Origin: Phycisphaeraceae bacterium
GTDB taxonomy: Bacteria > Planctomycetota > Phycisphaerae > Phycisphaerales > UBA1924
DNA: 64,000 nt
Assembly: GCA_019636795.1 (NCBI GenBank)
Contig: JAHBWW010000001.1
Coordinates: forward strand, 310,001 to 374,000
Direction of reading: 5' to 3'
The stretch's first letter is position 1, and every line of letters starts with the position of its first letter. Position numbers and translations under genes: made by a program. Positions 1-64,000 of this stretch are shown in pieces. The notes beneath the pieces are model-generated. The model searched no databases, was not told the origin of the DNA, and saw only the letters and a program-made list of their open reading frames with translations.

Positions 1-3000
1 GTTTCAACGGCAAACTCGAGGGGTGAAGGTGCGACACGGTCGGCAGTTGGTGATTCATTGAGTTGCGCGTGGCGGTCGAGTGCATCGCGCACCTGGGGGA
101 GGATGCGAGAAGCGTTGCCATTGACGATGCCATCGCGAATGACAACGAGGACTTTGCCGCGTTCCTTGGGAGTGCCATCGATCGGGACGAGGCGATCGAC
201 GATGATCTGCGGGTCGCCGCGCGAGTGATCGAGCCGGCCCGAGACGAAGAAAGGCTCTTCGGTTTCGAGAATGTGTGCAAACTGGTCGTAAGTATCGGGG
301 AAGAGAACGGCTTCGGCGGTGGTGGCGACGTCTTCGATGGTGACGATTGCCATTTTTCGTCCGGCGTTTTTGCCGTTTCGGCTGACAATGGTGCGCACAC
401 TTTGAGCGATGACGCCGACGAGAATGCGGCGATCCTGTGGATGATCGCGCAGGCCTGAGAGATCGGTCGAGGCGAAGGCGCGGATCCACGAACCCCAGCG
501 ATCGAGCGGATGGCTTGAAACGTAGAAGCCGAGGGTTTCCTTCTCAAATCGCAGTGCATCGGCTTCGGGCCAAGGGGTTGCCTTGGCGAGCGATGCTGCT
601 GCTGTAGTGGTTGTGGTGGGGGTAGCTTCGGGCATGCCGAAGAGAGAGCCCTGGCCACTGGCGCGATCAGCGGCGGCCTGCTGACCGGCGCTGACCGCCT
701 GATCGATGGTTGCGATCATGGCGGCTCGCTGCGGGCGAGCGTGGAGGGCGTCGAACGCGCCGCTTTTGATGAGGCTTTCGATGGTGGCTTTGTTGACAGC
801 TGCGGGCGAGACGCGTTCGCAGAAGTCGAAGAGCGATGTGTAAGGCTTTGGAGTGCGTGGGGGGGGCGTGTCGATGAGGTTCTGGGGTGGTGTTTCGTCT
901 CGCTCGGCGATGATGGCTTCGATGGCCTTTTCGCCGGCACCCTTGATGGCTTTGAGCCCGAAGCGAATGTGCCCATGCAAAGGATCGTGTGGCTCATCGT
1001 CATCGAACGCCACGGTGAACTCGGCTTTGGAAATGTTGATGTCGGGCGGGCGGACCTCGATGCCGACGCGGCCATTGGGGCGGCGTGTGCGACGGCAGTC
1101 TTCGAGATAGGGGATCCAATCGCTGATTTTCTGGGCCTGGCTTTCGTAGCTCAGGAATGCGGCCATGTATTGTGCGGGGAAGTAGGTCTTGAGGTATGCG
1201 GTCTGATAGGCGACGATGGCGTAGCCGGTGGAGTGGCTTTTGTTGAAGCCGTAGCCGGCGAACTTGAGGATGAGTTCGAAGAGTTCGTCGGCGTTTGCCT
1301 TTGGGAGGCCTTTTTGGCCCGCGCCCTCGATGAACTTGGGGCGGTTGGCGTCGATGATCTTGGCTTTTTTCTTGCTGATGGCCTTGATGAGCGAGTAGGC
1401 CGAGCGCAGTGGAATGCCGCCGAGTTCATGCACGATCTGCATGACCTGTTCCTGATAGACCATGACGCCATAGGTCTCGGCGGTGAATCGATCGACGATC
1501 GGGTGGATCTGGGGAACCGGTACTTCGCCGTGCTTGCGGCGGTTGTAGTCAGGAATGAGATCCATAGGCCCTGGGCGAAAGAGGGCGTTGGCGGCGATGA
1601 GATCTTCGAGACGGTCGGGTTTCATTTCGACGAGGAGGCGTCGCATACCGCCGGATTCGAACTGGAACACTCCGGTGGTGTCGCCACGCTGAAAGAGTTC
1701 GAAGACGCGCGGGTCGTCGTACGTGAGGCGGTCGAGGTCGAGGGGGTGAATGAGCGACTGCGAAGGTGCGACGGGCGTGCTCTGGGTGGGAAGAGATTGC
1801 CCGACCGCTTGCCAGATGGTTTCTTCGGAGAGTGTTTCGCGGATGATTTTCTTGGCGCGCTCGATGACGGAGAGCGTGCGCAGGCCGAGGAAGTCCATCT
1901 TGAGGAGGCCCATTTTCTCGCATGTGGGGCCGTCCCATTGCGTGACGATTTCGTGGGAGGCTGCGCCGGACTGTTTGTAGAGAGGGACGATTTCGTGGAG
2001 GGGGCGCGTGGCGACGATGACGCCCGCAGCGTGGACCGAGCAGTGTCGGGCCTGGCCTTCGAGCGTGCGGGCGTTGTCGATCAGCTGTGTGATGCGTTCG
2101 CGCGAGACCTGCTGGTCGGGGCCGATATCCTTGTTGATGGCTTCGAGAGCGCGGGCTTCGCCGCGGACGAGGGCAGCGAAGTCCGGATCGGTTTCGATGG
2201 CAGAGTCGATCGTGATATTGAGTTGTTCGGGGATAAGTTTGGCGACACGATCGGCAACGGGGAGCGAGATGGCCAGAACGCGCGCGACATCGCGGACAGC
2301 AGCGCGGGCTTTCATCGTTCCGAAGGTGATGATCTGCGCGACATGGCCGTATTTCTCGCGAACGTAGTCGATGACTGCGCCTCGGCCATCTTGACACAGG
2401 TCGATATCGATATCGGGATACTCGGAGCGGTCGGGGTCGGTGAATCGTTCGAAGAGCAGGCCGTAGCGCACGGGGCAGGCGTTGGACAGGCCGAGCACGT
2501 AGCCGACCATAGTTCCGACACCCGAGCCGCGGGCGCTGGCGGGGATGCCGTGCTGGCGGCCCCAGTTGACGAAATCCCACACGATGAGGAAGTAGGCACT
2601 GATGCTCTTGTCGGCGAGGATCTGGAGTTCGCGATTGAGGCGAGCCCATGCGTCGAAACGCTGCGCGAGGTCGTCGCGGTCGGGGAGTTTCTGGCGTGCT
2701 TCAGCAGCCTGGGGAGTGCCTTCGACGTGTTCGTGTTTCGTGTCGAGAACCTGGCTGCCATAGCGCCAGACCATGCCGGCTTCGCTGAGCATGCGCAGAG
2801 CAGTGTCGCATTCTTTCTTGAGGTGCTCCTGATTCTGACCGGGGTCGGTGGCGGGTTCGAGTATGAAGCGAGAGCAGTAGTCCGCGTACCAGGCGGAAAG
2901 ATCGCCCGCGAACCTTGCGTCCGAGTGTTTGGGTAATTGCGATTTTGGTGGGGCCTTGACAACGACGACCGGGGCATGGCTTGCGCCGACGGGGAGTTCG

Positions 3001-3926
3001 ACATTGCAGCGGCGGGCGATGCGGACGGTGTTGGCGAGAGCCTCCAGCCCGGCGTTGCCGAATGCCTGATTGTTGTAGTTGTCGCTGGCGAAAATGTCCT
3101 GCATTTCGCGCGGGCTCTTGACGTAGAGCTCGGGGGTGTAGCGCAGGCGATCCTGATCCCACTTGTTCTTGGCCATCGAGATGCAGATGAGTGTGTCGTG
3201 GGCGTCGTGGTCCTCTGCACGGAGGAAGTGGCTGTCGTTGTCGCAGACGAGGGGCAGGTCGAGCTCGCGGGCCAGGCGAATCAAGTGCGGGTTGATGGCG
3301 TTCTGCTCGGGCACATGGTGCTGAAGTTCGATGAAGAAGCGGGGGCCGGCAGCGGAGGGCGCGAAGATGTTGCTGTACCAGCGTGCTACTTCGAGCGCTT
3401 TGTCCCAGTGCGTTTGATCGCCGGAGCTTTCGTAGCGCGTCAGGTGGAAGGCGAGTTCGCTGCCGAGGTGGCCGTTGATTGCGATGAGGCCCTCGTTGTG
3501 ACGTTCGAGGAGTTCGCGATCCATGCGGGGTTTGTAGTAGAACCCGGTGAGGTAGGCTTCGGAGCAGAGGAGCATGAGGTTCTGCCAACCGGTTTCGTTT
3601 TCAGCCAGAAGGACGAGGTGGTATCCGCCGTCGGCGACACCGGTGTGTGTGCGGTCGGTGCGTGGTCCTGGGGCGATGTAGGCCTCGACGCCGAGGATGG
3701 GTTTGATGCCAGCGGTTTTTGCCCTGTCGTAGAAAATGGCGGCGGCGTGCAGGTTGCCGTGGTCGGTGATGGCGACTGCGTCCATCCCGAGTTGCTTGAC
3801 GCGATCGACGAGTTTATCAACGCGATTTCCACCATCGAGCAGTGAGTATTCGCTGTGGAGATGGAGATGGATGAAGCCCGGGCTGAGGTCTGAGGCCGGC
3901 ACTGTTTCTTGTGGACCTTTGAGCAC
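1..3926 (-). CDS. dnaE: DNA polymerase III subunit alpha, 3' end cut by window
   Basis: Catalytic subunit of the replicative DNA polymerase (C-family). The reading frame starts at a GTG directly after an in-frame TAG and begins with a PHP domain carrying FIHLHLHSEYSLLDGG (about residues 17-32). The catalytic PDIDID motif falls at residues 504-509 (D505 and D507 match the two invariant Asp). An OB-fold segment, RKMAIVTIEDVATTAEAV, lies near residue 1190. Three sampled regions about 1.5-2 kb apart read in one frame, so the gene looks intact. At least 1308 residues are present, longer than E. coli DnaE (1160), and the C-terminus lies beyond position 1. The 731-residue frame on the opposite strand is an antisense shadow. 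Family identity is certain; the exact start is less so. Confidence 0.95.
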   Translation of the reverse strand, partial: MLKGPQETVPASDLSPGFIHLHLHSEYSLLDGGNRVDKLVDRVKQLGMDAVAITDHGNLHAAAIFYDRAKTAGIKPILGVEAYIAPGPRTDRTHTGVADGGYHLVLLAENETGWQNLMLLCSEAYLTGFYYKPRMDRELLERHNEGLIAINGHLGSELAFHLTRYESSGDQTHWDKALEVARWYSNIFAPSAAGPRFFIELQHHVPEQNAINPHLIRLARELDLPLVCDNDSHFLRAEDHDAHDTLICISMAKNKWDQDRLRYTPELYVKSPREMQDIFASDNYNNQAFGNAGLEALANTVRIARRCNVELPVGASHAPVVVVKAPPKSQLPKHSDARFAGDLSAWYADYCSRFILEPATDPGQNQEHLKKECDTALRMLSEAGMVWRYGSQVLDTKHEHVEGTPQAAEARQKLPDRDDLAQRFDAWARLNRELQILADKSISAYFLIVWDFVNWGRQHGIPASARGSGVGTMVGYVLGLSNACPVRYGLLFERFTDPDRSEYPDIDIDLCQDGRGAVIDYVREKYGHVAQIITFGTMKARAAVRDVARVLAISLPVADRVAKLIPEQLNITIDSAIETDPDFAALVRGEARALEAINKDIGPDQQVSRERITQLIDNARTLEGQARHCSVHAAGVIVATRPLHEIVPLYKQSGAASHEIVTQWDGPTCEKMGLLKMDFLGLRTLSVIERAKKIIRETLSEETIWQAVGQSLPTQSTPVAPSQSLIHPLDLDRLTYDDPRVFELFQRGDTTGVFQFESGGMRRLLVEMKPDRLEDLIAANALFRPGPMDLIPDYNRRKHGEVPVPQIHPIVDRFTAETYGVMVYQEQVMQIVHELGGIPLRSAYSLIKAISKKKAKIIDANRPKFIEGAGQKGLPKANADELFELILKFAGYGFNKSHSTGYAIVAYQTAYLKTYFPAQYMAAFLSYESQAQKISDWIPYLEDCRRTRRPNGRVGIEVRPPDINISKAEFTVAFDDDEPHDPLHGHIRFGLKAIKGAGEKAIEAIIAERDETPPQNLIDTPPPRTPKPYTSLFDFCERVSPAAVNKATIESLIKSGAFDALHARPQRAAMIATIDQAVSAGQQAAADRASGQGSLFGMPEATPTTTTTAAASLAKATPWPEADALRFEKETLGFYVSSHPLDRWGSWIRAFASTDLSGLRDHPQDRRILVGVIAQSVRTIVSRNGKNAGRKMAIVTIEDVATTAEAVLFPDTYDQFAHILETEEPFFVSGRLDHSRGDPQIIVDRLVPIDGTPKERGKVLVVIRDGIVNGNASRILPQVRDALDRHAQLNESPTADRVAPSPLEFAVE

Positions 3927-4218
3927 GACATACTACCTGTTGTGTGGTGTTTGAAGAGACTTCGATTATAGCGGGCATCCGTACTTTGTGTGGTTTGCGA
4001 CAGGCTTTCCACCGCACCGGCTGATGAAAAGCGACTGAGGCAGGCGGGGCAGGGTGTTTCGGACATTGGGGGCATACGCCCAAACTTCCTGATCTGTATA
4101 GAAGGGCGCGGAATGTCACTCGATTGTTCCAGCGGGTTGTCGTGAGGTGTGGCGAATTGCACCTTGATCGGTGGCGGCCGGTGGCTGCTGAACAAATCAA
4201 ACCCGAAGGAGTGACATC

Positions 4219-4893
4219 ATGAAGACTGTGTGTTCGTTGATCGCTGTTGCCGTCGTCGGTTCCGTTGCCTCGGCCGACGTAGTTTCCTTTCAGTTCGCGG
4301 GCGTGTCGCGAGGCAACAACGTGGGTATTGCTGTGAATGGAGGGAGTTATCAGAATGTCTTTTCGGGAAGTGTGATTCACAACATTGATGGGCAACGGAC
4401 AGTGACGTTCTGCATCGATCCCGATCAGTATGCGCAGAAAGGTACAGCCGAGTTTCAGCGTGAATCGCTGGCCGATGCACTCTCGCATCGCGGCGGTGCA
4501 CTGGCCAAGGCCTGGGCCATCGCGGAGATGGCGCACGCTGCTGGCCCGGACATCTGGACCGAGACTGCGGACAAGAACCTGGCATCCGCGTTTCAGATCG
4601 CGGTGTGGGAGGTTGTGATGGACCTTGATGCAGAAATCGGGCTCTCTTCGCTGAGTCTTTCGGGCGGTGCCTTCAAGGCTCAGGGAACGAGCAACTCGTC
4701 ATTGTCTTCTGGTGTCAGCTCGATTGTGAACCAGCTCTTCGGTTCGATCTCGTTCGACTCGATGAAACTCGGGAAGTTCGAGGCCTATACGAACAGTGCA
4801 CACCAGGACTTCATGACCATGGTTCCTGCACCGGGCTCGATGTTGCTCAGTCTCGCGGCTCTGCCTCTGATCGCGACACGTCGTCGCAAGTGA
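4219..4893 (+). CDS. secreted PEP-CTERM-type protein, possible thioester fold
   Basis: 224 residues with a signal peptide (MKTVCSLIAVAVVGSVASAD) and a C-terminal sorting-like signal: VPAPGS, a hydrophobic stretch, then RRRK. This is the PEP-CTERM layout that exosortase-type enzymes process and anchor. The body has FCIDPDQ (Cys65) and, 61 residues later, FQIAVWEVV (Gln126). That resembles the Cys and Gln pair of surface thioester domains and of a known group of PEP-CTERM proteins. A strong GAAGGAG ribosome site lies just upstream of the ATG. Export and anchoring are well supported; the thioester idea is inference. No exosortase is encoded in this window. Confidence 0.8.
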   Translation: MKTVCSLIAVAVVGSVASADVVSFQFAGVSRGNNVGIAVNGGSYQNVFSGSVIHNIDGQRTVTFCIDPDQYAQKGTAEFQRESLADALSHRGGALAKAWAIAEMAHAAGPDIWTETADKNLASAFQIAVWEVVMDLDAEIGLSSLSLSGGAFKAQGTSNSSLSSGVSSIVNQLFGSISFDSMKLGKFEAYTNSAHQDFMTMVPAPGSMLLSLAALPLIATRRRK

Positions 4894-4924
4894 ATCGCCG
4901 GGCAGTGGACGGGTATGATTCTTC

Positions 4925-5224
4925 ATGCCTCGCCTGACTGAAACGTACACGGTGTTCTCGAACGCGGCGGGCGATAGCGCTCGCCGCGTTTTCGTTTCGA
5001 TTGGGCGGCGGCCGAGTTTTCTGGCGCGGGTGTGCATGTTCCTGGTTGCGGCGCTGGTGTTTGGTGTGGCGCTTGTGGTTCTGATTCCGATCATGCTGTT
5101 CGGGGTATTTTTGCTTGGGTCGCTCTGGTTGTATGTGTCAATTCGGTCACTTTTTCGCCGGGCCGGCGATCCGAACGGCGTGCTCGATCAGAGGCGGAAC
5201 GTGCGTGTGATCGAGCGGGACTGA
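4925..5224 (+). CDS. small membrane protein, unknown function
   Basis: 99 residues. A basic N-terminal part is followed by one long or two tightly packed membrane segments (residues about 36-72, very rich in Val, Leu, Phe and Ala) and a charged cytoplasmic-looking tail. It follows the PEP-CTERM gene by 31 bases on the same strand and converges on the HAD gene with a 1-base gap. I do not recognise a family and no catalytic motif is visible. Codon use matches the neighbours, so it is probably real. Confidence 0.6.
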   Translation: MPRLTETYTVFSNAAGDSARRVFVSIGRRPSFLARVCMFLVAALVFGVALVVLIPIMLFGVFLLGSLWLYVSIRSLFRRAGDPNGVLDQRRNVRVIERD

Positions 5225-5225
5225 C

Positions 5226-5876
5226 TCAATCAAGCGTGATGCCGTGCTGGGCGAGATGAGCAATGATCTGGGAAGCCGTATCGCCTTCGTGATCGATCTG
5301 GTGCGCGTTCCAGCCGCAAGCGCGGGCGGCTTCGACATTCTCGGCCAGATCGTCAAAGAACACGATGTGTCTCGGCTCGACACCGAAGTGCTCAGCTGCG
5401 GTCGTGTAGATGGACCGATCAGGCTTGGCGATGCGCAGTTCATGGCTCGCGAGGCGCGAGCGTAGTTGCGCAGCGGCCGGGAAACCGTTCGGCCCGCTGT
5501 GCTGGCGCGACCAGTGCGCAGCGTTTGTGTTGCTCAACAGGGCGGTGTGGACGTCGGGTCGTGTGCTGAGAGAGCCGATCACCTTGCTGATGCCGGGGTA
5601 TTCCTCGATGAGCCATGCAGCGTGAATCTGCTGCACATCGGCCGGCGAATACAAGCCATCAGTAAGGTCGGCGACGCTTTGAAAGAACTCATCGCATGTG
5701 AGCGCGCCGATCTGATAGTCCTGGGCATATCGGCGGCGGCGGGCCATGATTTCGGGGTCCATCACGCGTTCGTGTAGAGGCAGGCCGGCGCGTGCGCATC
5801 CTTCACGCCAACTGCGGCAGATGCGCAGAATAACCCCTCCCCAATCGAAGCACACGACGCGCAGGTCACTCGTCAT
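5226..5876 (-). CDS. HAD-superfamily phosphatase, YihX-like
   Basis: About 216 residues. Haloacid dehalogenase fold with motif I VCFDWGGV (nucleophile Asp; Gly where the acid/base Asp often sits, as in the YihX and FDxGGV subgroup), motif II LLSNTN, a Lys in RIAKPDRSIY, and motif IV VFFDDLAEN. It probably dephosphorylates a small sugar phosphate or similar metabolite in the cytoplasm; the substrate is not predictable. The ATG at 5876 is chosen: a possible start at 5903 would add nine residues inside truD. The gene overlaps the truD stop by about 10 bases, so it is likely translationally coupled behind truD. Confidence 0.85.
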   Translation of the reverse strand: MTSDLRVVCFDWGGVILRICRSWREGCARAGLPLHERVMDPEIMARRRRYAQDYQIGALTCDEFFQSVADLTDGLYSPADVQQIHAAWLIEEYPGISKVIGSLSTRPDVHTALLSNTNAAHWSRQHSGPNGFPAAAQLRSRLASHELRIAKPDRSIYTTAAEHFGVEPRHIVFFDDLAENVEAARACGWNAHQIDHEGDTASQIIAHLAQHGITLD

Positions 5877-7185
5877 CGAGTGGCTCCTCTGAGTTCTGAG
5901 CAAGGTCGATTTTCATGATTTCCTCGAGCACGGTTGTGGCGAATGCGCCTCGGGGCAGGTCGAATGCGCAGCGCAGGAAGGGGCCGTGCTCGTCGGTGCC
6001 GCCTTCGACCTCGATATCGGTGATCGGCACGCGCAGGGCGCGGCGCGAACCTCCGACCATTTCGGAGCGTGTGTCCTGACACAGACTCAGGATCTCTGGG
6101 GAAAGGCTGAAGGCATCGAGGGCTTCAGCTTCCGCCTGGTCGACGCTGCCTGCGGCGCGTTTCATGGATGTTCCCCAGAGCGGGCCGCTCGGGTTGAGTT
6201 CGAAGCGATCGACGAGTGGTTGCAGTTCCGCGAGATTGTCGGACGTGACAAGAAAGGTCTTGCGAGTGGTTGGTGGCATGGCGAGGTCGCCCTGGATGAG
6301 CGTCGCGAGCGTGCCCGACCGCAGTCGCTCGACAAGCACGCGATTGAAAACAGCCGACTGAAAAGCGGAGTAGTAGAACCCTCGGTCCCGCGGGTCGATC
6401 ATGCCCCACGCATCCCGGGCCGAGCCTCCGCGTGCCATGGCAGCGAGCACAAGCCGTTCGGTTCGGAAGTGAACAGGTGTGGCGTCGCGTGCGTCAGAGA
6501 ATCGTGAGTTGGCAAAATGCTCGCGGGCGGCTTGGAATATCGCGTCGATGGGCGAGAGCGGGCAATCCAGACCGAGCATGATGCGTGTTGCCAGGTCGCA
6601 GTCATTGAGGAAGAGTGCGCGACCGATCAGATGATTGCGGCCGAAGACCCCGAAGCGCTGAGGCCCAAAGCGATTTGGGAGCCCTTGGCGCATGAGTTGA
6701 TCCAGACATCGGCGTGCACGCACAGCGGCGCTGAGATCAACACTTCTGATCTTGATGGAGAAGCGATTGCCTACGAGGTGTCCGCGGCGAAGTTTGTTGC
6801 TGTGTTGATCGACCCAAAGCACCGTCAGGTCGGGGTGCTGGAGCATCGGGAAACTGTCTGCGTTGCGGCCTGGGGCGTGCACGCTGAGGGTCTGGCGAGT
6901 GACAGCGTGTTTGTCCTTGAGGCCGGCGAATCCAATCGCCGAGCGCGCGACGCCGAAGTGGCGTGCGACGATCTCGATCGTTTCCTGTGTTGTGAGGCCT
7001 CGCTTCTCGATGAAGAGGTAGATGTGTTCGCCCTGACCGCCAGGTGTGTAGAGAGGAATCTCTTCGACGAAAAAGTCCGAGTCGCGCTGACGAATCGTCC
7101 CCCCGGTGCCGGGAACATTCTGAGTGAGCAGAAGATCGGGAGCGTTGATCGGCTTCGAATCGAGCGTGTGCGGCGCATCAGCCAT
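5866..7185 (-). CDS. truD: tRNA pseudouridine synthase D
   Basis: 439 residues. TruD makes pseudouridine 13 in tRNA-Glu. The N-terminal part carries RQRDSDFFVEEIP and the catalytic segment GFAGLKDKHAVTRQ with the invariant Asp at residue 91; KIRSVDL and NRFGPQRFG follow as in the family. It is somewhat longer than E. coli TruD (349). It lies 8 bases downstream of the bifunctional-nuclease gene and overlaps the HAD gene, so these three probably form one transcript. Confidence 0.95.
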   Translation of the reverse strand: MADAPHTLDSKPINAPDLLLTQNVPGTGGTIRQRDSDFFVEEIPLYTPGGQGEHIYLFIEKRGLTTQETIEIVARHFGVARSAIGFAGLKDKHAVTRQTLSVHAPGRNADSFPMLQHPDLTVLWVDQHSNKLRRGHLVGNRFSIKIRSVDLSAAVRARRCLDQLMRQGLPNRFGPQRFGVFGRNHLIGRALFLNDCDLATRIMLGLDCPLSPIDAIFQAAREHFANSRFSDARDATPVHFRTERLVLAAMARGGSARDAWGMIDPRDRGFYYSAFQSAVFNRVLVERLRSGTLATLIQGDLAMPPTTRKTFLVTSDNLAELQPLVDRFELNPSGPLWGTSMKRAAGSVDQAEAEALDAFSLSPEILSLCQDTRSEMVGGSRRALRVPITDIEVEGGTDEHGPFLRCAFDLPRGAFATTVLEEIMKIDLAQNSEEPLDDE

Positions 7186-7193
7186 GACTTTGA

Positions 7194-7652
7194 TCAGGAC
7201 TCCTCTTTTAGAGCACCTTCGAGCACATGTTCTTCGACGTAGATCGGAACTTGCTGTGCGATGCCAAGCGCTATGGCGTCGCTGGGTCGAGCATCGATAG
7301 CGACTGGATTGCCATCAGATCGTGCGACGTTGAGGCTTGCGAAGAACGTGTGATCGTCAAGATCGGTGATGCAGATCGATTCGAGCGTGCCGCCGAGTGC
7401 CGTGATGACATTTGCGAGCAGGTCGTGTGTTTGGGGGCGTTTTACGGGGATGTTCTTGAGTCGGCGTTCGATGGCCTGGGCCTCGGGCAGGCCGATGACG
7501 ATCGGAAACTTGCGTGCGGACTGGAGCCTGTCGAACTGTGCCGCCTCGTCGAGCGGCGTCTCGGGCGCGGGCAGGATCTCGCGCAGTTCGATGATCTGAT
7601 AGTCCGCCAGTTCGCGGATGAGAATTCGGGCCAGTTCCATTTGGACAGCCAT
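7194..7652 (-). CDS. bifunctional nuclease family protein (DUF151)
   Basis: 152 residues matching the DUF151/BFN family. The conserved segment NPVAIDARPSDAIALGIA is present, as are the IVIGLPEAQAIER and THDLLANVITALGG regions. Family members have reported RNase/DNase activity, but the physiological role in bacteria is unclear. Length is near the family norm. It is the first gene of a tight cluster with truD and the HAD phosphatase. Confidence 0.9.
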   Translation of the reverse strand: MAVQMELARILIRELADYQIIELREILPAPETPLDEAAQFDRLQSARKFPIVIGLPEAQAIERRLKNIPVKRPQTHDLLANVITALGGTLESICITDLDDHTFFASLNVARSDGNPVAIDARPSDAIALGIAQQVPIYVEEHVLEGALKEES

Positions 7653-7712
7653 CGTGCGGGCTCCTGGGGCTATCCAAGGATACGTCCGAAACGGGGCTTC
7701 GTTGCGTACGAC

Positions 7713-8420
7713 CTAGGTAGAGCCGGGGCGAGGGGTTGAGAACTCGCGCACGAGCGATTCGGGAGCACCGATTTCGGCGACACTGACATGCCCGAGATAT
7801 TCGGCTGCCCGTGGATGTGCGAAACCCCATTTCAAGCCGACAAAGGTTACTGTGGAGTCGGCGCGGACGCATGGCTCGAGCGTCGGGCCTAGATCGGCAT
7901 GAAAGCCGGACGGGAGATCAACCGCGAGCACGCAATCTCGTGATTGACGGTTGATCCACTCGATGAGGTCTGCGACGAGGCCCGTGGCTGGCGTGGTCAG
8001 ACCGGTGCCCAGCAGTGCGTCGACGATCAACACCGTTCCTGGGCCGAGGAGTGAGTGCTCATGCGCGGCTTCATCGCAGGTTGTGGCGACGGCGACAGGA
8101 ATTTTCATCGCAGCAGCGATGTGGGCGTTCGTGCGTGCGTCGCCAGTCAGCGAGGTGGGGTCGCGTGTCGCGATGATGCGTGTCGGGACATTGGCGTTGG
8201 CAAGCAGTCTTGCGAGCGCGAAGCCGTCTCCGCCGTTGTTGCCGGGGCCGCAGAGGATGAGTGCGCCCGTCAGCCCGTGGTGTGCGATGAGGCCGAGCGA
8301 AGCGTCGCGCAGCGCGATGGCGGCGTGCTCCATGAGCACAATCGAAGGCATGCTGAAGCGCTCAACAGCCAGGATGTCGATTTGGCGCAGGTCGCTGGCT
8401 TTGAACCAGAGGTCGGACAT
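7713..8420 (-). CDS. nnrE: NAD(P)H-hydrate epimerase (YjeF N-terminal domain)
   Basis: 235 residues, cytoplasmic. It epimerises damaged NADHX/NADPHX so a dehydratase can repair it. The phosphate-binding CGPGNNGGDGFALARLL (about residues 57-73) and VDALLGTGL and AVDLPSGF motifs are diagnostic. Only the epimerase domain is present; the ADP-dependent dehydratase domain that is fused in many bacteria is absent and must be encoded elsewhere. It follows the MarR gene by 21 bases. Confidence 0.93.
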   Translation of the reverse strand: MSDLWFKASDLRQIDILAVERFSMPSIVLMEHAAIALRDASLGLIAHHGLTGALILCGPGNNGGDGFALARLLANANVPTRIIATRDPTSLTGDARTNAHIAAAMKIPVAVATTCDEAAHEHSLLGPGTVLIVDALLGTGLTTPATGLVADLIEWINRQSRDCVLAVDLPSGFHADLGPTLEPCVRADSTVTFVGLKWGFAHPRAAEYLGHVSVAEIGAPESLVREFSTPRPGST

Positions 8421-8441
8421 AGCTGCTTCGATTCTGTGGCG

Positions 8442-8912
8442 TCAGGCGGGGTGCCGCGCCTTGGCGAGCAGGTCATTGAGTGCTGCGAGTTCTTGCGGCG
8501 AAAGGTGGCCCAGTTGGCGGCGGTGCAAGTTTGTGACAGGTTCGTCGAGCTTTTCGAGAACGCGATAGCCCTTTGGTGTGATGTGAATGACGACGGCGCG
8601 CGCGTCCTTCGGGTCGGCCGCCCGACGGACGAGCCCGGATTCTTCGAGGCGATCGACCAACCGAGTAATGTCGGGGACGCGAGAGACAAGTTCACACTTG
8701 ATTTGCGTGCAGCGCAGCCCGTGCGGCTTGTGGCCGCGGAGGATACGCAGCAAGTTGTAGGTGGTTGAACTGAGTCCGTGTTTGCGAAAGAGAGATTTGA
8801 AGTCGGCTTCGAGGATGCTGACGGTGCGCATGAGATTGAGGAATGCCTCTTGCTCCGCATGCTCGAAGGGTTCTTTCTTGCCGATTTCCGCAGCGAGGGG
8901 ACTCTGATCCAT
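8442..8912 (-). CDS. MarR-family transcriptional regulator
   Basis: 156 residues. Winged helix-turn-helix of the MarR type: GLSSTTYNLLRILRG, the recognition region VSRVPDITRLVDRLEESGLV, and the wing ADPKDARAVVIHITPKGYRVLE. It probably acts as a dimeric repressor of nearby or distant genes; the ligand is unknown. The ATG at 8912 has GGAG upstream; a much longer frame reaching 10301 is not coding above this point. The gene lies 32 bases downstream of the carboxylate transporter, which it may regulate. Confidence 0.9.
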   Translation of the reverse strand: MDQSPLAAEIGKKEPFEHAEQEAFLNLMRTVSILEADFKSLFRKHGLSSTTYNLLRILRGHKPHGLRCTQIKCELVSRVPDITRLVDRLEESGLVRRAADPKDARAVVIHITPKGYRVLEKLDEPVTNLHRRQLGHLSPQELAALNDLLAKARHPA

Positions 8913-8944
8913 GCTTGAGGTCTCCGGCTGAAACGCAAGTGTGA

Positions 8945-10447
8945 TTATGGCGTGAGCGTCAGAGCTCCGAGCAGTATTGGGCCCAGAAAGATGACGAACA
9001 GGGTGATGACGACAGCCCCGATGATATTCAGCCAGAAGCCAGCCTTGACCATCTGACGAATGGTAACGTGCCCGGAACTGAAGACGATGGCATTGGGCGG
9101 GGTCGCGACCGGAAGCATGAAGGCCATCGAGGCGCAGACCGCAGCAGGAATGCACAACGCCACGGCGGAAATGCCCATGTCGGTCGAAGCGGCGGCCAGT
9201 ACGGGAAGGAACGCGCTGGTGACAGCGGTGTTGCTGGTCAACTCGGTCATGAAGATGGTCAGGATTGCGACGGTCAGAATGAGAACGAGTATGGGAGGCT
9301 GGCCGAGACTTGCCATTGTCGAGCCGATCGCGGCGTCCAGACCCGTTTCGCGTACCGCACCAGCGAGGCTCAGCCCGCCTCCGAACAGGAGAAGAACTCC
9401 CCACGGCAGGCGTACTGCGCTCTCCCAATCCATGGCGAACGAGCGTTGGCGCAGATTGATCGGTATGACGAACAGTGCCAAAGCGCCGACGAGCGCGATG
9501 CCGGCGTCGGTGATTTCGCGCCCGGAGCCAGGGCCGAATCCGATGCGGGGGGCGAGCCAGCCGCGCGTGATCCATGCGGCTGCGGTGAGGGAGAAGACGA
9601 CGAGCACTGTGATCTCGCCACGCGACATTGGTCCCAAGGCTTTGAGTTCGTTTCGGATCTGTTGTCCCGCATGCGCGATGGATTCGCGCCCGACGGGGAA
9701 GATCAGTCTCGTGAGCACGAGCCACGTCAGCGGGAGCATGATGCAGACCAGAGGCAGTCCGAAGCGAAGCCATTGGAAGTAAGAGATCTCGACTCCCGTC
9801 GCGTCCTTGAGAAAGGCGATCAGGATGCCGTTGGGTGGTGTGCCGTTGATCGTGGCCACGCCTCCGATGCTGGCTGCGTAGGCAATGCCGAGCATCATGG
9901 CGATTGCGAAGTTGCGCGAGTGGCGATCGTCCGTTGAAGCCTTGGCGCGATTGACCAGCGCGATGACACTGACCCCGATTGGGAGGAGCATGATGACAGT
10001 CGCGGTGTTGGAAACTGCCATACTCAGGATTGCGGTGGCGAGCATGAAGCCACCGATGATCGCGCGTGGGCTTGTGCCGACCAGAAGGATGATGGAGAGC
10101 GCGATGCGTTTGTGAGCGTTCCATTTCTCCAGTGCGATGCCCAGCACAAACCCGCCGAGGAACAGGAAAATGAGTTCGTTTGCGTATGGGGCGGCAGCCT
10201 TGCTCGTTGACATGATGCCCGCTGCGGGCAGGACGACGATCGGAATGAGCGAAGTTGCCGGGAGCGGAATCGCCTCGGTGATCCACCAGACTGCCATCCA
10301 TACAACCATCGCGGCGGTGGCTCGTGCGCCGTATGTGAGCGTCTCGCTCTCGGGCAATACGATGAATACAAGCAGCGCGAGCAGCGGCCCGAGCGCGAGG
10401 GTGCCGATCTTGGCGGCACTCTGGACACTCATGCGATGCGTCGACAT
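8945..10447 (-). CDS. SLC13/DASS-family sodium-coupled carboxylate transporter
   Basis: 500 residues with 11 or more predicted membrane segments. Family signatures are WWITEAIPLPATSLIP, AVSNTATVIMLLPIG (first Ser-Asn-Thr sodium site), LLFGGGLSLAGAVRETGL and ELTSNTAVTSAFLPV (second Ser-Asn-Thr site). Such proteins import di- or tricarboxylates (succinate, malate, citrate) or sulfate with sodium across the inner membrane. The substrate cannot be read from sequence. The MarR gene follows immediately, suggesting co-transcription. Confidence 0.92.
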   Translation of the reverse strand: MSTHRMSVQSAAKIGTLALGPLLALLVFIVLPESETLTYGARATAAMVVWMAVWWITEAIPLPATSLIPIVVLPAAGIMSTSKAAAPYANELIFLFLGGFVLGIALEKWNAHKRIALSIILLVGTSPRAIIGGFMLATAILSMAVSNTATVIMLLPIGVSVIALVNRAKASTDDRHSRNFAIAMMLGIAYAASIGGVATINGTPPNGILIAFLKDATGVEISYFQWLRFGLPLVCIMLPLTWLVLTRLIFPVGRESIAHAGQQIRNELKALGPMSRGEITVLVVFSLTAAAWITRGWLAPRIGFGPGSGREITDAGIALVGALALFVIPINLRQRSFAMDWESAVRLPWGVLLLFGGGLSLAGAVRETGLDAAIGSTMASLGQPPILVLILTVAILTIFMTELTSNTAVTSAFLPVLAAASTDMGISAVALCIPAAVCASMAFMLPVATPPNAIVFSSGHVTIRQMVKAGFWLNIIGAVVITLFVIFLGPILLGALTLTP

Positions 10448-10526
10448 GGGGCGCTCTTGCCTATCCGCTCGCAGCGGTGCGGAGTGTGCGGCATGTGCTC
10501 ATTCATAAAGGCACGAAGCGAAACTC

Positions 10527-11513
10527 TCAGTCCTCGGGCACGTGATCGGAGGTCACGATCTGGCGGAAGCGTGATCGCAGTTTGGCGGTGATCGGTCCCT
10601 CGCCGCGGGAGATGGTGTGGGCGGCGGTGACCTTGCCATCGGTGTGTTCGAGGACTTCGCGGACTGCGATGATCTCGGCTGCGGACCCGGTCAGGAAGAC
10701 TTCGTCAGCGTCGAGGAGTTCCTTGAGGGTGAAGTTCTGCTCGCGCACAGGAATCTTGCAGTCCGGGCACAACTGAGTCATGACGAATCGGCGTGTAATG
10801 CCTTCGAGGATCCCCGCCGTGGTCGGAGGCGTGATGACGGTGCCGCCCTTGACAATGAAGATATTGTCGCCGCTACCTTCGGTGACCTGCCCGTCGATGT
10901 TGAGCATGATGACTTCGAGGAGCATGTCCTCGGGGTTGGTGATGCCAAGATCACGCCCGATATGGATGGCTTCGCACTTGGCGAGGATGTTGTTGAGGTA
11001 GTTGAGGCTCTTGATACGCGGGTCGAGGCACTCGATCGGAATGCGTGGTCGGTTGGCAACGACGACGCGCATGCCCTTCTCGTACATCTCGGGCTTGAAC
11101 AGCGCGATCTGATCGGCGATGCAGATGATGCCTGGAGTGGGGCAGAGGTATGGGTTGAGGCCAAGCGTGCCCTCGCCGCGCGTGACGAGAAGGCGAATGT
11201 ACCCATCCACGAGGTTGTTGGCCTCGATGCACTGCCGTTGGATCTCGATCATTTCCTTCTTGGAAATGGGGATTTCCAGGAAGATCTGACGCGCGCATTC
11301 ATAAAGGCGGTCGACGTGTTGCTGAGCCTTGAAGATCTTGCCCCGGTAGACGCGGATGCCCTCAAAGACGCCGTCGCCATAGAGCAGGCCGTGATCAAAC
11401 ACATTCACATTTGCCTGGCTGCGCGGCACGATACGCCCGTTCACCCAGATGAGGGGGCGATCGGTCGCGGTATGGACGGCTTTTGCGGCGGTCGAGGCAC
11501 TGGTCTGGGTCAT
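10527..11513 (-). CDS. ilvE: branched-chain amino acid aminotransferase
   Basis: 328 residues, class IV PLP aminotransferase. It carries out the last step of valine, leucine and isoleucine synthesis. VFDHGLLYGDGVFEGIRVY near residues 38-56, the PLP Lys168 in RIKSLNYLNN, and GSGDNIFIV and TGSAAEI match IlvE rather than D-amino acid transaminase or aminodeoxychorismate lyase, although class IV members are close. GGGAGG sits upstream of the ATG. It lies 59 bases downstream of pheT. Confidence 0.9.
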   Translation of the reverse strand: MTQTSASTAAKAVHTATDRPLIWVNGRIVPRSQANVNVFDHGLLYGDGVFEGIRVYRGKIFKAQQHVDRLYECARQIFLEIPISKKEMIEIQRQCIEANNLVDGYIRLLVTRGEGTLGLNPYLCPTPGIICIADQIALFKPEMYEKGMRVVVANRPRIPIECLDPRIKSLNYLNNILAKCEAIHIGRDLGITNPEDMLLEVIMLNIDGQVTEGSGDNIFIVKGGTVITPPTTAGILEGITRRFVMTQLCPDCKIPVREQNFTLKELLDADEVFLTGSAAEIIAVREVLEHTDGKVTAAHTISRGEGPITAKLRSRFRQIVTSDHVPED

Positions 11514-11572
11514 ACTTGCAGCCTCCCTTTTGACTGCCCGATCCTAGGGTCGCTCGGGGCTGTCGGGCGCGT

Positions 11573-13675
11573 TCATGCCCGAATCTCGGCACCCAGTGAT
11601 ATACGAGCCTGCTCTACAAGACGTTCGATTTCGGTGTCAACTTCTTCGTGCCGCATGGTGCGGTTCGGGTCGCGGAAGGCCAGTCGTAACGTGAGCGACT
11701 TGCGTCCTTTGCCGATCTGATCGCCTCGAAAGGTGCCGACAAACTCCGTACCAATCAGGCGATCAAGTTTCGCCTCGCCCACAAGCTGTTCGACCTGCGA
11801 CCACCGGACGCCCTCATCGAGCACCAGCGACAGGTCGCGTGCGATGCTGGGGAACTGGGGCAACCGCTCAGCGAGTCTTGTAGGCGGGAATCGTGCGATC
11901 AGAGGCTCTATGAACAGTTCGGCACCGACCTGGGAAACCTCAAGGTCGTAGAGCGACTGCGCCTGGTCGCTGAGCAACCCGAAGTGTCCGAGCTGGATCG
12001 ACTCGCCGGTTGTTGTGCGGGTGCTGATGCGTGCGAACGCGCCGCTGCGCCAACCGGGGCAATGCGGATCCACCGGCTCAACGACGATGTCGTACGAGGT
12101 GCCGAGCATGGCCGCGATCACGCTGTCGATCGTGCCACGCATCAGGCGCACGCCCTGGCGCAGCTCATCATCCGAGTGCTTGCGTTTGGCTTTGGGACAA
12201 TCCAGCAGCAGCGTGAGTGTGCGTTTCTCGATGGACTCGAGTGCGGGTGTCTGTGCGAAGGTTGAGGCAATTTCGAAGAGCCTGACGCCGCCGGGTTGCT
12301 CGACTCCTCCATCACGATTGGCGCGCCGGGATGTGAGCAGGCCCGAGAGCACGCTGGGCCGAAGCGCCGGTTCGGCCTTGCGTCGCTCGTCATCAACCTC
12401 GACCCGCTTGAGTCCACCCGGGAGGAACAGTTCGGCCTCGTCGGGTCGAACGAACGAGAATGTGATGGTCTCATAGAACCCAAACCCACAGAGAATCGAC
12501 CCGATTTCGCGCATCGCGCGTTCGGAGTTCTGAAGTGATCGAGGCCTGATCTTCAGTCGTTCAAGGGTGTCCACCGCTTCGAGACCGCGAGCTCGCGCGA
12601 TTTCCTCCACGAGATCGATCTCTCGCGTCAGATCCAGACGATGCGGAGGAATCTCGCATGCAAGTTCGTCATTGCTCTCCTGCGTGACGACAACATCCAG
12701 ATCGCGCAGAATGGAGATCATGTCGCCGACGGGAATCGTCGAGCCCAGGATCAGATCGACACGCGAGGGGCGCATTGCCACTATGGTCGGTTCTGGCAGC
12801 GGCGTGCCCGCACTGAGCACGCCCTGACACGCAATACCCCCTGTGAGTTCGCAAATGAGCGCGAGCGCGCGCTGGGCTGCCGATTCGATTGTTGCAGGGT
12901 GCACGCCGCGCTCGAATCGATATCCCGCGTCCGTGCGGATGCCGAGCCTGCGCGCAGTGGTGCGTATGGTGACCGGATTCCATGTGGCCATCTCAAACAC
13001 GACATCGGTCGTGGCGGCGTCAACTTCCGAGGCTTTTCCGCCCATGACGCCGGCCAGTGATGTTGCGCCCTGGGCATCCGCGACGACAAGATCCGAAGCC
13101 AGCAACGTGCGATCCTTGCCATCGAGCGTCACGAGTTTTTCACCAGCCTTGGCAAAGCGGATCGAGAGTGTGCTTCCTTTGAGTTTGGCCAGATCAAACA
13201 CATGACATGGGTTGCCGAACTCGAACGTGATGAAGTTCGTGATGTCCACGAGGTTGTTGATCGCGCGCTGCCCGATGGCTTCGAGTGCTTCGACAAGCCA
13301 GTCCGGGCTTGGTCCCACACGGCACCCGCGAATCACCCGAGCGGTGAACAGCGGGCAATGCTCGTGCTCTCGGTTGTCGAGAGTCAGGACGTCGCGGATG
13401 CTCCCTCGGTGTTCGATGTGGTGAACCTGCGGCAAGGCGAGAGTGTGCTTCTTCTGCGAGCCGCGCATCGCGGCGATCTCTCGCGCGCAGCCGATATGAC
13501 TCAGGCAGTCGCCACGGTTGCTGGTGACCTCGACATCGAGCACAGTGTCGCCCGACTGAAGCTCGGTTCGGCTCTCGATTGGAAAGCCCGCCTGCGTCAG
13601 CAATCGATCGGCTTCGCCTGGCGAAACATCGCTCGGGGAGAGATATCGGTTGAGCCATTTGAGACTGATGTTCAT
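11573..13675 (-). CDS. pheT: phenylalanine-tRNA ligase beta subunit, short form
   Basis: 700 residues from MNISLKWLNRYL; an upstream extension to 13879 is rejected because it is unlike any PheT and overlaps the divergent lipoprotein gene. Present: the B3/B4 editing region (LVDITNFITFEFGNPCHVFDL, then GVMGG), the B5 domain, the catalytic-like core (FYETITFSFV), and the C-terminal anticodon-binding domain (FPSIARDLSLVLDEG). The EMAP-II-like tRNA-binding OB domain expected after about residue 40 is missing: the first 35 residues run straight into TVLDVEVTSNRGDCLSH. The partner pheS is not in the window. Confidence 0.95.
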   Translation of the reverse strand: MNISLKWLNRYLSPSDVSPGEADRLLTQAGFPIESRTELQSGDTVLDVEVTSNRGDCLSHIGCAREIAAMRGSQKKHTLALPQVHHIEHRGSIRDVLTLDNREHEHCPLFTARVIRGCRVGPSPDWLVEALEAIGQRAINNLVDITNFITFEFGNPCHVFDLAKLKGSTLSIRFAKAGEKLVTLDGKDRTLLASDLVVADAQGATSLAGVMGGKASEVDAATTDVVFEMATWNPVTIRTTARRLGIRTDAGYRFERGVHPATIESAAQRALALICELTGGIACQGVLSAGTPLPEPTIVAMRPSRVDLILGSTIPVGDMISILRDLDVVVTQESNDELACEIPPHRLDLTREIDLVEEIARARGLEAVDTLERLKIRPRSLQNSERAMREIGSILCGFGFYETITFSFVRPDEAELFLPGGLKRVEVDDERRKAEPALRPSVLSGLLTSRRANRDGGVEQPGGVRLFEIASTFAQTPALESIEKRTLTLLLDCPKAKRKHSDDELRQGVRLMRGTIDSVIAAMLGTSYDIVVEPVDPHCPGWRSGAFARISTRTTTGESIQLGHFGLLSDQAQSLYDLEVSQVGAELFIEPLIARFPPTRLAERLPQFPSIARDLSLVLDEGVRWSQVEQLVGEAKLDRLIGTEFVGTFRGDQIGKGRKSLTLRLAFRDPNRTMRHEEVDTEIERLVEQARISLGAEIRA

Positions 13676-13718
13676 AGGCCCAAAGGATAGGTCGGGCGCG
13701 CGACGATACACTGCACCC

Positions 13719-14174
13719 ATGCGATGGTTCGCGCTGATGCTGGGGGTTGTGCTGCTGGGCGGGTGTGCTGCTCGCCCTGTTGTGCTGGAGATGGGTAAAC
13801 CGGCAGAGGACTTTGCGTTCTCCTTGATCGTCTTGCAGATCGCAATCGAACCGAACCAGTTCAAACCGGCGGTGTACATCGTCGAGCCGGATCGGACATT
13901 GCGCGTCGCGGTTGGTGAGGGGGTGGCTGAGCCGATCTACCCAGCCCCTGCGCGCGTGCTTACGCACAGCGAGTTCGCACGTATCTGGAATCTTGCGCTC
14001 GAAAGCGGACTTCTGGATCTCGAGCGCGGCCGTGAGGATGTCGAGTCAGAGGCGTTTCGGGCGTGGTACGCTCGCCACGGCGTGCGTCGGCAGGCGAGTT
14101 TCGGGCCTAATGATGCGGCAGACCTTCAGCCACTGGTCGAAGAGCTCGAACGTCTCGCGTGGCTGCGAAAATAG
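13719..14174 (+). CDS. putative lipoprotein, unknown function
   Basis: 151 residues. MRWFALMLGVVLLGGC is a lipoprotein signal peptide with lipobox LGGC (Cys at residue 16). The rest is soluble, with no motif I recognise. The ATG at 13719 is preferred over an upstream frame that overlaps pheT. It is divergent from pheT with only 43 bases between starts, so the two share a compact promoter region. Function unknown. Confidence 0.7.
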   Translation: MRWFALMLGVVLLGGCAARPVVLEMGKPAEDFAFSLIVLQIAIEPNQFKPAVYIVEPDRTLRVAVGEGVAEPIYPAPARVLTHSEFARIWNLALESGLLDLERGREDVESEAFRAWYARHGVRRQASFGPNDAADLQPLVEELERLAWLRK

Positions 14175-14325
14175 CACCGCCCGCCAGTTCGTCCGAAAAC
14201 TCATCCACATTCTGCCCGATTCGCATATTCGGCACCCCCTAACCGCAGAAGGTCGAGTGTGGCTGCGGGGGTTCGCCCGAGAATCCGATGCTTGCGCCAG
14301 CAGCATTCTGCTTGGAGGTTCGGGC

Positions 14326-17088
14326 ATGAAGAACGTGAAATCCGGCTTGCTTGCGATTGGCATAACGGCATTGATGGCGTCGTGCGCGATTGCGCAACCA
14401 GCTGGCGGGTTGCCGCCGCAGGCCAATCAGAGGGCCCATGACAACATGGCTAAGAAGAACAACAACAACCCCGGCGCCGGCCAGGCCCCCGACCCGACCG
14501 CAACTGTGCCCTACAGCATCGATTTCGAAGGCGAAGTCGAAGAGTTCTGGAGTGAAAACTCAGTCTCCTCGCTCGCGCGGACCGGCAAGTTTCTTGGCCC
14601 ATTCATCAACGATCAGTCGGCATCGCTGCGCGTCGCGACACAAACGGGTCGAGACTACATCCTTCTCTTTGACCTGTTGATCTTCGATCACTGGGAAGGC
14701 ACCGCTCGTGGTGCAGATGTCGATCAGATGCGTGTCGAGGTCAACGATGCACGCGTGTTTAGCCACCAGTTCTCGACCGGCACCAACGCGCAGACCTTTG
14801 ATCAGCAGAGCATGTGGCTCGCGACGTACGAAAACCTCGGCTACTCGGGCACGCGCGACCTTTGGATGCGCGATGTCCGCGTGCCATTCCGCGCGACTGA
14901 CACAATCTCGGTCCTCAAGTTCTACGCCAACCTGTTCGCGGATAACGCAGCCGAATCGTGGGGCATCGACAACGTGCGCGTCGTTTCTGCCGACGCGTAT
15001 GCCGAGCCTCAGGGCGGCTTGCATGTCGAGTGGTTCGGGAAATTTCCACGAACACAAAAAGCGGATTTTGCAACAGAGTCTTCTGCTGACTTCGTCACCC
15101 GCGAGCGGCAAATCGCGTGGCTGCCAACTTCGGGAATCGTGCATCCGTCGCTTGGAGCCGACGACATCGCCTGGCGGACCTATGGCGGATTGGTCGTGCC
15201 GCGAACGGGCAACTGGCAGTTCCGACTGAGCAGTGATGATGGGTCCGTGCTTCGCATCAACGACAAGGTCATCATCGATAACGATGGCGACCACGGCTGG
15301 CGCGCTGTTGCAGCGACTATTGAACTGAAGCAAGGGACACATGCTCTCGACGTGCGCATCTATGAACGTGGCGGCACCGTCGGGCTGCTGCTCGAATGGC
15401 GCGGGCCGGGCGACTCCAACTGGACCGTTGTCCCGCCCGATTCATTCGCGTATCTCGGTTCGCCTGCACCCGTCACTTTCACCGATATTTCCGATTCGGC
15501 CGGTCTCGGGTCGATCAGTGGCCTCGGGCAGATCGGTCTGATCGTCGCCGACCTCGATGGCGATGGGCATCAGGACCTTGTCTTTGGCGGCATTGAGCCA
15601 CACATCTTCTTCAACAACAGCAACAACACGTTCGAGATGGTGCAACTTGATACGTTCATGTTCAACCAGCACGCGCTCGTCGATATGGACAACGACGGGG
15701 ATCTTGATCTCTGGTCGGGCCAGTCGGGTCTGATCGAGAACCTCGGCGGGCGCAAGTTTCGCGCACGAGGCTACCCAAGCGCTCCGACGGTGAGTGCCTT
15801 CAGCCTCGCACCCGCCGACTTCGATGGCGACGGCTGGCCAGACCTGGCCATGACCTGGGGCTCGAAACTCATCACCGCCCGGAGTCTCGGTCGAGCCTCA
15901 ACCGTCGAACCGGTGGAGTTTGACGCTTCAGGCCTCGATAAACTCTTTGTGCGCGTGCCACGTCCCGCATACGCCGGCAACTTCGCGGACATCGACATGA
16001 ATGGTGACGGAACTCCCGATCTGCTCCACGCCTCCAATCAGCGCGGGCTTTGGTATTACGAATCCAGTGATTCCGGCTATTCCGCCACCAAACTTGTCAA
16101 TGGTGTCACGAAAGAGGATTGGATTCTCGCCAATGCGTCTGTCGGCGATTACACCAACAACGGCGAACTAGACATCTTCTACTCCCTTGATCCAAACGCC
16201 AAATCGGTCGGCCTGCTTCGCCAATCCGAGGGGCGGTTTACCAACGCCATTGCATCTCTGCCGCGTATCACAGAGTACCAATGGGTCGGCGCAGACTGGG
16301 GCGACGTGACCAACAACGGGCACCTCGATCTGCTCGTCTGGTCGTTCTATGACCACAAGGTCCGGCTGTATCTCAACAATGGCGATGGCACTTTCACGCC
16401 TCGCGTGACGATCCCCGAGACAGTCCAATATCCAGTCGATGCTCGTTTCGTTGATATCGATAACGACGGCGATCTCGATATCGTCATCTCAGGATTCTTT
16501 GAGTGTGCGCTGTGGCGCAACGATCTTGATGATGGACGCGGACTTTCCGTTCGGCTCGTCGGAGCGGGTGATCGCGCAACCAACGTTGCAGCCATCGGCA
16601 GTCAGGTCCTGCTCATCGACCCAAAAACGGAGAGTGTCATCGCCCGGCGGGATGTGACTTCGTCCCGAGGTGTCAGCGGCGCTGGCCCCTTGCAACTTCA
16701 CTTCGGAGGCGTCGATCCGGAACGCGAATACATCGTCCGCGCGCGATTCACCACTGGCGTCGTCGAGCAACGTGTAGTCCCTGCCGCAGCTGTGACCGTC
16801 ATCGGAGGCTCAAAGTTTGCGAGCATGCTCACGATCGAGGAACCAGTTCAAGCCCCTGGCCGACGCATCGCGCGATGGCGAGAGGCAAATCAGGAACAGG
16901 CAATTCTGGCAGCTCTGCGTTCTGAAGCCCGCCGCCGGGGATTGGGTGAAAGACTTAATCAACTCATCGCAGCCGGAGCGGACAATCAGGATTCCCTCTT
17001 GCGTCTGCTGGGCGCGAAAACGGTGCGTGACGCGCTGGGTAAAGATGCACCAGTGCTTCGTGATCTCACGCAAGGCCCTGCCGAATAA
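14326..17088 (+). CDS. secreted PA14 / FG-GAP (VCBS) repeat protein
   Basis: 920 residues with a signal peptide (ends near SCAIAQP). After an Asn-rich linker and a beta-rich region there is a PA14-type carbohydrate-binding domain (about residues 235-380: GLHVEWFG, FRLSSDDGSVLRIND, GWRAVAATIELKQGTHALDVRIYE). It is followed by FG-GAP/VCBS beta-propeller repeats with calcium-loop motifs such as DLDGDGHQDLVF, DMDNDGDLDLWS, DFDGDGWPDLAM, DMNGDGTPDLLH and DIDNDGDLDIVI. The C-terminus is helical and has no anchor. GGAGG precedes the ATG at 14326; the longer upstream frame is not coding. Likely an extracellular binding protein. Confidence 0.88.
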   Translation: MKNVKSGLLAIGITALMASCAIAQPAGGLPPQANQRAHDNMAKKNNNNPGAGQAPDPTATVPYSIDFEGEVEEFWSENSVSSLARTGKFLGPFINDQSASLRVATQTGRDYILLFDLLIFDHWEGTARGADVDQMRVEVNDARVFSHQFSTGTNAQTFDQQSMWLATYENLGYSGTRDLWMRDVRVPFRATDTISVLKFYANLFADNAAESWGIDNVRVVSADAYAEPQGGLHVEWFGKFPRTQKADFATESSADFVTRERQIAWLPTSGIVHPSLGADDIAWRTYGGLVVPRTGNWQFRLSSDDGSVLRINDKVIIDNDGDHGWRAVAATIELKQGTHALDVRIYERGGTVGLLLEWRGPGDSNWTVVPPDSFAYLGSPAPVTFTDISDSAGLGSISGLGQIGLIVADLDGDGHQDLVFGGIEPHIFFNNSNNTFEMVQLDTFMFNQHALVDMDNDGDLDLWSGQSGLIENLGGRKFRARGYPSAPTVSAFSLAPADFDGDGWPDLAMTWGSKLITARSLGRASTVEPVEFDASGLDKLFVRVPRPAYAGNFADIDMNGDGTPDLLHASNQRGLWYYESSDSGYSATKLVNGVTKEDWILANASVGDYTNNGELDIFYSLDPNAKSVGLLRQSEGRFTNAIASLPRITEYQWVGADWGDVTNNGHLDLLVWSFYDHKVRLYLNNGDGTFTPRVTIPETVQYPVDARFVDIDNDGDLDIVISGFFECALWRNDLDDGRGLSVRLVGAGDRATNVAAIGSQVLLIDPKTESVIARRDVTSSRGVSGAGPLQLHFGGVDPEREYIVRARFTTGVVEQRVVPAAAVTVIGGSKFASMLTIEEPVQAPGRRIARWREANQEQAILAALRSEARRRGLGERLNQLIAAGADNQDSLLRLLGAKTVRDALGKDAPVLRDLTQGPAE

Positions 17089-17100
17089 CCGCCGGGCGGC

Positions 17101-18162
17101 TCAAGTGCCGATGTTCATCAGCACCTTGATGCCTTCACCCGAGATCATTGTCGCGAAAGCCTTCTTGTAGTCTTCGAGCGCGAACTCGTGCGTGATGATT
17201 TCGTCGAGTTCGAGTCGCCCCGACAGGAGCAGTTTTTCCATCTGGTACCACGTCTCCCAGACGCGACGGCCGTTGATCCCCAGCACCGTGCACCCCTTGA
17301 AGATGATGTTCTGATTGAAGTCAAAGTTGACGTGCTTGGCGGGCAAGCCCAGCAGCGCCGCCCGGCCGCCATTGCGCAACGCCCGGAAGCCCTGGTCAAA
17401 TGCCGCGTCCGCGCCCGACATTTCGAGAAGCACATCGGCCCCTTCGCCTCGGGTCTGGCTCTTGATATCGTCGATCCATCCCGCATCGCGCGCGTCGTAC
17501 GCCTCGGCCGCACCAAGTTTCTTGGCCAGCGCGAGCCTCGGCGGATTGACATCCGTGCAGAAAATCCTCGCTGCTCCGGCAGCTTTGGCAACGGTCACCG
17601 CCATCAGTCCGATAATGCCAACGCCCGAAATCAGCACCGACTTGGCACTCACCCCGGCCTCCATGACAGTGTGCACCGCGTTGCCCAGCGGGTCGAACGC
17701 AGCCGCAATCCGGTCCTCGATCTCAGGGTGCACCGGCCAGACGTTTTCCTCCGGCACGCAGACATACTCCGCAAAGCACCCGTCGCGGTCGATACCGATA
17801 ATCTGCGTGTCGCTGGCGATGTGGGCGTTTCCGGTTCGAGCGTTGTAGTCCGTTCCCGAATAGATGTGCCCCTCGGCCGAGACGCGAAGTCCGACCTTGA
17901 AGCGGGTCACGGATGATCCAACTTCCTCGATCACGCCGACAAACTCGTGCCCGGTCACGATACCGACGGGGATGCGGCTGGCGGCCCATTCGTCCCATTG
18001 CCAGATATGTCGATCCGTGCCACAGATTCCAGCTTTGCGCACCCGAATCAGGACGTCACGAGGTCCGACTTTGGGCTTCGGGCGATTCGGGTCAAACTCG
18101 AGCCCTTCCCCAGCGTGGTGCTTGAAAAGTGCCTTCATGGTGGCAGCGGACGACGTGGGCAT
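17101..18162 (-). CDS. tdh: L-threonine 3-dehydrogenase, atypical zinc lobe
   Basis: 353 residues, zinc-type medium-chain dehydrogenase. It would oxidise L-threonine to 2-amino-3-ketobutyrate with NAD. GICGTDRHIWQWDEWA, TGHEFVGVIEEVG and FDPLGNAVHT are typical of Tdh and keep the catalytic zinc ligands; GVGIIGLMAVTVAKAAGA is the Rossmann loop. In the structural-zinc lobe, the four cysteines expected after GEGHI are replaced (the segment reads GHIYSGTDYNARTGNAHIAS), so that zinc is lost. The usual partner kbl is not adjacent. Tdh is the best match; another threonine/sorbitol-type dehydrogenase is possible. Confidence 0.85.
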   Translation of the reverse strand: MPTSSAATMKALFKHHAGEGLEFDPNRPKPKVGPRDVLIRVRKAGICGTDRHIWQWDEWAASRIPVGIVTGHEFVGVIEEVGSSVTRFKVGLRVSAEGHIYSGTDYNARTGNAHIASDTQIIGIDRDGCFAEYVCVPEENVWPVHPEIEDRIAAAFDPLGNAVHTVMEAGVSAKSVLISGVGIIGLMAVTVAKAAGAARIFCTDVNPPRLALAKKLGAAEAYDARDAGWIDDIKSQTRGEGADVLLEMSGADAAFDQGFRALRNGGRAALLGLPAKHVNFDFNQNIIFKGCTVLGINGRRVWETWYQMEKLLLSGRLELDEIITHEFALEDYKKAFATMISGEGIKVLMNIGT

Positions 18163-18352
18163 TGGCGCGGTTCCTTGTGAATCCTTGTTCCAGGGAGGAG
18201 ATTGTGCCCGGCGCGGGGCTTGATTTCAATGCTTGGATATGAAGTGGTTGATGGTGGGCGGGGCGATTCCCGAACCGGGGGGTAACGGAATGGTCACGTA
18301 GAAGCAAGTCCATGCAATCTCGCGGGCGTGCCGATCGTACACTGTTGAGACG

Positions 18353-19555
18353 ATGTCACGCGCTGCAACCAGCCTGAGTTCGTTCGTGTTTCTGGCGGCC
18401 AAGCCGACAGGGGGCCGTACGTTCGGGTTGCGTCAAGCCCGCAATGAGCGTGCACTGGCCGAGACACTGCGGCGCGACAAGCTGGTGCTTTTGCACACGT
18501 GGCAGATGCCGGGGTTCATGAGCCCCAAGCCTCGCATGAAGGCCAAGGATCACGCCGAGTTCAACACGCAGTTGTCCCAGTTGCTCAGCCGGGGTGTGCC
18601 TCTGATCGAGGCCCTTGAGGTTGCATCGACTGTGGTTTCGACATCGACCAGGCCGATGGTCGAGCGCATGCGCGACGAAGTGGCTGCGGGTTCAAGTTTC
18701 GCGGATGCCTGCCGCAAGGTTGGGGCATTCGACCGTGTCACAATTTCAGTGTATCGAGCAGCCGAGCGGAGCGGCGATCTTGCGGGCGCAGCTGAACAGT
18801 TGGCAACGAACATTCGCCGGCAGTTGCGCGTCGCGGGCAAAGCCGGAACGCTCATGATCTATCCCGCGATTGTCATGGCCATCAGCGTGCTTGCGGGCAC
18901 GTTCATGCTCACGTTCATCGTGCCCAAGATCGGGACTGCGCTCCTCGAAGCCAATATCGAACTTCCGACATATACCCGGGTCGTGCTGTTCCTCGGGCTC
19001 CTGCTGCGCGACAACGCACTGATAGTTCTCGCCCTTCTGGCCGTCCTGGCGGTGCTGGCGTATCTGGCGCGGTCGGCGATTCTGGGTGTCATTGCCAAAC
19101 TCATGCGTGTTCTGCCCGGCATTCGCGAAGTCGTGCTGACGCAGGAACTCTCGCGGTTTTTTACAGTGATGGCTGCCATGACGCGATCGGGCATCCCGCT
19201 TTCTGATGCTCTGGGCATCGCGGTCGAAGCGATTTCGCACCCCAAATTACGCGGCGACCTTTCGCACCTGCGCTCCAAACTCATCGAAGGCGGCGTGCTG
19301 CGGACGCTGATCGAGAAGGTCGAGACTCTTCCGCTTTCGACGCGCAGACTCCTGATCGCGGCCGATCGCGCGGGCGACCTTGAAAAGGCGTTCGACAGCC
19401 TGGCTGACGACATGGCCGATGCGCTTGATCGCAAGACGGAGCGCATGCTCAGTGCGCTCGAGCCATTGCTGATTGTGTTCATGTTCATCTTTATCGGATC
19501 GATCGTGATGTCGGTGATGTTGCCGATGATCCAGTTGACGGGGCAGGTGGCGTAG
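18353..19555 (+). CDS. gspF: type II secretion system inner-membrane protein F
   Basis: 400 residues. It contains two copies of the T2SS F/PilC domain: LSQLLSRGVPLIEALEVAS with three following membrane regions, then FFTVMAAMTRSGIPLSDALGIA and a C-terminal membrane helix (LLIVFMFIFIGSIVMSVMLPM). GspF/PilC proteins form the inner-membrane platform that couples the assembly ATPase to pseudopilus growth. It is the first gene of a nine-gene same-strand cluster; the next gene follows after 34 bases. No assembly ATPase gene is adjacent. Confidence 0.92.
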   Translation: MSRAATSLSSFVFLAAKPTGGRTFGLRQARNERALAETLRRDKLVLLHTWQMPGFMSPKPRMKAKDHAEFNTQLSQLLSRGVPLIEALEVASTVVSTSTRPMVERMRDEVAAGSSFADACRKVGAFDRVTISVYRAAERSGDLAGAAEQLATNIRRQLRVAGKAGTLMIYPAIVMAISVLAGTFMLTFIVPKIGTALLEANIELPTYTRVVLFLGLLLRDNALIVLALLAVLAVLAYLARSAILGVIAKLMRVLPGIREVVLTQELSRFFTVMAAMTRSGIPLSDALGIAVEAISHPKLRGDLSHLRSKLIEGGVLRTLIEKVETLPLSTRRLLIAADRAGDLEKAFDSLADDMADALDRKTERMLSALEPLLIVFMFIFIGSIVMSVMLPMIQLTGQVA

Positions 19556-19589
19556 CAGGGCAAGGTTTTCCTTGGGAAAGGTATCAGAC

Positions 19590-20009
19590 ATGACCAGTGG
19601 AACATTCAGGCCGCACATGGCGGTATCGCGTCGCGGTTTTTCGCTGCTCGAGATTTCGCTCGTGGTGGTGCTTATCGGGCTGCTGACCGCCGGTGCTGCG
19701 GTCGCGCTGCTCGGGCGCAGCGAATCGGCCAAGATTCGCATCACCAAGACCACGATGAATACGCTCAGCGGGCAGATTGACAGTTACATCGCCGAGGGCA
19801 ATGGCACGCCTCCGAGCGACTTGAACGTGCTTGTCCCGAAGTATGTCAAGCCGAGCATGCTCACCGATGCCTGGAAGCAACCGTTCTACTTCAACGCGCA
19901 AGGCACCGCTTCTGGGCAGCGTTACACACTCATGAGCTCTGGTCCCGATCGGCAGATGGGAACTCTTGACGACATTGACCTCTGGACGATGGACCTGACT
20001 TCGGATTGA
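19590..20009 (+). CDS. gspG: major pseudopilin, GspG-like
   Basis: 139 residues. Prepilin-type N-terminus RRGFSLLEISLVVVLIGLL with the Gly-Phe cleavage site and Glu at +5, then a GspG-type body: LNVLVPKYVKPSMLTDAWKQPFYF and SSGPDRQMGTLDDIDLW, matching the calcium-binding C-terminal loop of major pseudopilins. The ATG at 19590 is chosen because GGGAAAGG lies 8 bases upstream; an in-frame TTG at 19572 is unlikely. It would form the pseudopilus shaft after cleavage by a prepilin peptidase encoded elsewhere. Confidence 0.9.
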   Translation: MTSGTFRPHMAVSRRGFSLLEISLVVVLIGLLTAGAAVALLGRSESAKIRITKTTMNTLSGQIDSYIAEGNGTPPSDLNVLVPKYVKPSMLTDAWKQPFYFNAQGTASGQRYTLMSSGPDRQMGTLDDIDLWTMDLTSD

Positions 20010-20026
20010 GCCCAAGGGACGCCAGC

Positions 20027-20599
20027 ATGGACGGCATTGTGCGACAATCTCGGCGCTCGGCTCCGCAACGACGCGGCGTCACGCTGCTCGAAACGGTGCT
20101 CGCCACCGTTCTGGTCGCGATGGTTGCCTCGACGCTTGTCAGCGGTCTCGGGTATGCGCACGCGAGTCATCAGCGGCAGGTCCAGCAACTCGGAGCCGCC
20201 GAAGTCGCTAATCGCATCATGCTCCAGTTTCTCGATGACAAGAAGACGTTGCCGAGCAGTTCGCTCGCCATCGCTTACGGCCAGGATCGCTTCTACTGGC
20301 GTGTCGAGGAGCAGAAGATCGAACTCCGCATCAGCAGCCGCGGGCAGGCATCCGAGTCTTCGCGCACGAGCGGTTTGCGGCTTGATCGCCTTCAGTTAAT
20401 CACCGTGAATGTCTGGTATGAGCAGCAGCCCAACATCAATCCGGCGATCACGGGCGCACCCTCCGACTTCTCGCTCGTGCGCATTATGGACCCGGTCGCG
20501 ATTCGCAATCCGGATTCGATCACGCGCCTGCTCAATAGCGATGATGGACGTGCGGATCTGCTTAACCGCTTCTCGACATTCCAGCAGGGGGGCCAATGA
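20027..20599 (+). CDS. minor pseudopilin, GspI-like
   Basis: 190 residues. A class III signal sequence RRGVTLLETVLATVLVAMVAS with Glu at +5 follows a 23-residue basic leader. The body is divergent, but position between a GspG-like and a GspJ-like gene and overall size fit GspI. The ATG at 20027 has AAGGGA upstream; an in-frame TTG at 20006 overlapping the gspG stop is less likely. It overlaps the next gene by 4 bases, suggesting translational coupling. GspI versus GspH identity is inferred from gene order. Confidence 0.78.
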   Translation: MDGIVRQSRRSAPQRRGVTLLETVLATVLVAMVASTLVSGLGYAHASHQRQVQQLGAAEVANRIMLQFLDDKKTLPSSSLAIAYGQDRFYWRVEEQKIELRISSRGQASESSRTSGLRLDRLQLITVNVWYEQQPNINPAITGAPSDFSLVRIMDPVAIRNPDSITRLLNSDDGRADLLNRFSTFQQGGQ

Positions 20600-21771
20600 T
20601 GCGCACTCCCGCTGGGCAACGAGCGTTCACCTTGCTCGAAACCGTGCTCGCTGTGACGATCGGCGGGATGGTCATCCTCTCAACGGTCGGGTTGTTCGCG
20701 CTTCTGAACCGAACCGATGCGGTGCTCGATCGGCAGTACACGCAGTCGCGCCAGCTTGGCACGCTTCAGATCGTGCTTCGACGCTCGTTCAACACGATGC
20801 TGATGTCCGGCGACAACACGACAGCCTTGAGCCCTCCGGCATCGCAGGGTGGCGAAATCGTCGGCAGCGGACAACTCGTCGAGTCGGACCTTCCGCCATG
20901 GGACGGCACCGGCGAACGCCCTCGCGTCATCATCGAAGCGGATCGGTCTGCTGAACTCACGTTCGCATCGACGTTTGTACAGCCCGGGTTTGGCGACCCG
21001 ATGGGCGTGCCTCAGCGCATGGAACTGGTTCTCCCGCGGACGCCCGTGCCGGCTTCGATCCGTTTGCCCACGCAGAGCTGGCTTGTGCAGGGAATAAATG
21101 TCGAGCAGGAACTCGAGGTTTATGGCATCAGCGGCTCGATCCGGTGTGTTTTTGAATTGCGCCCGAACGGTTCACGCGAACTCATGCTTCGTGATGCGGG
21201 TATGACGCCGGCCGACGGCGAGCGCGTGGGACGCGAGCTCGAACCGGGCTGGACCTTGTGGTTCAGGCCTGTGTTTCCGGAGGAAGTGATCCGTGAAGGG
21301 CTCGGCGAGCCTCAGACGTCCGATGACATGCTCCGTGCCGCAGCCGAAGCCTATCCGATCATCCGCGGGGTCAAACGCGCCCGTTTCATCGCGTTCGACA
21401 ATGGGTATCGCAAGGCGACATTCGCCGCCCGCACAGCGACCGACCTGCCTGCGTATGTTGAGATCGAAATCGAAACCTACTCAGGGTTGAACGTGAACTG
21501 GATGTTCGAGGTTGGCTGGCTCAATGGTCCCGACCCGACCGCGCCGCCTCCCGCTGAGAATGAGACGAACACCGCGAACGCTCCGGGTCAGGGAAACAAC
21601 GCTGGCAACAATCAGAACGCGCCCGGCGGCGGACCTGGTGGCGGCGGACAGAACACCGGAGGCCGCGGCGGGACTCGACCCGATGCAGCACCGCAACGCC
21701 CCGGCACGCGACCGGGCGATACTCAACCGCAGCAAGGTTCGAGGCCCACACGCCCGGGAGGTGGGGGATGA
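20596..21771 (+). CDS. minor pseudopilin, GspJ-like, with Gly/Pro/Asn-rich tail
   Basis: 391 residues, much longer than typical GspJ (about 200). The N-terminus QRAFTLLETVLAVTIGGMVIL is a prepilin signal with Glu at +5, but Ala replaces Gly at -1. The globular part is followed by a tail of roughly 75 residues that is almost only Gly, Pro, Asn, Gln, Arg, Thr and Ala (from about residue 315 to the end). It probably sits at the pseudopilus tip with the I- and K-like proteins. The frame overlaps both neighbours by 4 bases. The function of the tail is unknown. Confidence 0.78.
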   Translation: MMRTPAGQRAFTLLETVLAVTIGGMVILSTVGLFALLNRTDAVLDRQYTQSRQLGTLQIVLRRSFNTMLMSGDNTTALSPPASQGGEIVGSGQLVESDLPPWDGTGERPRVIIEADRSAELTFASTFVQPGFGDPMGVPQRMELVLPRTPVPASIRLPTQSWLVQGINVEQELEVYGISGSIRCVFELRPNGSRELMLRDAGMTPADGERVGRELEPGWTLWFRPVFPEEVIREGLGEPQTSDDMLRAAAEAYPIIRGVKRARFIAFDNGYRKATFAARTATDLPAYVEIEIETYSGLNVNWMFEVGWLNGPDPTAPPPAENETNTANAPGQGNNAGNNQNAPGGGPGGGGQNTGGRGGTRPDAAPQRPGTRPGDTQPQQGSRPTRPGGGG

Positions 21772-22625
21772 GTAGGTGCCGTTCGCAACGCGGGTACGCC
21801 CTGCCATTGGTTTTCCTTTTGTCGATGGTTGTCGCATTCTCGCTGGCCATGGTCGTCGAGCGCAACGCGGCCAAGTCGAGAAATGTGCAGCGGCAGATCG
21901 AGTCGTACCGTTCGCATCACGCAGCCAAGGGCTTGCAGGAAGCCATATCCGCCTGGATCAGCACTCAAAATGCGCGGTCCGTCGCCGATTCGCTCGGCGA
22001 GAACGGGCACGCCATGGATATCACACTGCCCGATCGCAGCGTCGTCTCGGTCTTTCTGCGCGACGGCCAAGGCTCGATGCTCGAGCCTCAGGCTGCCGAA
22101 TCGGCAGCGCTTGCCGATGCTCAGGCCCTCAAGCAGAGGCTGGATTTGCTCTGCCGGATCGACAAGCTAGAGATCAAGGATTACGTGCGTCCGCTCGGTC
22201 CATTTGCCATCAGCGTGAACTCAGCGCCGCAGGTCGTCCTTACGGCCGTCGCCGAGTTTCTGGTCGGGACGAACGCTGCACCGGAGTTTGTGGCAAAGAT
22301 TCTTGACAAGCGTCAGCAGACTTCGGGGCGGCTGCAACGGACCGACCTGACCGCCATCGGTGCCGAGATGGGTCTGCCCAATGAGGTGCGCAATCGGATC
22401 AACAGCATTCTGTCGGTGCAGCCTGAACTGTGGTACGTCACGATCGAACTGCGCGGGGGCAGCGGGGTTTCAAGCCAGCGCGTGACCGCACGATATGGGG
22501 GTCTGGTCCCGATTCGAGCAAACACCGGCGCGACTGGCAGCAGTGCCTGGGAACAGCCCGGCGTGTTTCTCACGTGGGAAGACCTCGGCGTAGAGTACAT
22601 CGATCCCGGAGGGAATTTGCCATGA
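21768..22625 (+). CDS. minor pseudopilin, GspK-like
   Basis: 285 residues. The N-terminus QRGYALPLVFLLSMVVAFSL has a prepilin-like Gly-aromatic cleavage site but no Glu at +5, the hallmark of GspK, the tip pseudopilin. The SAM-like region includes FAISVNSAPQVVLTAVAEFL (GspK has a similar Leu/Asn-rich helix-hairpin-helix segment) and IGAEMGLPNEVRNRINSIL. ATGA overlap with both neighbours. Identity rests on these features and gene order. Confidence 0.8.
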   Translation: MSRCRSQRGYALPLVFLLSMVVAFSLAMVVERNAAKSRNVQRQIESYRSHHAAKGLQEAISAWISTQNARSVADSLGENGHAMDITLPDRSVVSVFLRDGQGSMLEPQAAESAALADAQALKQRLDLLCRIDKLEIKDYVRPLGPFAISVNSAPQVVLTAVAEFLVGTNAAPEFVAKILDKRQQTSGRLQRTDLTAIGAEMGLPNEVRNRINSILSVQPELWYVTIELRGGSGVSSQRVTARYGGLVPIRANTGATGSSAWEQPGVFLTWEDLGVEYIDPGGNLP

Positions 22626-23404
22626 CCACAAGACTTTCTCGATCACAAGCCAAGCGGAACACCTTGCTCGCGCAGGCCGGTGCGGCTGTGCTGCTCGGCG
22701 GCGCGGTGGTTGTCGCTGCGGTCGGGCTCCCTTCGAGTTCATCGCCCGAGGTTGCACCAGTGTCGATCGAGCAGGTGATGGCCGAGCGGGCAGCCGAACG
22801 CCAGCGTGTTGACAGCCTCAAGGTTGTTGATGAAGAGCGCGAGCATCCGCGGGTCGCGATGTCGAGCATCGCCACGCGGCTGATGGTCCTGCACGATGTG
22901 CCCAAAGCGGTCGAGCCGCAGACTGAACCAGTCGAGGAGATTCCGACTTATGTCAGTGATGAGCCGGAAAAGGCCGAGATCAAGTTTCTCGGTTTCATCT
23001 CCGAGCCGACCCGCCGCGTGGCGCTTCTTTCGGTCAACGGGCAACAGCGGTTCGTGGCTCAGGGCGCGACAGCATCGTTCACGCTCGAAGGCTCGGCGCC
23101 GGTCAGAGTGAGCGTTGTGAGCATCGACGGCGACGAACTGGTGCTCGAGCGCCAGGGCGTACGCGAGACCTATCACAAGAGCCAGCGCGCCGGGCAAGTC
23201 GTGACCAAGATCGAAGGTCGAGCACCAACCGCAAGAACTCCCGAAAATCAGGCCGCCGCAGCGGCACGGTCTCAGGAGGAGGAAATCGAACGTCGCAGGC
23301 AAGAGGCCATGGAACGCCGACAACGCATGATCGACTCGAACCGTCGCGACGGCGAGCAGCGGCTGAACATCGATCCGGACCGTATGCAAAACCAGCGCAA
23401 CTGA
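22622..23404 (+). CDS. GspC/PilP-like inner-membrane protein
   Basis: 260 residues. A single N-terminal membrane anchor (about residues 16-40) is followed by a linker and a small beta domain: IKFLGFISEPTRRVALLSVNGQQRFVAQGATASF, then VSVVSIDGDELVLERQGVRETY. This resembles the HR domain of GspC or the PilP domain, which link the inner-membrane platform to the outer-membrane secretin. The C-terminal 50 residues are highly charged and probably helical (EEEIERRRQEAMERRQR). The ATG at 22622 overlaps the GspK-like stop. Assignment is by fold pattern and context. Confidence 0.72.
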   Translation: MTTRLSRSQAKRNTLLAQAGAAVLLGGAVVVAAVGLPSSSSPEVAPVSIEQVMAERAAERQRVDSLKVVDEEREHPRVAMSSIATRLMVLHDVPKAVEPQTEPVEEIPTYVSDEPEKAEIKFLGFISEPTRRVALLSVNGQQRFVAQGATASFTLEGSAPVRVSVVSIDGDELVLERQGVRETYHKSQRAGQVVTKIEGRAPTARTPENQAAAAARSQEEEIERRRQEAMERRQRMIDSNRRDGEQRLNIDPDRMQNQRN

Positions 23405-23454
23405 TTGTCCACTCGCCCGCGAGTGGAACTGGAGATTCTAAGGAGTAGGCTCGA

Positions 23455-25008
23455 TTGACCGCACCTGTCTGTTATCTTGCTCGATGCGATCGCGGCGGCC
23501 GAATGGTCGGGCTTCGTGTCATGGACCGTCACGATCAGGCGACTTGGCATTGCCCGGTCGATCAGATGCCTGCAGTCGAATCCGACGCGCGCGCGGCTGC
23601 CGAGTGGCTCGCCGATCGTCTGAGCCGCAATGGGAAGGCCATATCGCGACTCGTCGTCGACGTCGATGGCGGTGTGTGCTCATGGGTCACGACCAACGAC
23701 ACCAGTGACCAGGTCCTTCGCGCCCTGATTGAGCCTCGCTTCGACGAGGGCGAATCCACGCAGGCGAGTCGATTTCCGGATCTTCAGGGCGAGACAGCGC
23801 TCCAGCCGCTGCATGAGCGGGAGTCAGCAAGAAAACCGACCAAAAAATCGCAAAGCGAACCGCAAAGAACTCCAGTCGCCGCTCTACCGGTCGTGCCCGC
23901 GCGATTGCTGATCGATCATCTCGATCGGCTCGGCATCCGCGTGCACGCAGTCGAAGCGCTCTGGCAGGCCATCGCGCAGGCGTGGGATCCTTCGATGTCG
24001 GTCGGCCTCGGCGGCGAAAACGCACAACGCGTCATCGCCGAGACGCAACCCATCGTCGCTGTTGTTGTGCTCGATCCTGCAGGACGGCTGGTCTGGTCGT
24101 GGTCGCACGCGGGCACCTGGCTCGCCGGCGGATCATTGCGATTGCAGACACGCAAGCCCGACGAACTACCGACCGATTCCGGCCAAGCGACTTCTGCACA
24201 GCGGCCATTGGTAACAACCGCCGACATCGGGCGCCTCGGGACCGACTGGCTCGCGTGGTCGGTCCAGATCGGGTGTCTGCCGGCGCGCACGATCATCGTC
24301 GGCGATCCGGCTGTTGACCCGGCGGGCCTGAATGCACAAGGCATCGCACAAGCGCTCCTGCGCACCATCCCCGATGCCGCAATCGACTTTGTGCGGGAGT
24401 CTGACCCGCTCGGCGCGACGCTCTCGAAACTGGCCGATCGTGAATCAGCCCAGTCGCCCGGCATCGAGGAACTGACTAATCGCCCCGGGCGCTCGCACCG
24501 CGCGATGTATGTCTGGAGCACAGCGGCACTGCTCGGGGCAGCCGCACTTCTTGCAGTCGGCGCATGGAAGATCTGGAGCATGGCTTCCGACCGATCACAG
24601 GAAGCCCGCAGCATCGAGGGCCAGTATCTTGATCTTGTGAAGGATACGAACCTGCCGCTTCGCACCGCGCTGATCGACCTTGAACTTCAACTCTCGAAGT
24701 TGAAGCAATCGCGGGTTGATCTGTCAAGTGTGATTCAACCCCCCAGGCCAGTTTTGCAGGAACTCGAAGCCTTGTCGTTCGTCCTGGCCAGCAACGACAT
24801 CACTCTGCGCGAACTGAGCGTCACAAGTGTGTCCGTTTCAATCAAAGCCGACGTTGCCGATACGCGCACGTTCGAAGAACTCTCTCAAGCCATTCGATCG
24901 GTTGCGGGTTCATCGATCACTGATTGGCGCACGAATCTGGTGCAGCGCGGCACGCGTGTCGAGTGCACGTTCACCGGCACCTGGCCGCCACGCGAAGGAG
25001 GAACGTGA
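23455..25008 (+). CDS. GspL / PilM-PilN-like assembly protein
   Basis: 517 residues starting with TTG, supported by AAGGAG 9 bases upstream. The N-terminal two thirds look like a degenerate actin-like cytoplasmic domain (PIVAVVVLDPAGRLVWSWSHAG). A membrane helix lies near residues 355-372 (STAALLGAAALLAVGAWKIW), and a PilN-like periplasmic coiled coil plus beta domain follows (ALIDLELQLSKLKQSRVDLSS; DITLRELSVTSVSVSIKAD). This is the PilM-PilN/GspL arrangement in one chain. It would recruit the ATPase to the platform. The stop overlaps the next start. Confidence 0.75.
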   Translation: MTAPVCYLARCDRGGRMVGLRVMDRHDQATWHCPVDQMPAVESDARAAAEWLADRLSRNGKAISRLVVDVDGGVCSWVTTNDTSDQVLRALIEPRFDEGESTQASRFPDLQGETALQPLHERESARKPTKKSQSEPQRTPVAALPVVPARLLIDHLDRLGIRVHAVEALWQAIAQAWDPSMSVGLGGENAQRVIAETQPIVAVVVLDPAGRLVWSWSHAGTWLAGGSLRLQTRKPDELPTDSGQATSAQRPLVTTADIGRLGTDWLAWSVQIGCLPARTIIVGDPAVDPAGLNAQGIAQALLRTIPDAAIDFVRESDPLGATLSKLADRESAQSPGIEELTNRPGRSHRAMYVWSTAALLGAAALLAVGAWKIWSMASDRSQEARSIEGQYLDLVKDTNLPLRTALIDLELQLSKLKQSRVDLSSVIQPPRPVLQELEALSFVLASNDITLRELSVTSVSVSIKADVADTRTFEELSQAIRSVAGSSITDWRTNLVQRGTRVECTFTGTWPPREGGT

Positions 25009-25577
25009 TGCCCGACCTTCGATCCATGACCGATGACGAGCGTTTCGAGTCGGCAATGGCTGCGACGACCTTCGAACGCCGCAACCGCCCTCGCCACCTG
25101 CTGCTGCTGCCATTGTTGCTCTTTCTCGCGGCTGCTATTGCGATCGTGGTCGCGCTCTACACACACGAGTCATCGCGCATCCGCGTCGGGCAGGAGCAGG
25201 CCCGTTACAAGCGTCTGGTGCAGGGGGTGGCCGATCTTCGCGATCTGCAAGGGGCGCAGAGTCAGGCCAGCGGCGGTGCCTACGAGCCCGTTCCGAACCT
25301 GCTCAGTCGCATGGAAGGCTTTGCGCGTGATGCCGGCCTGACACGCAGTCTGAGCATCCCCACGACGCGCGTTGATCGCAGCGAAGGCGCTCGTCGACTG
25401 AGTTACACCTATTCAAACATCACCGACCCTTCAATCAGTGCCTTGCTCGCCTGGGTCGAGATTTCGTGTGAGCAGGTGCCCGGCATGTTCGTCAACAGCA
25501 TCACGCTCAAGCCCGCCAGTACGCAGGGCTGGACCGTTGATGTCACCTTTGCCCGATGGGAACGGGAGTCTTCATGA
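25008..25577 (+). CDS. GspM / PilO-like assembly protein
   Basis: 189 residues. One membrane helix (about residues 29-49, RHLLLLPLLLFLAAAIAIVVALY), a short coiled coil, and a ferredoxin-like periplasmic domain (NLLSRMEGFARDAGL, then SALLAWVEISCEQVPGMFVNSITL), matching the GspM/PilO plan. It probably pairs with the preceding PilN-like protein. The ATG at 25008 has GAAGGAGGAA just upstream and overlaps the previous stop; a longer upstream frame is a shadow. Confidence 0.75.
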   Translation: MPDLRSMTDDERFESAMAATTFERRNRPRHLLLLPLLLFLAAAIAIVVALYTHESSRIRVGQEQARYKRLVQGVADLRDLQGAQSQASGGAYEPVPNLLSRMEGFARDAGLTRSLSIPTTRVDRSEGARRLSYTYSNITDPSISALLAWVEISCEQVPGMFVNSITLKPASTQGWTVDVTFARWERESS

Positions 25578-26191
25578 GTATTGTTCGTTTGGCTCGTCTT
25601 TCGTCCGCGTTCGTTCTGGTTGTTTGCGCCATGCTTGTGCCCGCCGGGTGCGGCAGTTCACCCAAGCGAGCAGCCAACACGTCGCAAGTGCCGCCCTCGC
25701 GCGGGCCGGAAGCCGACGCCATGATTGCTCGCGCCGACGTTCTGGCCGCTCGCGGTAACTCCGAAGGCGCAGCTTCCTTGTATCGTGAGGCTCTCTCAAT
25801 CGCGCCCGACCGGTACATCGCGTGGAACAACCTTGGTGTCGAGCTGATGAACCTGGGCAACAACATCGATGCGGTTGCTGCGTTCAAGGTTGCTGCCGAT
25901 CTTTCGCCGCGCGACCCGAGGCCACTGGCCAACGTCGGGCTTGTCTATCAGAACATCGGATGGGCACAGGACGCGCTCGAGTACTACGAACGCTCGCTCC
26001 AGCGCGACCCGGCCTTCCTCGACGCGCTGCGAGGCTGGGCTCTGGCCGAGGAGCACCTCAACTACGCCTCGCTCGAATCACTCGAACGAATCAAGCGCGC
26101 CACACTCATGGAGTCCGATCCGCAGTGGCGCGAGTTCTTCGAGCGGCGGCGCTTTCGCATTCAGGATCAACTCAACCGATCAAGCGAGTAA
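25574..26191 (+). CDS. TPR-repeat lipoprotein
   Basis: 205 residues. Lipoprotein signal with lipobox VPAGC (Cys near residue 25), then three to four tetratricopeptide-type repeats: ARGNSEGAASLYREALSIAPDRYIAW, LGNNIDAVAAFKVAADLSPRDPRP and IGWAQDALEYYERSLQRDPAFLDA. Its overlap with the GspM/PilO-like gene makes it the last gene of the secretion operon. It may act like a pilotin or PilF protein that helps secretin assembly at the outer membrane; that role is inferred from context only. Confidence 0.82.
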   Translation: MSIVRLARLSSAFVLVVCAMLVPAGCGSSPKRAANTSQVPPSRGPEADAMIARADVLAARGNSEGAASLYREALSIAPDRYIAWNNLGVELMNLGNNIDAVAAFKVAADLSPRDPRPLANVGLVYQNIGWAQDALEYYERSLQRDPAFLDALRGWALAEEHLNYASLESLERIKRATLMESDPQWREFFERRRFRIQDQLNRSSE

Positions 26192-26233
26192 CACGAGCCC
26201 AGAAAGTGCAACGTGGCGCACCGCGCCATGGCC

Positions 26234-28297
<2,064 letters not shown>

Positions 28298-28440
28298 GCC
28301 GCGCTCCTTCCGCTCGATCGAGCAACCCAATCTGATTGATGGGTTCAAAAGATACTGTACTCGATGGCGCGGTGCGCGTGAGTCCGGGTACTCACGTTCG
28401 CTTGAACTGCTGTAACGGTTGGCTGTTGCTGGGGTTGCAG

Positions 28441-28706
28441 CACGGGTAAAAACCGGTGTCGACAAAAAATCGACGCCGGGCCGTGGCGCAGCCCGACGCC
28501 GGGTGGGTAGGTGGCTTGCGATAAACCCTGAGGGCTCTGTGCCCGACGCGGGACGGTTGGTCCCTGCTCAGACTTGCCCCCGGGCCGATGCCCCGTAAGG
28601 GCATCCCGTGACCGGTGATTCGCCAACTACCCCGAAATGTCGTGTCCGCGAACCGCTCACCCCAGAGGAGCAGATTCGTGGATGTCCCAGACCAAAGGCC
28701 TGTTCT
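28441..28706. other. structured intergenic region, candidate non-coding RNA
   Basis: No convincing gene lies in the 530 bases between acs and mqnA, but this part is rich in inverted repeats: a hairpin at 28453-28479 (stem GTCGA/TCGAC extended by CCGG/CCGG), a closing stem GGGTAG-x-TGGC with GCCA-x-CTACCC enclosing about 28516-28619, and inside it hairpins GGGC/GCCC, GCGGGAC/GTCCCTGC and GATGCCC/GGGCATC (loop CGTAA). On the minus strand the 28453-28479 hairpin is followed by TTTTT, like an intrinsic terminator. On the plus strand several stems gain G-U pairs. I could not match it to 6S, tmRNA, RNase P, SRP RNA or a riboswitch family I know. Strand is unresolved. Confidence 0.5.
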
Positions 28707-28829
28707 GGATTGAAAGATACGCCAAATTCAGAAAGATGCCATGAATCTTGAAACACCGTCTGACTTTTCATCGGTCAAATGGTCCGAAAGTGAAGAGAGG
28801 CAATCCTGCATCGAGGCTAAAGTCCGGAT

Positions 28830-29675
28830 ATGGCTCCACTTCGTATCGGCGTCGTTCGGTATTTGAACACAGCCCCTCTGATCGAGGGCCTTGATGCAGC
28901 CGAAAATATCGAGCTCATCGCTGCGGTGCCAGCGCACATTGCAGGCATGGTACAGGAGAACAAAGTCCAGATTGGGCTGGTCTCCACCATCGACGTTGCC
29001 CGCTCTCTGACGCCCTTGACACTCATTCCGAAAGGGATTATCGGGTGTGATGGTCCGACGCTGACTGTACGGGTCTTTTCCATGTGTCCGCCGGAGAAGA
29101 TCACAACACTGGCGATGGACACCGACAGCCACACCTCTGCCGCGCTGGCACAGATCATCCTCTGGCATCAGTACGGGTTGCGTCCGAGAACTGTCGAGTT
29201 CGACGCGCGCGAGCGCATGACCCACGGGTCAGACACAGGCGAGCTTTGGCCCGAGACCATGCTGCTGATTGGCGACAAGGTCGTGACTGACAGCCCGCCT
29301 GCGGTACGCTACCCATATCAGATCGACCTGGGGGAAGCCTGGAAAGAACTGACCGGGCTGCCGTTCGTCTACGCGATCTGGATGTGCCCGTCATCGATCG
29401 CAGGGACGCCTGCCGTGCGCACCGCAGCAGCCCTGCTCGAGCGTCAGCGCTTGCGCAACGAGCAAAGGCTGGACTGGATCGTCTCGACGCGGGCAGCCGA
29501 AAAGGGGTGGCCCGATGACCTTGCGCGACGGTACCTCGGTGAACGCCTGCGGTTTTCGTGCGGTCCGCGCGAGCGTGAAGCCATAGTCCGCTTTCTCGAT
29601 GAGGCTACGCAGCTGGGGTTGGTTCCTGCGTGCAGTCCGGAGTGGTTCGATGCCGAGATTGGGATTGAATCCTGA
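28830..29675 (+). CDS. mqnA: chorismate dehydratase (menaquinone, futalosine route)
   Basis: 281 residues, periplasmic-binding-like fold. MqnA converts chorismate to 3-enolpyruvylbenzoate, the first step of futalosine-dependent menaquinone synthesis. The opening LRIGVVRYLNTAPLIEGL, the segment VQIGLVSTIDVARS, and AMDTDSHTSAALAQIIL are characteristic, as is LPFVYAIWMC. Length matches the family. MqnD-type proteins are related but lack the YLNTAPL start. The MqnP-like prenyltransferase at 48543 supports the pathway. Confidence 0.92.
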   Translation: MAPLRIGVVRYLNTAPLIEGLDAAENIELIAAVPAHIAGMVQENKVQIGLVSTIDVARSLTPLTLIPKGIIGCDGPTLTVRVFSMCPPEKITTLAMDTDSHTSAALAQIILWHQYGLRPRTVEFDARERMTHGSDTGELWPETMLLIGDKVVTDSPPAVRYPYQIDLGEAWKELTGLPFVYAIWMCPSSIAGTPAVRTAAALLERQRLRNEQRLDWIVSTRAAEKGWPDDLARRYLGERLRFSCGPREREAIVRFLDEATQLGLVPACSPEWFDAEIGIES

Positions 29676-29715
29676 CGCTTCGCTGCGATGACGGGCCTAA
29701 CCAAGGATTCCGGCC

Positions 29716-31368
29716 ATGCCTCGCCTGCCGACCATTCATGAACCGGTACTGCGCGATTTGGCGCAAGAGTTGCGGTTCGCGCCGCGGCAGGCTCTGCTTC
29801 GGCATATCGAGCGTGCGGAACAACTCGCGGGCGTACTTGAGAGTGACCAGATCTATCCGCGCGAGTGGATTGTGTTTCGCGTAACCGGTTTTCGTCCGCA
29901 CGACACATCGGGCCAGATGCCGCGAGGCAGGGACATATTGTCAAGCCTTTCGGCGTTTGTCGAATGCCTGTGCGAGACAGCGACGCTCGGCGAGAGCGAA
30001 GTGCCGCATGGCTCGCTCGGTCCAGAGCAGATGTGTCAACTGTGGGGCATGAGCCGGGCAACACTGGATCGCGCGCGAAGGCGCGGCCTTGTCGCACGTC
30101 GGGTCGTTGGCGAGCGTGGAACGCGCACGCTGATCTTCACGCCACAAGCCTGTGCTGCTTTTGCCCAGCGGGAAAAACCCGGGCCGCGACCGACCGCACA
30201 CCGGATGAGCCCGACCGAGCGGAAGGCGATGATCCGGCGTGCCGGGCAGTACCACGCTCGACTCGGTCTCTCGCTCAATCAGGTGGCTGCGCGACTCGCG
30301 CCGCGATTCAACTTCAGCCACGAAGGGGTGCGGCGACTGCTTCAGCGCGAGTGTGCGGAAATCTTTGGTCAGGCAGGCCCTCCGTCGGCGCGTGAGCAGG
30401 AGTTCGCCTTTCGCGCCCTTCGCCGTGGCATCGAACCGGGGTTGATTGCGCAGCGTCTGGGCCGCCCGCGCACTGCGATTGTTCGGGCTGCCAACCAGCA
30501 CAGGGCGCGAGCGCTTGCTCAGTGGAACCTTGACGGGCCGATGAGTGCGCAGTTCGAGCGCGAAGATGCCGATCAGATCTTTATGCCGCGCGACCGATCG
30601 GACACCGTTGCGGTACCCTTGATTCCGATTGATCTCCCTCGTTTCATCGAAGCGTGCCGGGCTTCGGTGACGCTTGAACGAGCGGCCGAGCACGCACAAG
30701 CGGCGGGCATGCACTTTTTGCGATGGCGTGCCCGGAGATTGATCGGCAAACTTGCAGCCATGAGTAACGCGCAGGCGGGAAAGATAGACGAAGCGGAGAC
30801 AATGCTGCGAGAAGTTTCACAGATCAAGTCGGTACTGGCAGCATCGCAGCTTGGGTTGCTCCTGGCGACGGCCGAACGCCGAGTCGAAGGCCCGATTCAG
30901 ACTTTGCCGGAAAAGAAGATTCAATGTCTCGTTGATGCGATGTTCGTCGCGTTGTGCGGCGCGATCGACGGGTTTGATCCATTTCATGGCGGTCGGCTGG
31001 CGGCTCGCACGGGCATGCTGATGGACCGGGAAGCTGCTGCCTACTTGCGGGCGCAGCACCCTGGGAAAGCGATCGAAGGGCGAGCGCGACGCACCCTAAT
31101 TGCGCGCGATACCGATTCAATCGGCAGCCGTCTCGTGGATCCGTGGCAGGCAATGCTCGAAGCTGATCCACGCGTGGCAGTTGAGGCTGTCAATGGCACG
31201 TTTGACGGTGCCCAGATCCTCTGCCGACGTTTCGGGCTTGGAGGCCAGCGCCCGCGAACACTGGCCCAGATTGCGGTGCAACTCGGAACTCCCGTCATGC
31301 ACGCAGCCCGCCTTGAGCGGTCTGCGGTGAGGCTTGCTCTGTCCAAGGCGAGATCGCGGATACGATGA
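29716..31368 (+). CDS. large helix-turn-helix protein with sigma region 4-like C-terminus
   Basis: 550 residues, Arg- and Ala-rich, no membrane segment. Several DNA-binding-like segments can be seen: MCQLWGMSRATLDRARRRGLV (about residues 109-129), LGLSLNQVAARLAPRFNFSHEGVRRLL, GLIAQRLGRPRTAIVRAANQ, and at the C-terminus RTLAQIAVQLGTPVMHAARLERSAV, which has the pattern of sigma-70 region 4. No clear region 2 or -10 recognition sequence is visible. It may be a divergent sigma-like factor or transcription regulator of the kind seen in planctomycetes. It lies 3 bases before gatB. Family not securely identified. Confidence 0.65.
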   Translation: MPRLPTIHEPVLRDLAQELRFAPRQALLRHIERAEQLAGVLESDQIYPREWIVFRVTGFRPHDTSGQMPRGRDILSSLSAFVECLCETATLGESEVPHGSLGPEQMCQLWGMSRATLDRARRRGLVARRVVGERGTRTLIFTPQACAAFAQREKPGPRPTAHRMSPTERKAMIRRAGQYHARLGLSLNQVAARLAPRFNFSHEGVRRLLQRECAEIFGQAGPPSAREQEFAFRALRRGIEPGLIAQRLGRPRTAIVRAANQHRARALAQWNLDGPMSAQFEREDADQIFMPRDRSDTVAVPLIPIDLPRFIEACRASVTLERAAEHAQAAGMHFLRWRARRLIGKLAAMSNAQAGKIDEAETMLREVSQIKSVLAASQLGLLLATAERRVEGPIQTLPEKKIQCLVDAMFVALCGAIDGFDPFHGGRLAARTGMLMDREAAAYLRAQHPGKAIEGRARRTLIARDTDSIGSRLVDPWQAMLEADPRVAVEAVNGTFDGAQILCRRFGLGGQRPRTLAQIAVQLGTPVMHAARLERSAVRLALSKARSRIR

Positions 31369-31371
31369 ACC

Positions 31372-32939
<1,568 letters not shown>

Positions 32940-32943
<4 letters not shown>

Positions 32944-34058
32944 GCCTGCTTGATCGCTACATCGCACGACAGTTTTTCATCAACGTCATCACGTTGCTGC
33001 TGATCCTGTTTTGTTTCATTGTTGCGATCGATGCCTCGATGAATGTGACAAAGTTCAGCAAGGTTGCAGATGTCCTGCTCGAAAGCCGAGGCCAGGGCGA
33101 TGCCGGCTCGCTTACGCGCCTGGGTACGACGCTGTGGATCATTGCTGATCTCTGGTGGCCTCGCCTGTTGCAACTGTACAACTTTCTGATCGGCATGGTG
33201 ATGGTTGGTGCCATGGGTTTCACATGCACGCAGTTCGTGCGTCACCGCGAGTTTGTCGCGATGCTTGCTGCGGGACAGAGCCTCATGCGAGTCGCCAGGC
33301 CTGTGGTCATTGTCGCACTCTGTTTCACAGTGGTGCAGGCGCTCAATCAGGAACTGGTCATCCCGCGCATCGCGCCTTTGCTGAGCCGCGATCACAAGGC
33401 TGCGGGTGCACGCGAAGTGGGCACAACGAGTCTCCCGCTGACACCCGATGGGAGCGGGCGTCTGTTTCAGGCCCGTGCGTTCGATGTCGATCGCGGCGAG
33501 CTTCACGATCTGTTCGTGCTCGAGTACAACGCGCAAGGCCAGCCCGAGCGTGCGATCCGGGCAACGCACGCTGTGTGGGATGGTCAGGCGTGGATTCTCG
33601 AAAGTGGGACTGTGGAGCCGCGACGCATGCAAGCCCCGCCACAACCGATCGAACGCCTGACGACCGGTCTCAGCCCCGAGCAGATTCGTTTGATGCGTTA
33701 CGGTGCCTATCGGCATGCGATGAGTTTTCAGCAGGCAGGCAAGTTGCTCGAACGCAAGGACATGCTCGACGAGCGTGCGGCCGGCGACCTTCAGCGTGTC
33801 CGCTGGGGGCGGGTGTCGGTCTGGATCTCAAACCTGCTGACGCTTTCGATCGCGTTGCCGTTCTTCCTGACGCGCGAACCCCGAAGCATGATCCAACAAT
33901 CGCTCAAGTGTGCACCCATCTCGATCTCGGCACTTGTCGGGGGGGTTCTCGGGGCGTCGGCCGCCATCCCCGGTATCCCCCCTGTCCTTGGCGTCTTTGT
34001 CCCTGTCATGATTCTGCTCCCCGCTTCCATCGCGGTGATGTCTACCGTACGGACATGA
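32940..34058 (+). CDS. LptF/LptG-family permease (YjgP/YjgQ)
   Basis: 372 residues. Typical start LLDRYIARQFFINVITLLLILF, three N-terminal membrane segments, a beta-rich periplasmic domain (about residues 150-250; FQARAFDVDRGELHDLFVLEY), and C-terminal membrane segments. In the Lpt system LptF and LptG form the inner-membrane part that extracts lipopolysaccharide for transport. Only one such gene is here, so which of the two it is cannot be told. It is translationally coupled to gatB. Confidence 0.88.
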
Positions 34059-34082
34059 TCCTCGCTGGGTCCAGGAGGTCCT

Positions 34083-35360
34083 ATGGCTTCAGTCGTCTTC
34101 TACTTTCAGGTCCATCAGCCGCACCGTCTGCGACGGTACTCAATCTTCGATGTCGATCCGTTCTATTTTGACGACAAGGCCAACGGCGAGATCTGCCGCA
34201 AAGTAGCCGACAAGTGCTACCGCCCAACGACGAATCTCATACTCGATCTCGTTCGGCGGCACAAGGGCAACTTTCGGGTCAGTTACTCGATCACCGGCAC
34301 AGTGCTCGATCAGCTCGAACGCTTCGCGCCCGATGTCATCAAGACCTTTCAGGAACTCGCCCGCACAGGCTGCTGCGAGTTTCTCGGCGAGACGTACTTT
34401 CACTCGCTCTCGTTTCTCTATTCCTTTCCCGAGTTTCAGAAGCAGGTCGAGATGCACACCGAGCGCATTGAAGCGCTCTTTGGCCAAACGCCTCGCGTTT
34501 TTCGCAACACGGAACTGATTTACTCGAATGAGCTCTCGGCCGCGCTGGCAGCCATGCGCGACAAGCACGGCAAGCCCCGCTGGCTCGGGGCGATCTGCGA
34601 AGGCACAGACCACCTGCTCGGCTTCCGCTCGCCGAATTATGTGTACGCACCTCCGGGCGGAGATTCGGGCCCAACACTCGGGCCGCGGTCGCGCCCCTTC
34701 GGCCTGCTGCTGAAGAACTATCGCCTCAGCGACGATATCGCCTTCCGCTTCAGCAATCGTGGATGGGCAGAGTGGCCCCTGACTGCTGAGAAGTTCGCCA
34801 AGTGGGTTCATCAGATCAATGGGAACGGATACCTTTGCAACCTGTTCATGGACTACGAGACCTTTGGTGAGCATCAGTGGGCCGACACAGGCATTTTCCA
34901 GTTTCTCGAACACCTCCCGCGCGCCATCTTCGACATCAAGCCCGGCGAGAACCACTTCAATACGCCCAGCGAAGCACTCGAACGCTTCGAACATGTCGGC
35001 GTGTACGACGTGCATGACTACATCTCGTGGGCCGACACCGAGCGCGACCTGACCGCCTGGCGTGGCAACGCCATGCAATGGAACGCCCTTGAAGAGACCT
35101 ATCGCCTCGAACGGGAAGTCAAGTCCGCCTCGGCTCGCGCGCGTGAATCCGGCGATGCCGCTGCGATCGAAAACGCGTCGCACATCGAGAACGACTGGCG
35201 CAAACTCACCACCAGCGACCACTTCTACTACATGTGCACGAAATTCTGGGCCGATGGCGATGTGCACAAATACTTCAGTCCGTACGACTCGCCCTACGAC
35301 GCGTACATCAATTTCATGAACGTGCTCGACAACATGCGCACGCGCATCGCCGAAGCCTGA
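34083..35360 (+). CDS. glycoside hydrolase family 57 protein (alpha-amylase-like)
   Basis: 425 residues, no signal peptide, so probably cytoplasmic glycogen/maltodextrin metabolism. GH57 motifs: FYFQVHQPHRLR at the start, the presumed nucleophile Glu144 in FRNTELIYS, and the presumed acid/base Asp257 in LFMDYETFGEHQW. The size corresponds to the short alpha-amylase/4-alpha-glucanotransferase-like subgroup. AGGAGG is upstream of the ATG. It ends directly against the convergent CorC-type gene with no gap. Confidence 0.9.
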   Translation: MASVVFYFQVHQPHRLRRYSIFDVDPFYFDDKANGEICRKVADKCYRPTTNLILDLVRRHKGNFRVSYSITGTVLDQLERFAPDVIKTFQELARTGCCEFLGETYFHSLSFLYSFPEFQKQVEMHTERIEALFGQTPRVFRNTELIYSNELSAALAAMRDKHGKPRWLGAICEGTDHLLGFRSPNYVYAPPGGDSGPTLGPRSRPFGLLLKNYRLSDDIAFRFSNRGWAEWPLTAEKFAKWVHQINGNGYLCNLFMDYETFGEHQWADTGIFQFLEHLPRAIFDIKPGENHFNTPSEALERFEHVGVYDVHDYISWADTERDLTAWRGNAMQWNALEETYRLEREVKSASARARESGDAAAIENASHIENDWRKLTTSDHFYYMCTKFWADGDVHKYFSPYDSPYDAYINFMNVLDNMRTRIAEA

Positions 35361-36719
35361 TCATTTCACTGGTTGCTCTTGTGGCGCATCTCCCAGGCTT
35401 TCCGAGGTTGCGTTCTCGGGGCCGGTCGAGACGATCCGGATACGCTTGACCCGCGTCGGCTCGGCGTCGAGCACGCTGACGAGCATCGTGCCGTGCGAGA
35501 ACGACTCGCCAATTTCCGGGATGCGCCCGAGCGTTACCACCACGAAACCGCCGACTGTGTCGTAGTCGTCGTGTTCGGGCAGCTCGAGGCCCAGCGCTTC
35601 GAGTTCGTCGTTGGCGTCATCGATATCCATGCGCGCGTCGATCTCCGCCTGTCGCGACGCGAGGTCAACTTCAACGAGCGCTGGGCCGTCGTCTTGAGGC
35701 TCGTATTCGTCCTTGATGTCGCCGAAGATCTCTTCGACAATATCTTCAAACGTCACCAGCCCGCTCGTGCCGCCGTATTCATCAGCCACGATCGCGATGT
35801 GCACCTTGTTGCTCATCAAGTCCGCCAGCAGATCGCGCAGCGTTTTGGTTTCGGGCACAAACGTGGCAGGACGCAGAATCTCGCGCAGCGTGAAGCGTTC
35901 ATCATTGTCAGATCCGTTCTCGACGATCCATCGCAGCAGATCCTTGATGTACAACACTCCGACGATGTGGTCGAGATTGTCTTCATACACCGGCACGCGG
36001 CTGTGCCCTGCCTTCTTTGCCAGTTGTTTCACAGACTCAAGTTCGTCGGTGTACTGAAGTGCGGTCATCTCGGTGCGAGGGGTCATGATCTGTTCGACGG
36101 TGGTCGAGCCGAACTCGACGACCGCTTCGATCATGTCGCGTGCAGATTCGTCGATCTTGCCTTCGCGCTCGCCTTCCTCGACCACGGACATCAGTTCGGC
36201 TTCAAGTTCTTCGACACCTGTCTGCCGCTCCTGCCCCGAGAGCCGCCGCACCACTTCCATGATAAACGTGAGCAGTGGCCGCACGGGCAGGAACATCACT
36301 CCGCAACCGCGCACCAGCCACGACCACGCGACGATCGAGCGTTCGGCAGCATGCTCTGCAACCGCGAGAGGAATCACGACGCTCACGATCCAGACAGCGA
36401 ATCCGCCGATGATGATTCCGACGATGCGATCGAGCGTGGTCGGCGCGTCCATCGCGCGCGTCGTCGAGATCCAGAGCACCAGAAACACGACGACTGTCAG
36501 ATTCAGCACCGCACGGGGAAAAGCCAGTGCCGCGAGGTGATAGTCCTCATCATTCAGAATCAATGCCACACGCCTGACCACGCGCGCCTTTCCCAGGCGC
36601 GCCGCTGACTGCTCGACACCTGACCGACTCGCCCGCGAGAGTGCGTACACCAGCGACGAGAACAGCCCGGACAGCGCCAGTGAGGCCAGCGCGATCCACA
36701 GGGCAACTTGACCGCTCAA
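35361..36719 (-). CDS. CorC/HlyC-family protein with CNNM and CBS domains
   Basis: 452 residues. An N-terminal membrane domain (CNNM/DUF21-like, about residues 1-150) is followed by a CBS pair (VEQIMTPRTEMTALQYTDELESV; RVPVYEDNLDHIVGVLYIKDLL; IVADEYGGTSGLVTFEDIVEEIFGDI) and a C-terminal CorC_HlyC domain (YDTVGGFVVVTLGRIPEIGE). Family members take part in magnesium/cobalt export or resistance. The start overlaps the ybeY stop by 4 bases, a frequent gene pair. Confidence 0.92.
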   Translation of the reverse strand: MSGQVALWIALASLALSGLFSSLVYALSRASRSGVEQSAARLGKARVVRRVALILNDEDYHLAALAFPRAVLNLTVVVFLVLWISTTRAMDAPTTLDRIVGIIIGGFAVWIVSVVIPLAVAEHAAERSIVAWSWLVRGCGVMFLPVRPLLTFIMEVVRRLSGQERQTGVEELEAELMSVVEEGEREGKIDESARDMIEAVVEFGSTTVEQIMTPRTEMTALQYTDELESVKQLAKKAGHSRVPVYEDNLDHIVGVLYIKDLLRWIVENGSDNDERFTLREILRPATFVPETKTLRDLLADLMSNKVHIAIVADEYGGTSGLVTFEDIVEEIFGDIKDEYEPQDDGPALVEVDLASRQAEIDARMDIDDANDELEALGLELPEHDDYDTVGGFVVVTLGRIPEIGESFSHGTMLVSVLDAEPTRVKRIRIVSTGPENATSESLGDAPQEQPVK

Positions 36720-37237
36720 ATCGAGTCCCTTTCGATCGAGTCCGCAGTCGTCGACCCGGGCGCATACACCGCGCCTACGCCGATCGCTTCCAGCACTCGG
36801 TCTTCCTCTGCGTGCATCGCTCGGGCCGACGCTTCGTCATGATCGTCATACCCAAGACAATGCAACACGCCATGAATCACATACAGCAGGATCTCCTGCG
36901 CAGTCTCGTGCCCAAGCACCGCAGCCTGTCGCCTGGCTTCATCGACACACACAAGAATGTCGACATCCAGACCCATGCCAGGTTCGGTCATGTCAAAGGT
37001 CAGCACATCGGTCGGCCCGGGTTCATCCAGATAGCGCAGATGGGCCTGGGCCATCGCGGCGTCATCGAGCAGGCGCACGCGAACCTCGCCATACAGCGAC
37101 ATGGCCTTCTCGGCCAGCGAGGCCGACTGCCTGATCCAGTGTGAGGCCTGGTCATCGAGCAACCGATCCGGGTCCAAAAACTCAATGACCCCGGATCGGC
37201 ACATTCGCTGAGGAGGCTCGTCAGAAGATTCGTCCAT
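36716..37237 (-). CDS. ybeY: endoribonuclease YbeY (rRNA maturation)
   Basis: 173 residues. Zinc-dependent RNase acting in 16S rRNA 3' end maturation and ribosome quality control. PTDVLTFDM and the metal site VIHGVLHCLGYDDHD (His-x3-His-x5-His pattern) are diagnostic. The ATG at 37237 is preferred; a TTG seven codons earlier is possible but sits in the likely ribosome site. It is coupled to the downstream CorC-type gene. Confidence 0.94.
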   Translation of the reverse strand: MDESSDEPPQRMCRSGVIEFLDPDRLLDDQASHWIRQSASLAEKAMSLYGEVRVRLLDDAAMAQAHLRYLDEPGPTDVLTFDMTEPGMGLDVDILVCVDEARRQAAVLGHETAQEILLYVIHGVLHCLGYDDHDEASARAMHAEEDRVLEAIGVGAVYAPGSTTADSIERDSI

Positions 37238-37406
37238 GGCTTTCCGTACTACTCCCAAACAAACGGATTGATTCCGCCTGTGTGTACTCTATCGAGTCCC
37301 GGGCCAAGAGCCAAGGGCAATCTGGAGGAACATCGGCCTCAAGGGCTAGGGAGGTCAATTCTCGCACGGGGAGTGTCGCTGTCGGGCAATTCCGCCCGGA
37401 ATCGGA

Positions 37407-38981
37407 CTACGGGCACCCATCGCTGAACATCTGCAGATACCGCAGAATGTCGAAAAAGTCCAGAATCCCATCACCATTGAAGTCGGCTCCAAGATCATGG
37501 GCCGAGTACAGCCCGAGCATCACCTCCACATCGAACACGTCGAGCACTCCATCGTCGTTCAGGTCCGGCGGGCATTCCCACGGTGCCGGATGGTACTCAA
37601 AGGCTCCCATGTCGATGATCGGGGGTTCTCCGATCCCTGTATCAGGAGTTGCGGGGTCATCGACAAACCTGGGTTGACCAGCGAGGTCAATCGTGATGCC
37701 CAACGGAAAGACCAAGTTGTTGCCAGCGTCGATCGCCGGAGAGCCAGTCATTGGTGCATAGGCTGCATCAAGCAGGGGATCGGCATCCAGATTGCCAGCA
37801 CCCGGTGCACCGCCCTCGATGATCGTGTACGACACATTGACCTCGCCGTCCATATGGATGCGCACAATCTGGCCCGTGTTGTTGTGGATGATGCTGTTGC
37901 GAATGTTGAGCGTCGTTCCCGCCCCTCGCACAAAAAATATTCCCCAATCGCTTGGGAGGCCATTTTCATACCGAACAGTATTTCCGGTGAAGGTGGAATT
38001 GATCACATCGACAGTGGCACCCGACCTGACACTCATTGCGCCACCAACGCCAAAAAAGTCTTCATTCTTTTCATCTTCTTCGCCGCCGGAACTACTGTTG
38101 TTGAGGAACAGGCAGTTCGTGAAGCTTGCATGCCCTCCGCCCGCGTTCACTGCACCACCACCGCCACCGCTCAGATCATCAAAATCAAGAAACGCACGGT
38201 TATTTTGAAACAACGTATTCTGCACGGTGGTATTGGCGTTGGTGTACATGCCCGCACCTTGGGCTAAACCACTCATGTCGCGAAAAATGCATCTATCAAC
38301 AAGATGTGTCCCGCCGACAAATGCAGCACCCTTGCCTCGAATCGTCGAAGTCACGGATGTGGAAGACGAGTGCCCTCCGCGATAAAAGACCGAATCGATG
38401 AGTTGGATCGCTCCTCCTCGCGCGTAGAGATGAACTCCGTATCCCAGGTCGAAAGAAACGAGAGCGTTGTCGTAGAACTGACAGTTCTCGAAAAGGACCT
38501 GGGAGTTCAGGCAGTTGACTGCTCCGCCATTCTCGCGTCGTGTCGTGTTCTCGCGAAAGACACAGTCTCGAAAAACAATCCCCGTGCTGTTCTGGATCAG
38601 GAAGGCACCACCTTCTCCCGCGGGTACGACACTGGTGTTCATGCCCGCAAAACCCTTCTCAAAAACTAAATCGACAAACGTGATCGGCTTGGTGTGCCCG
38701 ACGAACGAGCCCGCTCGACGAGCAAAGGCTGAGGCGCCTTGAGGGTCGATGCGCACACCGGTTCGCCCCGGTGACGGCCTGATGGTCAGCGACTTGTTCT
38801 GAAAGTTCAGATCGCGATTACCATCGCCTCGAAACACATTGCTGTTGAGTTCGATGATGTCACCGTCGCTCGCAGCGTTGATAGCAGCCTGAATCGTCGG
38901 TTGATTCTGCGGGACAGTGATCGTGTCCGCATAGGCGGCCATTGCCACTACCATGATCACAATACATGACAGCTTTGACAT
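37407..38981 (-). CDS. secreted right-handed beta-helix protein with dockerin-like C-terminus
   Basis: 524 residues from the ATG at 38981, which has GAGGAGG 8 bases upstream. Signal peptide MSKLSCIVIMVVAMAAYADT, then the polymorphic-outer-membrane/pectate-lyase start ITVPQNQPTIQAAINAASDGDIIEL. It is followed by many beta-helix coils (FRDCVFRENTT, FENCQFYDN, FTNCLFLNNSS, VINSTFTGNT, IRNSIIHNNTG). The end is a dockerin-like pair of calcium loops: DLNDDGVLDVFDVEVML and DFNGDGILDFFDILRYL, closed by DGCP. It is probably surface attached. The coding sequence has lower GC than its neighbours in the repeat region. Confidence 0.9.
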   Translation of the reverse strand: MSKLSCIVIMVVAMAAYADTITVPQNQPTIQAAINAASDGDIIELNSNVFRGDGNRDLNFQNKSLTIRPSPGRTGVRIDPQGASAFARRAGSFVGHTKPITFVDLVFEKGFAGMNTSVVPAGEGGAFLIQNSTGIVFRDCVFRENTTRRENGGAVNCLNSQVLFENCQFYDNALVSFDLGYGVHLYARGGAIQLIDSVFYRGGHSSSTSVTSTIRGKGAAFVGGTHLVDRCIFRDMSGLAQGAGMYTNANTTVQNTLFQNNRAFLDFDDLSGGGGGAVNAGGGHASFTNCLFLNNSSSGGEEDEKNEDFFGVGGAMSVRSGATVDVINSTFTGNTVRYENGLPSDWGIFFVRGAGTTLNIRNSIIHNNTGQIVRIHMDGEVNVSYTIIEGGAPGAGNLDADPLLDAAYAPMTGSPAIDAGNNLVFPLGITIDLAGQPRFVDDPATPDTGIGEPPIIDMGAFEYHPAPWECPPDLNDDGVLDVFDVEVMLGLYSAHDLGADFNGDGILDFFDILRYLQMFSDGCP

Positions 38982-39018
38982 GAAAGCCTCCTCTCTTTGC
39001 AGATCTACTGTCCAAAAT

Positions 39019-39038
39019 AACAGATAACAAAGTCTGTT
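39019..39038. promoter_or_regulatory. inverted repeat upstream of the beta-helix gene
   Basis: AACAGA and TCTGTT face each other with an 8-base spacer in an AT-rich stretch 38-57 bases before the beta-helix protein start. It could be an operator or part of the promoter region; there is no direct evidence of a binding protein. Confidence 0.3.
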
Positions 39039-39064
39039 TATAGCAAAATGGAGAGATAATTCTG

Positions 39065-39090
39065 AAAATGCCCCAAACAAGGGGGCACTT
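39065..39090 (-). terminator. intrinsic terminator after nuoF
   Basis: Read on the minus strand, the hairpin AAGTGCCCC / GGGGCATTT with a seven-base loop (CTTGTTT) runs into TTTT. It lies 60 bases past the nuoF stop and before the beta-helix gene, where a terminator is expected. Confidence 0.65.
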
Positions 39091-39148
39091 CTCTTGGCGA
39101 GAGATTCAGCCGTAAAGGGCCTGAACGTGAGCCAAGTTGGCTCGGGAG

Positions 39149-40555
39149 TTACCCCCCGGAACTCGCCCCAACCGTCATCTTCACAGGCACATACGTCGGC
39201 TGCACCCGGGCGGTGAACTCATCGTGGAACTTGTTCATGATGGTTCGGACTGCCCAGTTGTTGCCGTCCGCCAGGCCGCAGATGGTTGTGCCGGGCATCG
39301 AGCCCATGCTGGTCGCGATTTCGAGTGCGAGGTCGAGGTCCCTGGTCTTGGCGTCACCGGTTTCGATGCGGCTGAGCAACTGATACAGCCACCCCGAGCC
39401 TTCGCGACATGGCGTGCATTGCCCACATGACTCGTGCTTGAAAAAGCGTGAGATGTTGCGCGCGACCGCGACCATGTCGGTGTCTTCGTCAAAGACGGTG
39501 GGGCAGGCGGTTCCCAGGCCGAGGACGTTGTGCTTGCGCCCGATGTCGAAGTCGAGTTCAGCATCGAACTGATCGGTGCCGAGAATCCCCATCGAAACGC
39601 CGCCAGGAATAGCCGCTTTGAATTTCTTGCCGCCGCGCATCCCACCGCAGTACTTCTCGACGATTGTGCGCAGCGGGATGCCGAGCTCGAACTCATACAC
39701 ACCGGGGCGTTCGACGTGCCCGCTGACACCCATGAGTTTTGTGCCGAAACTCGGAGGCCCGCCGACCGAACTCTCTACGCCTTGCTCAGCGAACCACTCA
39801 GGCCCGTGGTCGATGATGCTCGGCAGATGCGCGAGAGTTTCGACATTGTTGATGATCGTCGGGCGGCCAAACAGACCCTTGATCGCAGGGAAAGGCGGCT
39901 TGATTCGCGGCCATCCTCGATTACCCTCGATGGCTTCGAGCAGGCCGGTTTCTTCGCCGCAGATGTACGCGCCCGCGCCGCGATGGACATAGCAATCGGC
40001 CTGAAAGCGATCGCCACCAGTGTTGGCTTCAGAGTTGATCAGGCCTTTGGGGCCGAAGATCCCGTGTTCATAGGCTTCGCGCAGCGCGTTCTCGACGACG
40101 TGGGTCTGGTGGTGGTATTCGCCGCGGATGAAGACATACGCCTTGGTCAATCGGCACGCATACATGCAGATGGCAATGCCTTCGAGCATCAGGTGCGGGT
40201 CGAAGTCCATCAACAGGCGGTCCTTGAAGGTGCCCGGCTCGGATTCGTCGGCGTTGACCGCCAGGTAGCGGTTCTCGATGGGTTGCCCGGGTTCGATCTT
40301 TGGTAGAAAGGTCCATTTGAGCCCGGTCGGGAAGCCCGCACCTCCGCGGCCGCGCAGCATGGATTTCTTGACCACTTCGGTGACATCCTCAGGCTTCATG
40401 GTCAAGGCTTTGCGAAGCCCGACATACCCCCCCGTCTTGACGTATTCGTCATACGAGACGATGTGCCGATCCTTCACCTGGCCAAAGGGGGGGGTGGGGA
40501 TGCGCTTGCAGAGGATGTGCGATTCGAGGGTGTTCTGATAGGTCTTCTTGGGCAT
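39149..40555 (-). CDS. nuoF: NADH-quinone oxidoreductase subunit F
   Basis: 468 residues. It carries the NADH site, FMN and the N3 iron-sulfur cluster of complex I. FMN/NADH motifs LRGRGGAGFPTGLKW and GAGAYICGEETGLLEAIEG; cluster ligands HESCGQCTPCREG and TTICGLADG. The ATG at 40555 has GGAGAGG upstream; an in-frame extension to 40615 is not conserved-looking. No thioredoxin-like or extra ferredoxin domain is fused, so it is NuoF rather than a hydrogenase or formate dehydrogenase subunit. nuoE and nuoG are not adjacent. Confidence 0.94.
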   Translation of the reverse strand: MPKKTYQNTLESHILCKRIPTPPFGQVKDRHIVSYDEYVKTGGYVGLRKALTMKPEDVTEVVKKSMLRGRGGAGFPTGLKWTFLPKIEPGQPIENRYLAVNADESEPGTFKDRLLMDFDPHLMLEGIAICMYACRLTKAYVFIRGEYHHQTHVVENALREAYEHGIFGPKGLINSEANTGGDRFQADCYVHRGAGAYICGEETGLLEAIEGNRGWPRIKPPFPAIKGLFGRPTIINNVETLAHLPSIIDHGPEWFAEQGVESSVGGPPSFGTKLMGVSGHVERPGVYEFELGIPLRTIVEKYCGGMRGGKKFKAAIPGGVSMGILGTDQFDAELDFDIGRKHNVLGLGTACPTVFDEDTDMVAVARNISRFFKHESCGQCTPCREGSGWLYQLLSRIETGDAKTRDLDLALEIATSMGSMPGTTICGLADGNNWAVRTIMNKFHDEFTARVQPTYVPVKMTVGASSGG

Positions 40556-40611
40556 ATTCGGGCCTCTCCGGGAGGGGATGGTAGGGCCGAGCGCGGGCGT
40601 TGTCGGATCGA

Positions 40612-41460
40612 TCATCGTCCGAAGCGCGTGGTCTCAAATGAGGCTCCGAAGTCCGGTGTTTTTCCATTCCCCGTGTGCCATGCGAGCACATCGTGCGACT
40701 TGGGTCCGGCCGCGATTTCGGCATGAATCGCCTTTGGATCGCGCGACCAGAATCCCGCCTCTCGTCGATCAAGGTCGTACATCGTGTACCCGCGAGCCGC
40801 AAGTTCGCTCAAAGTGTCAAGCCCTCGCCCATCTCGCTGGCTTTCCATCAGAACCGTGGGGCGGAATTGCTCGATAACCTTCGATCCGCCGCGAAGCACC
40901 GCGGCTTCGTGTCCTTCCACATCCATCTTGATCAATCCGATCGGATCGACCCACCCAAGATCGACATCATCAAGGCGCGTGATGGCGATGCTCTCTCGCA
41001 CTAGACGTCGATCGGGCATGCGATGGGCAGCCTCGATGTCATCCGCCGCGACAAAGCCAGATCCATGCTCAGGCCTCGAGTCTGAACGAATCGGGACATA
41101 CAGCAGCGCACTTCCCGCAGACTCGCCAAGAGCCGATGGGATCACCCGGACGTGCCTATGCAGCGCAGTCGCGGGTCGGATGATCGTGAGGTTGAATCTC
41201 AAGGGCTCAAAGGCCAGCACGCGATGGCCCCTGTGCGCAAGCTCGATCGCAAAGCGCCCGTGATTGGCTCCGATGTCCAGACACCCACACCCGGGCGCAA
41301 GAAACGGACGAAGAAACTGAATTTCAGGCCTGAACTTTGGATGTAGCGCTACGCGCCAGATCTGGCGCACGCGCTCTATCCCAGTCCGCCAGCAAAACGG
41401 GTAACGATCGAGGATCTGCCGGCTCGAAAGGTGCGGGTTGCTCGTCGGCGTCACGCTCAT
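40612..41460 (-). CDS. FkbM-family methyltransferase
   Basis: About 282 residues. SAM-binding motif GCLDIGANHGRFAIELAHRG, then LAFEPLRFN and the FkbM signature GLIKMDVEGHEAAVLRGG. Such enzymes O-methylate sugars or other small metabolites, often in polysaccharide or glycan synthesis; the target is unknown. The ATG at 41460 overlaps the upstream stop (ATGA); ATG 41472 is an alternative four codons longer. It is the third gene of a small overlapping cluster. Confidence 0.86.
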   Translation of the reverse strand: MSVTPTSNPHLSSRQILDRYPFCWRTGIERVRQIWRVALHPKFRPEIQFLRPFLAPGCGCLDIGANHGRFAIELAHRGHRVLAFEPLRFNLTIIRPATALHRHVRVIPSALGESAGSALLYVPIRSDSRPEHGSGFVAADDIEAAHRMPDRRLVRESIAITRLDDVDLGWVDPIGLIKMDVEGHEAAVLRGGSKVIEQFRPTVLMESQRDGRGLDTLSELAARGYTMYDLDRREAGFWSRDPKAIHAEIAAGPKSHDVLAWHTGNGKTPDFGASFETTRFGR

Positions 41461-41945
41461 CGAGCGACCCATGGAGGCAGGCTGCCGCGATACCGCCGCT
41501 CCCCGGGTGCCTGCGGAATCCCGCCCTGTCCGCGAGCTTCTTCATCGAGGTTGATGTCCTCGCGGCTCATCATCAGGTTTGAGCCCGAGCCCCGCACACG
41601 CAGGATGAACGGTGCGGGCGGCTCAAGTTGAATCCAGTACGGGTCGTCCGAGTCGCCTATCGCGGGCACAATGCGAATCACCACCGCGCCGTCCTTGCCG
41701 GGTTCCTTGCGATTGAAGGCGAATGTAGTATCACCACCAGCTGCAACGATGCGCTCGCTCTTGGCCCATTCGATCGAGGACGCGCCCGGATCAACATCCG
41801 ACGCCAGCCACGCATTGACACGCAGTTCAGTGGTTGAACTGTTCATGATGCTGACATTGGTGGTGGTGCGCCTGCCGCAACCGATCGGTATCAGCATGCA
41901 CAAGAGCCCGAGAGAAACAGCGAAGCGCAACGTCTGAATGGTCAT
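41457..41945 (-). CDS. putative lipoprotein, unknown function
   Basis: 162 residues. Signal peptide with lipobox IPIGC (Cys near residue 23), then a mainly beta-predicted domain with no motif I recognise. It is coupled to both neighbours by 4-base overlaps, so the three genes at 40612-42166 look like one operon. Function unknown. Confidence 0.7.
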   Translation of the reverse strand: MTIQTLRFAVSLGLLCMLIPIGCGRRTTTNVSIMNSSTTELRVNAWLASDVDPGASSIEWAKSERIVAAGGDTTFAFNRKEPGKDGAVVIRIVPAIGDSDDPYWIQLEPPAPFILRVRGSGSNLMMSREDINLDEEARGQGGIPQAPGERRYRGSLPPWVAR

Positions 41946-42166
41946 GGCTCATGGTCTCCTGCGAAGTAAGCGTCCTTGGGAATCTCGATTTCCTCGATGG
42001 TGGTTCGACGCAGCGTGACGGGGCCTGCGGATGTTTTGATTTGACTTTCCTCGACCTCTCGCGAGACTTCGCGCCGGCTGGGATCCGAACGGGCTCCAGC
42101 CACGATGTGCCCGAAGAACCTCCCCAGGTTGCGCATCAGTCCAGACTGGCGATCAGAAGTACCCAT
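41942..42166 (-). CDS. small conserved-looking protein, unknown function
   Basis: 74 residues, charged, with no signal or membrane segment. The C-terminal half reads as a beta strand region (GPVTLRRTTIEEIEIPKDAYF). The stop overlaps the lipoprotein start. Real gene status is supported by the overlap and codon use; function unknown. Confidence 0.55.
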   Translation of the reverse strand: MGTSDRQSGLMRNLGRFFGHIVAGARSDPSRREVSREVEESQIKTSAGPVTLRRTTIEEIEIPKDAYFAGDHEP

Positions 42167-42330
42167 TGCTCAGAGTGTATCGGACTTTTGGCCCCTGGCG
42201 CTGCGCCGCTGGCGAGCGACCCAAAACCACCATCGCTCACTGTCTCCGCGAATTCCTGATGATAGTCCTTTGAGCAGCACCCCAAATCCGGTACAGTTGT
42301 TGCAACGAAGTCTCATCATGGAGCGTGTAC

Positions 42331-44604
42331 ATGTTCAGGCGAGTATGTCTCGGAGCGTCGATTGTGCTCACGGCGGGCCATGCCTCCGCGACATGGTCCA
42401 TCCTCATCGTCGACACCCGAACCGGTGAAATCGGTCTTGCCTCCGCCACATGCCTTACCAACACCGATCTCCTGCAACTCACACCTGTCATGCTCGGGGG
42501 CGTCGGAGGCGCGACCGCGCAGTCCTTTGGCGACACAACCGGCCAGAACCGCACCTTCATCCGCGATCGCTTGCTCGAAGGCGTCGCGCCTGCCGACATT
42601 CTGCCATTGCTCGACGCGTTCGACTCCGGACACCAGACCCGGCAGTACGGCCTGATCGATGTGAACGGCGGCGTGGCAACCTTCAGTGGCACCGGCGCGG
42701 GAGCCTGGGCCGGCGGCGTGACCGGCAAAATAGGCGACTATGTCTACGCCGTACAAGGCAATGTCCTGACCGGAAGCCCCGTCGTCATGGAAGCAGAACA
42801 CGCCATCATCACCACTTCCGGTGACCTGCCCGACAAACTCATGGCCTCGATGCAGGCCGCACGCGCAATGGGCGGCGACGGACGCTGCTCATGCGTCAGC
42901 AACAACCCCACCGGGTGCGGCTCACCCCCGCCTGCCCCATTCAAGAGTGCCGACATCGGCTACATGATCATCGCCCGCGCAGGCGACTTCAACGCATCAA
43001 ATGGCGTCTATGGAATCGGCGGCGAGCCCGTAGCGATCACCGTCTCAGACTTCGACCACGACGGCAAGCCCGATGTCATCGCGACCCGCTTCGATGGCGT
43101 CATTCATCTTTTCCAGAACACCACCGCGGCAGGCTCGCCCTTCACAACACTTGCGCCAGCCGGCACTCTCAACGGACCAGCCCAGCCCATCGGGCTTGCG
43201 CTCCACGATGTTGATGGCGATGGTCTCGACGATCTGCTCGCGGGCGCAGGCTTGCTTGGTGCCGTGCGTGTGTTCGTAGGGCTGCCGGGCGGCGGCTTCG
43301 CGTTCAGTCAGGATGCGCCAACCGGAATCACCGGGACTGGTGTCGATATCAAGGTTGGGTTGGGAGGCGTGCTCATGCTGACCAACACCACGCTCGGCGT
43401 ACTTGATCCGGCTCACGGGTGGTCGCTCGACGCTTCGCTTGCCGTAGGACCGGGTGCCGTGCGCGTAGCGCCTGACCCCGGCGATGACGCAAGGGCATTT
43501 GTTGCGACTTCTGCGGGGCAGGTGCATCAGGTGCGCCGCGACAAGGGCACCCTCACTATCGAACAGACGCTCTCGATCGGGTGGAACTTGATCGCGATTT
43601 CAGCTGGAGATGTCAATGCGGATGGTCGGACGGACCTGCTTGTAGTCGCCGACACCAACAGGTCGGCAGCCTTGCTGATCGATGACGGGCAAGGTGGGTT
43701 CACGCGGCAGGATTTTGCCCTTGAAGTGCCTGGGCGTGCGGCGATGATGGCTGATTTCGATGGCGATGGTTTTGTAGATCCGGCTGTCATCTCGCACGGA
43801 TTTGCTACGCTCTTCATCATTCGCAACCACGACAACACGACATACACACTCGAAGATCCCAGATACGTCACGCGGTCCACACGCCATGCTGTCGCTGTCG
43901 ATATGAATGGTGACGGTCTGCCCGAAGTTGTTTCCGGCGGGTTCAACTCGCGTGCTGTAGTCATCGCCGACAACTTCGATGGGCGCTTCGCAGAGGACCT
44001 CGGTGCTGCGGGCGGCAACTACTTCATGCACTTTAACGTCCCCAACGCACGGCGCACCGATCCCGATCCGGTCGATCAACTGCAGGACCGCTTCGACCTG
44101 TGGCGAGCAGACCTGATCGGCCGACCTGACGCAATCGAGTCCCACGCGGTGCTCAATGTCCTCGCTGTGCCCATCGGCAGTACGCGAACCGTCACGATGA
44201 CGATCACGCTCCTTGATTGGACCGGAGCCCGCGTGACGAACAATGGTGTATCGATCACCGTTGCACACGAGCCGGACTCTGCGGGGGTCAGCGAGATCGG
44301 CGCAGTCGTGGCCGTCGGCGATGGCGTATACTGCGTCACCCTTGCTGCGGGCGATACAGCGGGACGCGATCGATTTCGCATTACGGCCGACGACGGCGTT
44401 CGGCCAGTCGTGCTTATGCCCAGCCCCACGCTGCGGACGGTGGACGCTATTGGCGACTTCGACGGCGATGGCGTCGTCTCGTTCTTTGATGTGCAGGCCT
44501 TCCTGCAAGCATTCAGCGCGCACCTTCCAATCGCCGACCTCAACAGCGACGGCAAGTTCGATATCGCCGACGTGCAGATTTTTCTCGATATTCTCTCGCA
44601 GTGA
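42331..44604 (+). CDS. secreted DUF1028 / FG-GAP / dockerin-like protein
   Basis: 757 residues. A short signal peptide is followed directly by a DUF1028 Ntn-hydrolase-like domain (ATWSILIVDTRTGEIGLASATC; about residues 22-225). Then come FG-GAP/VCBS repeats (DFDHDGKPDVIA, DVDGDGLDDLLA, DVNADGRTDLLV, DFDGDGFVDPAV, DMNGDGLPEVVS), a beta-rich module, and a C-terminal dockerin-like pair (DFDGDGVVSFFDVQAFLQAF; DLNSDGKFDIADVQIFLDIL). The ATG at 42331 has GGAG 7 bases upstream; an in-frame GTG lies two codons earlier. The domain combination is unusual. Confidence 0.87.
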   Translation: MFRRVCLGASIVLTAGHASATWSILIVDTRTGEIGLASATCLTNTDLLQLTPVMLGGVGGATAQSFGDTTGQNRTFIRDRLLEGVAPADILPLLDAFDSGHQTRQYGLIDVNGGVATFSGTGAGAWAGGVTGKIGDYVYAVQGNVLTGSPVVMEAEHAIITTSGDLPDKLMASMQAARAMGGDGRCSCVSNNPTGCGSPPPAPFKSADIGYMIIARAGDFNASNGVYGIGGEPVAITVSDFDHDGKPDVIATRFDGVIHLFQNTTAAGSPFTTLAPAGTLNGPAQPIGLALHDVDGDGLDDLLAGAGLLGAVRVFVGLPGGGFAFSQDAPTGITGTGVDIKVGLGGVLMLTNTTLGVLDPAHGWSLDASLAVGPGAVRVAPDPGDDARAFVATSAGQVHQVRRDKGTLTIEQTLSIGWNLIAISAGDVNADGRTDLLVVADTNRSAALLIDDGQGGFTRQDFALEVPGRAAMMADFDGDGFVDPAVISHGFATLFIIRNHDNTTYTLEDPRYVTRSTRHAVAVDMNGDGLPEVVSGGFNSRAVVIADNFDGRFAEDLGAAGGNYFMHFNVPNARRTDPDPVDQLQDRFDLWRADLIGRPDAIESHAVLNVLAVPIGSTRTVTMTITLLDWTGARVTNNGVSITVAHEPDSAGVSEIGAVVAVGDGVYCVTLAAGDTAGRDRFRITADDGVRPVVLMPSPTLRTVDAIGDFDGDGVVSFFDVQAFLQAFSAHLPIADLNSDGKFDIADVQIFLDILSQ

Positions 44605-44640
44605 GCCCGCCAGACAGCCCGCGGCCTCAACTGGCGGCAG

Positions 44641-46152
44641 TTATCCCGCGTGTACGCACCGGTCGCGGGCCCACGCTCGGAGCTTGGTTACTTTCTCTGC
44701 CATGGTTACGGACAGAGGCGGACTTTTGGCAGCCGATGCGGCAAGCAGTTCTGTCGTCAGTTCGACCTTGTTTGCAAATGAACTGTGCATCGCGCTGATG
44801 ACTGCTTGTTCGATTTCTGCGCCGCTGTAGCCCTCGGTCGCGCGAGCCAGAAAATCGAGATCGTACTGCTCAGCCTTGCGTCCGCGGCGATTGAGGTGCA
44901 CCGCGAAAATGCGCTCGCGTGCCGCATGCATTGGCAGGTCCACAAAAAAGATTTCGTCAAATCTTCCTTTGCGCAACAGTTCTGGCGGGAGCGCATCGAT
45001 GTTGTTTGCAGTTGCGACCACGAACACCGGTGCGATGTGATCCTGCATCCATGTCAGCAGCGTGCCAAACATGCGCTGGCTCAGCCCGCCATCGGTCGAA
45101 TGGGCTGCTGCCGATGCAAACGCTTTCTCGATCTCATCGATCCAGAGCACGACTGGCGCCACAGCCTCGGCCTGCTGAAGTGCCGCCCGAAGCCTGCGCT
45201 CCGATTCACCAACATAGCGGTCATAAAGCGAGCCGGGGTCCATGCGCAGGAGCGGCCTGTGCCATGCCGTCGCGATCGCCTTGGCGCACAGACTCTTGCC
45301 CGCGCCCTGCACCCCGAGCATCAGCACGCCGCGCGGCGGAGTCAGTCCAAACTCCGCTGCATCCTCCGAGAACGAGTTTTCACGCTCGCGCAGCCATTGT
45401 TTGAGCACATCAAGCCCGCCGACTTCGTCGAGCGACGCGGGCGATTCGACAAACTCGAGCAGCCCCCCACGCGACATCAGCCTCCTCTTGCTTGCCAGAA
45501 TCTGGTTCAGATCCGCAGCGTCGAAGCGCCGATCCTCACTCACGACATCGCGCACGATCTGCTCAACATGCCTACGCGTCAAGCCGCACAGATTCTTCAC
45601 GATGGTCTGGTACTGACGTGTTGTCAGTTCGATCTTGATCGGGTTGCGCCGATGGAGCGTCTTGAGCGTTTGTCGGATTGTCGCTTCGATGTCTTCAGCC
45701 GAGGGCAGACGCAACTCGAACGGGGTGACATGAGCGTTGATCACATCAGGGAATCCGTCGTGATGATCGATCAAGACGATGTGCGCATTCGTTCGGCCCG
45801 CAGCCGCGATCAGATCGCGCAGCGCACGCAGCGCGTGCGGGTCCGACAGATGCCCAGCCATATCGAAAAGCACGACAATGCACGGCAGGTCCCGCTTGCT
45901 CAGCCAGAACATCGCGGCGCTCGGATTGGTCGTCTCGGGGATCGGCTGTTCGTCGGGCGCGAGCGGATTGTGGACGCCCTTGAGAAGTGTCCATTCCCAG
46001 ACGTACTCCCCCGTGGCGCGAGCGTGCTCGAGCACGAGTTCGCGGGCGTCGCACTCTTCCGATGTGATGATCGAGATCGCAGGATGGCCCGACTTGAACA
46101 GCGATCGGAGCCGGGCAAGATCACCCGTCGGGCTATGGGGAGGTTCGCTCAC
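44641..46152 (-). CDS. AAA+ ATPase, Ycf46-like
   Basis: 503 residues from a GTG at 46152; a frame reaching 46239 is not convincingly coding above it. An N-terminal regulatory domain (SGHPAISIITSEECDARELVLEHA; VVLFDMAGHL) is followed by one AAA+ module: Walker A GVQGAGKS (residues 280-287), Walker B VVLWIDEIEKAF, sensor VVATANNIDALPPELLRKGRFDEIFFV. The layout matches cyanobacterial/plastid Ycf46 proteins, which are implicated in inorganic-carbon responses but poorly understood. No protease domain is attached. Convergent with the DUF1028 gene. Confidence 0.87.
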   Translation of the reverse strand: MSEPPHSPTGDLARLRSLFKSGHPAISIITSEECDARELVLEHARATGEYVWEWTLLKGVHNPLAPDEQPIPETTNPSAAMFWLSKRDLPCIVVLFDMAGHLSDPHALRALRDLIAAAGRTNAHIVLIDHHDGFPDVINAHVTPFELRLPSAEDIEATIRQTLKTLHRRNPIKIELTTRQYQTIVKNLCGLTRRHVEQIVRDVVSEDRRFDAADLNQILASKRRLMSRGGLLEFVESPASLDEVGGLDVLKQWLRERENSFSEDAAEFGLTPPRGVLMLGVQGAGKSLCAKAIATAWHRPLLRMDPGSLYDRYVGESERRLRAALQQAEAVAPVVLWIDEIEKAFASAAAHSTDGGLSQRMFGTLLTWMQDHIAPVFVVATANNIDALPPELLRKGRFDEIFFVDLPMHAARERIFAVHLNRRGRKAEQYDLDFLARATEGYSGAEIEQAVISAMHSSFANKVELTTELLAASAAKSPPLSVTMAEKVTKLRAWARDRCVHAG

Positions 46153-46409
46153 GGCGACATGATAGCGAAATGACCGACGGCTCCCTCCACATTCTCGAAT
46201 CTTCGCCAGCAAATCAGATTCCGCCGAACGAAATAACAAGGACCGGGAACCGATTTACCTCAGATGCGTATCGCGTGTTGTCCGGCGATAACGCCATGTC
46301 GGCATACTTCACGGATCGTTTCGATCCTTGCCGGGTTGTCAGGAATTTGATTGTTCGTGACCTTGCCTCGGCAGGGTGTAGCTTCTGTATCGACCACGAT
46401 GAGTGAGCG
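46153..46409. other. intergenic region, nothing recognised
   Basis: This is the divergent spacer between the AAA ATPase and subtilase genes. A 78-codon frame (46170-46406, +) has no ribosome site or recognisable product and is not counted. Promoters for both genes probably lie here, but I could not pick clear boxes. Confidence 0.5.
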
Positions 46410-46471
46410 AGGCGACACAAACCGGTCGCTCGGGCATTTCGGAGGGGATTGCCCGAGTGGCCGTGTCGCCT
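46410..46471 (+). promoter_or_regulatory. long hairpin in the subtilase 5' leader
   Basis: AGGCGACAC at 46410-46418 pairs with GTGTCGCCT at 46463-46471. Stacked on it, GGTCGCTCGGGCA (46424-46436) pairs with TGCCCGAGTGGCC (46450-46462), including two G-U pairs on the plus strand. About 22 base pairs with one AAACC bulge and a 13-base loop. It ends 40 bases before the ATG and has no T-run, so it is more likely a leader structure than a terminator. Confidence 0.55.
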
Positions 46472-46511
46472 TGTGGAGCGGAACACCTCGTCTGCCGATT
46501 GAAAAGCGGGC

Positions 46512-48497
46512 ATGACCATGTACACCACCCTGTTTACGGGATTTCGCTCCATCCGTTCCCGCCGTATCGGACGTCTGACCGGATTTTTGGTTCTCTGCGG
46601 CCTGGCGGCAGCGGTGTCGAGCGGACCGACGCGCGAGCAACCTTCGACCCAGGTGGCACAGGCCGAGATATTCTCGACGGTGCCCATCCCGGGCCGCATC
46701 GGACGGGTAATGGTTGAAAACCCCCAAATGTCGCGTTCCAGGGCGATGGTCGTCAATCCTGGGGTGCCAGGGGTTGATGCGTCGGCATCCTTTGATATCG
46801 CAGCCCGGGTGATCGTTGATGGAGACCTTGCCGAAGTTGCTCGTGCAGCCGGGCGCGGCGCGAAGGTTGTACCTGCGCCAACACCAGGTTTTGTGTATGT
46901 CGAAACTCGGACAGTCGCGGAGGCGGTCGCGCTCGCAGGCCGGCTGATGAATCATCCACGTCTTGGGTCGGTCGAGTTAGACGTTGAGCAGCCTCGAGCA
47001 GAGCGCCTGCCGACGGACCCGTTCTTTCCCGGGCAGTGGAACTTACGCAACCTTGCCAATCCGCTGGCCGATGTCCGTGCGGTGGGGGCTTGGGATGCGG
47101 GATACACCGGAGCCGGGGTTGTGGTGGGAGTGATCGAACTCAGTTGGCAGACGGATCACACCGATCTGGCAGCAAATTTTGTCGCTGCGGCATCGATGCC
47201 ACCGAGTGTCGTGACGGCGCATGCCACGAGTGTTGCGGGAATCATCGCAGCCGATGACAACGGAATCGGGGGCGTCGGCATCGCGTACAACGCGGGATTG
47301 TCCCGTTTGATCTATGGCTTGGCGTCGCAGAACGCCGACGCGTTTCTGTTCCGAAACGACCTCAACGACATCAAGAACAACTCGTGGGGCCCGCTCGACA
47401 ACGGGCGCATCCACAAGATCGCTGCGATCGAGGCCGCAGCGCTGCAAGAAGCCGCCAGAACCGGGCGCGGCGGACTCGGCGAAGTCATGGTCTGGGCTGC
47501 GGGCAATGGCGGCCTGAGCGATCGCGTGGATTACGACCCCTATGCGTCGAGCAGGTTTACGCTGGCCATCGGGGCCATTGGCGATCAGAATCTGCGAGCC
47601 AACTATAACGAACTCGGCTCATCGATGCTCGCCGTTGCGCATTCAAGCGGCAATGTGCGCAATGTGTTCTCGACGACAAGTTCGTTCGGCTATACGACGA
47701 CGTTTGGCGGCACGAGCGCCTCGGCACCGCTCGCAGCGGGCGCGATCGCCCTGATGCTCGAAGCCAATCCCATGCTTTCGTGGCGTGATGTGCAGCACAT
47801 CATCATCAACACCGCACGGCGCATCGACGAGCCGGATGAAACCTGGATCCGCAATGGCGCGGGGCGATGGGTCAGCGAAAACTACGGCTACGGCGCAATC
47901 GATGCTCACGCAGCAGTCCTGGCAGCCGAGCAATGGCAGAGCGTCGGCCCCGAAGTCGTTTCGGACAGCGGGATCGCGACAGTCAATCAGGCGATCCCCG
48001 ACCTGAATTTCACGGGGCTTTCCATCGATGTCGTTCTCGATCGGCTCATTCGCATCGAATCGGTCGAACTGATTCTGAACATCGATTCGACACGCATCGG
48101 CGATCTGCACATCGAACTGCTCAGCCCGTCGGGCACGCTGAGCGTCTTTGCGACCTCGCGCAACGATCCGACGAGCGACCTGGTCGATCACGTGTTCACA
48201 ACGCTACGGTCGTGGGATGAATCGTCTGCGGGAACATGGACCATTCGCATCTCCGACCAGCGAGAGAACATCCAATCGACATGGATCGATGCGCGCGTCA
48301 AGGCATACGGGACGCAATGGGCCAGCGAATGCCGGCCCGACCTCACTGGCGACGGCACTCTGACCATCCACGACGTGCAGGCATTCCTCAACGCGTACCA
48401 CACACAGGATCCGGTAGCCGACTTTACTGGAGACGAGATCGTCAACTTCTTCGACCTGCTGGCCTACCTCAACCTGTTCTCGCTCGGCTGCCCCTGA
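46512..48497 (+). CDS. secreted subtilisin-like protease (kexin type) with P domain and dockerin-like end
   Basis: 661 residues. N-terminal export signal, a propeptide-like region, then a peptidase S8 domain (about residues 185-470): VVVGVIELSWQTDHTDL with Glu209 where the catalytic Asp is expected, His237 in AHATSVAGI, Asn332 in WAAGNGG, and Ser402 in FGGTSASAPLAAG. A proprotein-convertase P domain follows (IESVELILNIDSTRIGDLHIELLSPSGT; AGTWTIRISD). The end has a dockerin-like pair (DLTGDGTLTIHDVQAFL; DFTGDEIVNFFDLLAYL) bounded by Cys and GCP. Substrate unknown. The Asp-to-Glu change could alter or remove activity. Confidence 0.9.
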   Translation: MTMYTTLFTGFRSIRSRRIGRLTGFLVLCGLAAAVSSGPTREQPSTQVAQAEIFSTVPIPGRIGRVMVENPQMSRSRAMVVNPGVPGVDASASFDIAARVIVDGDLAEVARAAGRGAKVVPAPTPGFVYVETRTVAEAVALAGRLMNHPRLGSVELDVEQPRAERLPTDPFFPGQWNLRNLANPLADVRAVGAWDAGYTGAGVVVGVIELSWQTDHTDLAANFVAAASMPPSVVTAHATSVAGIIAADDNGIGGVGIAYNAGLSRLIYGLASQNADAFLFRNDLNDIKNNSWGPLDNGRIHKIAAIEAAALQEAARTGRGGLGEVMVWAAGNGGLSDRVDYDPYASSRFTLAIGAIGDQNLRANYNELGSSMLAVAHSSGNVRNVFSTTSSFGYTTTFGGTSASAPLAAGAIALMLEANPMLSWRDVQHIIINTARRIDEPDETWIRNGAGRWVSENYGYGAIDAHAAVLAAEQWQSVGPEVVSDSGIATVNQAIPDLNFTGLSIDVVLDRLIRIESVELILNIDSTRIGDLHIELLSPSGTLSVFATSRNDPTSDLVDHVFTTLRSWDESSAGTWTIRISDQRENIQSTWIDARVKAYGTQWASECRPDLTGDGTLTIHDVQAFLNAYHTQDPVADFTGDEIVNFFDLLAYLNLFSLGCP

Positions 48498-48542
48498 GCC
48501 AGTGTCCGGCGCGTTGCGCGCCGAGTGCGTAATCTTTGGCCG

Positions 48543-49457
48543 ATGAATGAGGTTGCAACACGAGCGCCGTCCTCGCGCGTCATGATGGTCCTGCGCGACA
48601 TCAAACTGGCGCATTCGGTTTTTGCACTCCCCTTTGCGGTGTTGTCGGCGTTTCTGGCGCGCGATGCCGAAGATCCAACCAGCAAGTTTGCCATGCAACT
48701 GGTGCTGGTGGTCTGGTGCATGATTGCTGCCAGAACCTTCGCGATGGTCGTCAATCGCGTTGCGGACATTCGATGGGATGCAGCCAATCCGCGTACAGCC
48801 CGTCGTGCGTTCGCGGTCGGGGTGCTCTCGAAGCGCGATGGCGTCGTCGCGCTCCTGATCTGCGGGGCGCTGTTCGTTGCAGGTGCAGCGGGGTTTGGCG
48901 TGCTGTTCTCAAACTGGTGGCCCGCGATGCTCGCCATGCCCGTGCTGGGCTGGGTTGCCCTCTACTCATTCACCAAGAGATTCACGATTCTCTGTCATCT
49001 CTTCCTCGGGGGGGCGCTGGCAGCCTCGCCGATTGCAGCGGCTCTTGCGGTCAGGCCAGAATCGCTCGTGGAAATAGCTGCGGTCTGGTGGTTCGCGGGC
49101 ATGGTGGCGTTCTGGGTCGCCGGATTCGATGTCATCTACGCACTCCAGGATCTTGACTTCGATCGCAGCGCGAAACTGCACAGCGTGCCAGCGCGGTTTG
49201 GCGTCAGCGGAGCAGCATGGATCAGTCGCGGGCTGCACGCACTCGCCTTCGCATGTCTCGTCATGGCGTGGCAGGCCGACGACAGATTGGAGTTGCTCAC
49301 TGCAGCCGCAGTAGCGTTGATTGGAGTGCTGCTCATCGCCGAGCATGTGGTGCTGCATCGACGCGGGAAGGCGGGTCTGGAAATGGCATTCTTCACGATC
49401 AACGGTATTGTCAGTTGCGTACTTGGCGTGCTGGGGTCGATCGATCTGATGGTGTGA
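48543..49457 (+). CDS. mqnP: UbiA-family prenyltransferase, MqnP-like
   Basis: 304 residues with about eight membrane segments. First Asp-rich motif NRVADIRWDAANPRTARRA and second YALQDLDFDRSAKLHSVPARFG match the UbiA family and are closest in pattern to the MqnP branch, which prenylates the 6-amino/carboxy naphthoate intermediate in futalosine-dependent menaquinone synthesis. 4-hydroxybenzoate prenyltransferase (UbiA) is the main alternative; mqnA at 28830 favours MqnP. The ATG at 48543 is chosen over an in-frame GTG at 48525. Confidence 0.82.
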   Translation: MNEVATRAPSSRVMMVLRDIKLAHSVFALPFAVLSAFLARDAEDPTSKFAMQLVLVVWCMIAARTFAMVVNRVADIRWDAANPRTARRAFAVGVLSKRDGVVALLICGALFVAGAAGFGVLFSNWWPAMLAMPVLGWVALYSFTKRFTILCHLFLGGALAASPIAAALAVRPESLVEIAAVWWFAGMVAFWVAGFDVIYALQDLDFDRSAKLHSVPARFGVSGAAWISRGLHALAFACLVMAWQADDRLELLTAAAVALIGVLLIAEHVVLHRRGKAGLEMAFFTINGIVSCVLGVLGSIDLMV

Positions 49458-49469
49458 GGCCTCGCAGGA

Positions 49470-50432
49470 TCAATCGAGCGGCAGCTGATAGAGCGACCGC
49501 ACGCGGGCCGCGCTGAGCACCTGCTCAAGAAACTCGGCCTCGCCCGCTACGCCCGCTCCCGTCACAACGATGTCGCCAGCCGTTGTGGTACTGACCATGA
49601 AAGTTTTTTCCAGTGCCGTCCAGACGCCGCCGACTGTCGTGCTCTGAGTTTGCAGATTCCCGCTGCTGGCACCTTGTGTCACGCGCGAAAAACTCCGCCT
49701 GACAATGTGCACCTCGGGGCGATCTTTGAAAGTAGCGTATTCGCGCTTGGGGGTCGCGAAGGGCGGCTTTGCATTGATCTCGAGACCCGAGTCCACATCG
49801 GTCACGAGCGTGGGCGTCGTGTTGGTCGGGTCGTATTCCGCGATGCCGTTGCGCACGAGGTAGAGGTACATGATGTCGCCATCCCAGCGCGTGATGGCCG
49901 TCGTTCCGATTGAGCCGGCTTCGATGTTGCGCACCCAGATCAGAGGCCAGCGAAAGGTGATGAATGCCCATCCGGAGTTGACAGTCAACGCCGGGCCATT
50001 GAGATCCGGATCGCTGGCCGGCTCGGCGCCACCTGAAGGAGGAAGAGGCGCAGGAGAGCCACCGGTTTCGATAGGCTGCGGCACAGGTACGAAACTGTGC
50101 TTGACGAGCTTGATGGTTGTCGAGCCGGCATCTTCAAGCCCGACAAGCATGTGAAAATCCTGTGTTGGAGCGCCACTCCCAGCCGTAAGCTGGTACACCA
50201 CGTTGACGTGTGAGTAGGAAAGCCCCGATTGACTGGATTGATATGTCAGTGACTTGTCGGGCGAAGACGCAAACTTGTTGAACGTCACAACCTGTGGTTG
50301 TGTCAGGTCACCAGCACTGGTCAGATTCAGCGGCGTAGCACTGCATCCCGGAAGCGTGACCGCGGTGCATGCAACCACAACAGCGGTTGTGCGATGAGTG
50401 CTGATGGTCCTTCGTTGAGTGTGGTCTGACAT
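49470..50432 (-). CDS. putative lipoprotein, paralogue of next upstream gene
   Basis: 320 residues. Signal with lipobox TLPGC (Cys near residue 30), a Pro/Ser/Gly-rich linker, and a domain containing VNSGWAFITFRWPLIWVRNIEAGSIGTT. The same block occurs in the gene at 50490. The C-terminus LEQVLSAARVRSLYQLPLD also parallels that gene. No enzyme motif is seen. Function unknown; presumably a lipid-anchored envelope protein. Confidence 0.75.
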   Translation of the reverse strand: MSDHTQRRTISTHRTTAVVVACTAVTLPGCSATPLNLTSAGDLTQPQVVTFNKFASSPDKSLTYQSSQSGLSYSHVNVVYQLTAGSGAPTQDFHMLVGLEDAGSTTIKLVKHSFVPVPQPIETGGSPAPLPPSGGAEPASDPDLNGPALTVNSGWAFITFRWPLIWVRNIEAGSIGTTAITRWDGDIMYLYLVRNGIAEYDPTNTTPTLVTDVDSGLEINAKPPFATPKREYATFKDRPEVHIVRRSFSRVTQGASSGNLQTQSTTVGGVWTALEKTFMVSTTTAGDIVVTGAGVAGEAEFLEQVLSAARVRSLYQLPLD

Positions 50433-50489
50433 GGATACTCCACGCTAGTTGTGCCCGATACGGCATACGCCGATATTCACGCGCTCGCA

Positions 50490-51344
50490 TCAGGGAACAT
50501 CATACAAGCCTTGCAGGTATGCACAGTTGAGCACTTTACCTAGGAAACGCTCTTGTTCGCTGTGATTGGTTCCGACGATGATGGATCCGTCCTTGCGGAC
50601 GATGGTCAGGGGCAGTTCCTGAGTGGACTTGCCGTCAACCGTAAACGACACCGGCGTGGTTTGCGTCACATGACCGTGCTCGTCCCGCTCGAGGGTATAG
50701 GAGCGCAGTACGGCCTTGGCATCCTTTGGCACCTGCAGGCACACACTTCCTTCTATACCAACAACACGAATGAGCAAGCGCGCTGCCTCGGGGCATGAGC
50801 CGGGCCTGGTAATCGGGTCAGGATTCGCGCGGTCCTTGGAGTTTGTAATGAGGTAGAGGTCGACGCGGTTCTGAGTGGTCTGCATGACAGAGGTTGTGCC
50901 GATCGACCCCGCCTGCACGGACTCCATCCAGATCAGAGGCCAGTGAAACGTGACAAATGCCCATCCGCTGTTGACGCTCAGCCCGGGGGCATCCGGATAC
51001 TGAATGCTCGGAGTGCTGTCGACAGTGTTGCGTGTGGTCAGTTCGACCTGGCTCGCCTGACCTGCCGAGCCATAGAGAATTTCGAAGTCGCGAGCCTTGG
51101 AAGTCGCGGTGGTGTAGTTCACACGCTGGCGAAAGTCGCTGCTTGTTGAAGTCGAAGGAAGGGGTTTGTTGCCGATAGCAGGCGTCCACGCGATCGGCGC
51201 TTGTGTGGCGACTGTGCAGACGGTCGCAATTGCAGCGTCGGCTTGAACCGTTTCGGAGATGTCTGTCGAAGCGGGACCGGCGAGCACACCAGCGATCAGA
51301 AGCCAGAGCAACATGAAGAGTCTCCCAATACCCGGCAGTAGCAC
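50490..51344 (-). CDS. exported protein, paralogue of the 49470 gene
   Basis: 284 residues. An N-terminal hydrophobic signal (GRLFMLLWLLIAGVLAGPAS) has no lipobox Cys. The shared block VNSGWAFVTFHWPLIWMESVQAGSIGTT and the C-terminus LGKVLNCAYLQGLYDVP match the downstream gene, so the two arose by tandem duplication. One copy is lipid-anchored and this one appears not to be. Function unknown. It follows the kinase gene by 31 bases on the same strand. Confidence 0.75.
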   Translation of the reverse strand: MLLPGIGRLFMLLWLLIAGVLAGPASTDISETVQADAAIATVCTVATQAPIAWTPAIGNKPLPSTSTSSDFRQRVNYTTATSKARDFEILYGSAGQASQVELTTRNTVDSTPSIQYPDAPGLSVNSGWAFVTFHWPLIWMESVQAGSIGTTSVMQTTQNRVDLYLITNSKDRANPDPITRPGSCPEAARLLIRVVGIEGSVCLQVPKDAKAVLRSYTLERDEHGHVTQTTPVSFTVDGKSTQELPLTIVRKDGSIIVGTNHSEQERFLGKVLNCAYLQGLYDVP

Positions 51345-51375
51345 AAGAATGAAGACGATTGTTAGGTCGGTCGAG

Positions 51376-53673
51376 TCAGGTTTCGAGTCTCGGGGGGATC
51401 AAAACTGCAAACAGTCCTGCAATCCACATTGCAAACAACCCCAGCAGCGGCACGAACAGCATGGACTCCATCCGTAGCAACACAACACTCAAAAGTATGG
51501 TTGCGGCTGTCAAGAAGCACAGAAAACCAACCGAGATAACGCGTTTGCGGAAGAACGGGATCGGGAGCACAATCGCGCCAAGCGCTGCGCCGATCAGGAC
51601 TTGCTGCATGGCCCAGCGCTCGCCCGGACCGCGCACGGTTGTGCCGCCCAGCGCTTGATCCAGCCAGCACGCCCACAGGTACCCCTTGTGAAACGTGCGC
51701 CCGGCCGGGTCCACGTCTTCGTCCATCCCCGGCCGCAGGTCAATGACGACAACCGCCTTATCGCGAACGCGCCGGCGAAGATCCTCGATCGGCATGCGCA
51801 AGGCGTCCACCATATCAGTCGTAAAGGGCTCGGACTCATCGAATGCTGCCGCGGGCATGCTGAAGGCCGATGATGCAACCGGGTCACCCGCCTTGATGCC
51901 GAAGATCGGGTCAAAGATCGGGATCGGACCAATCTCGGTTGCGGGCAGGAGGTCAAAACCGCCTGCGAGTTGTCGGCGTCCGACGCCTCCCGCGTCTTCG
52001 CGATAGTTCAGCCTCACAAACCCGTCATCGAGCGTTGCCTCGTAGTCGAGTCCCGGGTGCCGCGTGGCTGCAAACGCCGCGACGCCGAAACTGATGTACG
52101 TGTCCTTCGTCTCCTGCGAATAGACCCCCAGCCGAACCGCAAACCCGGACGACTGCCTTCCCGGCGAAACAACGATCGCGCCTGCTCGCGCCACACGGGC
52201 ATACTCCGCGCAAAATCCCGGATTCTCCGCCGTTCCAGGATGGAAACTGCGCTTCCCGACCACCGTGCTGATCCCTTGGGCCGAGAGTCGCTCGATCGAG
52301 CTGAGCAGTGGGGCGTCGTATTCCGGGGCGCAATTGAGAAAGACAAAATCTATCGCAACACTGCGCACCGAGCACTCCGCCAGACGATCAAGCAGAGCGG
52401 CGTGCGCAGGTCTGACGCTCTGGATTGCTGCGGGATTGATCGGTGCCAGACCCAGCGCCGGTGCTTCGCGCGCCAGCGCCTCGATATCACGCAGCCCGAT
52501 GACGGCGACATGACGCGGCACATGCGAGTCTTCCCCGGCGACGCGCGTGATGAATCCCGTGTACCGACCAGCAAGCCCCGACTTGTGATACCAGATCGAC
52601 GGGCCAAAAATCATGGCGATGATAATCGCCAGCACCCAGATTCCTACCGCAGTCAGCCACGGGCCACGCTCGCGAGCCAGCGCGAGCTCTTTCTTCCAGA
52701 CGTACAGCACGCTGTCGCCGCGCGCCCAGATCGGGCGCCCCGCCAGGTAATTCTCCAGATCCTCCGCGACTTTGAGCGCTGTCGGGAATCGTCTGGACCG
52801 TTCCTTCGACAGCATCCGCAGAATGATTGTCTCAAGATCCCGAGAGAGTGACCCGGTGTGGGTTGAAGGCTGAGCCGGATCTCGATCCTGAATGATCTGC
52901 AACGCCTCGATCGGTGTCACGCCATCGATGCGATACGGCATGCGCCCGCACACCAGCTCATACAGCACGACCCCGAGCGAATAGATGTCTGAGCGATGAT
53001 CGATCGACGCCGAGTCGCGCGACTGTTCGGGCGACATGTACTTGATCGTTCCGATCACCTGCCCGCTTAGCGTGTGCCCCGCTTCAATCGTCGATTCCGG
53101 GTTGAATGTCTTGGCAACGCCGAAATCAATAATCTTCGGGTTGCCCTCCGGGTCGATGAGAATGTTGCTCGGCTTGAGATCGCGATGGATGATCCTGTGT
53201 TCGTGCGCATGGTGCACGCCACGGCAGACCTTCGCAAACAGTTCGATTCGCTCGCGCGTGCTCAGATTGTTCTTGCGAGCGTAACTCGTGATCGTCTCGG
53301 CTTCGGGCACGTACTCCATCGCGATGTACGGCACATCGGTGCCGCCGATAGATTCAGTCCCCGCGTCATAGACCGTCGCAATGGTCGGGTGACGCAACTG
53401 GCTGAGCAACTGCGATTCACGCCGAAAGCGCGCAAGCCCGCTCTCGCTTGCGAGATCGTGCCTGAGCAGTTTCAACGCGACAACGCCCGTTGTCTCAATA
53501 TGCCTCGCGCGATAGACCACACCCATTCCGCCCGCAGCAATCCGCTCTTCAAGCGCATAGCGGCCGATGCGCTGCGGCATCGGCGCAACCAGCGGCACCG
53601 ACGGTTCAGAGGTCGGTTGTGTCGCGGTCGTTTCCTGTGCCTGGGTTTTTGAGTGGTCAGACATGGCATCCAT
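51376..53673 (-). CDS. Ser/Thr protein kinase with CHASE2 sensor
   Basis: 765 residues. Kinase domain at about residues 36-320: IAAGGMGVVYRARH, Lys68 in VALKLL, HRDLKPSNILID, IIDFGVAK, MSPEQ. A membrane helix (LTAVGIWVLAIIIAMIFGPSI) leads to an extracytoplasmic CHASE2 domain (HVAVIGLRDIEALA; SVAIDFVFLNCAPEYDAPLL; VVIDLRPGMDEDVD) and then closely spaced C-terminal membrane helices. This is a transmembrane signalling kinase that senses an unknown envelope stimulus. Start ATG 53673 or 53664. It overlaps the purK stop. Confidence 0.93.
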   Translation of the reverse strand: MDAMSDHSKTQAQETTATQPTSEPSVPLVAPMPQRIGRYALEERIAAGGMGVVYRARHIETTGVVALKLLRHDLASESGLARFRRESQLLSQLRHPTIATVYDAGTESIGGTDVPYIAMEYVPEAETITSYARKNNLSTRERIELFAKVCRGVHHAHEHRIIHRDLKPSNILIDPEGNPKIIDFGVAKTFNPESTIEAGHTLSGQVIGTIKYMSPEQSRDSASIDHRSDIYSLGVVLYELVCGRMPYRIDGVTPIEALQIIQDRDPAQPSTHTGSLSRDLETIILRMLSKERSRRFPTALKVAEDLENYLAGRPIWARGDSVLYVWKKELALARERGPWLTAVGIWVLAIIIAMIFGPSIWYHKSGLAGRYTGFITRVAGEDSHVPRHVAVIGLRDIEALAREAPALGLAPINPAAIQSVRPAHAALLDRLAECSVRSVAIDFVFLNCAPEYDAPLLSSIERLSAQGISTVVGKRSFHPGTAENPGFCAEYARVARAGAIVVSPGRQSSGFAVRLGVYSQETKDTYISFGVAAFAATRHPGLDYEATLDDGFVRLNYREDAGGVGRRQLAGGFDLLPATEIGPIPIFDPIFGIKAGDPVASSAFSMPAAAFDESEPFTTDMVDALRMPIEDLRRRVRDKAVVVIDLRPGMDEDVDPAGRTFHKGYLWACWLDQALGGTTVRGPGERWAMQQVLIGAALGAIVLPIPFFRKRVISVGFLCFLTAATILLSVVLLRMESMLFVPLLGLFAMWIAGLFAVLIPPRLET

Positions 53674-54793
53674 CCAGACCCCGGTGCGATTTCACGAGTT
53701 TGAGCAGTTCTCCTCTCGCAGACTCCATCTGTTCTCGCGGCCCGCACCAGTTGACATGACCGAGCTTCCGACCCGCCCGGGGCGACTTGCCATACAAATG
53801 TGTGTGCCACCCCTGAGCACCGAGCAGCTGCTCAAGCGGCGGCACCGAGCCAATGAGATTGACCATGCACGCCGCAGACATCGATCCAGTCAGAGGCAAT
53901 GGCTCGCCGACAGGCAGCCCGAGCACCGCCCGTACATGATTCTCAAACTGACATGCGCCCAGGCTGTTCATTGTCCAGTGTCCCGAGTTGTGCACGCGCG
54001 GGGCCATCTCGTTCGCGATCAGTTTGCCATTCACCTCAAACAGTTCTACCGCCAGCACTCCAATGTAGTTGCTCCGATCGAGCATCGCGCACAACGCAGA
54101 CTGTGCACGATCGAGCTCCCGGCTGTTGATACCGATCGCTGGCACGCAACTCGTCAGCAGAATTCCGTTCTGATGCACATTTTCCGTCGGGGGATAGTGC
54201 ACTGCACGCCCGCTTCCGTCCCTTACAGCAAGAAGCGAAATCTCGCGATTGAAACTCACGCCTCGATCCAGGATCACCGGCACCGCACCGAGCGCTTCCC
54301 ACGCACCCTCGATGTCGCGAGCATGACGGATCCAGAACTGCCCTTTTCCGTCGTACCCCAGACGCCGGGCCTTGAGAACGCTCGGCAAGCCCAATTCCGC
54401 ACAAGCCCCTTCCAGTTCGGCACGTGAGGCGATCAGTCGCGATTCGGGCACCTCAAATCCCGCAGCACAAAGCACATCACGTTCCATCGCCCGGTCCTGA
54501 CACGCGACGACGGCTCCGGGGTTCGGATTCATCGGCACCGATCTGCTCACAAACTGCATCGCGGCGATGGGCACATTCTCAAACTCGATCGTCGCAGCCG
54601 TAAGTCCATCACAGAAGCGAGCAAGCGCCTCCGTGTCGTCGAATGAGCCTGTGACAAGCTCAGCCACCTGCCCGCCGCATGCTTCGGGGTCAGGGTCGAA
54701 CAGCCGCGTGCGCACGCCCAGCCTTGCCGCTGCAAGTGCCAGCATGCGCCCTAACTGCCCGCCACCGAGTACCCCGAGCACCATCTGACTCAT
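53657..54793 (-). CDS. purK: 5-(carboxyamino)imidazole ribonucleotide synthase
   Basis: 378 residues, ATP-grasp enzyme that carboxylates AIR with bicarbonate in purine synthesis. [67 protein letters not shown] and [13 protein letters not shown] are diagnostic. It overlaps the purE stop (ATGA) and makes the substrate that PurE mutates, so the pair is a functional unit. Confidence 0.96.
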
Positions 54794-55284
54794 GGCTGCT
54801 CCTGTGGGTTGCTTGCGTCGAGCACGCGTTGCGTCTGCTCGGCGCGAAACGCCTCGATCCGCGCTCGAACTTCAGGCTGCGACAGAGCCACGATCTTCGC
54901 TGCCAGAATCCCCGCGTTCGCAGCCCCGGCCTTTCCGATCGCCAGCGTCCCGACCGGCACCCCCGCAGGCATCTGCACAATCGATAACAACGAATCCAGG
55001 CCCTTGAGTACCGCACTCTCGACCGGTACCCCGAGCACTGGCAGCGTCGTCTTCGCTGCAACCATGCCCGGCAAGTGCGCCGCCCCGCCCGCGCCAGCGA
55101 TGATGACCATCAAACCGCGCGCTTCAGCCGACGCGGCATACTCAAACATCGCATCCGGCGTGCGGTGAGCACTGACAACGCGAGCCTCATAAGGCACTCC
55201 GAGACGATCAAGCATCGCCGCGGCTTCGGACATCGTCTGCCAATCCGATCGCGACCCCATGATCAACCCGACTCGTGCAGTCAC
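54790..55284 (-). CDS. purE: 5-(carboxyamino)imidazole ribonucleotide mutase
   Basis: 164 residues from a GTG at 55284, with AGGGGG upstream; an in-frame extension to 55344 does not resemble PurE. Class I PurE motifs: [41 protein letters not shown] and [10 protein letters not shown]. It converts N5-CAIR to CAIR in purine synthesis. Coupled to purK. Confidence 0.95.
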
Positions 55285-55621
55285 GGCAACCCCCTTGCAC
55301 TCGTTATCGCGCCAATGGTCATCAGAAGATGGCAAACATTCCACAATGAGGTCTCGCCATCTTCCAGGAATTTTGAGTCCAATTTTGACGCGGGTCGAGG
55401 GCGGGGCGCTCCGGCCTCGGCATCGCTCAGAGTCTAGCCCGCAAGCTCACTCGCGCCCCAACCTGAGACCATCACACACTTTGAGTTCGTCGACCCGCTT
55501 GAATCCGCCCATTCTTCTCGAATGCCCCATCCGTATCCGCAATTCCGGTTTTTCACGAATCGGAAAGTCCTTGACACTCAACACTTGCACCATTCCTCAC
55601 AAGTTGCAAAGATAATGCATC
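55285..55621. other. intergenic region, nothing recognised
   Basis: This spacer between divergent purE and the small Cys-rich gene holds no convincing gene. I saw no purine riboswitch-like structure or clear promoter boxes. Confidence 0.5.
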
Positions 55622-55864
55622 GTGCCTGACGACCGCGTCACAACGGTAGTCTTTTGTCTGCGAAATGTGGATCGAGCAACCTTGGACTGGTTCTACACCC
55701 TCGCAGCCTCGAGACCCGATCTCGACATCCGCGCCTGCGGGTGCCTGAGTTGCTGTTCGACCTGTGTCGACACACCCTTCCTCCACATCGATGGCGTCGA
55801 AGTCGAAGGCGATTCGCATCAACAGATCATCGCCGACAAAACGCCGGAACCGCCAACGTCGTAA
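55622..55864 (+). CDS. small Cys-rich protein, DUF1450/YuzB-like
   Basis: 80 residues from a GTG. VVFCLRN near the start and CGCLSCCSTCVDTPFLHIDGVEVEG in the middle follow the pattern of the DUF1450/YuzB family: an N-terminal Cys, then GCLxxCxxC, then a short beta segment. Function of the family is unknown; the cysteines suggest a metal or redox site. The ribosome site is weak, so the start is uncertain. It converges on the ABC permease gene with a 5-base gap. Confidence 0.55.
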   Translation: MPDDRVTTVVFCLRNVDRATLDWFYTLAASRPDLDIRACGCLSCCSTCVDTPFLHIDGVEVEGDSHQQIIADKTPEPPTS

Positions 55865-55869
55865 TTCAA

Positions 55870-57735
55870 TCACTTCGTTCCCGAAAGTTTGCGCACTGTG
55901 AAGTCAAAGTTGCGCACCATGTTGGCCATGATGCCAGCCACGATTGCCACATAGATCCCCGAACCCGCAATCGATCCAATGAACAACCCGATGCGAGCGT
56001 TGGTCAGCCCGCCACTCGAAGTTACAGTTTCTGCAAGCGCCTCCGCCGGATTGAGCAGCGCGTAGACCAGCGTCAGTGGTGTGATCGCGGCCAGTGCGGG
56101 CCCGACGAAGATGATCGATGTCCCGGATTGCCACCCACACAGCCCAAGGGTGCCGCCCACCACGCCAACGATGCCCACGGTTGCGATGACGCTCGATATG
56201 GTCCCCTTGCTGCGCAGCGACCATTGAAGCCCAACCATCACACAGAACGCGGTAAATGTGAGCATGATCGGGGCAGCGATAAGACCGGCCTCGGGCAACA
56301 GCACCGGCGCAGTGAGCCCCGCGCCCGGCCGACCAACGATCGGGATATCCACGCCTCCGCTGCGTCCAAACCCGTCGAACAGCACATACAGCCCCGCGAG
56401 CAGCAGCGTTCCGATCGGAACCAGAAGCATGGGCAGCAGATAGGCAATCAGGCCTCGTAGTTTGCCGCGCAGGTAGTCGCGAGGCGTGATGGGCGTCGTG
56501 AGCAGAAGATCAAGTGTGCCATCCTCGCGCTCGCGTGTGATGGCCGTTGCTGCCATGTTGATGCCCACCAGCGTGACCACCGCGACCTCGCCCCAGATCG
56601 TCGAGATCAGCGCCAATTGAAAGGTCGTTTGCGTCAATGATCCGGTGTGAAACAGCACAATCAACAGCATGCCGAACACGCCGCCCAGAGCCAGAAACGA
56701 CCATCGCGCCAGAATGCGACCGAAGGTCGCATTGCGAGCCAGCGCCTCGCGCCACGCGATCGGATTGTGCCACACCGTGCGCGGCGGACGATGCTCAGCG
56801 TGTTTGCCCCCCAGCCCCATCACCTTGCGATACCACGGAATCCCCGCACGCGACGAGGTCAACTGCCCCAGTCCGCCCAGCCGCACTGTGACGGTGCTCG
56901 CAGCAATCAGCAACACACTCAGCCCGCCACTGAAAGTACACCACGCCACAACAGGTCTTTCCAGCACAAAAGCGGTCAACCCCGTGAGCGAACCGGCCTC
57001 GGCACTCGGGTAACTCGATGGATTGAGCACCGCGTGCAACGCCAGAAACGGATTGAACGCAGTCATCCAGGTCACGCCGCGACCACTTGCCCCCGCACCA
57101 AGACCCGCACCACGCAGCCAAAGGTCGATGGCCGCCGTTGTCGCGATATAACTCACGACCGCGATATAAAACGTGAAAACCGCACGCTTGCCTACCAGTC
57201 GACTGACCGAAAGACCGATCGCCGACGTCCCCACCAGCAGCGACGCACAGCCCGCGATCAGATAACTGATGAAAATCGATCGCCCCGGCACCCCCCCAAA
57301 GTACTGCGTCATCGCGAACAACGGCAGCGACGCCATCAGAAGCGCGAGCACAAAGAACAAGCGACCGAACAAGTTACCCAGCACAACCTGCAACTGACTC
57401 AACGGCGTGGTGAGCATGATGTCCCACGTACGCGAGTCCGATTCCTGTGCGATCGCGCCCGCCATGAACACCGGCGCAATCACGCAGATCAGCCCGATCT
57501 GAAGGTACGCGATCCATGTAAAACTGCTGGCCCCCGCACGCGCCAGTTCCCGGTAGTTGAGCGTGCCCGAACTGGTCTGGAGCAGGAGCAGCCACAACAA
57601 CACAAGAATCAGCACCGCCAGATACGCCGCTCGCACATACATGTGCTTCTTGCGCCGCGATCCGTTCTGCACGAGTCGTACCGTGATCGGATTGGTCGGC
57701 CCGAGTGTCAGAATCCATCGCAACAGTGCCGGCAT
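55870..57735 (-). CDS. ABC-2 type transporter permease, double-length
   Basis: 621 residues with about twelve membrane segments in two related halves. Each half has the ABC-2 signature after its first segments: AQESDSRTWDIMLTTPLSQLQVVLGNLFGR and TREREDGTLDLLLTTPITPRDYLRGKLRG. It would form the membrane part of an ABC exporter; no ATPase subunit is adjacent in the window. Substrate unknown. Divergent from the ECF sigma gene. Confidence 0.87.
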   Translation of the reverse strand: MPALLRWILTLGPTNPITVRLVQNGSRRKKHMYVRAAYLAVLILVLLWLLLLQTSSGTLNYRELARAGASSFTWIAYLQIGLICVIAPVFMAGAIAQESDSRTWDIMLTTPLSQLQVVLGNLFGRLFFVLALLMASLPLFAMTQYFGGVPGRSIFISYLIAGCASLLVGTSAIGLSVSRLVGKRAVFTFYIAVVSYIATTAAIDLWLRGAGLGAGASGRGVTWMTAFNPFLALHAVLNPSSYPSAEAGSLTGLTAFVLERPVVAWCTFSGGLSVLLIAASTVTVRLGGLGQLTSSRAGIPWYRKVMGLGGKHAEHRPPRTVWHNPIAWREALARNATFGRILARWSFLALGGVFGMLLIVLFHTGSLTQTTFQLALISTIWGEVAVVTLVGINMAATAITREREDGTLDLLLTTPITPRDYLRGKLRGLIAYLLPMLLVPIGTLLLAGLYVLFDGFGRSGGVDIPIVGRPGAGLTAPVLLPEAGLIAAPIMLTFTAFCVMVGLQWSLRSKGTISSVIATVGIVGVVGGTLGLCGWQSGTSIIFVGPALAAITPLTLVYALLNPAEALAETVTSSGGLTNARIGLFIGSIAGSGIYVAIVAGIMANMVRNFDFTVRKLSGTK

Positions 57736-57790
57736 GATCAGATGCTACTCAGTTCGCAGCACGTGTGATCGGCAGGTACCATCCATTCGC

Positions 57791-58372
57791 ATGGACTCGT
57801 CCGAGCCATCGAGGATGTCCGATGAAGCACTCGCCCGCGCGGTCGCACTCGGCCAGCGCGATGCAGCCGCCGAACTTGTCAAACGATATCAGCATCGAGT
57901 GTTCGGTATCTGTATGAATCTGGTCGGGCCCGCGCGGGCTGCCGATTTGACTCAGGACGCCCTGCTTCGCATTCTCACCCACATCGAGGGGTTCTCGGGC
58001 CTCAGTGAACTCAGCACATGGATCTACCGCGTCACGACCAATACCTGCCTCTCGCACCTCAGGCGGGAGCGCCGTTCCCCAGTACAGACCGGACCACTGC
58101 ACGACACCACCACCTCTGGACGGGAACTTTCGTCAGCCGTTGGCATCGAACAAACCGAGCAGACCGCGACCTTGATGCGCGCCCTGCTTTCGCTTCCCGA
58201 CGAACATCGGGCGATTCTCGTTCTCCGCGATGTTCGCGGCTTGGAGTACGAACAGTTGTCGGAAGTGCTGGAAATACCCCTCGGAACCGTCCGGAGCCGC
58301 CTCTTTCGTGCCCGGCGCGCGTTGCGACACGCTTTTGAAATCGGCCAAGCTACAGGCGATGAGAACTCATGA
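57791..58372 (+). CDS. ECF-type RNA polymerase sigma factor
   Basis: 193 residues. Sigma region 2 (AAELVKRYQHRVFGICMNLVG; DLTQDALLRILTHIEGF; STWIYRVTTNTCLSHLRR) and region 4 (LPDEHRAILVLRDVRGLEYEQLSEVLEIPLGTVRSRLFRARRALR). The ATG at 57791 is chosen; the open frame upstream overlaps the divergent permease gene. It overlaps the next gene (ATGA), which looks like its anti-sigma factor. Confidence 0.93.
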   Translation: MDSSEPSRMSDEALARAVALGQRDAAAELVKRYQHRVFGICMNLVGPARAADLTQDALLRILTHIEGFSGLSELSTWIYRVTTNTCLSHLRRERRSPVQTGPLHDTTTSGRELSSAVGIEQTEQTATLMRALLSLPDEHRAILVLRDVRGLEYEQLSEVLEIPLGTVRSRLFRARRALRHAFEIGQATGDENS

Positions 58373-59403
58373 GCGATTTGCCCCAAGAAATTTTCTCACC
58401 TGCCGACGAAGAAGTGCTGTTGGCAATGATCGAGGGCGGCCCGGTTGACCAGGCGCGAGCCGAAGCCTTGCTGCAGCGGTTTCCTGCCGTTCAGCATGAA
58501 ATCGACGCCATGCGGGCCGATCGGGTTCAGTTAGGTTCGCAAAGTGTTGCCTTGGCCCCTGATTGGGTTGGGGCCGAAGTGGTGCGTCGCTATGAGTCTG
58601 TGGGCGAGACGTTGCAACTTCGTCGTATGGATGCACCGCCTCGGTCTGCGCGCGCGTGGCAGTGGACGCCTGCTCAGGGGCGCGCGCTTGCCGCCGCCGC
58701 CGCACTGGCAATCCTGGCAGGTGTCATCGCCATTGCATACACGAATCGCCCATTTCCGAAAAGTTCGCTCTATCCGCTGGCCGATGGCACGCACGCTTCC
58801 GCGCCTCCGACCGAGCCCGACTTGATCGACATTCCCGCATTCGCGCACAACGACACGCACTCGGATGGCGCGATGCAGCTGGTCGCGATGGTCGAGCAGC
58901 ATTGGCTCGAATCGAACACACGACCCGAGCCTTCTCTTGCAGAAGCTGTCAGGTTGATGGCTCAGGGGAGGCTTGTCATTCGAGCCCTGGCCAGCTCGCC
59001 CGGCGTTGCCTCGGCCGCATCAGACGCTCTTGACAAGGACGTGCCAAGTGAGAGTAAAGCCTGGACTCTGGCGGGCCGGGTGTCCACAGACATCGAACAG
59101 GCACTCGCGCGGCCCAGCACCTCAGGGCCTGTCTTTGCGATGAACAGCCGGACCCAGCAACAGGTCGAGATCCCCATGCCCCATCTGCACGCATCGTGGG
59201 CAGTGCGCGTCAATCAGGATGCAACCGCGATAGCGTCCGTCCTGCACGCGTTGCGCGGGCAGGGCCTGCTGGTCCGCCTCGAAGAATCGACCGAGCCGGT
59301 CCCGCTCATGTCACTCGATGGCGCGGTCTGGTGGGACAGCCCCACATCAACCTGGACACCAAGCCCGATGGTGCCGATCGTCGTTGAAGCGATTGATCGC
59401 TAG
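58369..59403 (+). CDS. putative membrane anti-sigma factor
   Basis: 344 residues. A cytoplasmic N-terminal part (about 1-105), one membrane helix (RALAAAAALAILAGVIAIAY, about residues 108-127) and a periplasmic C-terminal domain. No His-x3-Cys-x2-Cys zinc motif is visible. Overlap with the ECF sigma gene and topology support the anti-sigma role. The periplasmic part would sense the signal; its nature is unknown. Confidence 0.7.
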   Translation: MSDLPQEIFSPADEEVLLAMIEGGPVDQARAEALLQRFPAVQHEIDAMRADRVQLGSQSVALAPDWVGAEVVRRYESVGETLQLRRMDAPPRSARAWQWTPAQGRALAAAAALAILAGVIAIAYTNRPFPKSSLYPLADGTHASAPPTEPDLIDIPAFAHNDTHSDGAMQLVAMVEQHWLESNTRPEPSLAEAVRLMAQGRLVIRALASSPGVASAASDALDKDVPSESKAWTLAGRVSTDIEQALARPSTSGPVFAMNSRTQQQVEIPMPHLHASWAVRVNQDATAIASVLHALRGQGLLVRLEESTEPVPLMSLDGAVWWDSPTSTWTPSPMVPIVVEAIDR

Positions 59404-59465
59404 AGCAAACGTCCTCAACCGTGCATTCGTGCGGGTGAACGGGTCTTTCCGTTCGATCATGGTCT

Positions 59466-59828
59466 TCACGCTCCGGCGCGGAACTCGCTGGCTGCCAGTT
59501 TTCGCGATGCAGCCGCGGCATACGCGCGCTTGACGACGGGAAGAAGACATCCCATGACAACCGTCAGGATGAAACCAATAAGCATGAACGGGTACACGAC
59601 ATACATAGGCTGGCCCATGACGATGGCCACGATGCCAAAAATGAGCAAGGCGACTCCTATCCCGATGCCGGTGTAGAACATGCCCAGCACGAAACCTTTG
59701 GCTTTGCCGCGCTGCGCCAGCGGGCCGCCGAGCCCGCCTCCGATGCCGCCGAATCCGCTCCCGAGCACCGCTCCGAGAATGCCGCCGATCATCCCGGCTT
59801 CCTGTTGCGTCAACCACGGTTCGATCAT
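59466..59828 (-). CDS. small membrane protein paired with DUF2089-like gene
   Basis: 120 residues. A Gly-rich first segment (GGILGAVLGSGFGGIGGGLGG) and two further membrane segments (YTGIGIGVALLIFGIVAIVMG; VYPFMLIGFILTVVMGCLLPVV). The start overlaps the stop of the DUF2089-like regulator gene, so both are made together. Family not identified. Confidence 0.7.
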   Translation of the reverse strand: MIEPWLTQQEAGMIGGILGAVLGSGFGGIGGGLGGPLAQRGKAKGFVLGMFYTGIGIGVALLIFGIVAIVMGQPMYVVYPFMLIGFILTVVMGCLLPVVKRAYAAAASRKLAASEFRAGA

Positions 59829-60151
59829 GACACACCTCCATTGTCCATGGCGCTGCCGGCTCGCTCGGACAGGTCGAGCACGCGCCGCGCCGACTCGACC
59901 GAGATTCCGCCTCGGTCGATCAGTTCCGCCAGATACTCGCGCAGCGGATCGGGCTTGCGACCCGCGATGAGCCCCCTCAAACGCTCAATCACCTTGTCGA
60001 GCCTTGCCCGGATCGTGGGGTAACTGACGCTATAGACCTCCGCCAACCCCTTGAGCGACCCGGACTGCAAGACCAGTTCCTGCACCAGTGCAAGGTCCTC
60101 GGGCGGGAGGTTCAGGAGGGGCAGTTGTGGTGGATTGGGGGGCTGGTTCAC
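59825..60151 (-). CDS. DUF2089-like helix-turn-helix regulator, no zinc ribbon
   Basis: 108 residues from a GTG at 60151. The central part LNLPPEDLALVQELVLQSGSLKGLAEVYSVSYPTIRARLDKVIERL matches the helix-turn-helix of DUF2089 proteins; the Cys-rich zinc ribbon that normally precedes it is missing. An upstream in-frame ATG at 60229 would add 26 residues, but a strong promoter sits inside that stretch, so the shorter form is preferred. It probably regulates itself and the coupled membrane protein gene. Confidence 0.75.
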   Translation of the reverse strand: MNQPPNPPQLPLLNLPPEDLALVQELVLQSGSLKGLAEVYSVSYPTIRARLDKVIERLRGLIAGRKPDPLREYLAELIDRGGISVESARRVLDLSERAGSAMDNGGVS

Positions 60152-60178
60152 TTTCGATTCTTTCAACAACACTTTCAC

Positions 60179-60207
60179 ATTGTACAACAAGTCTTGTGAT
60201 TTATCAA
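60179..60207 (-). promoter_or_regulatory. sigma-70-type promoter for the DUF2089-like gene
   Basis: On the minus strand, TTGATA (60207-60202) and TACAAT (60184-60179) are separated by exactly 17 bases in an AT-rich stretch. Transcription would begin about 7 bases further, just ahead of the GTG at 60151. Confidence 0.6.
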
Positions 60208-60333
60208 GTCTAATTTTCATTTTTCTCATACAAGGCTGGTAAAGTCGTAAATCCCCCGGTTTTGCTGGTCAGACCGTTCTCGTGATGTACCTTCACCTTC
60301 GTAGCCGACCCGTTCGGCATTCGGGAGGTGGAT

Positions 60334-61365
60334 ATGCGATTTAGGTTTGAGCGAAACAGTGGATTCTTCGGGCGTGTCGCGGTTGCGGCATCGGTCGCGG
60401 CTATCGGTGTGCTCGCGCTGTCGGCCTCACCCGCAGCAGCCGGTCCGACGCCGGATTACGGGATCGATTTCGTCGTCATCGGCGATCCGGGCAATCGGCA
60501 CGTCAACTTCGACGAGGGCCGACGGTTCTATCCGCCGTTTGCGCCTGAGGATTTCAGGGTCGGCACCGTCAACTACAAGTACCGCATGTCGCGCACCGAG
60601 GTCACCGTCGGGCAGTGGCTCGAGTTTGTCAACGCCTATCGGCCGTACTACGACGGCCCGACGAACTGGAGCGAGTTTACGAGCAACTGGATCGTCTACG
60701 ACGCGGGGCTTGGCCGCTACCGCGCTATCGCGGGGGCCGAGAACTTCGCGGCCAACATGGGCTGGCGCTACGCGGCCCGCTTCTGCAACTGGCTGCACAA
60801 CGGCAAAGTCGGCGAGCAGTGGGCTTTCGAGAACGGGGCCTACGACGCGAGCACCTTCGGTCGCGACGACAATGGCAACTACACTGAACAACGCGAACGC
60901 AACGCCGGCGCGAAGTTCTGGATCCCGAGCTTTGATGAATGGATCAAGGCGATGCACTGGGATCCGAACAAGGATGATGGCGAGGGCGGGTACTGGCGCT
61001 ATCCGACGTCGAGCGATGACATGCCCATCGCAGGCCCGCCTGGCAGCGGCGACACGAACACACAGACAGGCATGATGTATGACGTGGGCTCCTACCCGCA
61101 TGTGACAAGCCCGTGGGGACTGCTCGATGGATCAGGGGGCGTGTCTGAATGGAACGAGACGGTCGCAACCGAAAGCGGATGGCGGTTTGTCAAGGGCACG
61201 GGCGCAAACCTCGGACAGCCATTTGATCTGATCGATCGGTTCAATGGTCTCGGTCCGACTTCTTCTTTTCCCGGGCTGCGATTGGCTGGCATCATTCCGT
61301 CACCTGGGAGCACGATCGGGGTGGTCGTGGGGATGTTGACGATTCATCGCCGTCGTCGGCGATGA
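60334..61365 (+). CDS. secreted SUMF1-like protein with PEP-CTERM-type end
   Basis: 343 residues. A long signal peptide (ends SASPAAAG) is followed by a formylglycine-generating-enzyme-like (SUMF1) domain: MSRTEVTVGQWLEFVNAYRP, YAARFCNWLHNG, FWIPSFDEWIKAMHWDPNK, SPWGLLDGSGGVSEWNET. The C-terminus IPSPGS, hydrophobic stretch, HRRRRR is a PEP-CTERM-like sorting signal. The paired active-site cysteines of true FGE are not seen, so it is probably a binding or structural version. GGGAGG lies before the ATG at 60334. Confidence 0.85.
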   Translation: MRFRFERNSGFFGRVAVAASVAAIGVLALSASPAAAGPTPDYGIDFVVIGDPGNRHVNFDEGRRFYPPFAPEDFRVGTVNYKYRMSRTEVTVGQWLEFVNAYRPYYDGPTNWSEFTSNWIVYDAGLGRYRAIAGAENFAANMGWRYAARFCNWLHNGKVGEQWAFENGAYDASTFGRDDNGNYTEQRERNAGAKFWIPSFDEWIKAMHWDPNKDDGEGGYWRYPTSSDDMPIAGPPGSGDTNTQTGMMYDVGSYPHVTSPWGLLDGSGGVSEWNETVATESGWRFVKGTGANLGQPFDLIDRFNGLGPTSSFPGLRLAGIIPSPGSTIGVVVGMLTIHRRRRR

Positions 61366-61402
61366 ATGGATCGGTAGCGTGTTTGCAGGAAAGGAGCCAT
61401 GA

Positions 61403-62113
61403 ATGCTTAGAGTCATGATGTCATTGCTCTTTGTCGCGGCCGTGCTCTGCGTGACTGCTTCGGCTCAGACGAGCCCCTTCGACGTGACGGGAAACGCCGA
61501 CACCATCACGCCCACCGCAACACATGTCAGCGGTGACACCTGGGATCTGGACATCGTGGTGCGACACTCCGGCTCACAGGCGAACGTTGACATCCTGGTC
61601 AACAAGGCCAGTGGCAACCGTCCGTCAATTCGTCATCTCACCTTCGACATCGAACCGGATACCGCAGTCGATCAACTGACCGTGACGGTCAATATTCTGG
61701 GGCCTACCAACGAACTGGACAACCTGCACTCGCTGGGATCCATGACCTTTGATCCGCCTGTGTTCGAGGACTGCGAGGTTCCGTGTGGGCCCGACCGCCG
61801 CATCATCATCGATGAAATGTGGGTCTTCGGCTCGGTCGGCGACATTGAATGCCACGGCATCGGTTCACTGCGCATCGGCGGGGACCTGACGGGTCATTTG
61901 CATGTGATGTCATCGGGCACAAGTTACGCTCAGGGGTTCATCATTGAATACGTTGACCTGATCCGCATCGAAGGCGATCTCACCGGATCAATCGCGGTGG
62001 TGAACGCGGTGGCGAGAATCGGCGCGATCGAAGTGGTTGGCGACATCGGCTCTGCCATGAGCCCCGTTAATCTCTCGCTGGCGTATCCTGCAGGTGTCAT
62101 CGGTAATGTCTAA
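61403..62113 (+). CDS. secreted repeat protein, N-terminal part of interrupted gene
   Basis: 236 residues to an in-frame TAA. Signal peptide (ends VTASAQ), then beta-rich repeats such as LRIGGDLTGHLHV and IRIEGDLTGSIAV. The reading frame continues in the same phase past the TAA as CTNFFGELFGGLSLRRFEMSG and on to 63247, with the same repeat style (GEGDLSGDVAIN, ILIGGQLDGLIYV). The two parts therefore belong to one original gene of about 614 codons. The break may be a mutation, a sequencing error or readthrough. Function unknown. Confidence 0.75.
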   Translation: MLRVMMSLLFVAAVLCVTASAQTSPFDVTGNADTITPTATHVSGDTWDLDIVVRHSGSQANVDILVNKASGNRPSIRHLTFDIEPDTAVDQLTVTVNILGPTNELDNLHSLGSMTFDPPVFEDCEVPCGPDRRIIIDEMWVFGSVGDIECHGIGSLRIGGDLTGHLHVMSSGTSYAQGFIIEYVDLIRIEGDLTGSIAVVNAVARIGAIEVVGDIGSAMSPVNLSLAYPAGVIGNV

Positions 62114-62146
62114 TGCACGAACTTCTTCGGCGAACTGTTTGGCGGG

Positions 62147-63247
62147 TTGTCGCTGCGTCGATTTGAAATGTCCGGGACATTTGACGGCACCTTCAGTGTC
62201 GTGTCGATCGGCGTGCATACTTCCGGCATCGGCGTCAATGAGCCCGGATTCTTCATTGGCGAAGGGGATCTGAGTGGCGATGTTGCCATCAACTGGTTCC
62301 TTGAAGGGGAAATTTCCATACCTGGCGATGTCCCGGATGGTTCTGCTATTTGGCTTACCAGGCTTCCGGTTGATGGGACGATTTTAATCGGTGGACAACT
62401 GGATGGTCTCATCTATGTCAGCCACCCCGATGAAGAGCGTGAGTTTGCCGGCCAGATCATCATCAACTCAAACGCTGTGTCGGACCCCGACCGTGAGATG
62501 TGGGTGGGCGAGGTCAAAATATGGGATCCGATCGAAGAGGAACTGCTCACGCTCAGTCCTCAGGAATCTCAACCTGATCTGGCTCCGAAATATAATCGAA
62601 CGTCTGTGCAGTTCGGCGGCGGTGCGATCGGGCTGGTGCCGTTCGACTTCCACCCGATCGACAGCCTTCCGCATCATAACTCAGTGGTCACCGGACCCGA
62701 GCCCGAAACAGTCATCATCCACCACTACGGCCCCATCATTGAAGATGACGATGAGGATCCGGACACGTACCCGGTGCGGGTGTACCAGTCGCCGGTGCAA
62801 CTGCCGTGCTGCACGTACACGCATCATCGCGACATCCCGGTGTGCAACACTGCGATCTGGACGGACGTGACGGACGGATTTCTCATCAGCGTCTCGGGCC
62901 GCGAGGTCACCATCGAGAGCGACGCCAATACCTTCCATCGCGGGTATGTGTATCAGTTCGTGCCCGAAGCGTTGCTCTGCGACAAGGTGCCGGGCAATCC
63001 GCAGGTCGCGTGGCACTCGAACTGGGCCGGCACGCGAACGGGCACGACGCACACCTGCACCTCGCTGCCATACAGCAACGGCTACGGCTTCGTCATCCCG
63101 ACCGCAATGGACCTGAATTTCAACCTGATGCACGACACCGGCGCTCTCGAACTCTGGCTGCTCGATCCGGTCGATGTCAACGACGACGACGTGATCGACT
63201 TCCTCGACGCAGCCGCCATTATCGACGCGATCGCAGAGCAGGAGTAG
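62147..63247 (+). pseudogene. C-terminal part of the interrupted secreted protein
   Basis: About 366 codons in phase with the 61403 frame, after its TAA at 62111-62113. There is no good ribosome site or signal peptide of its own, so it is unlikely to be made independently. It keeps intact coding character: repeats GQLDGLIYV and EFAGQIIINSN, a Cys-containing region (LPCCTYTHH), and a C-terminal calcium-loop-like half dockerin DVNDDDVIDFLDAAAIIDAI. With the upstream part it forms one exported protein if the stop is an error or is read through. Confidence 0.65.
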
Positions 63248-63264
63248 GCAGCGTACCATTCTCC

Positions 63265-63564
63265 ATGCCGACGTATGTGTACGAAGTTCTCGACAAGAAG
63301 GGCGACGGAACGGGCGAGTTCTTCGAAGTCGTTCAGCCGATCACCGATGATGCGCTGACCAAGCACCCCGAGAGCGGGCAGCCTGTCCGTCGTGTGCCTC
63401 AGGCGTTCAATATTGCGGGCAAGTGGTCGGACATGAAGTCCAAGAGCATGCTGAGCAACAAGAACCTTGAGCAACTCGGATTCACGAAGTATGAGAAGCG
63501 CGGCGACGGGTATATGGAGCGTGTTGCGGGCAAAGAGGGGCCGCCTTCGATCTCGGCCGATTGA
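63265..63564 (+). CDS. FmdB-like small protein without zinc cysteines
   Basis: 99 residues. MPTYVYEVLD at the start and FEVVQPITDDALTKHPESGQPVRRV follow the FmdB/CxxC_CxxC regulatory-domain pattern (MPTYEY..., then CPxCGxPVRR), but every zinc cysteine is replaced; the protein has no Cys at all. A charged tail follows. Function unknown. It lies 17 bases after the interrupted gene. Confidence 0.75.
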   Translation: MPTYVYEVLDKKGDGTGEFFEVVQPITDDALTKHPESGQPVRRVPQAFNIAGKWSDMKSKSMLSNKNLEQLGFTKYEKRGDGYMERVAGKEGPPSISAD

Positions 63565-63584
63565 CTCGGTCGATTGAACAGCGG

Positions 63585-64000
63585 TCAGCCAAGCAACAGT
63601 TTTTCGAGCGCAAGCCCGAGGCGGGCGGGGTCGAGTTCGTAGGCCATGCTTTGGGCCTGCGTGCGGGCTTCCTGCTGCCAGCTTTGGCTTGAGGATTGCG
63701 TGAGCGTGCGGCTCCAGGCTTCGATGGTCGGCTCGTTGAGCACGATGCCCACGCCGGGATAGCGACGAACAAGCTCGGCACCTCCGGCTGCGTGGGTCGT
63801 GAGGATCGGTGTGTGCATGGCCAGAGCGTCGGCGATGAACCGCCCGGTCGATGATTCGCTGCGATGCGTGGACCATGCTGCGGCGACATCGGCAGCTGCA
63901 AAGAAGAGTTCGGGTCGTTCGGTCTGCCCGAGCATGCGGACGGTATCGGCCACGCCTCGGGCGCGCAGTGTGCGGTCGATCAGGGCGGCTTTGCGTCCGA
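63585..64000 (-). CDS. glycosyltransferase (GT4-like), C-terminal fragment
   Basis: The last 138 codons of a gene starting beyond the right edge. The frame reads GRKAALIDRTLRARGVADTVRMLGQTERPELFFAAADVAAAW, then RFIADALAMHTPILTTHAAGGAELV and a helical tail. This is the C-terminal nucleotide-sugar-binding half of family 4-type (GT-B) glycosyltransferases, although the usual Glu-x7-Glu is weak. Likely role is polysaccharide or glycan synthesis. Confidence 0.75.
   Translation of the reverse strand, partial: GRKAALIDRTLRARGVADTVRMLGQTERPELFFAAADVAAAWSTHRSESSTGRFIADALAMHTPILTTHAAGGAELVRRYPGVGIVLNEPTIEAWSRTLTQSSSQSWQQEARTQAQSMAYELDPARLGLALEKLLLG

Follow-up and report, generated by a model that had tools for sequence, protein, structure and literature searches.

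A small RNA gene, apparently new, next to mqnA in a single family of Phycisphaerales, with a sigma-factor mRNA as candidate target

6S RNA has a length of about 180-250 nt and ends that are paired with each other, and among the RNAs that regulate rpoS, namely DsrA, RprA and OxyS, all depend on Hfq and several activate rpoS. In the Bacillus and Staphylococcus system of RoxS/RsaE and its sponge RosA, as PMC8216469 presents it, the blocking of the Shine-Dalgarno region by a C-rich seed is an established mechanism of a small RNA. The RNA gene reported here was found in a window of 64,000 nt (by the window we mean the whole stretch of DNA that was analysed) from a Phycisphaeraceae bacterium, and it bears a partial likeness to each of these systems. 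Like RoxS/RsaE, it would be a stand-alone RNA with a C-rich seed directed against a G-rich ribosome-binding site, and the G-rich RNAs of its genome could act as sponges in the manner of RosA. Unlike RoxS/RsaE, it has its seed on the 5' side of, and adjoining, a terminator hairpin that hardly varies, and it was found only in one family of Phycisphaerales, both pairing and sponging being at the level of candidates here; moreover, the RoxS/RsaE model of Rfam is not among the matches at the locus. With DsrA, RprA and OxyS it shares a sigma-70-family mRNA as the candidate target, but Hfq was not found in its genome, where a search with PF17209, whose control rings in 6 of 14 genomes, gave 0 matches at E up to 1 (the genome is 97% complete), so the RNA would not fall into the Hfq-dependent class. 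In the open-licence literature no paper on a small RNA of Phycisphaerales was found.

The region between acs and mqnA had been described in an initial annotation as structured and without a match to a known RNA family, and the latter point is borne out by the Rfam check, which was run over the whole window and gave 0 matches at gathering scores. Between 27800 and 29400, even at E up to 10, there are 6 matches, all of them far below the gathering scores; the best is RAGATH-28 (RF03052) with 20.5 bits and E 0.7 at 28413-28492 on the plus strand, which is far from its gathering score of 45.3 and lies on the strand opposite to the RNA gene. The size and the paired ends are loosely 6S-like, and one may think of a housekeeping RNA, 6S for example, that is present here as a diverged copy; we hold this to be extremely improbable, as 6S RNA (RF00013) is found over the cut-off elsewhere in the same genome (G000:C1:158550-158741, 47 bits), while the 6S covariance model has no match at the RNA locus. 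The genome has a separate 6S gene, and a 6S identity of the mqnA-linked RNA was rejected. In G017, G021 and G024, which also hold the mqnA-linked RNA, 6S is found below the cut-off at other loci.

From the sequence and its comparison among genomes, the region very probably contains a small RNA gene on the minus strand, apparently new and taxonomically narrow, between two ordinary metabolic genes. Its parts and its neighbours are as follows, in window coordinates.

28830-29675, plus strand: mqnA (menaquinone biosynthesis), the divergent neighbour (Pfam PF02621; 31 of 31 loci)
28737-28742, minus strand: putative -35 element ATGGCA (pattern NTGGCN-N17-TANNNT)
28714-28719, minus strand: putative -10 element TATCTT (same pattern)
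about 28464-28707, minus strand: small RNA gene, predicted transcript of ~244 nt (promoter, terminator, conserved 3' core in 31 genomes, fold z -4.1)
28645-28682, minus strand: 5' hairpin in the form seen in the window (predicted fold; another 5' hairpin covaries in subgroup C)
28622-28632, minus strand: 5' arm of the closing stem, GGGUAGUUGGC (predicted folds; pairing test)
28587-28605, minus strand: internal hairpin (read from the sequence; predicted fold)
28550-28564, minus strand: internal hairpin (read from the sequence; predicted fold)
28532-28544, minus strand: internal hairpin (read from the sequence; predicted fold)
28505-28515, minus strand: 3' arm of the closing stem, pairing with 28622-28632 with one U.C mismatch
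28502-28511, minus strand: candidate seed CCUACCCACC, which shares positions with the closing stem's 3' arm (complement at the ribosome-binding site of the sigma gene)
28471-28501, minus strand: 13-bp core hairpin, the predicted intrinsic terminator (two G.U pairs in 28 of 28 distinct sequences)
28464-28469, minus strand: T-run of the terminator, T6 (read from the sequence)
28453-28479, minus strand: alternative hairpin, that of the initial annotation, followed by T5 at 28448-28452
26234-28297, minus strand: acs, acetyl-CoA synthetase, the next gene downstream (Pfam PF00501, PF13193 and PF16177; GTG start read by eye)

As for the strand, the initial annotation had described a set of nested stems and found the cues for their orientation in conflict. 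All the described stems are present when read from the sequence, and the fold of 28430-28660 on the minus strand reaches -112 kcal/mol with z -4.1, none of 200 shuffles being equally good, while the plus strand gives z -2.1 with 5 of 200 shuffles equally good. The core hairpin, of 13 bp, shows 99.2% pairing in an alignment of 31 cores (28 distinct) fitted to the model, and G.U is kept at two of the pairs in 28 of 28 distinct sequences; a plus-strand reading would turn these two invariant pairs into A.C, and they thus argue for the minus strand. The conflict is therefore settled in favour of the minus strand. The same evidence bears on a plus-strand leader of mqnA, which would account for mqnA as the constant neighbour in 31 of 31 loci; such a leader is very unlikely, since mqnA is on the other strand from the RNA, whose promoter and terminators point the opposite way. 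Two terminator-like hairpins exist on the minus strand and they are mutually exclusive. The one followed by TTTTT which the initial annotation had pointed out is indeed present at 28453-28479, though inspection by eye did not show it at other loci, the conserved one being 28471-28501. Moreover, the gene reaches further than had been drawn, to the -10 and -35 elements, while the stems themselves stand. The ends of the predicted transcript are placed from the -10 box (5') and from the T-run (3'); comparison supports the gene, its strand and its boundaries, and we infer the exact 5' end and the expression.

In order of breadth, a DNA search with the spacer over 61 genomes (that of the window and 60 relatives) revealed one conserved block, 28515-28460 in the window, which was found in four relatives, G033, G024, G017 and G021 (E 8e-20 to 3e-6), in all of them beside mqnA. 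A covariance model built on the 55 positions at the 3' end of five sequences (R1) gave 31 matches with E <= 4.5e-9 over 163 genomes of the family, where the next match has 6.9e-4. All the 31 strong matches, the 31st being L116, adjoin mqnA in divergent orientation, and mqnA was seen in 0 of the 19 stretches fetched for weaker matches (E 7e-4 to 0.1), a few of which are cut short by contig ends. A second model (R2), built from the 31 sequences and run with stricter filters for large searches over 400 genomes drawn from the order, returned the same 31 genomes and no others. With an exact pattern, 35 stretches were found among genomes of named species, of which 30 are the same genomes, mostly under titles of Phycisphaerales or Planctomycetota; the other five come from other phyla and are unlike the core. 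A pattern scan of 301 genomes of the order with 3 mismatches was too loose, and CCTACCCCTCGGGCGTCGGGC, which recurs in it, was rejected as a coincidence, for by eye it is coding and reads as leuS (PYPSGVGL). Such a PYPSGVGL-coding segment (CCTACCCCTCGGGCGTCGGGC and close variants), seen in L051, L065-L068, L078 and L079, mimics the core in DNA pattern searches.

The distribution within the family is not simply that of mqnA, which is present in 148 of the 163 genomes, 117 of them having no detected RNA. Upstream of mqnA in 40 RNA-lacking genomes the core was not found, and a 20-mer of it with 5 mismatches allowed occurs in two only. On a tree of MqnA from the 31 RNA-bearing and 40 RNA-lacking genomes, the presence of the RNA needs 2 changes versus a shuffled mean of 23, a distribution which fits vertical inheritance.

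On the side facing away from mqnA, the neighbourhood is variable. Within flanks of at most 1.5 kb, acs was found at only 5 of 30 loci (L080-L109), and the gene after the RNA is often a NeuD-like acyltransferase (by sequence motif) and in some cases a convergent gene, for example in L005. Thus a constant downstream gene on the same strand, which a riboswitch or leader of acs or mqnA would require, was not found. A 5' leader or riboswitch-like attenuator of acs on the minus strand would agree with the arrangement in the window, where acs follows the RNA on the minus strand and a terminator separates the two; we regard it as highly improbable because acs is near only 5 of 30 loci and the next gene is convergent in L005. 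Of the "new non-coding RNA or leader" in the initial annotation, accordingly, the non-coding RNA is retained, with its own conserved promoter and terminator and its divergence from mqnA in 31 of 31 loci, and the leader is not. Apart from this, the mqnA-RNA-acs block also occurs in the record RHKP01000001.1 (L141), which bears the title 'Cyanobacteria bacterium CYA' and is probably mislabelled.

The putative promoter NTGGCN-N17-TANNNT, with its spacer of 17 nt, is located upstream of the RNA in 28 of 31 loci (29 of 31 in a looser scan), compared with a mean of 0.145 and a maximum of 2 in 200 shuffled sets, and with 0 of 31 on the reverse strand. When the spacer is set to 13-16 or 18-22 nt, at most 1 occurrence is found, and in the first 220 nt upstream of mqnA the pattern occurs in 0 of 40 RNA-lacking genomes. 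The pattern had first been spotted by eye in these very loci, so that the shuffles speak to its strength and not to its discovery; the target site described below was likewise found by inspection of loci that were later counted. A terminator is present downstream of the RNA in 31 of 31 loci: in 18 the T-run follows the core hairpin immediately, and in the other 13 a separate hairpin with a T-run lies within 95 nt. At the level of sequence, the RNA thus has the independent transcription unit, with promoter and terminator of its own, which a trans-acting small RNA requires.

Covariation among homologous spacers, proposed in the initial annotation as a check on the structure, is seen in one subgroup of six sequences (subgroup C) and is not to be had from the core. 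The core hardly varies, with 2 cells changed on both sides and 21 of 500 shuffles as high, and it is therefore no covariation evidence. A coding function for it was dismissed by eye, for the loop lengths differ by numbers that are no multiples of three, and in L102 a stop codon closes the frame in question just ahead of the core. For the body, counted only in subgroups chosen for alignability, the 44 pairs in subgroup C are 95.7% paired and hold 14 cells with changes on both sides, as against a shuffled mean of 5.5, 0 of 500 shuffles as high and at most 5 for slid partners, with a structure that was predicted from the same alignment. In the same six sequences 7 pairs are changed on both sides, as many being seen in 16 of 500 shuffles; the 15 further pair types are not above the shuffles (288 of 500); helix 1 of this subgroup accounts for 2 pairs changed on both sides, and 2 such pairs are found in the body of a four-sequence subgroup. 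The closing stem is not uniformly supported. When the pairing of CUACCC with the upstream segment was compared with 200 shuffles in each locus, at most 10 shuffles were equally good in 9 of 31 loci, and the window, with 84 of 200, is not among them, so the stem was dropped as a universal feature.

To understand what the RNA may act on, the segment just 5' of the terminator hairpin merits attention, as CCTACCCAC is found in 31 of 31 aligned homologues and CCTACCCACC in 30 of 31. The 10-nt complement GGTGGGTAGG occurs 3 times in the genome of the window.

RNA locus: GGTGGGTAGG as the RNA's own antisense
intergenic element L223: GGTGGGTAGG within the element
L224: GGTGGGTAGG immediately ahead of the start of a gene of the sigma-70 family

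The homologue of this sigma gene in G033 has the Pfam sigma-70 regions 1.2, 2, 3 and 4, and the best NCBIfam match of the candidate target is rpoS_proteo, below the cut-off of that model. The gene was found in 62 of 62 genomes, and its upstream sequence was obtained for 60 and usable for 59. There GGGTAGG is present in 28 of 30 RNA-bearing versus 0 of 29 RNA-lacking genomes, and the full GGTGGGTAGG in 12 of 30 versus 0 of 29. The two RNA-bearing exceptions, the sigma genes of g88, have GGTGGGTAG at the site instead of GGGTAGG; if GGTGGGTAG is counted, the RNA and the site agree in 58 of 59 genomes, the exception being G255, an RNA-lacking genome that carries GGTGGGTAG. Moreover, the mean duplex of the 10-nt core is -17.6 kcal/mol in RNA-bearing versus -11.1 kcal/mol in RNA-lacking genomes, and none of 200 shuffled cores separates the two groups as well as the real core. 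For the genome of the window, the predicted pairing of the core with the sigma site is -34.9 kcal/mol. Over whole genomes, GGTGGGTAGG has 132 sites (30 of them self) in 31 RNA-bearing versus 58 in 31 RNA-lacking genomes, and a reversed control pattern gives 293 versus 331 in the same genomes; many of the fetched GGTGGGTAGG sites lie in long open frames, look like chance and were set aside. The conserved seed thus has a complementary conserved site in a candidate target mRNA as a base-pairing small RNA requires, but the correspondence is phylogenetically confounded: because the presence of the RNA needs only 2 changes on the MqnA tree, a sign test cannot reach significance, and the independent contrasts for RNA and site amount to 1 on the starred branches and 2 on all. 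So few contrasts (1 to 2) leave no room for significance once a correction is made, and the association counts as suggestive; it may also stem from a ribosome-binding site that is peculiar to the clade and was passed on by descent.

Another set of complementary places lies in G-rich elements, for which two segments are of concern.

GCCGGGUGGGUAGG: segment carried by G-rich structured elements in some RNA-bearing genomes
GGGTGGGTAGG: segment of G-rich elements considered for pairing with the RNA

With the exact GCCGGGTGGGTAGG, the complementarity runs on into the hairpin's 5' arm. Among the matches listed, which cover 18 RNA-bearing and 24 RNA-lacking genomes, it has at least 19 non-self places, spread over 12 of the former, and none in the latter; of the other RNA-lacking genomes, four have matches outside the list and three have no match. 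One of the 19 places, L261, reads as coding and was discounted, and several lie in structured elements with terminator-like ends. In G033 G-rich elements stand before an nhaA-type antiporter gene and an aminotransferase class IV gene, and in the genome of the window such an element precedes an aminotransferase gene (Pfam); there the predicted pairing between the core and the L223 site spans ~28 nt with G.U pairs included, at -56.5 kcal/mol. Rfam at E up to 1 over 14 candidate partner loci names none of the G-rich elements; tRNA is over its gathering score at 3 of these loci, and the other matches are sub-threshold. The G-rich elements could be targets, sponges, or diverged inverted copies.

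Some of these elements were also seen to have features of their own. On the G-rich strand of L223, L225, L226, L230 and L234 (L382 giving a wider context) there is a structured intergenic element with GGAGAGAGG, a stem like GTGGGTCGCGG...CCGCGACCCGCA and a terminator GAGCCGGGCG...CGCCCGGC with a T-run; in the cases checked it precedes genes of the nhaA type and/or of aminotransferase class IV; it has no Rfam match and is a candidate leader or non-coding RNA in its own right. The L223 element lies ~3.3 kb away from the 6S locus (L110, L382), which has a ClpB-like gene as its neighbour. In the genus g67 (L243, L251, L255, L260 and L377) a large structured element of at least ~400 nt has GGGGAGAGAG and segments like GGTGGATGACCGGCGA, together with GCCGGGTGGGTAGG and a strong terminator, and Rfam gave no convincing match on L243, L251, L255 and L260. 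In L381 of G017, two copies of an element containing GNNGCCGGGTGGGTAGGACTT are placed 530 nt apart, at positions ~1500 and ~2030, and a further copy is found in G250 (L371).

Taken as a whole mechanism, we lean, with reservations, to the reading that the mqnA-linked RNA is a base-pairing regulator of the sigma factor. The RNA would be transcribed on the minus strand away from mqnA, from the dedicated -35/-10 promoter, and its transcription would stop at an intrinsic terminator that has its hairpin within the conserved core. Most likely it would act in trans by base pairing: CCUACCC(ACC), which hardly varies and adjoins the terminator hairpin on its 5' side, may pair with the Shine-Dalgarno region of the sigma mRNA and would thereby keep this mRNA from being translated. 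What we observed is the complementarity, confined in the sample to RNA-bearing genomes; from it we infer pairing and repression. The G-rich elements with GCCGGGUGGGUAGG may be further targets or sponges, perhaps titrating the RNA, and the 5' GGGUAG arm, which mimics the target, may mask the seed until it is displaced.

The predicted fold is in fact less favourable to such pairing. CUACCC is unpaired with a probability near 0 in the window and with a mean of 0.2-0.36 over the 31 sequences, and ACC with 0.5-0.67, so the accessible seed required of a base-pairing small RNA in its free form is not found in this fold. Being a prediction, the fold weakens the assignment to that class and leaves the likeness to it untouched. 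A mostly paired seed is consistent with a real and independent non-coding RNA whose invariant 3' core is kept for the binding of a protein or for a structural role as terminator or processing element, the match at the sigma gene being then a clade-specific coincidence of a G-rich Shine-Dalgarno sequence. Both arms of the hairpin are nearly invariant, wobble positions included, which suits such a role, as do the confounding noted above and the rarity of the extended complements: GNNGCCRRGTGGGTAGG has non-self places in 7 of 21 RNA-bearing genomes (G021, G017, G250, G335, G129, G284 and G117) and none beyond the RNA's own antisense in the other 14, and therefore such partner sites are not universal. 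However, the non-self places of GCCGGGTGGGTAGG in RNA-bearing genomes, with none in RNA-lacking genomes among the matches listed, and the superiority of the real core over all 200 shuffled cores speak against a protein-bound or structural core, and we consider this explanation rather unlikely.

Returning to the base-pairing regulator, a wider circuit can be put forward tentatively and as a somewhat doubtful possibility. In these Hfq-lacking planctomycetes, the invariance of the seed and of the hairpin arm would be held by several partners at once, with the sigma factor repressed at its Shine-Dalgarno region and the mqnA-linked RNA titrated by, or controlling, large G-rich RNAs with up to ~28 nt of complementarity. 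If this is true, the circuit would tie the menaquinone locus to global transcription. More generally, the gene illustrates how an RNA body that changes fast can carry a 40-nt core that is almost constant, and with a promoter, a terminator, a seed, a candidate target and candidate partners at hand, base pairing of a small RNA in a genome with no detected Hfq becomes directly testable.
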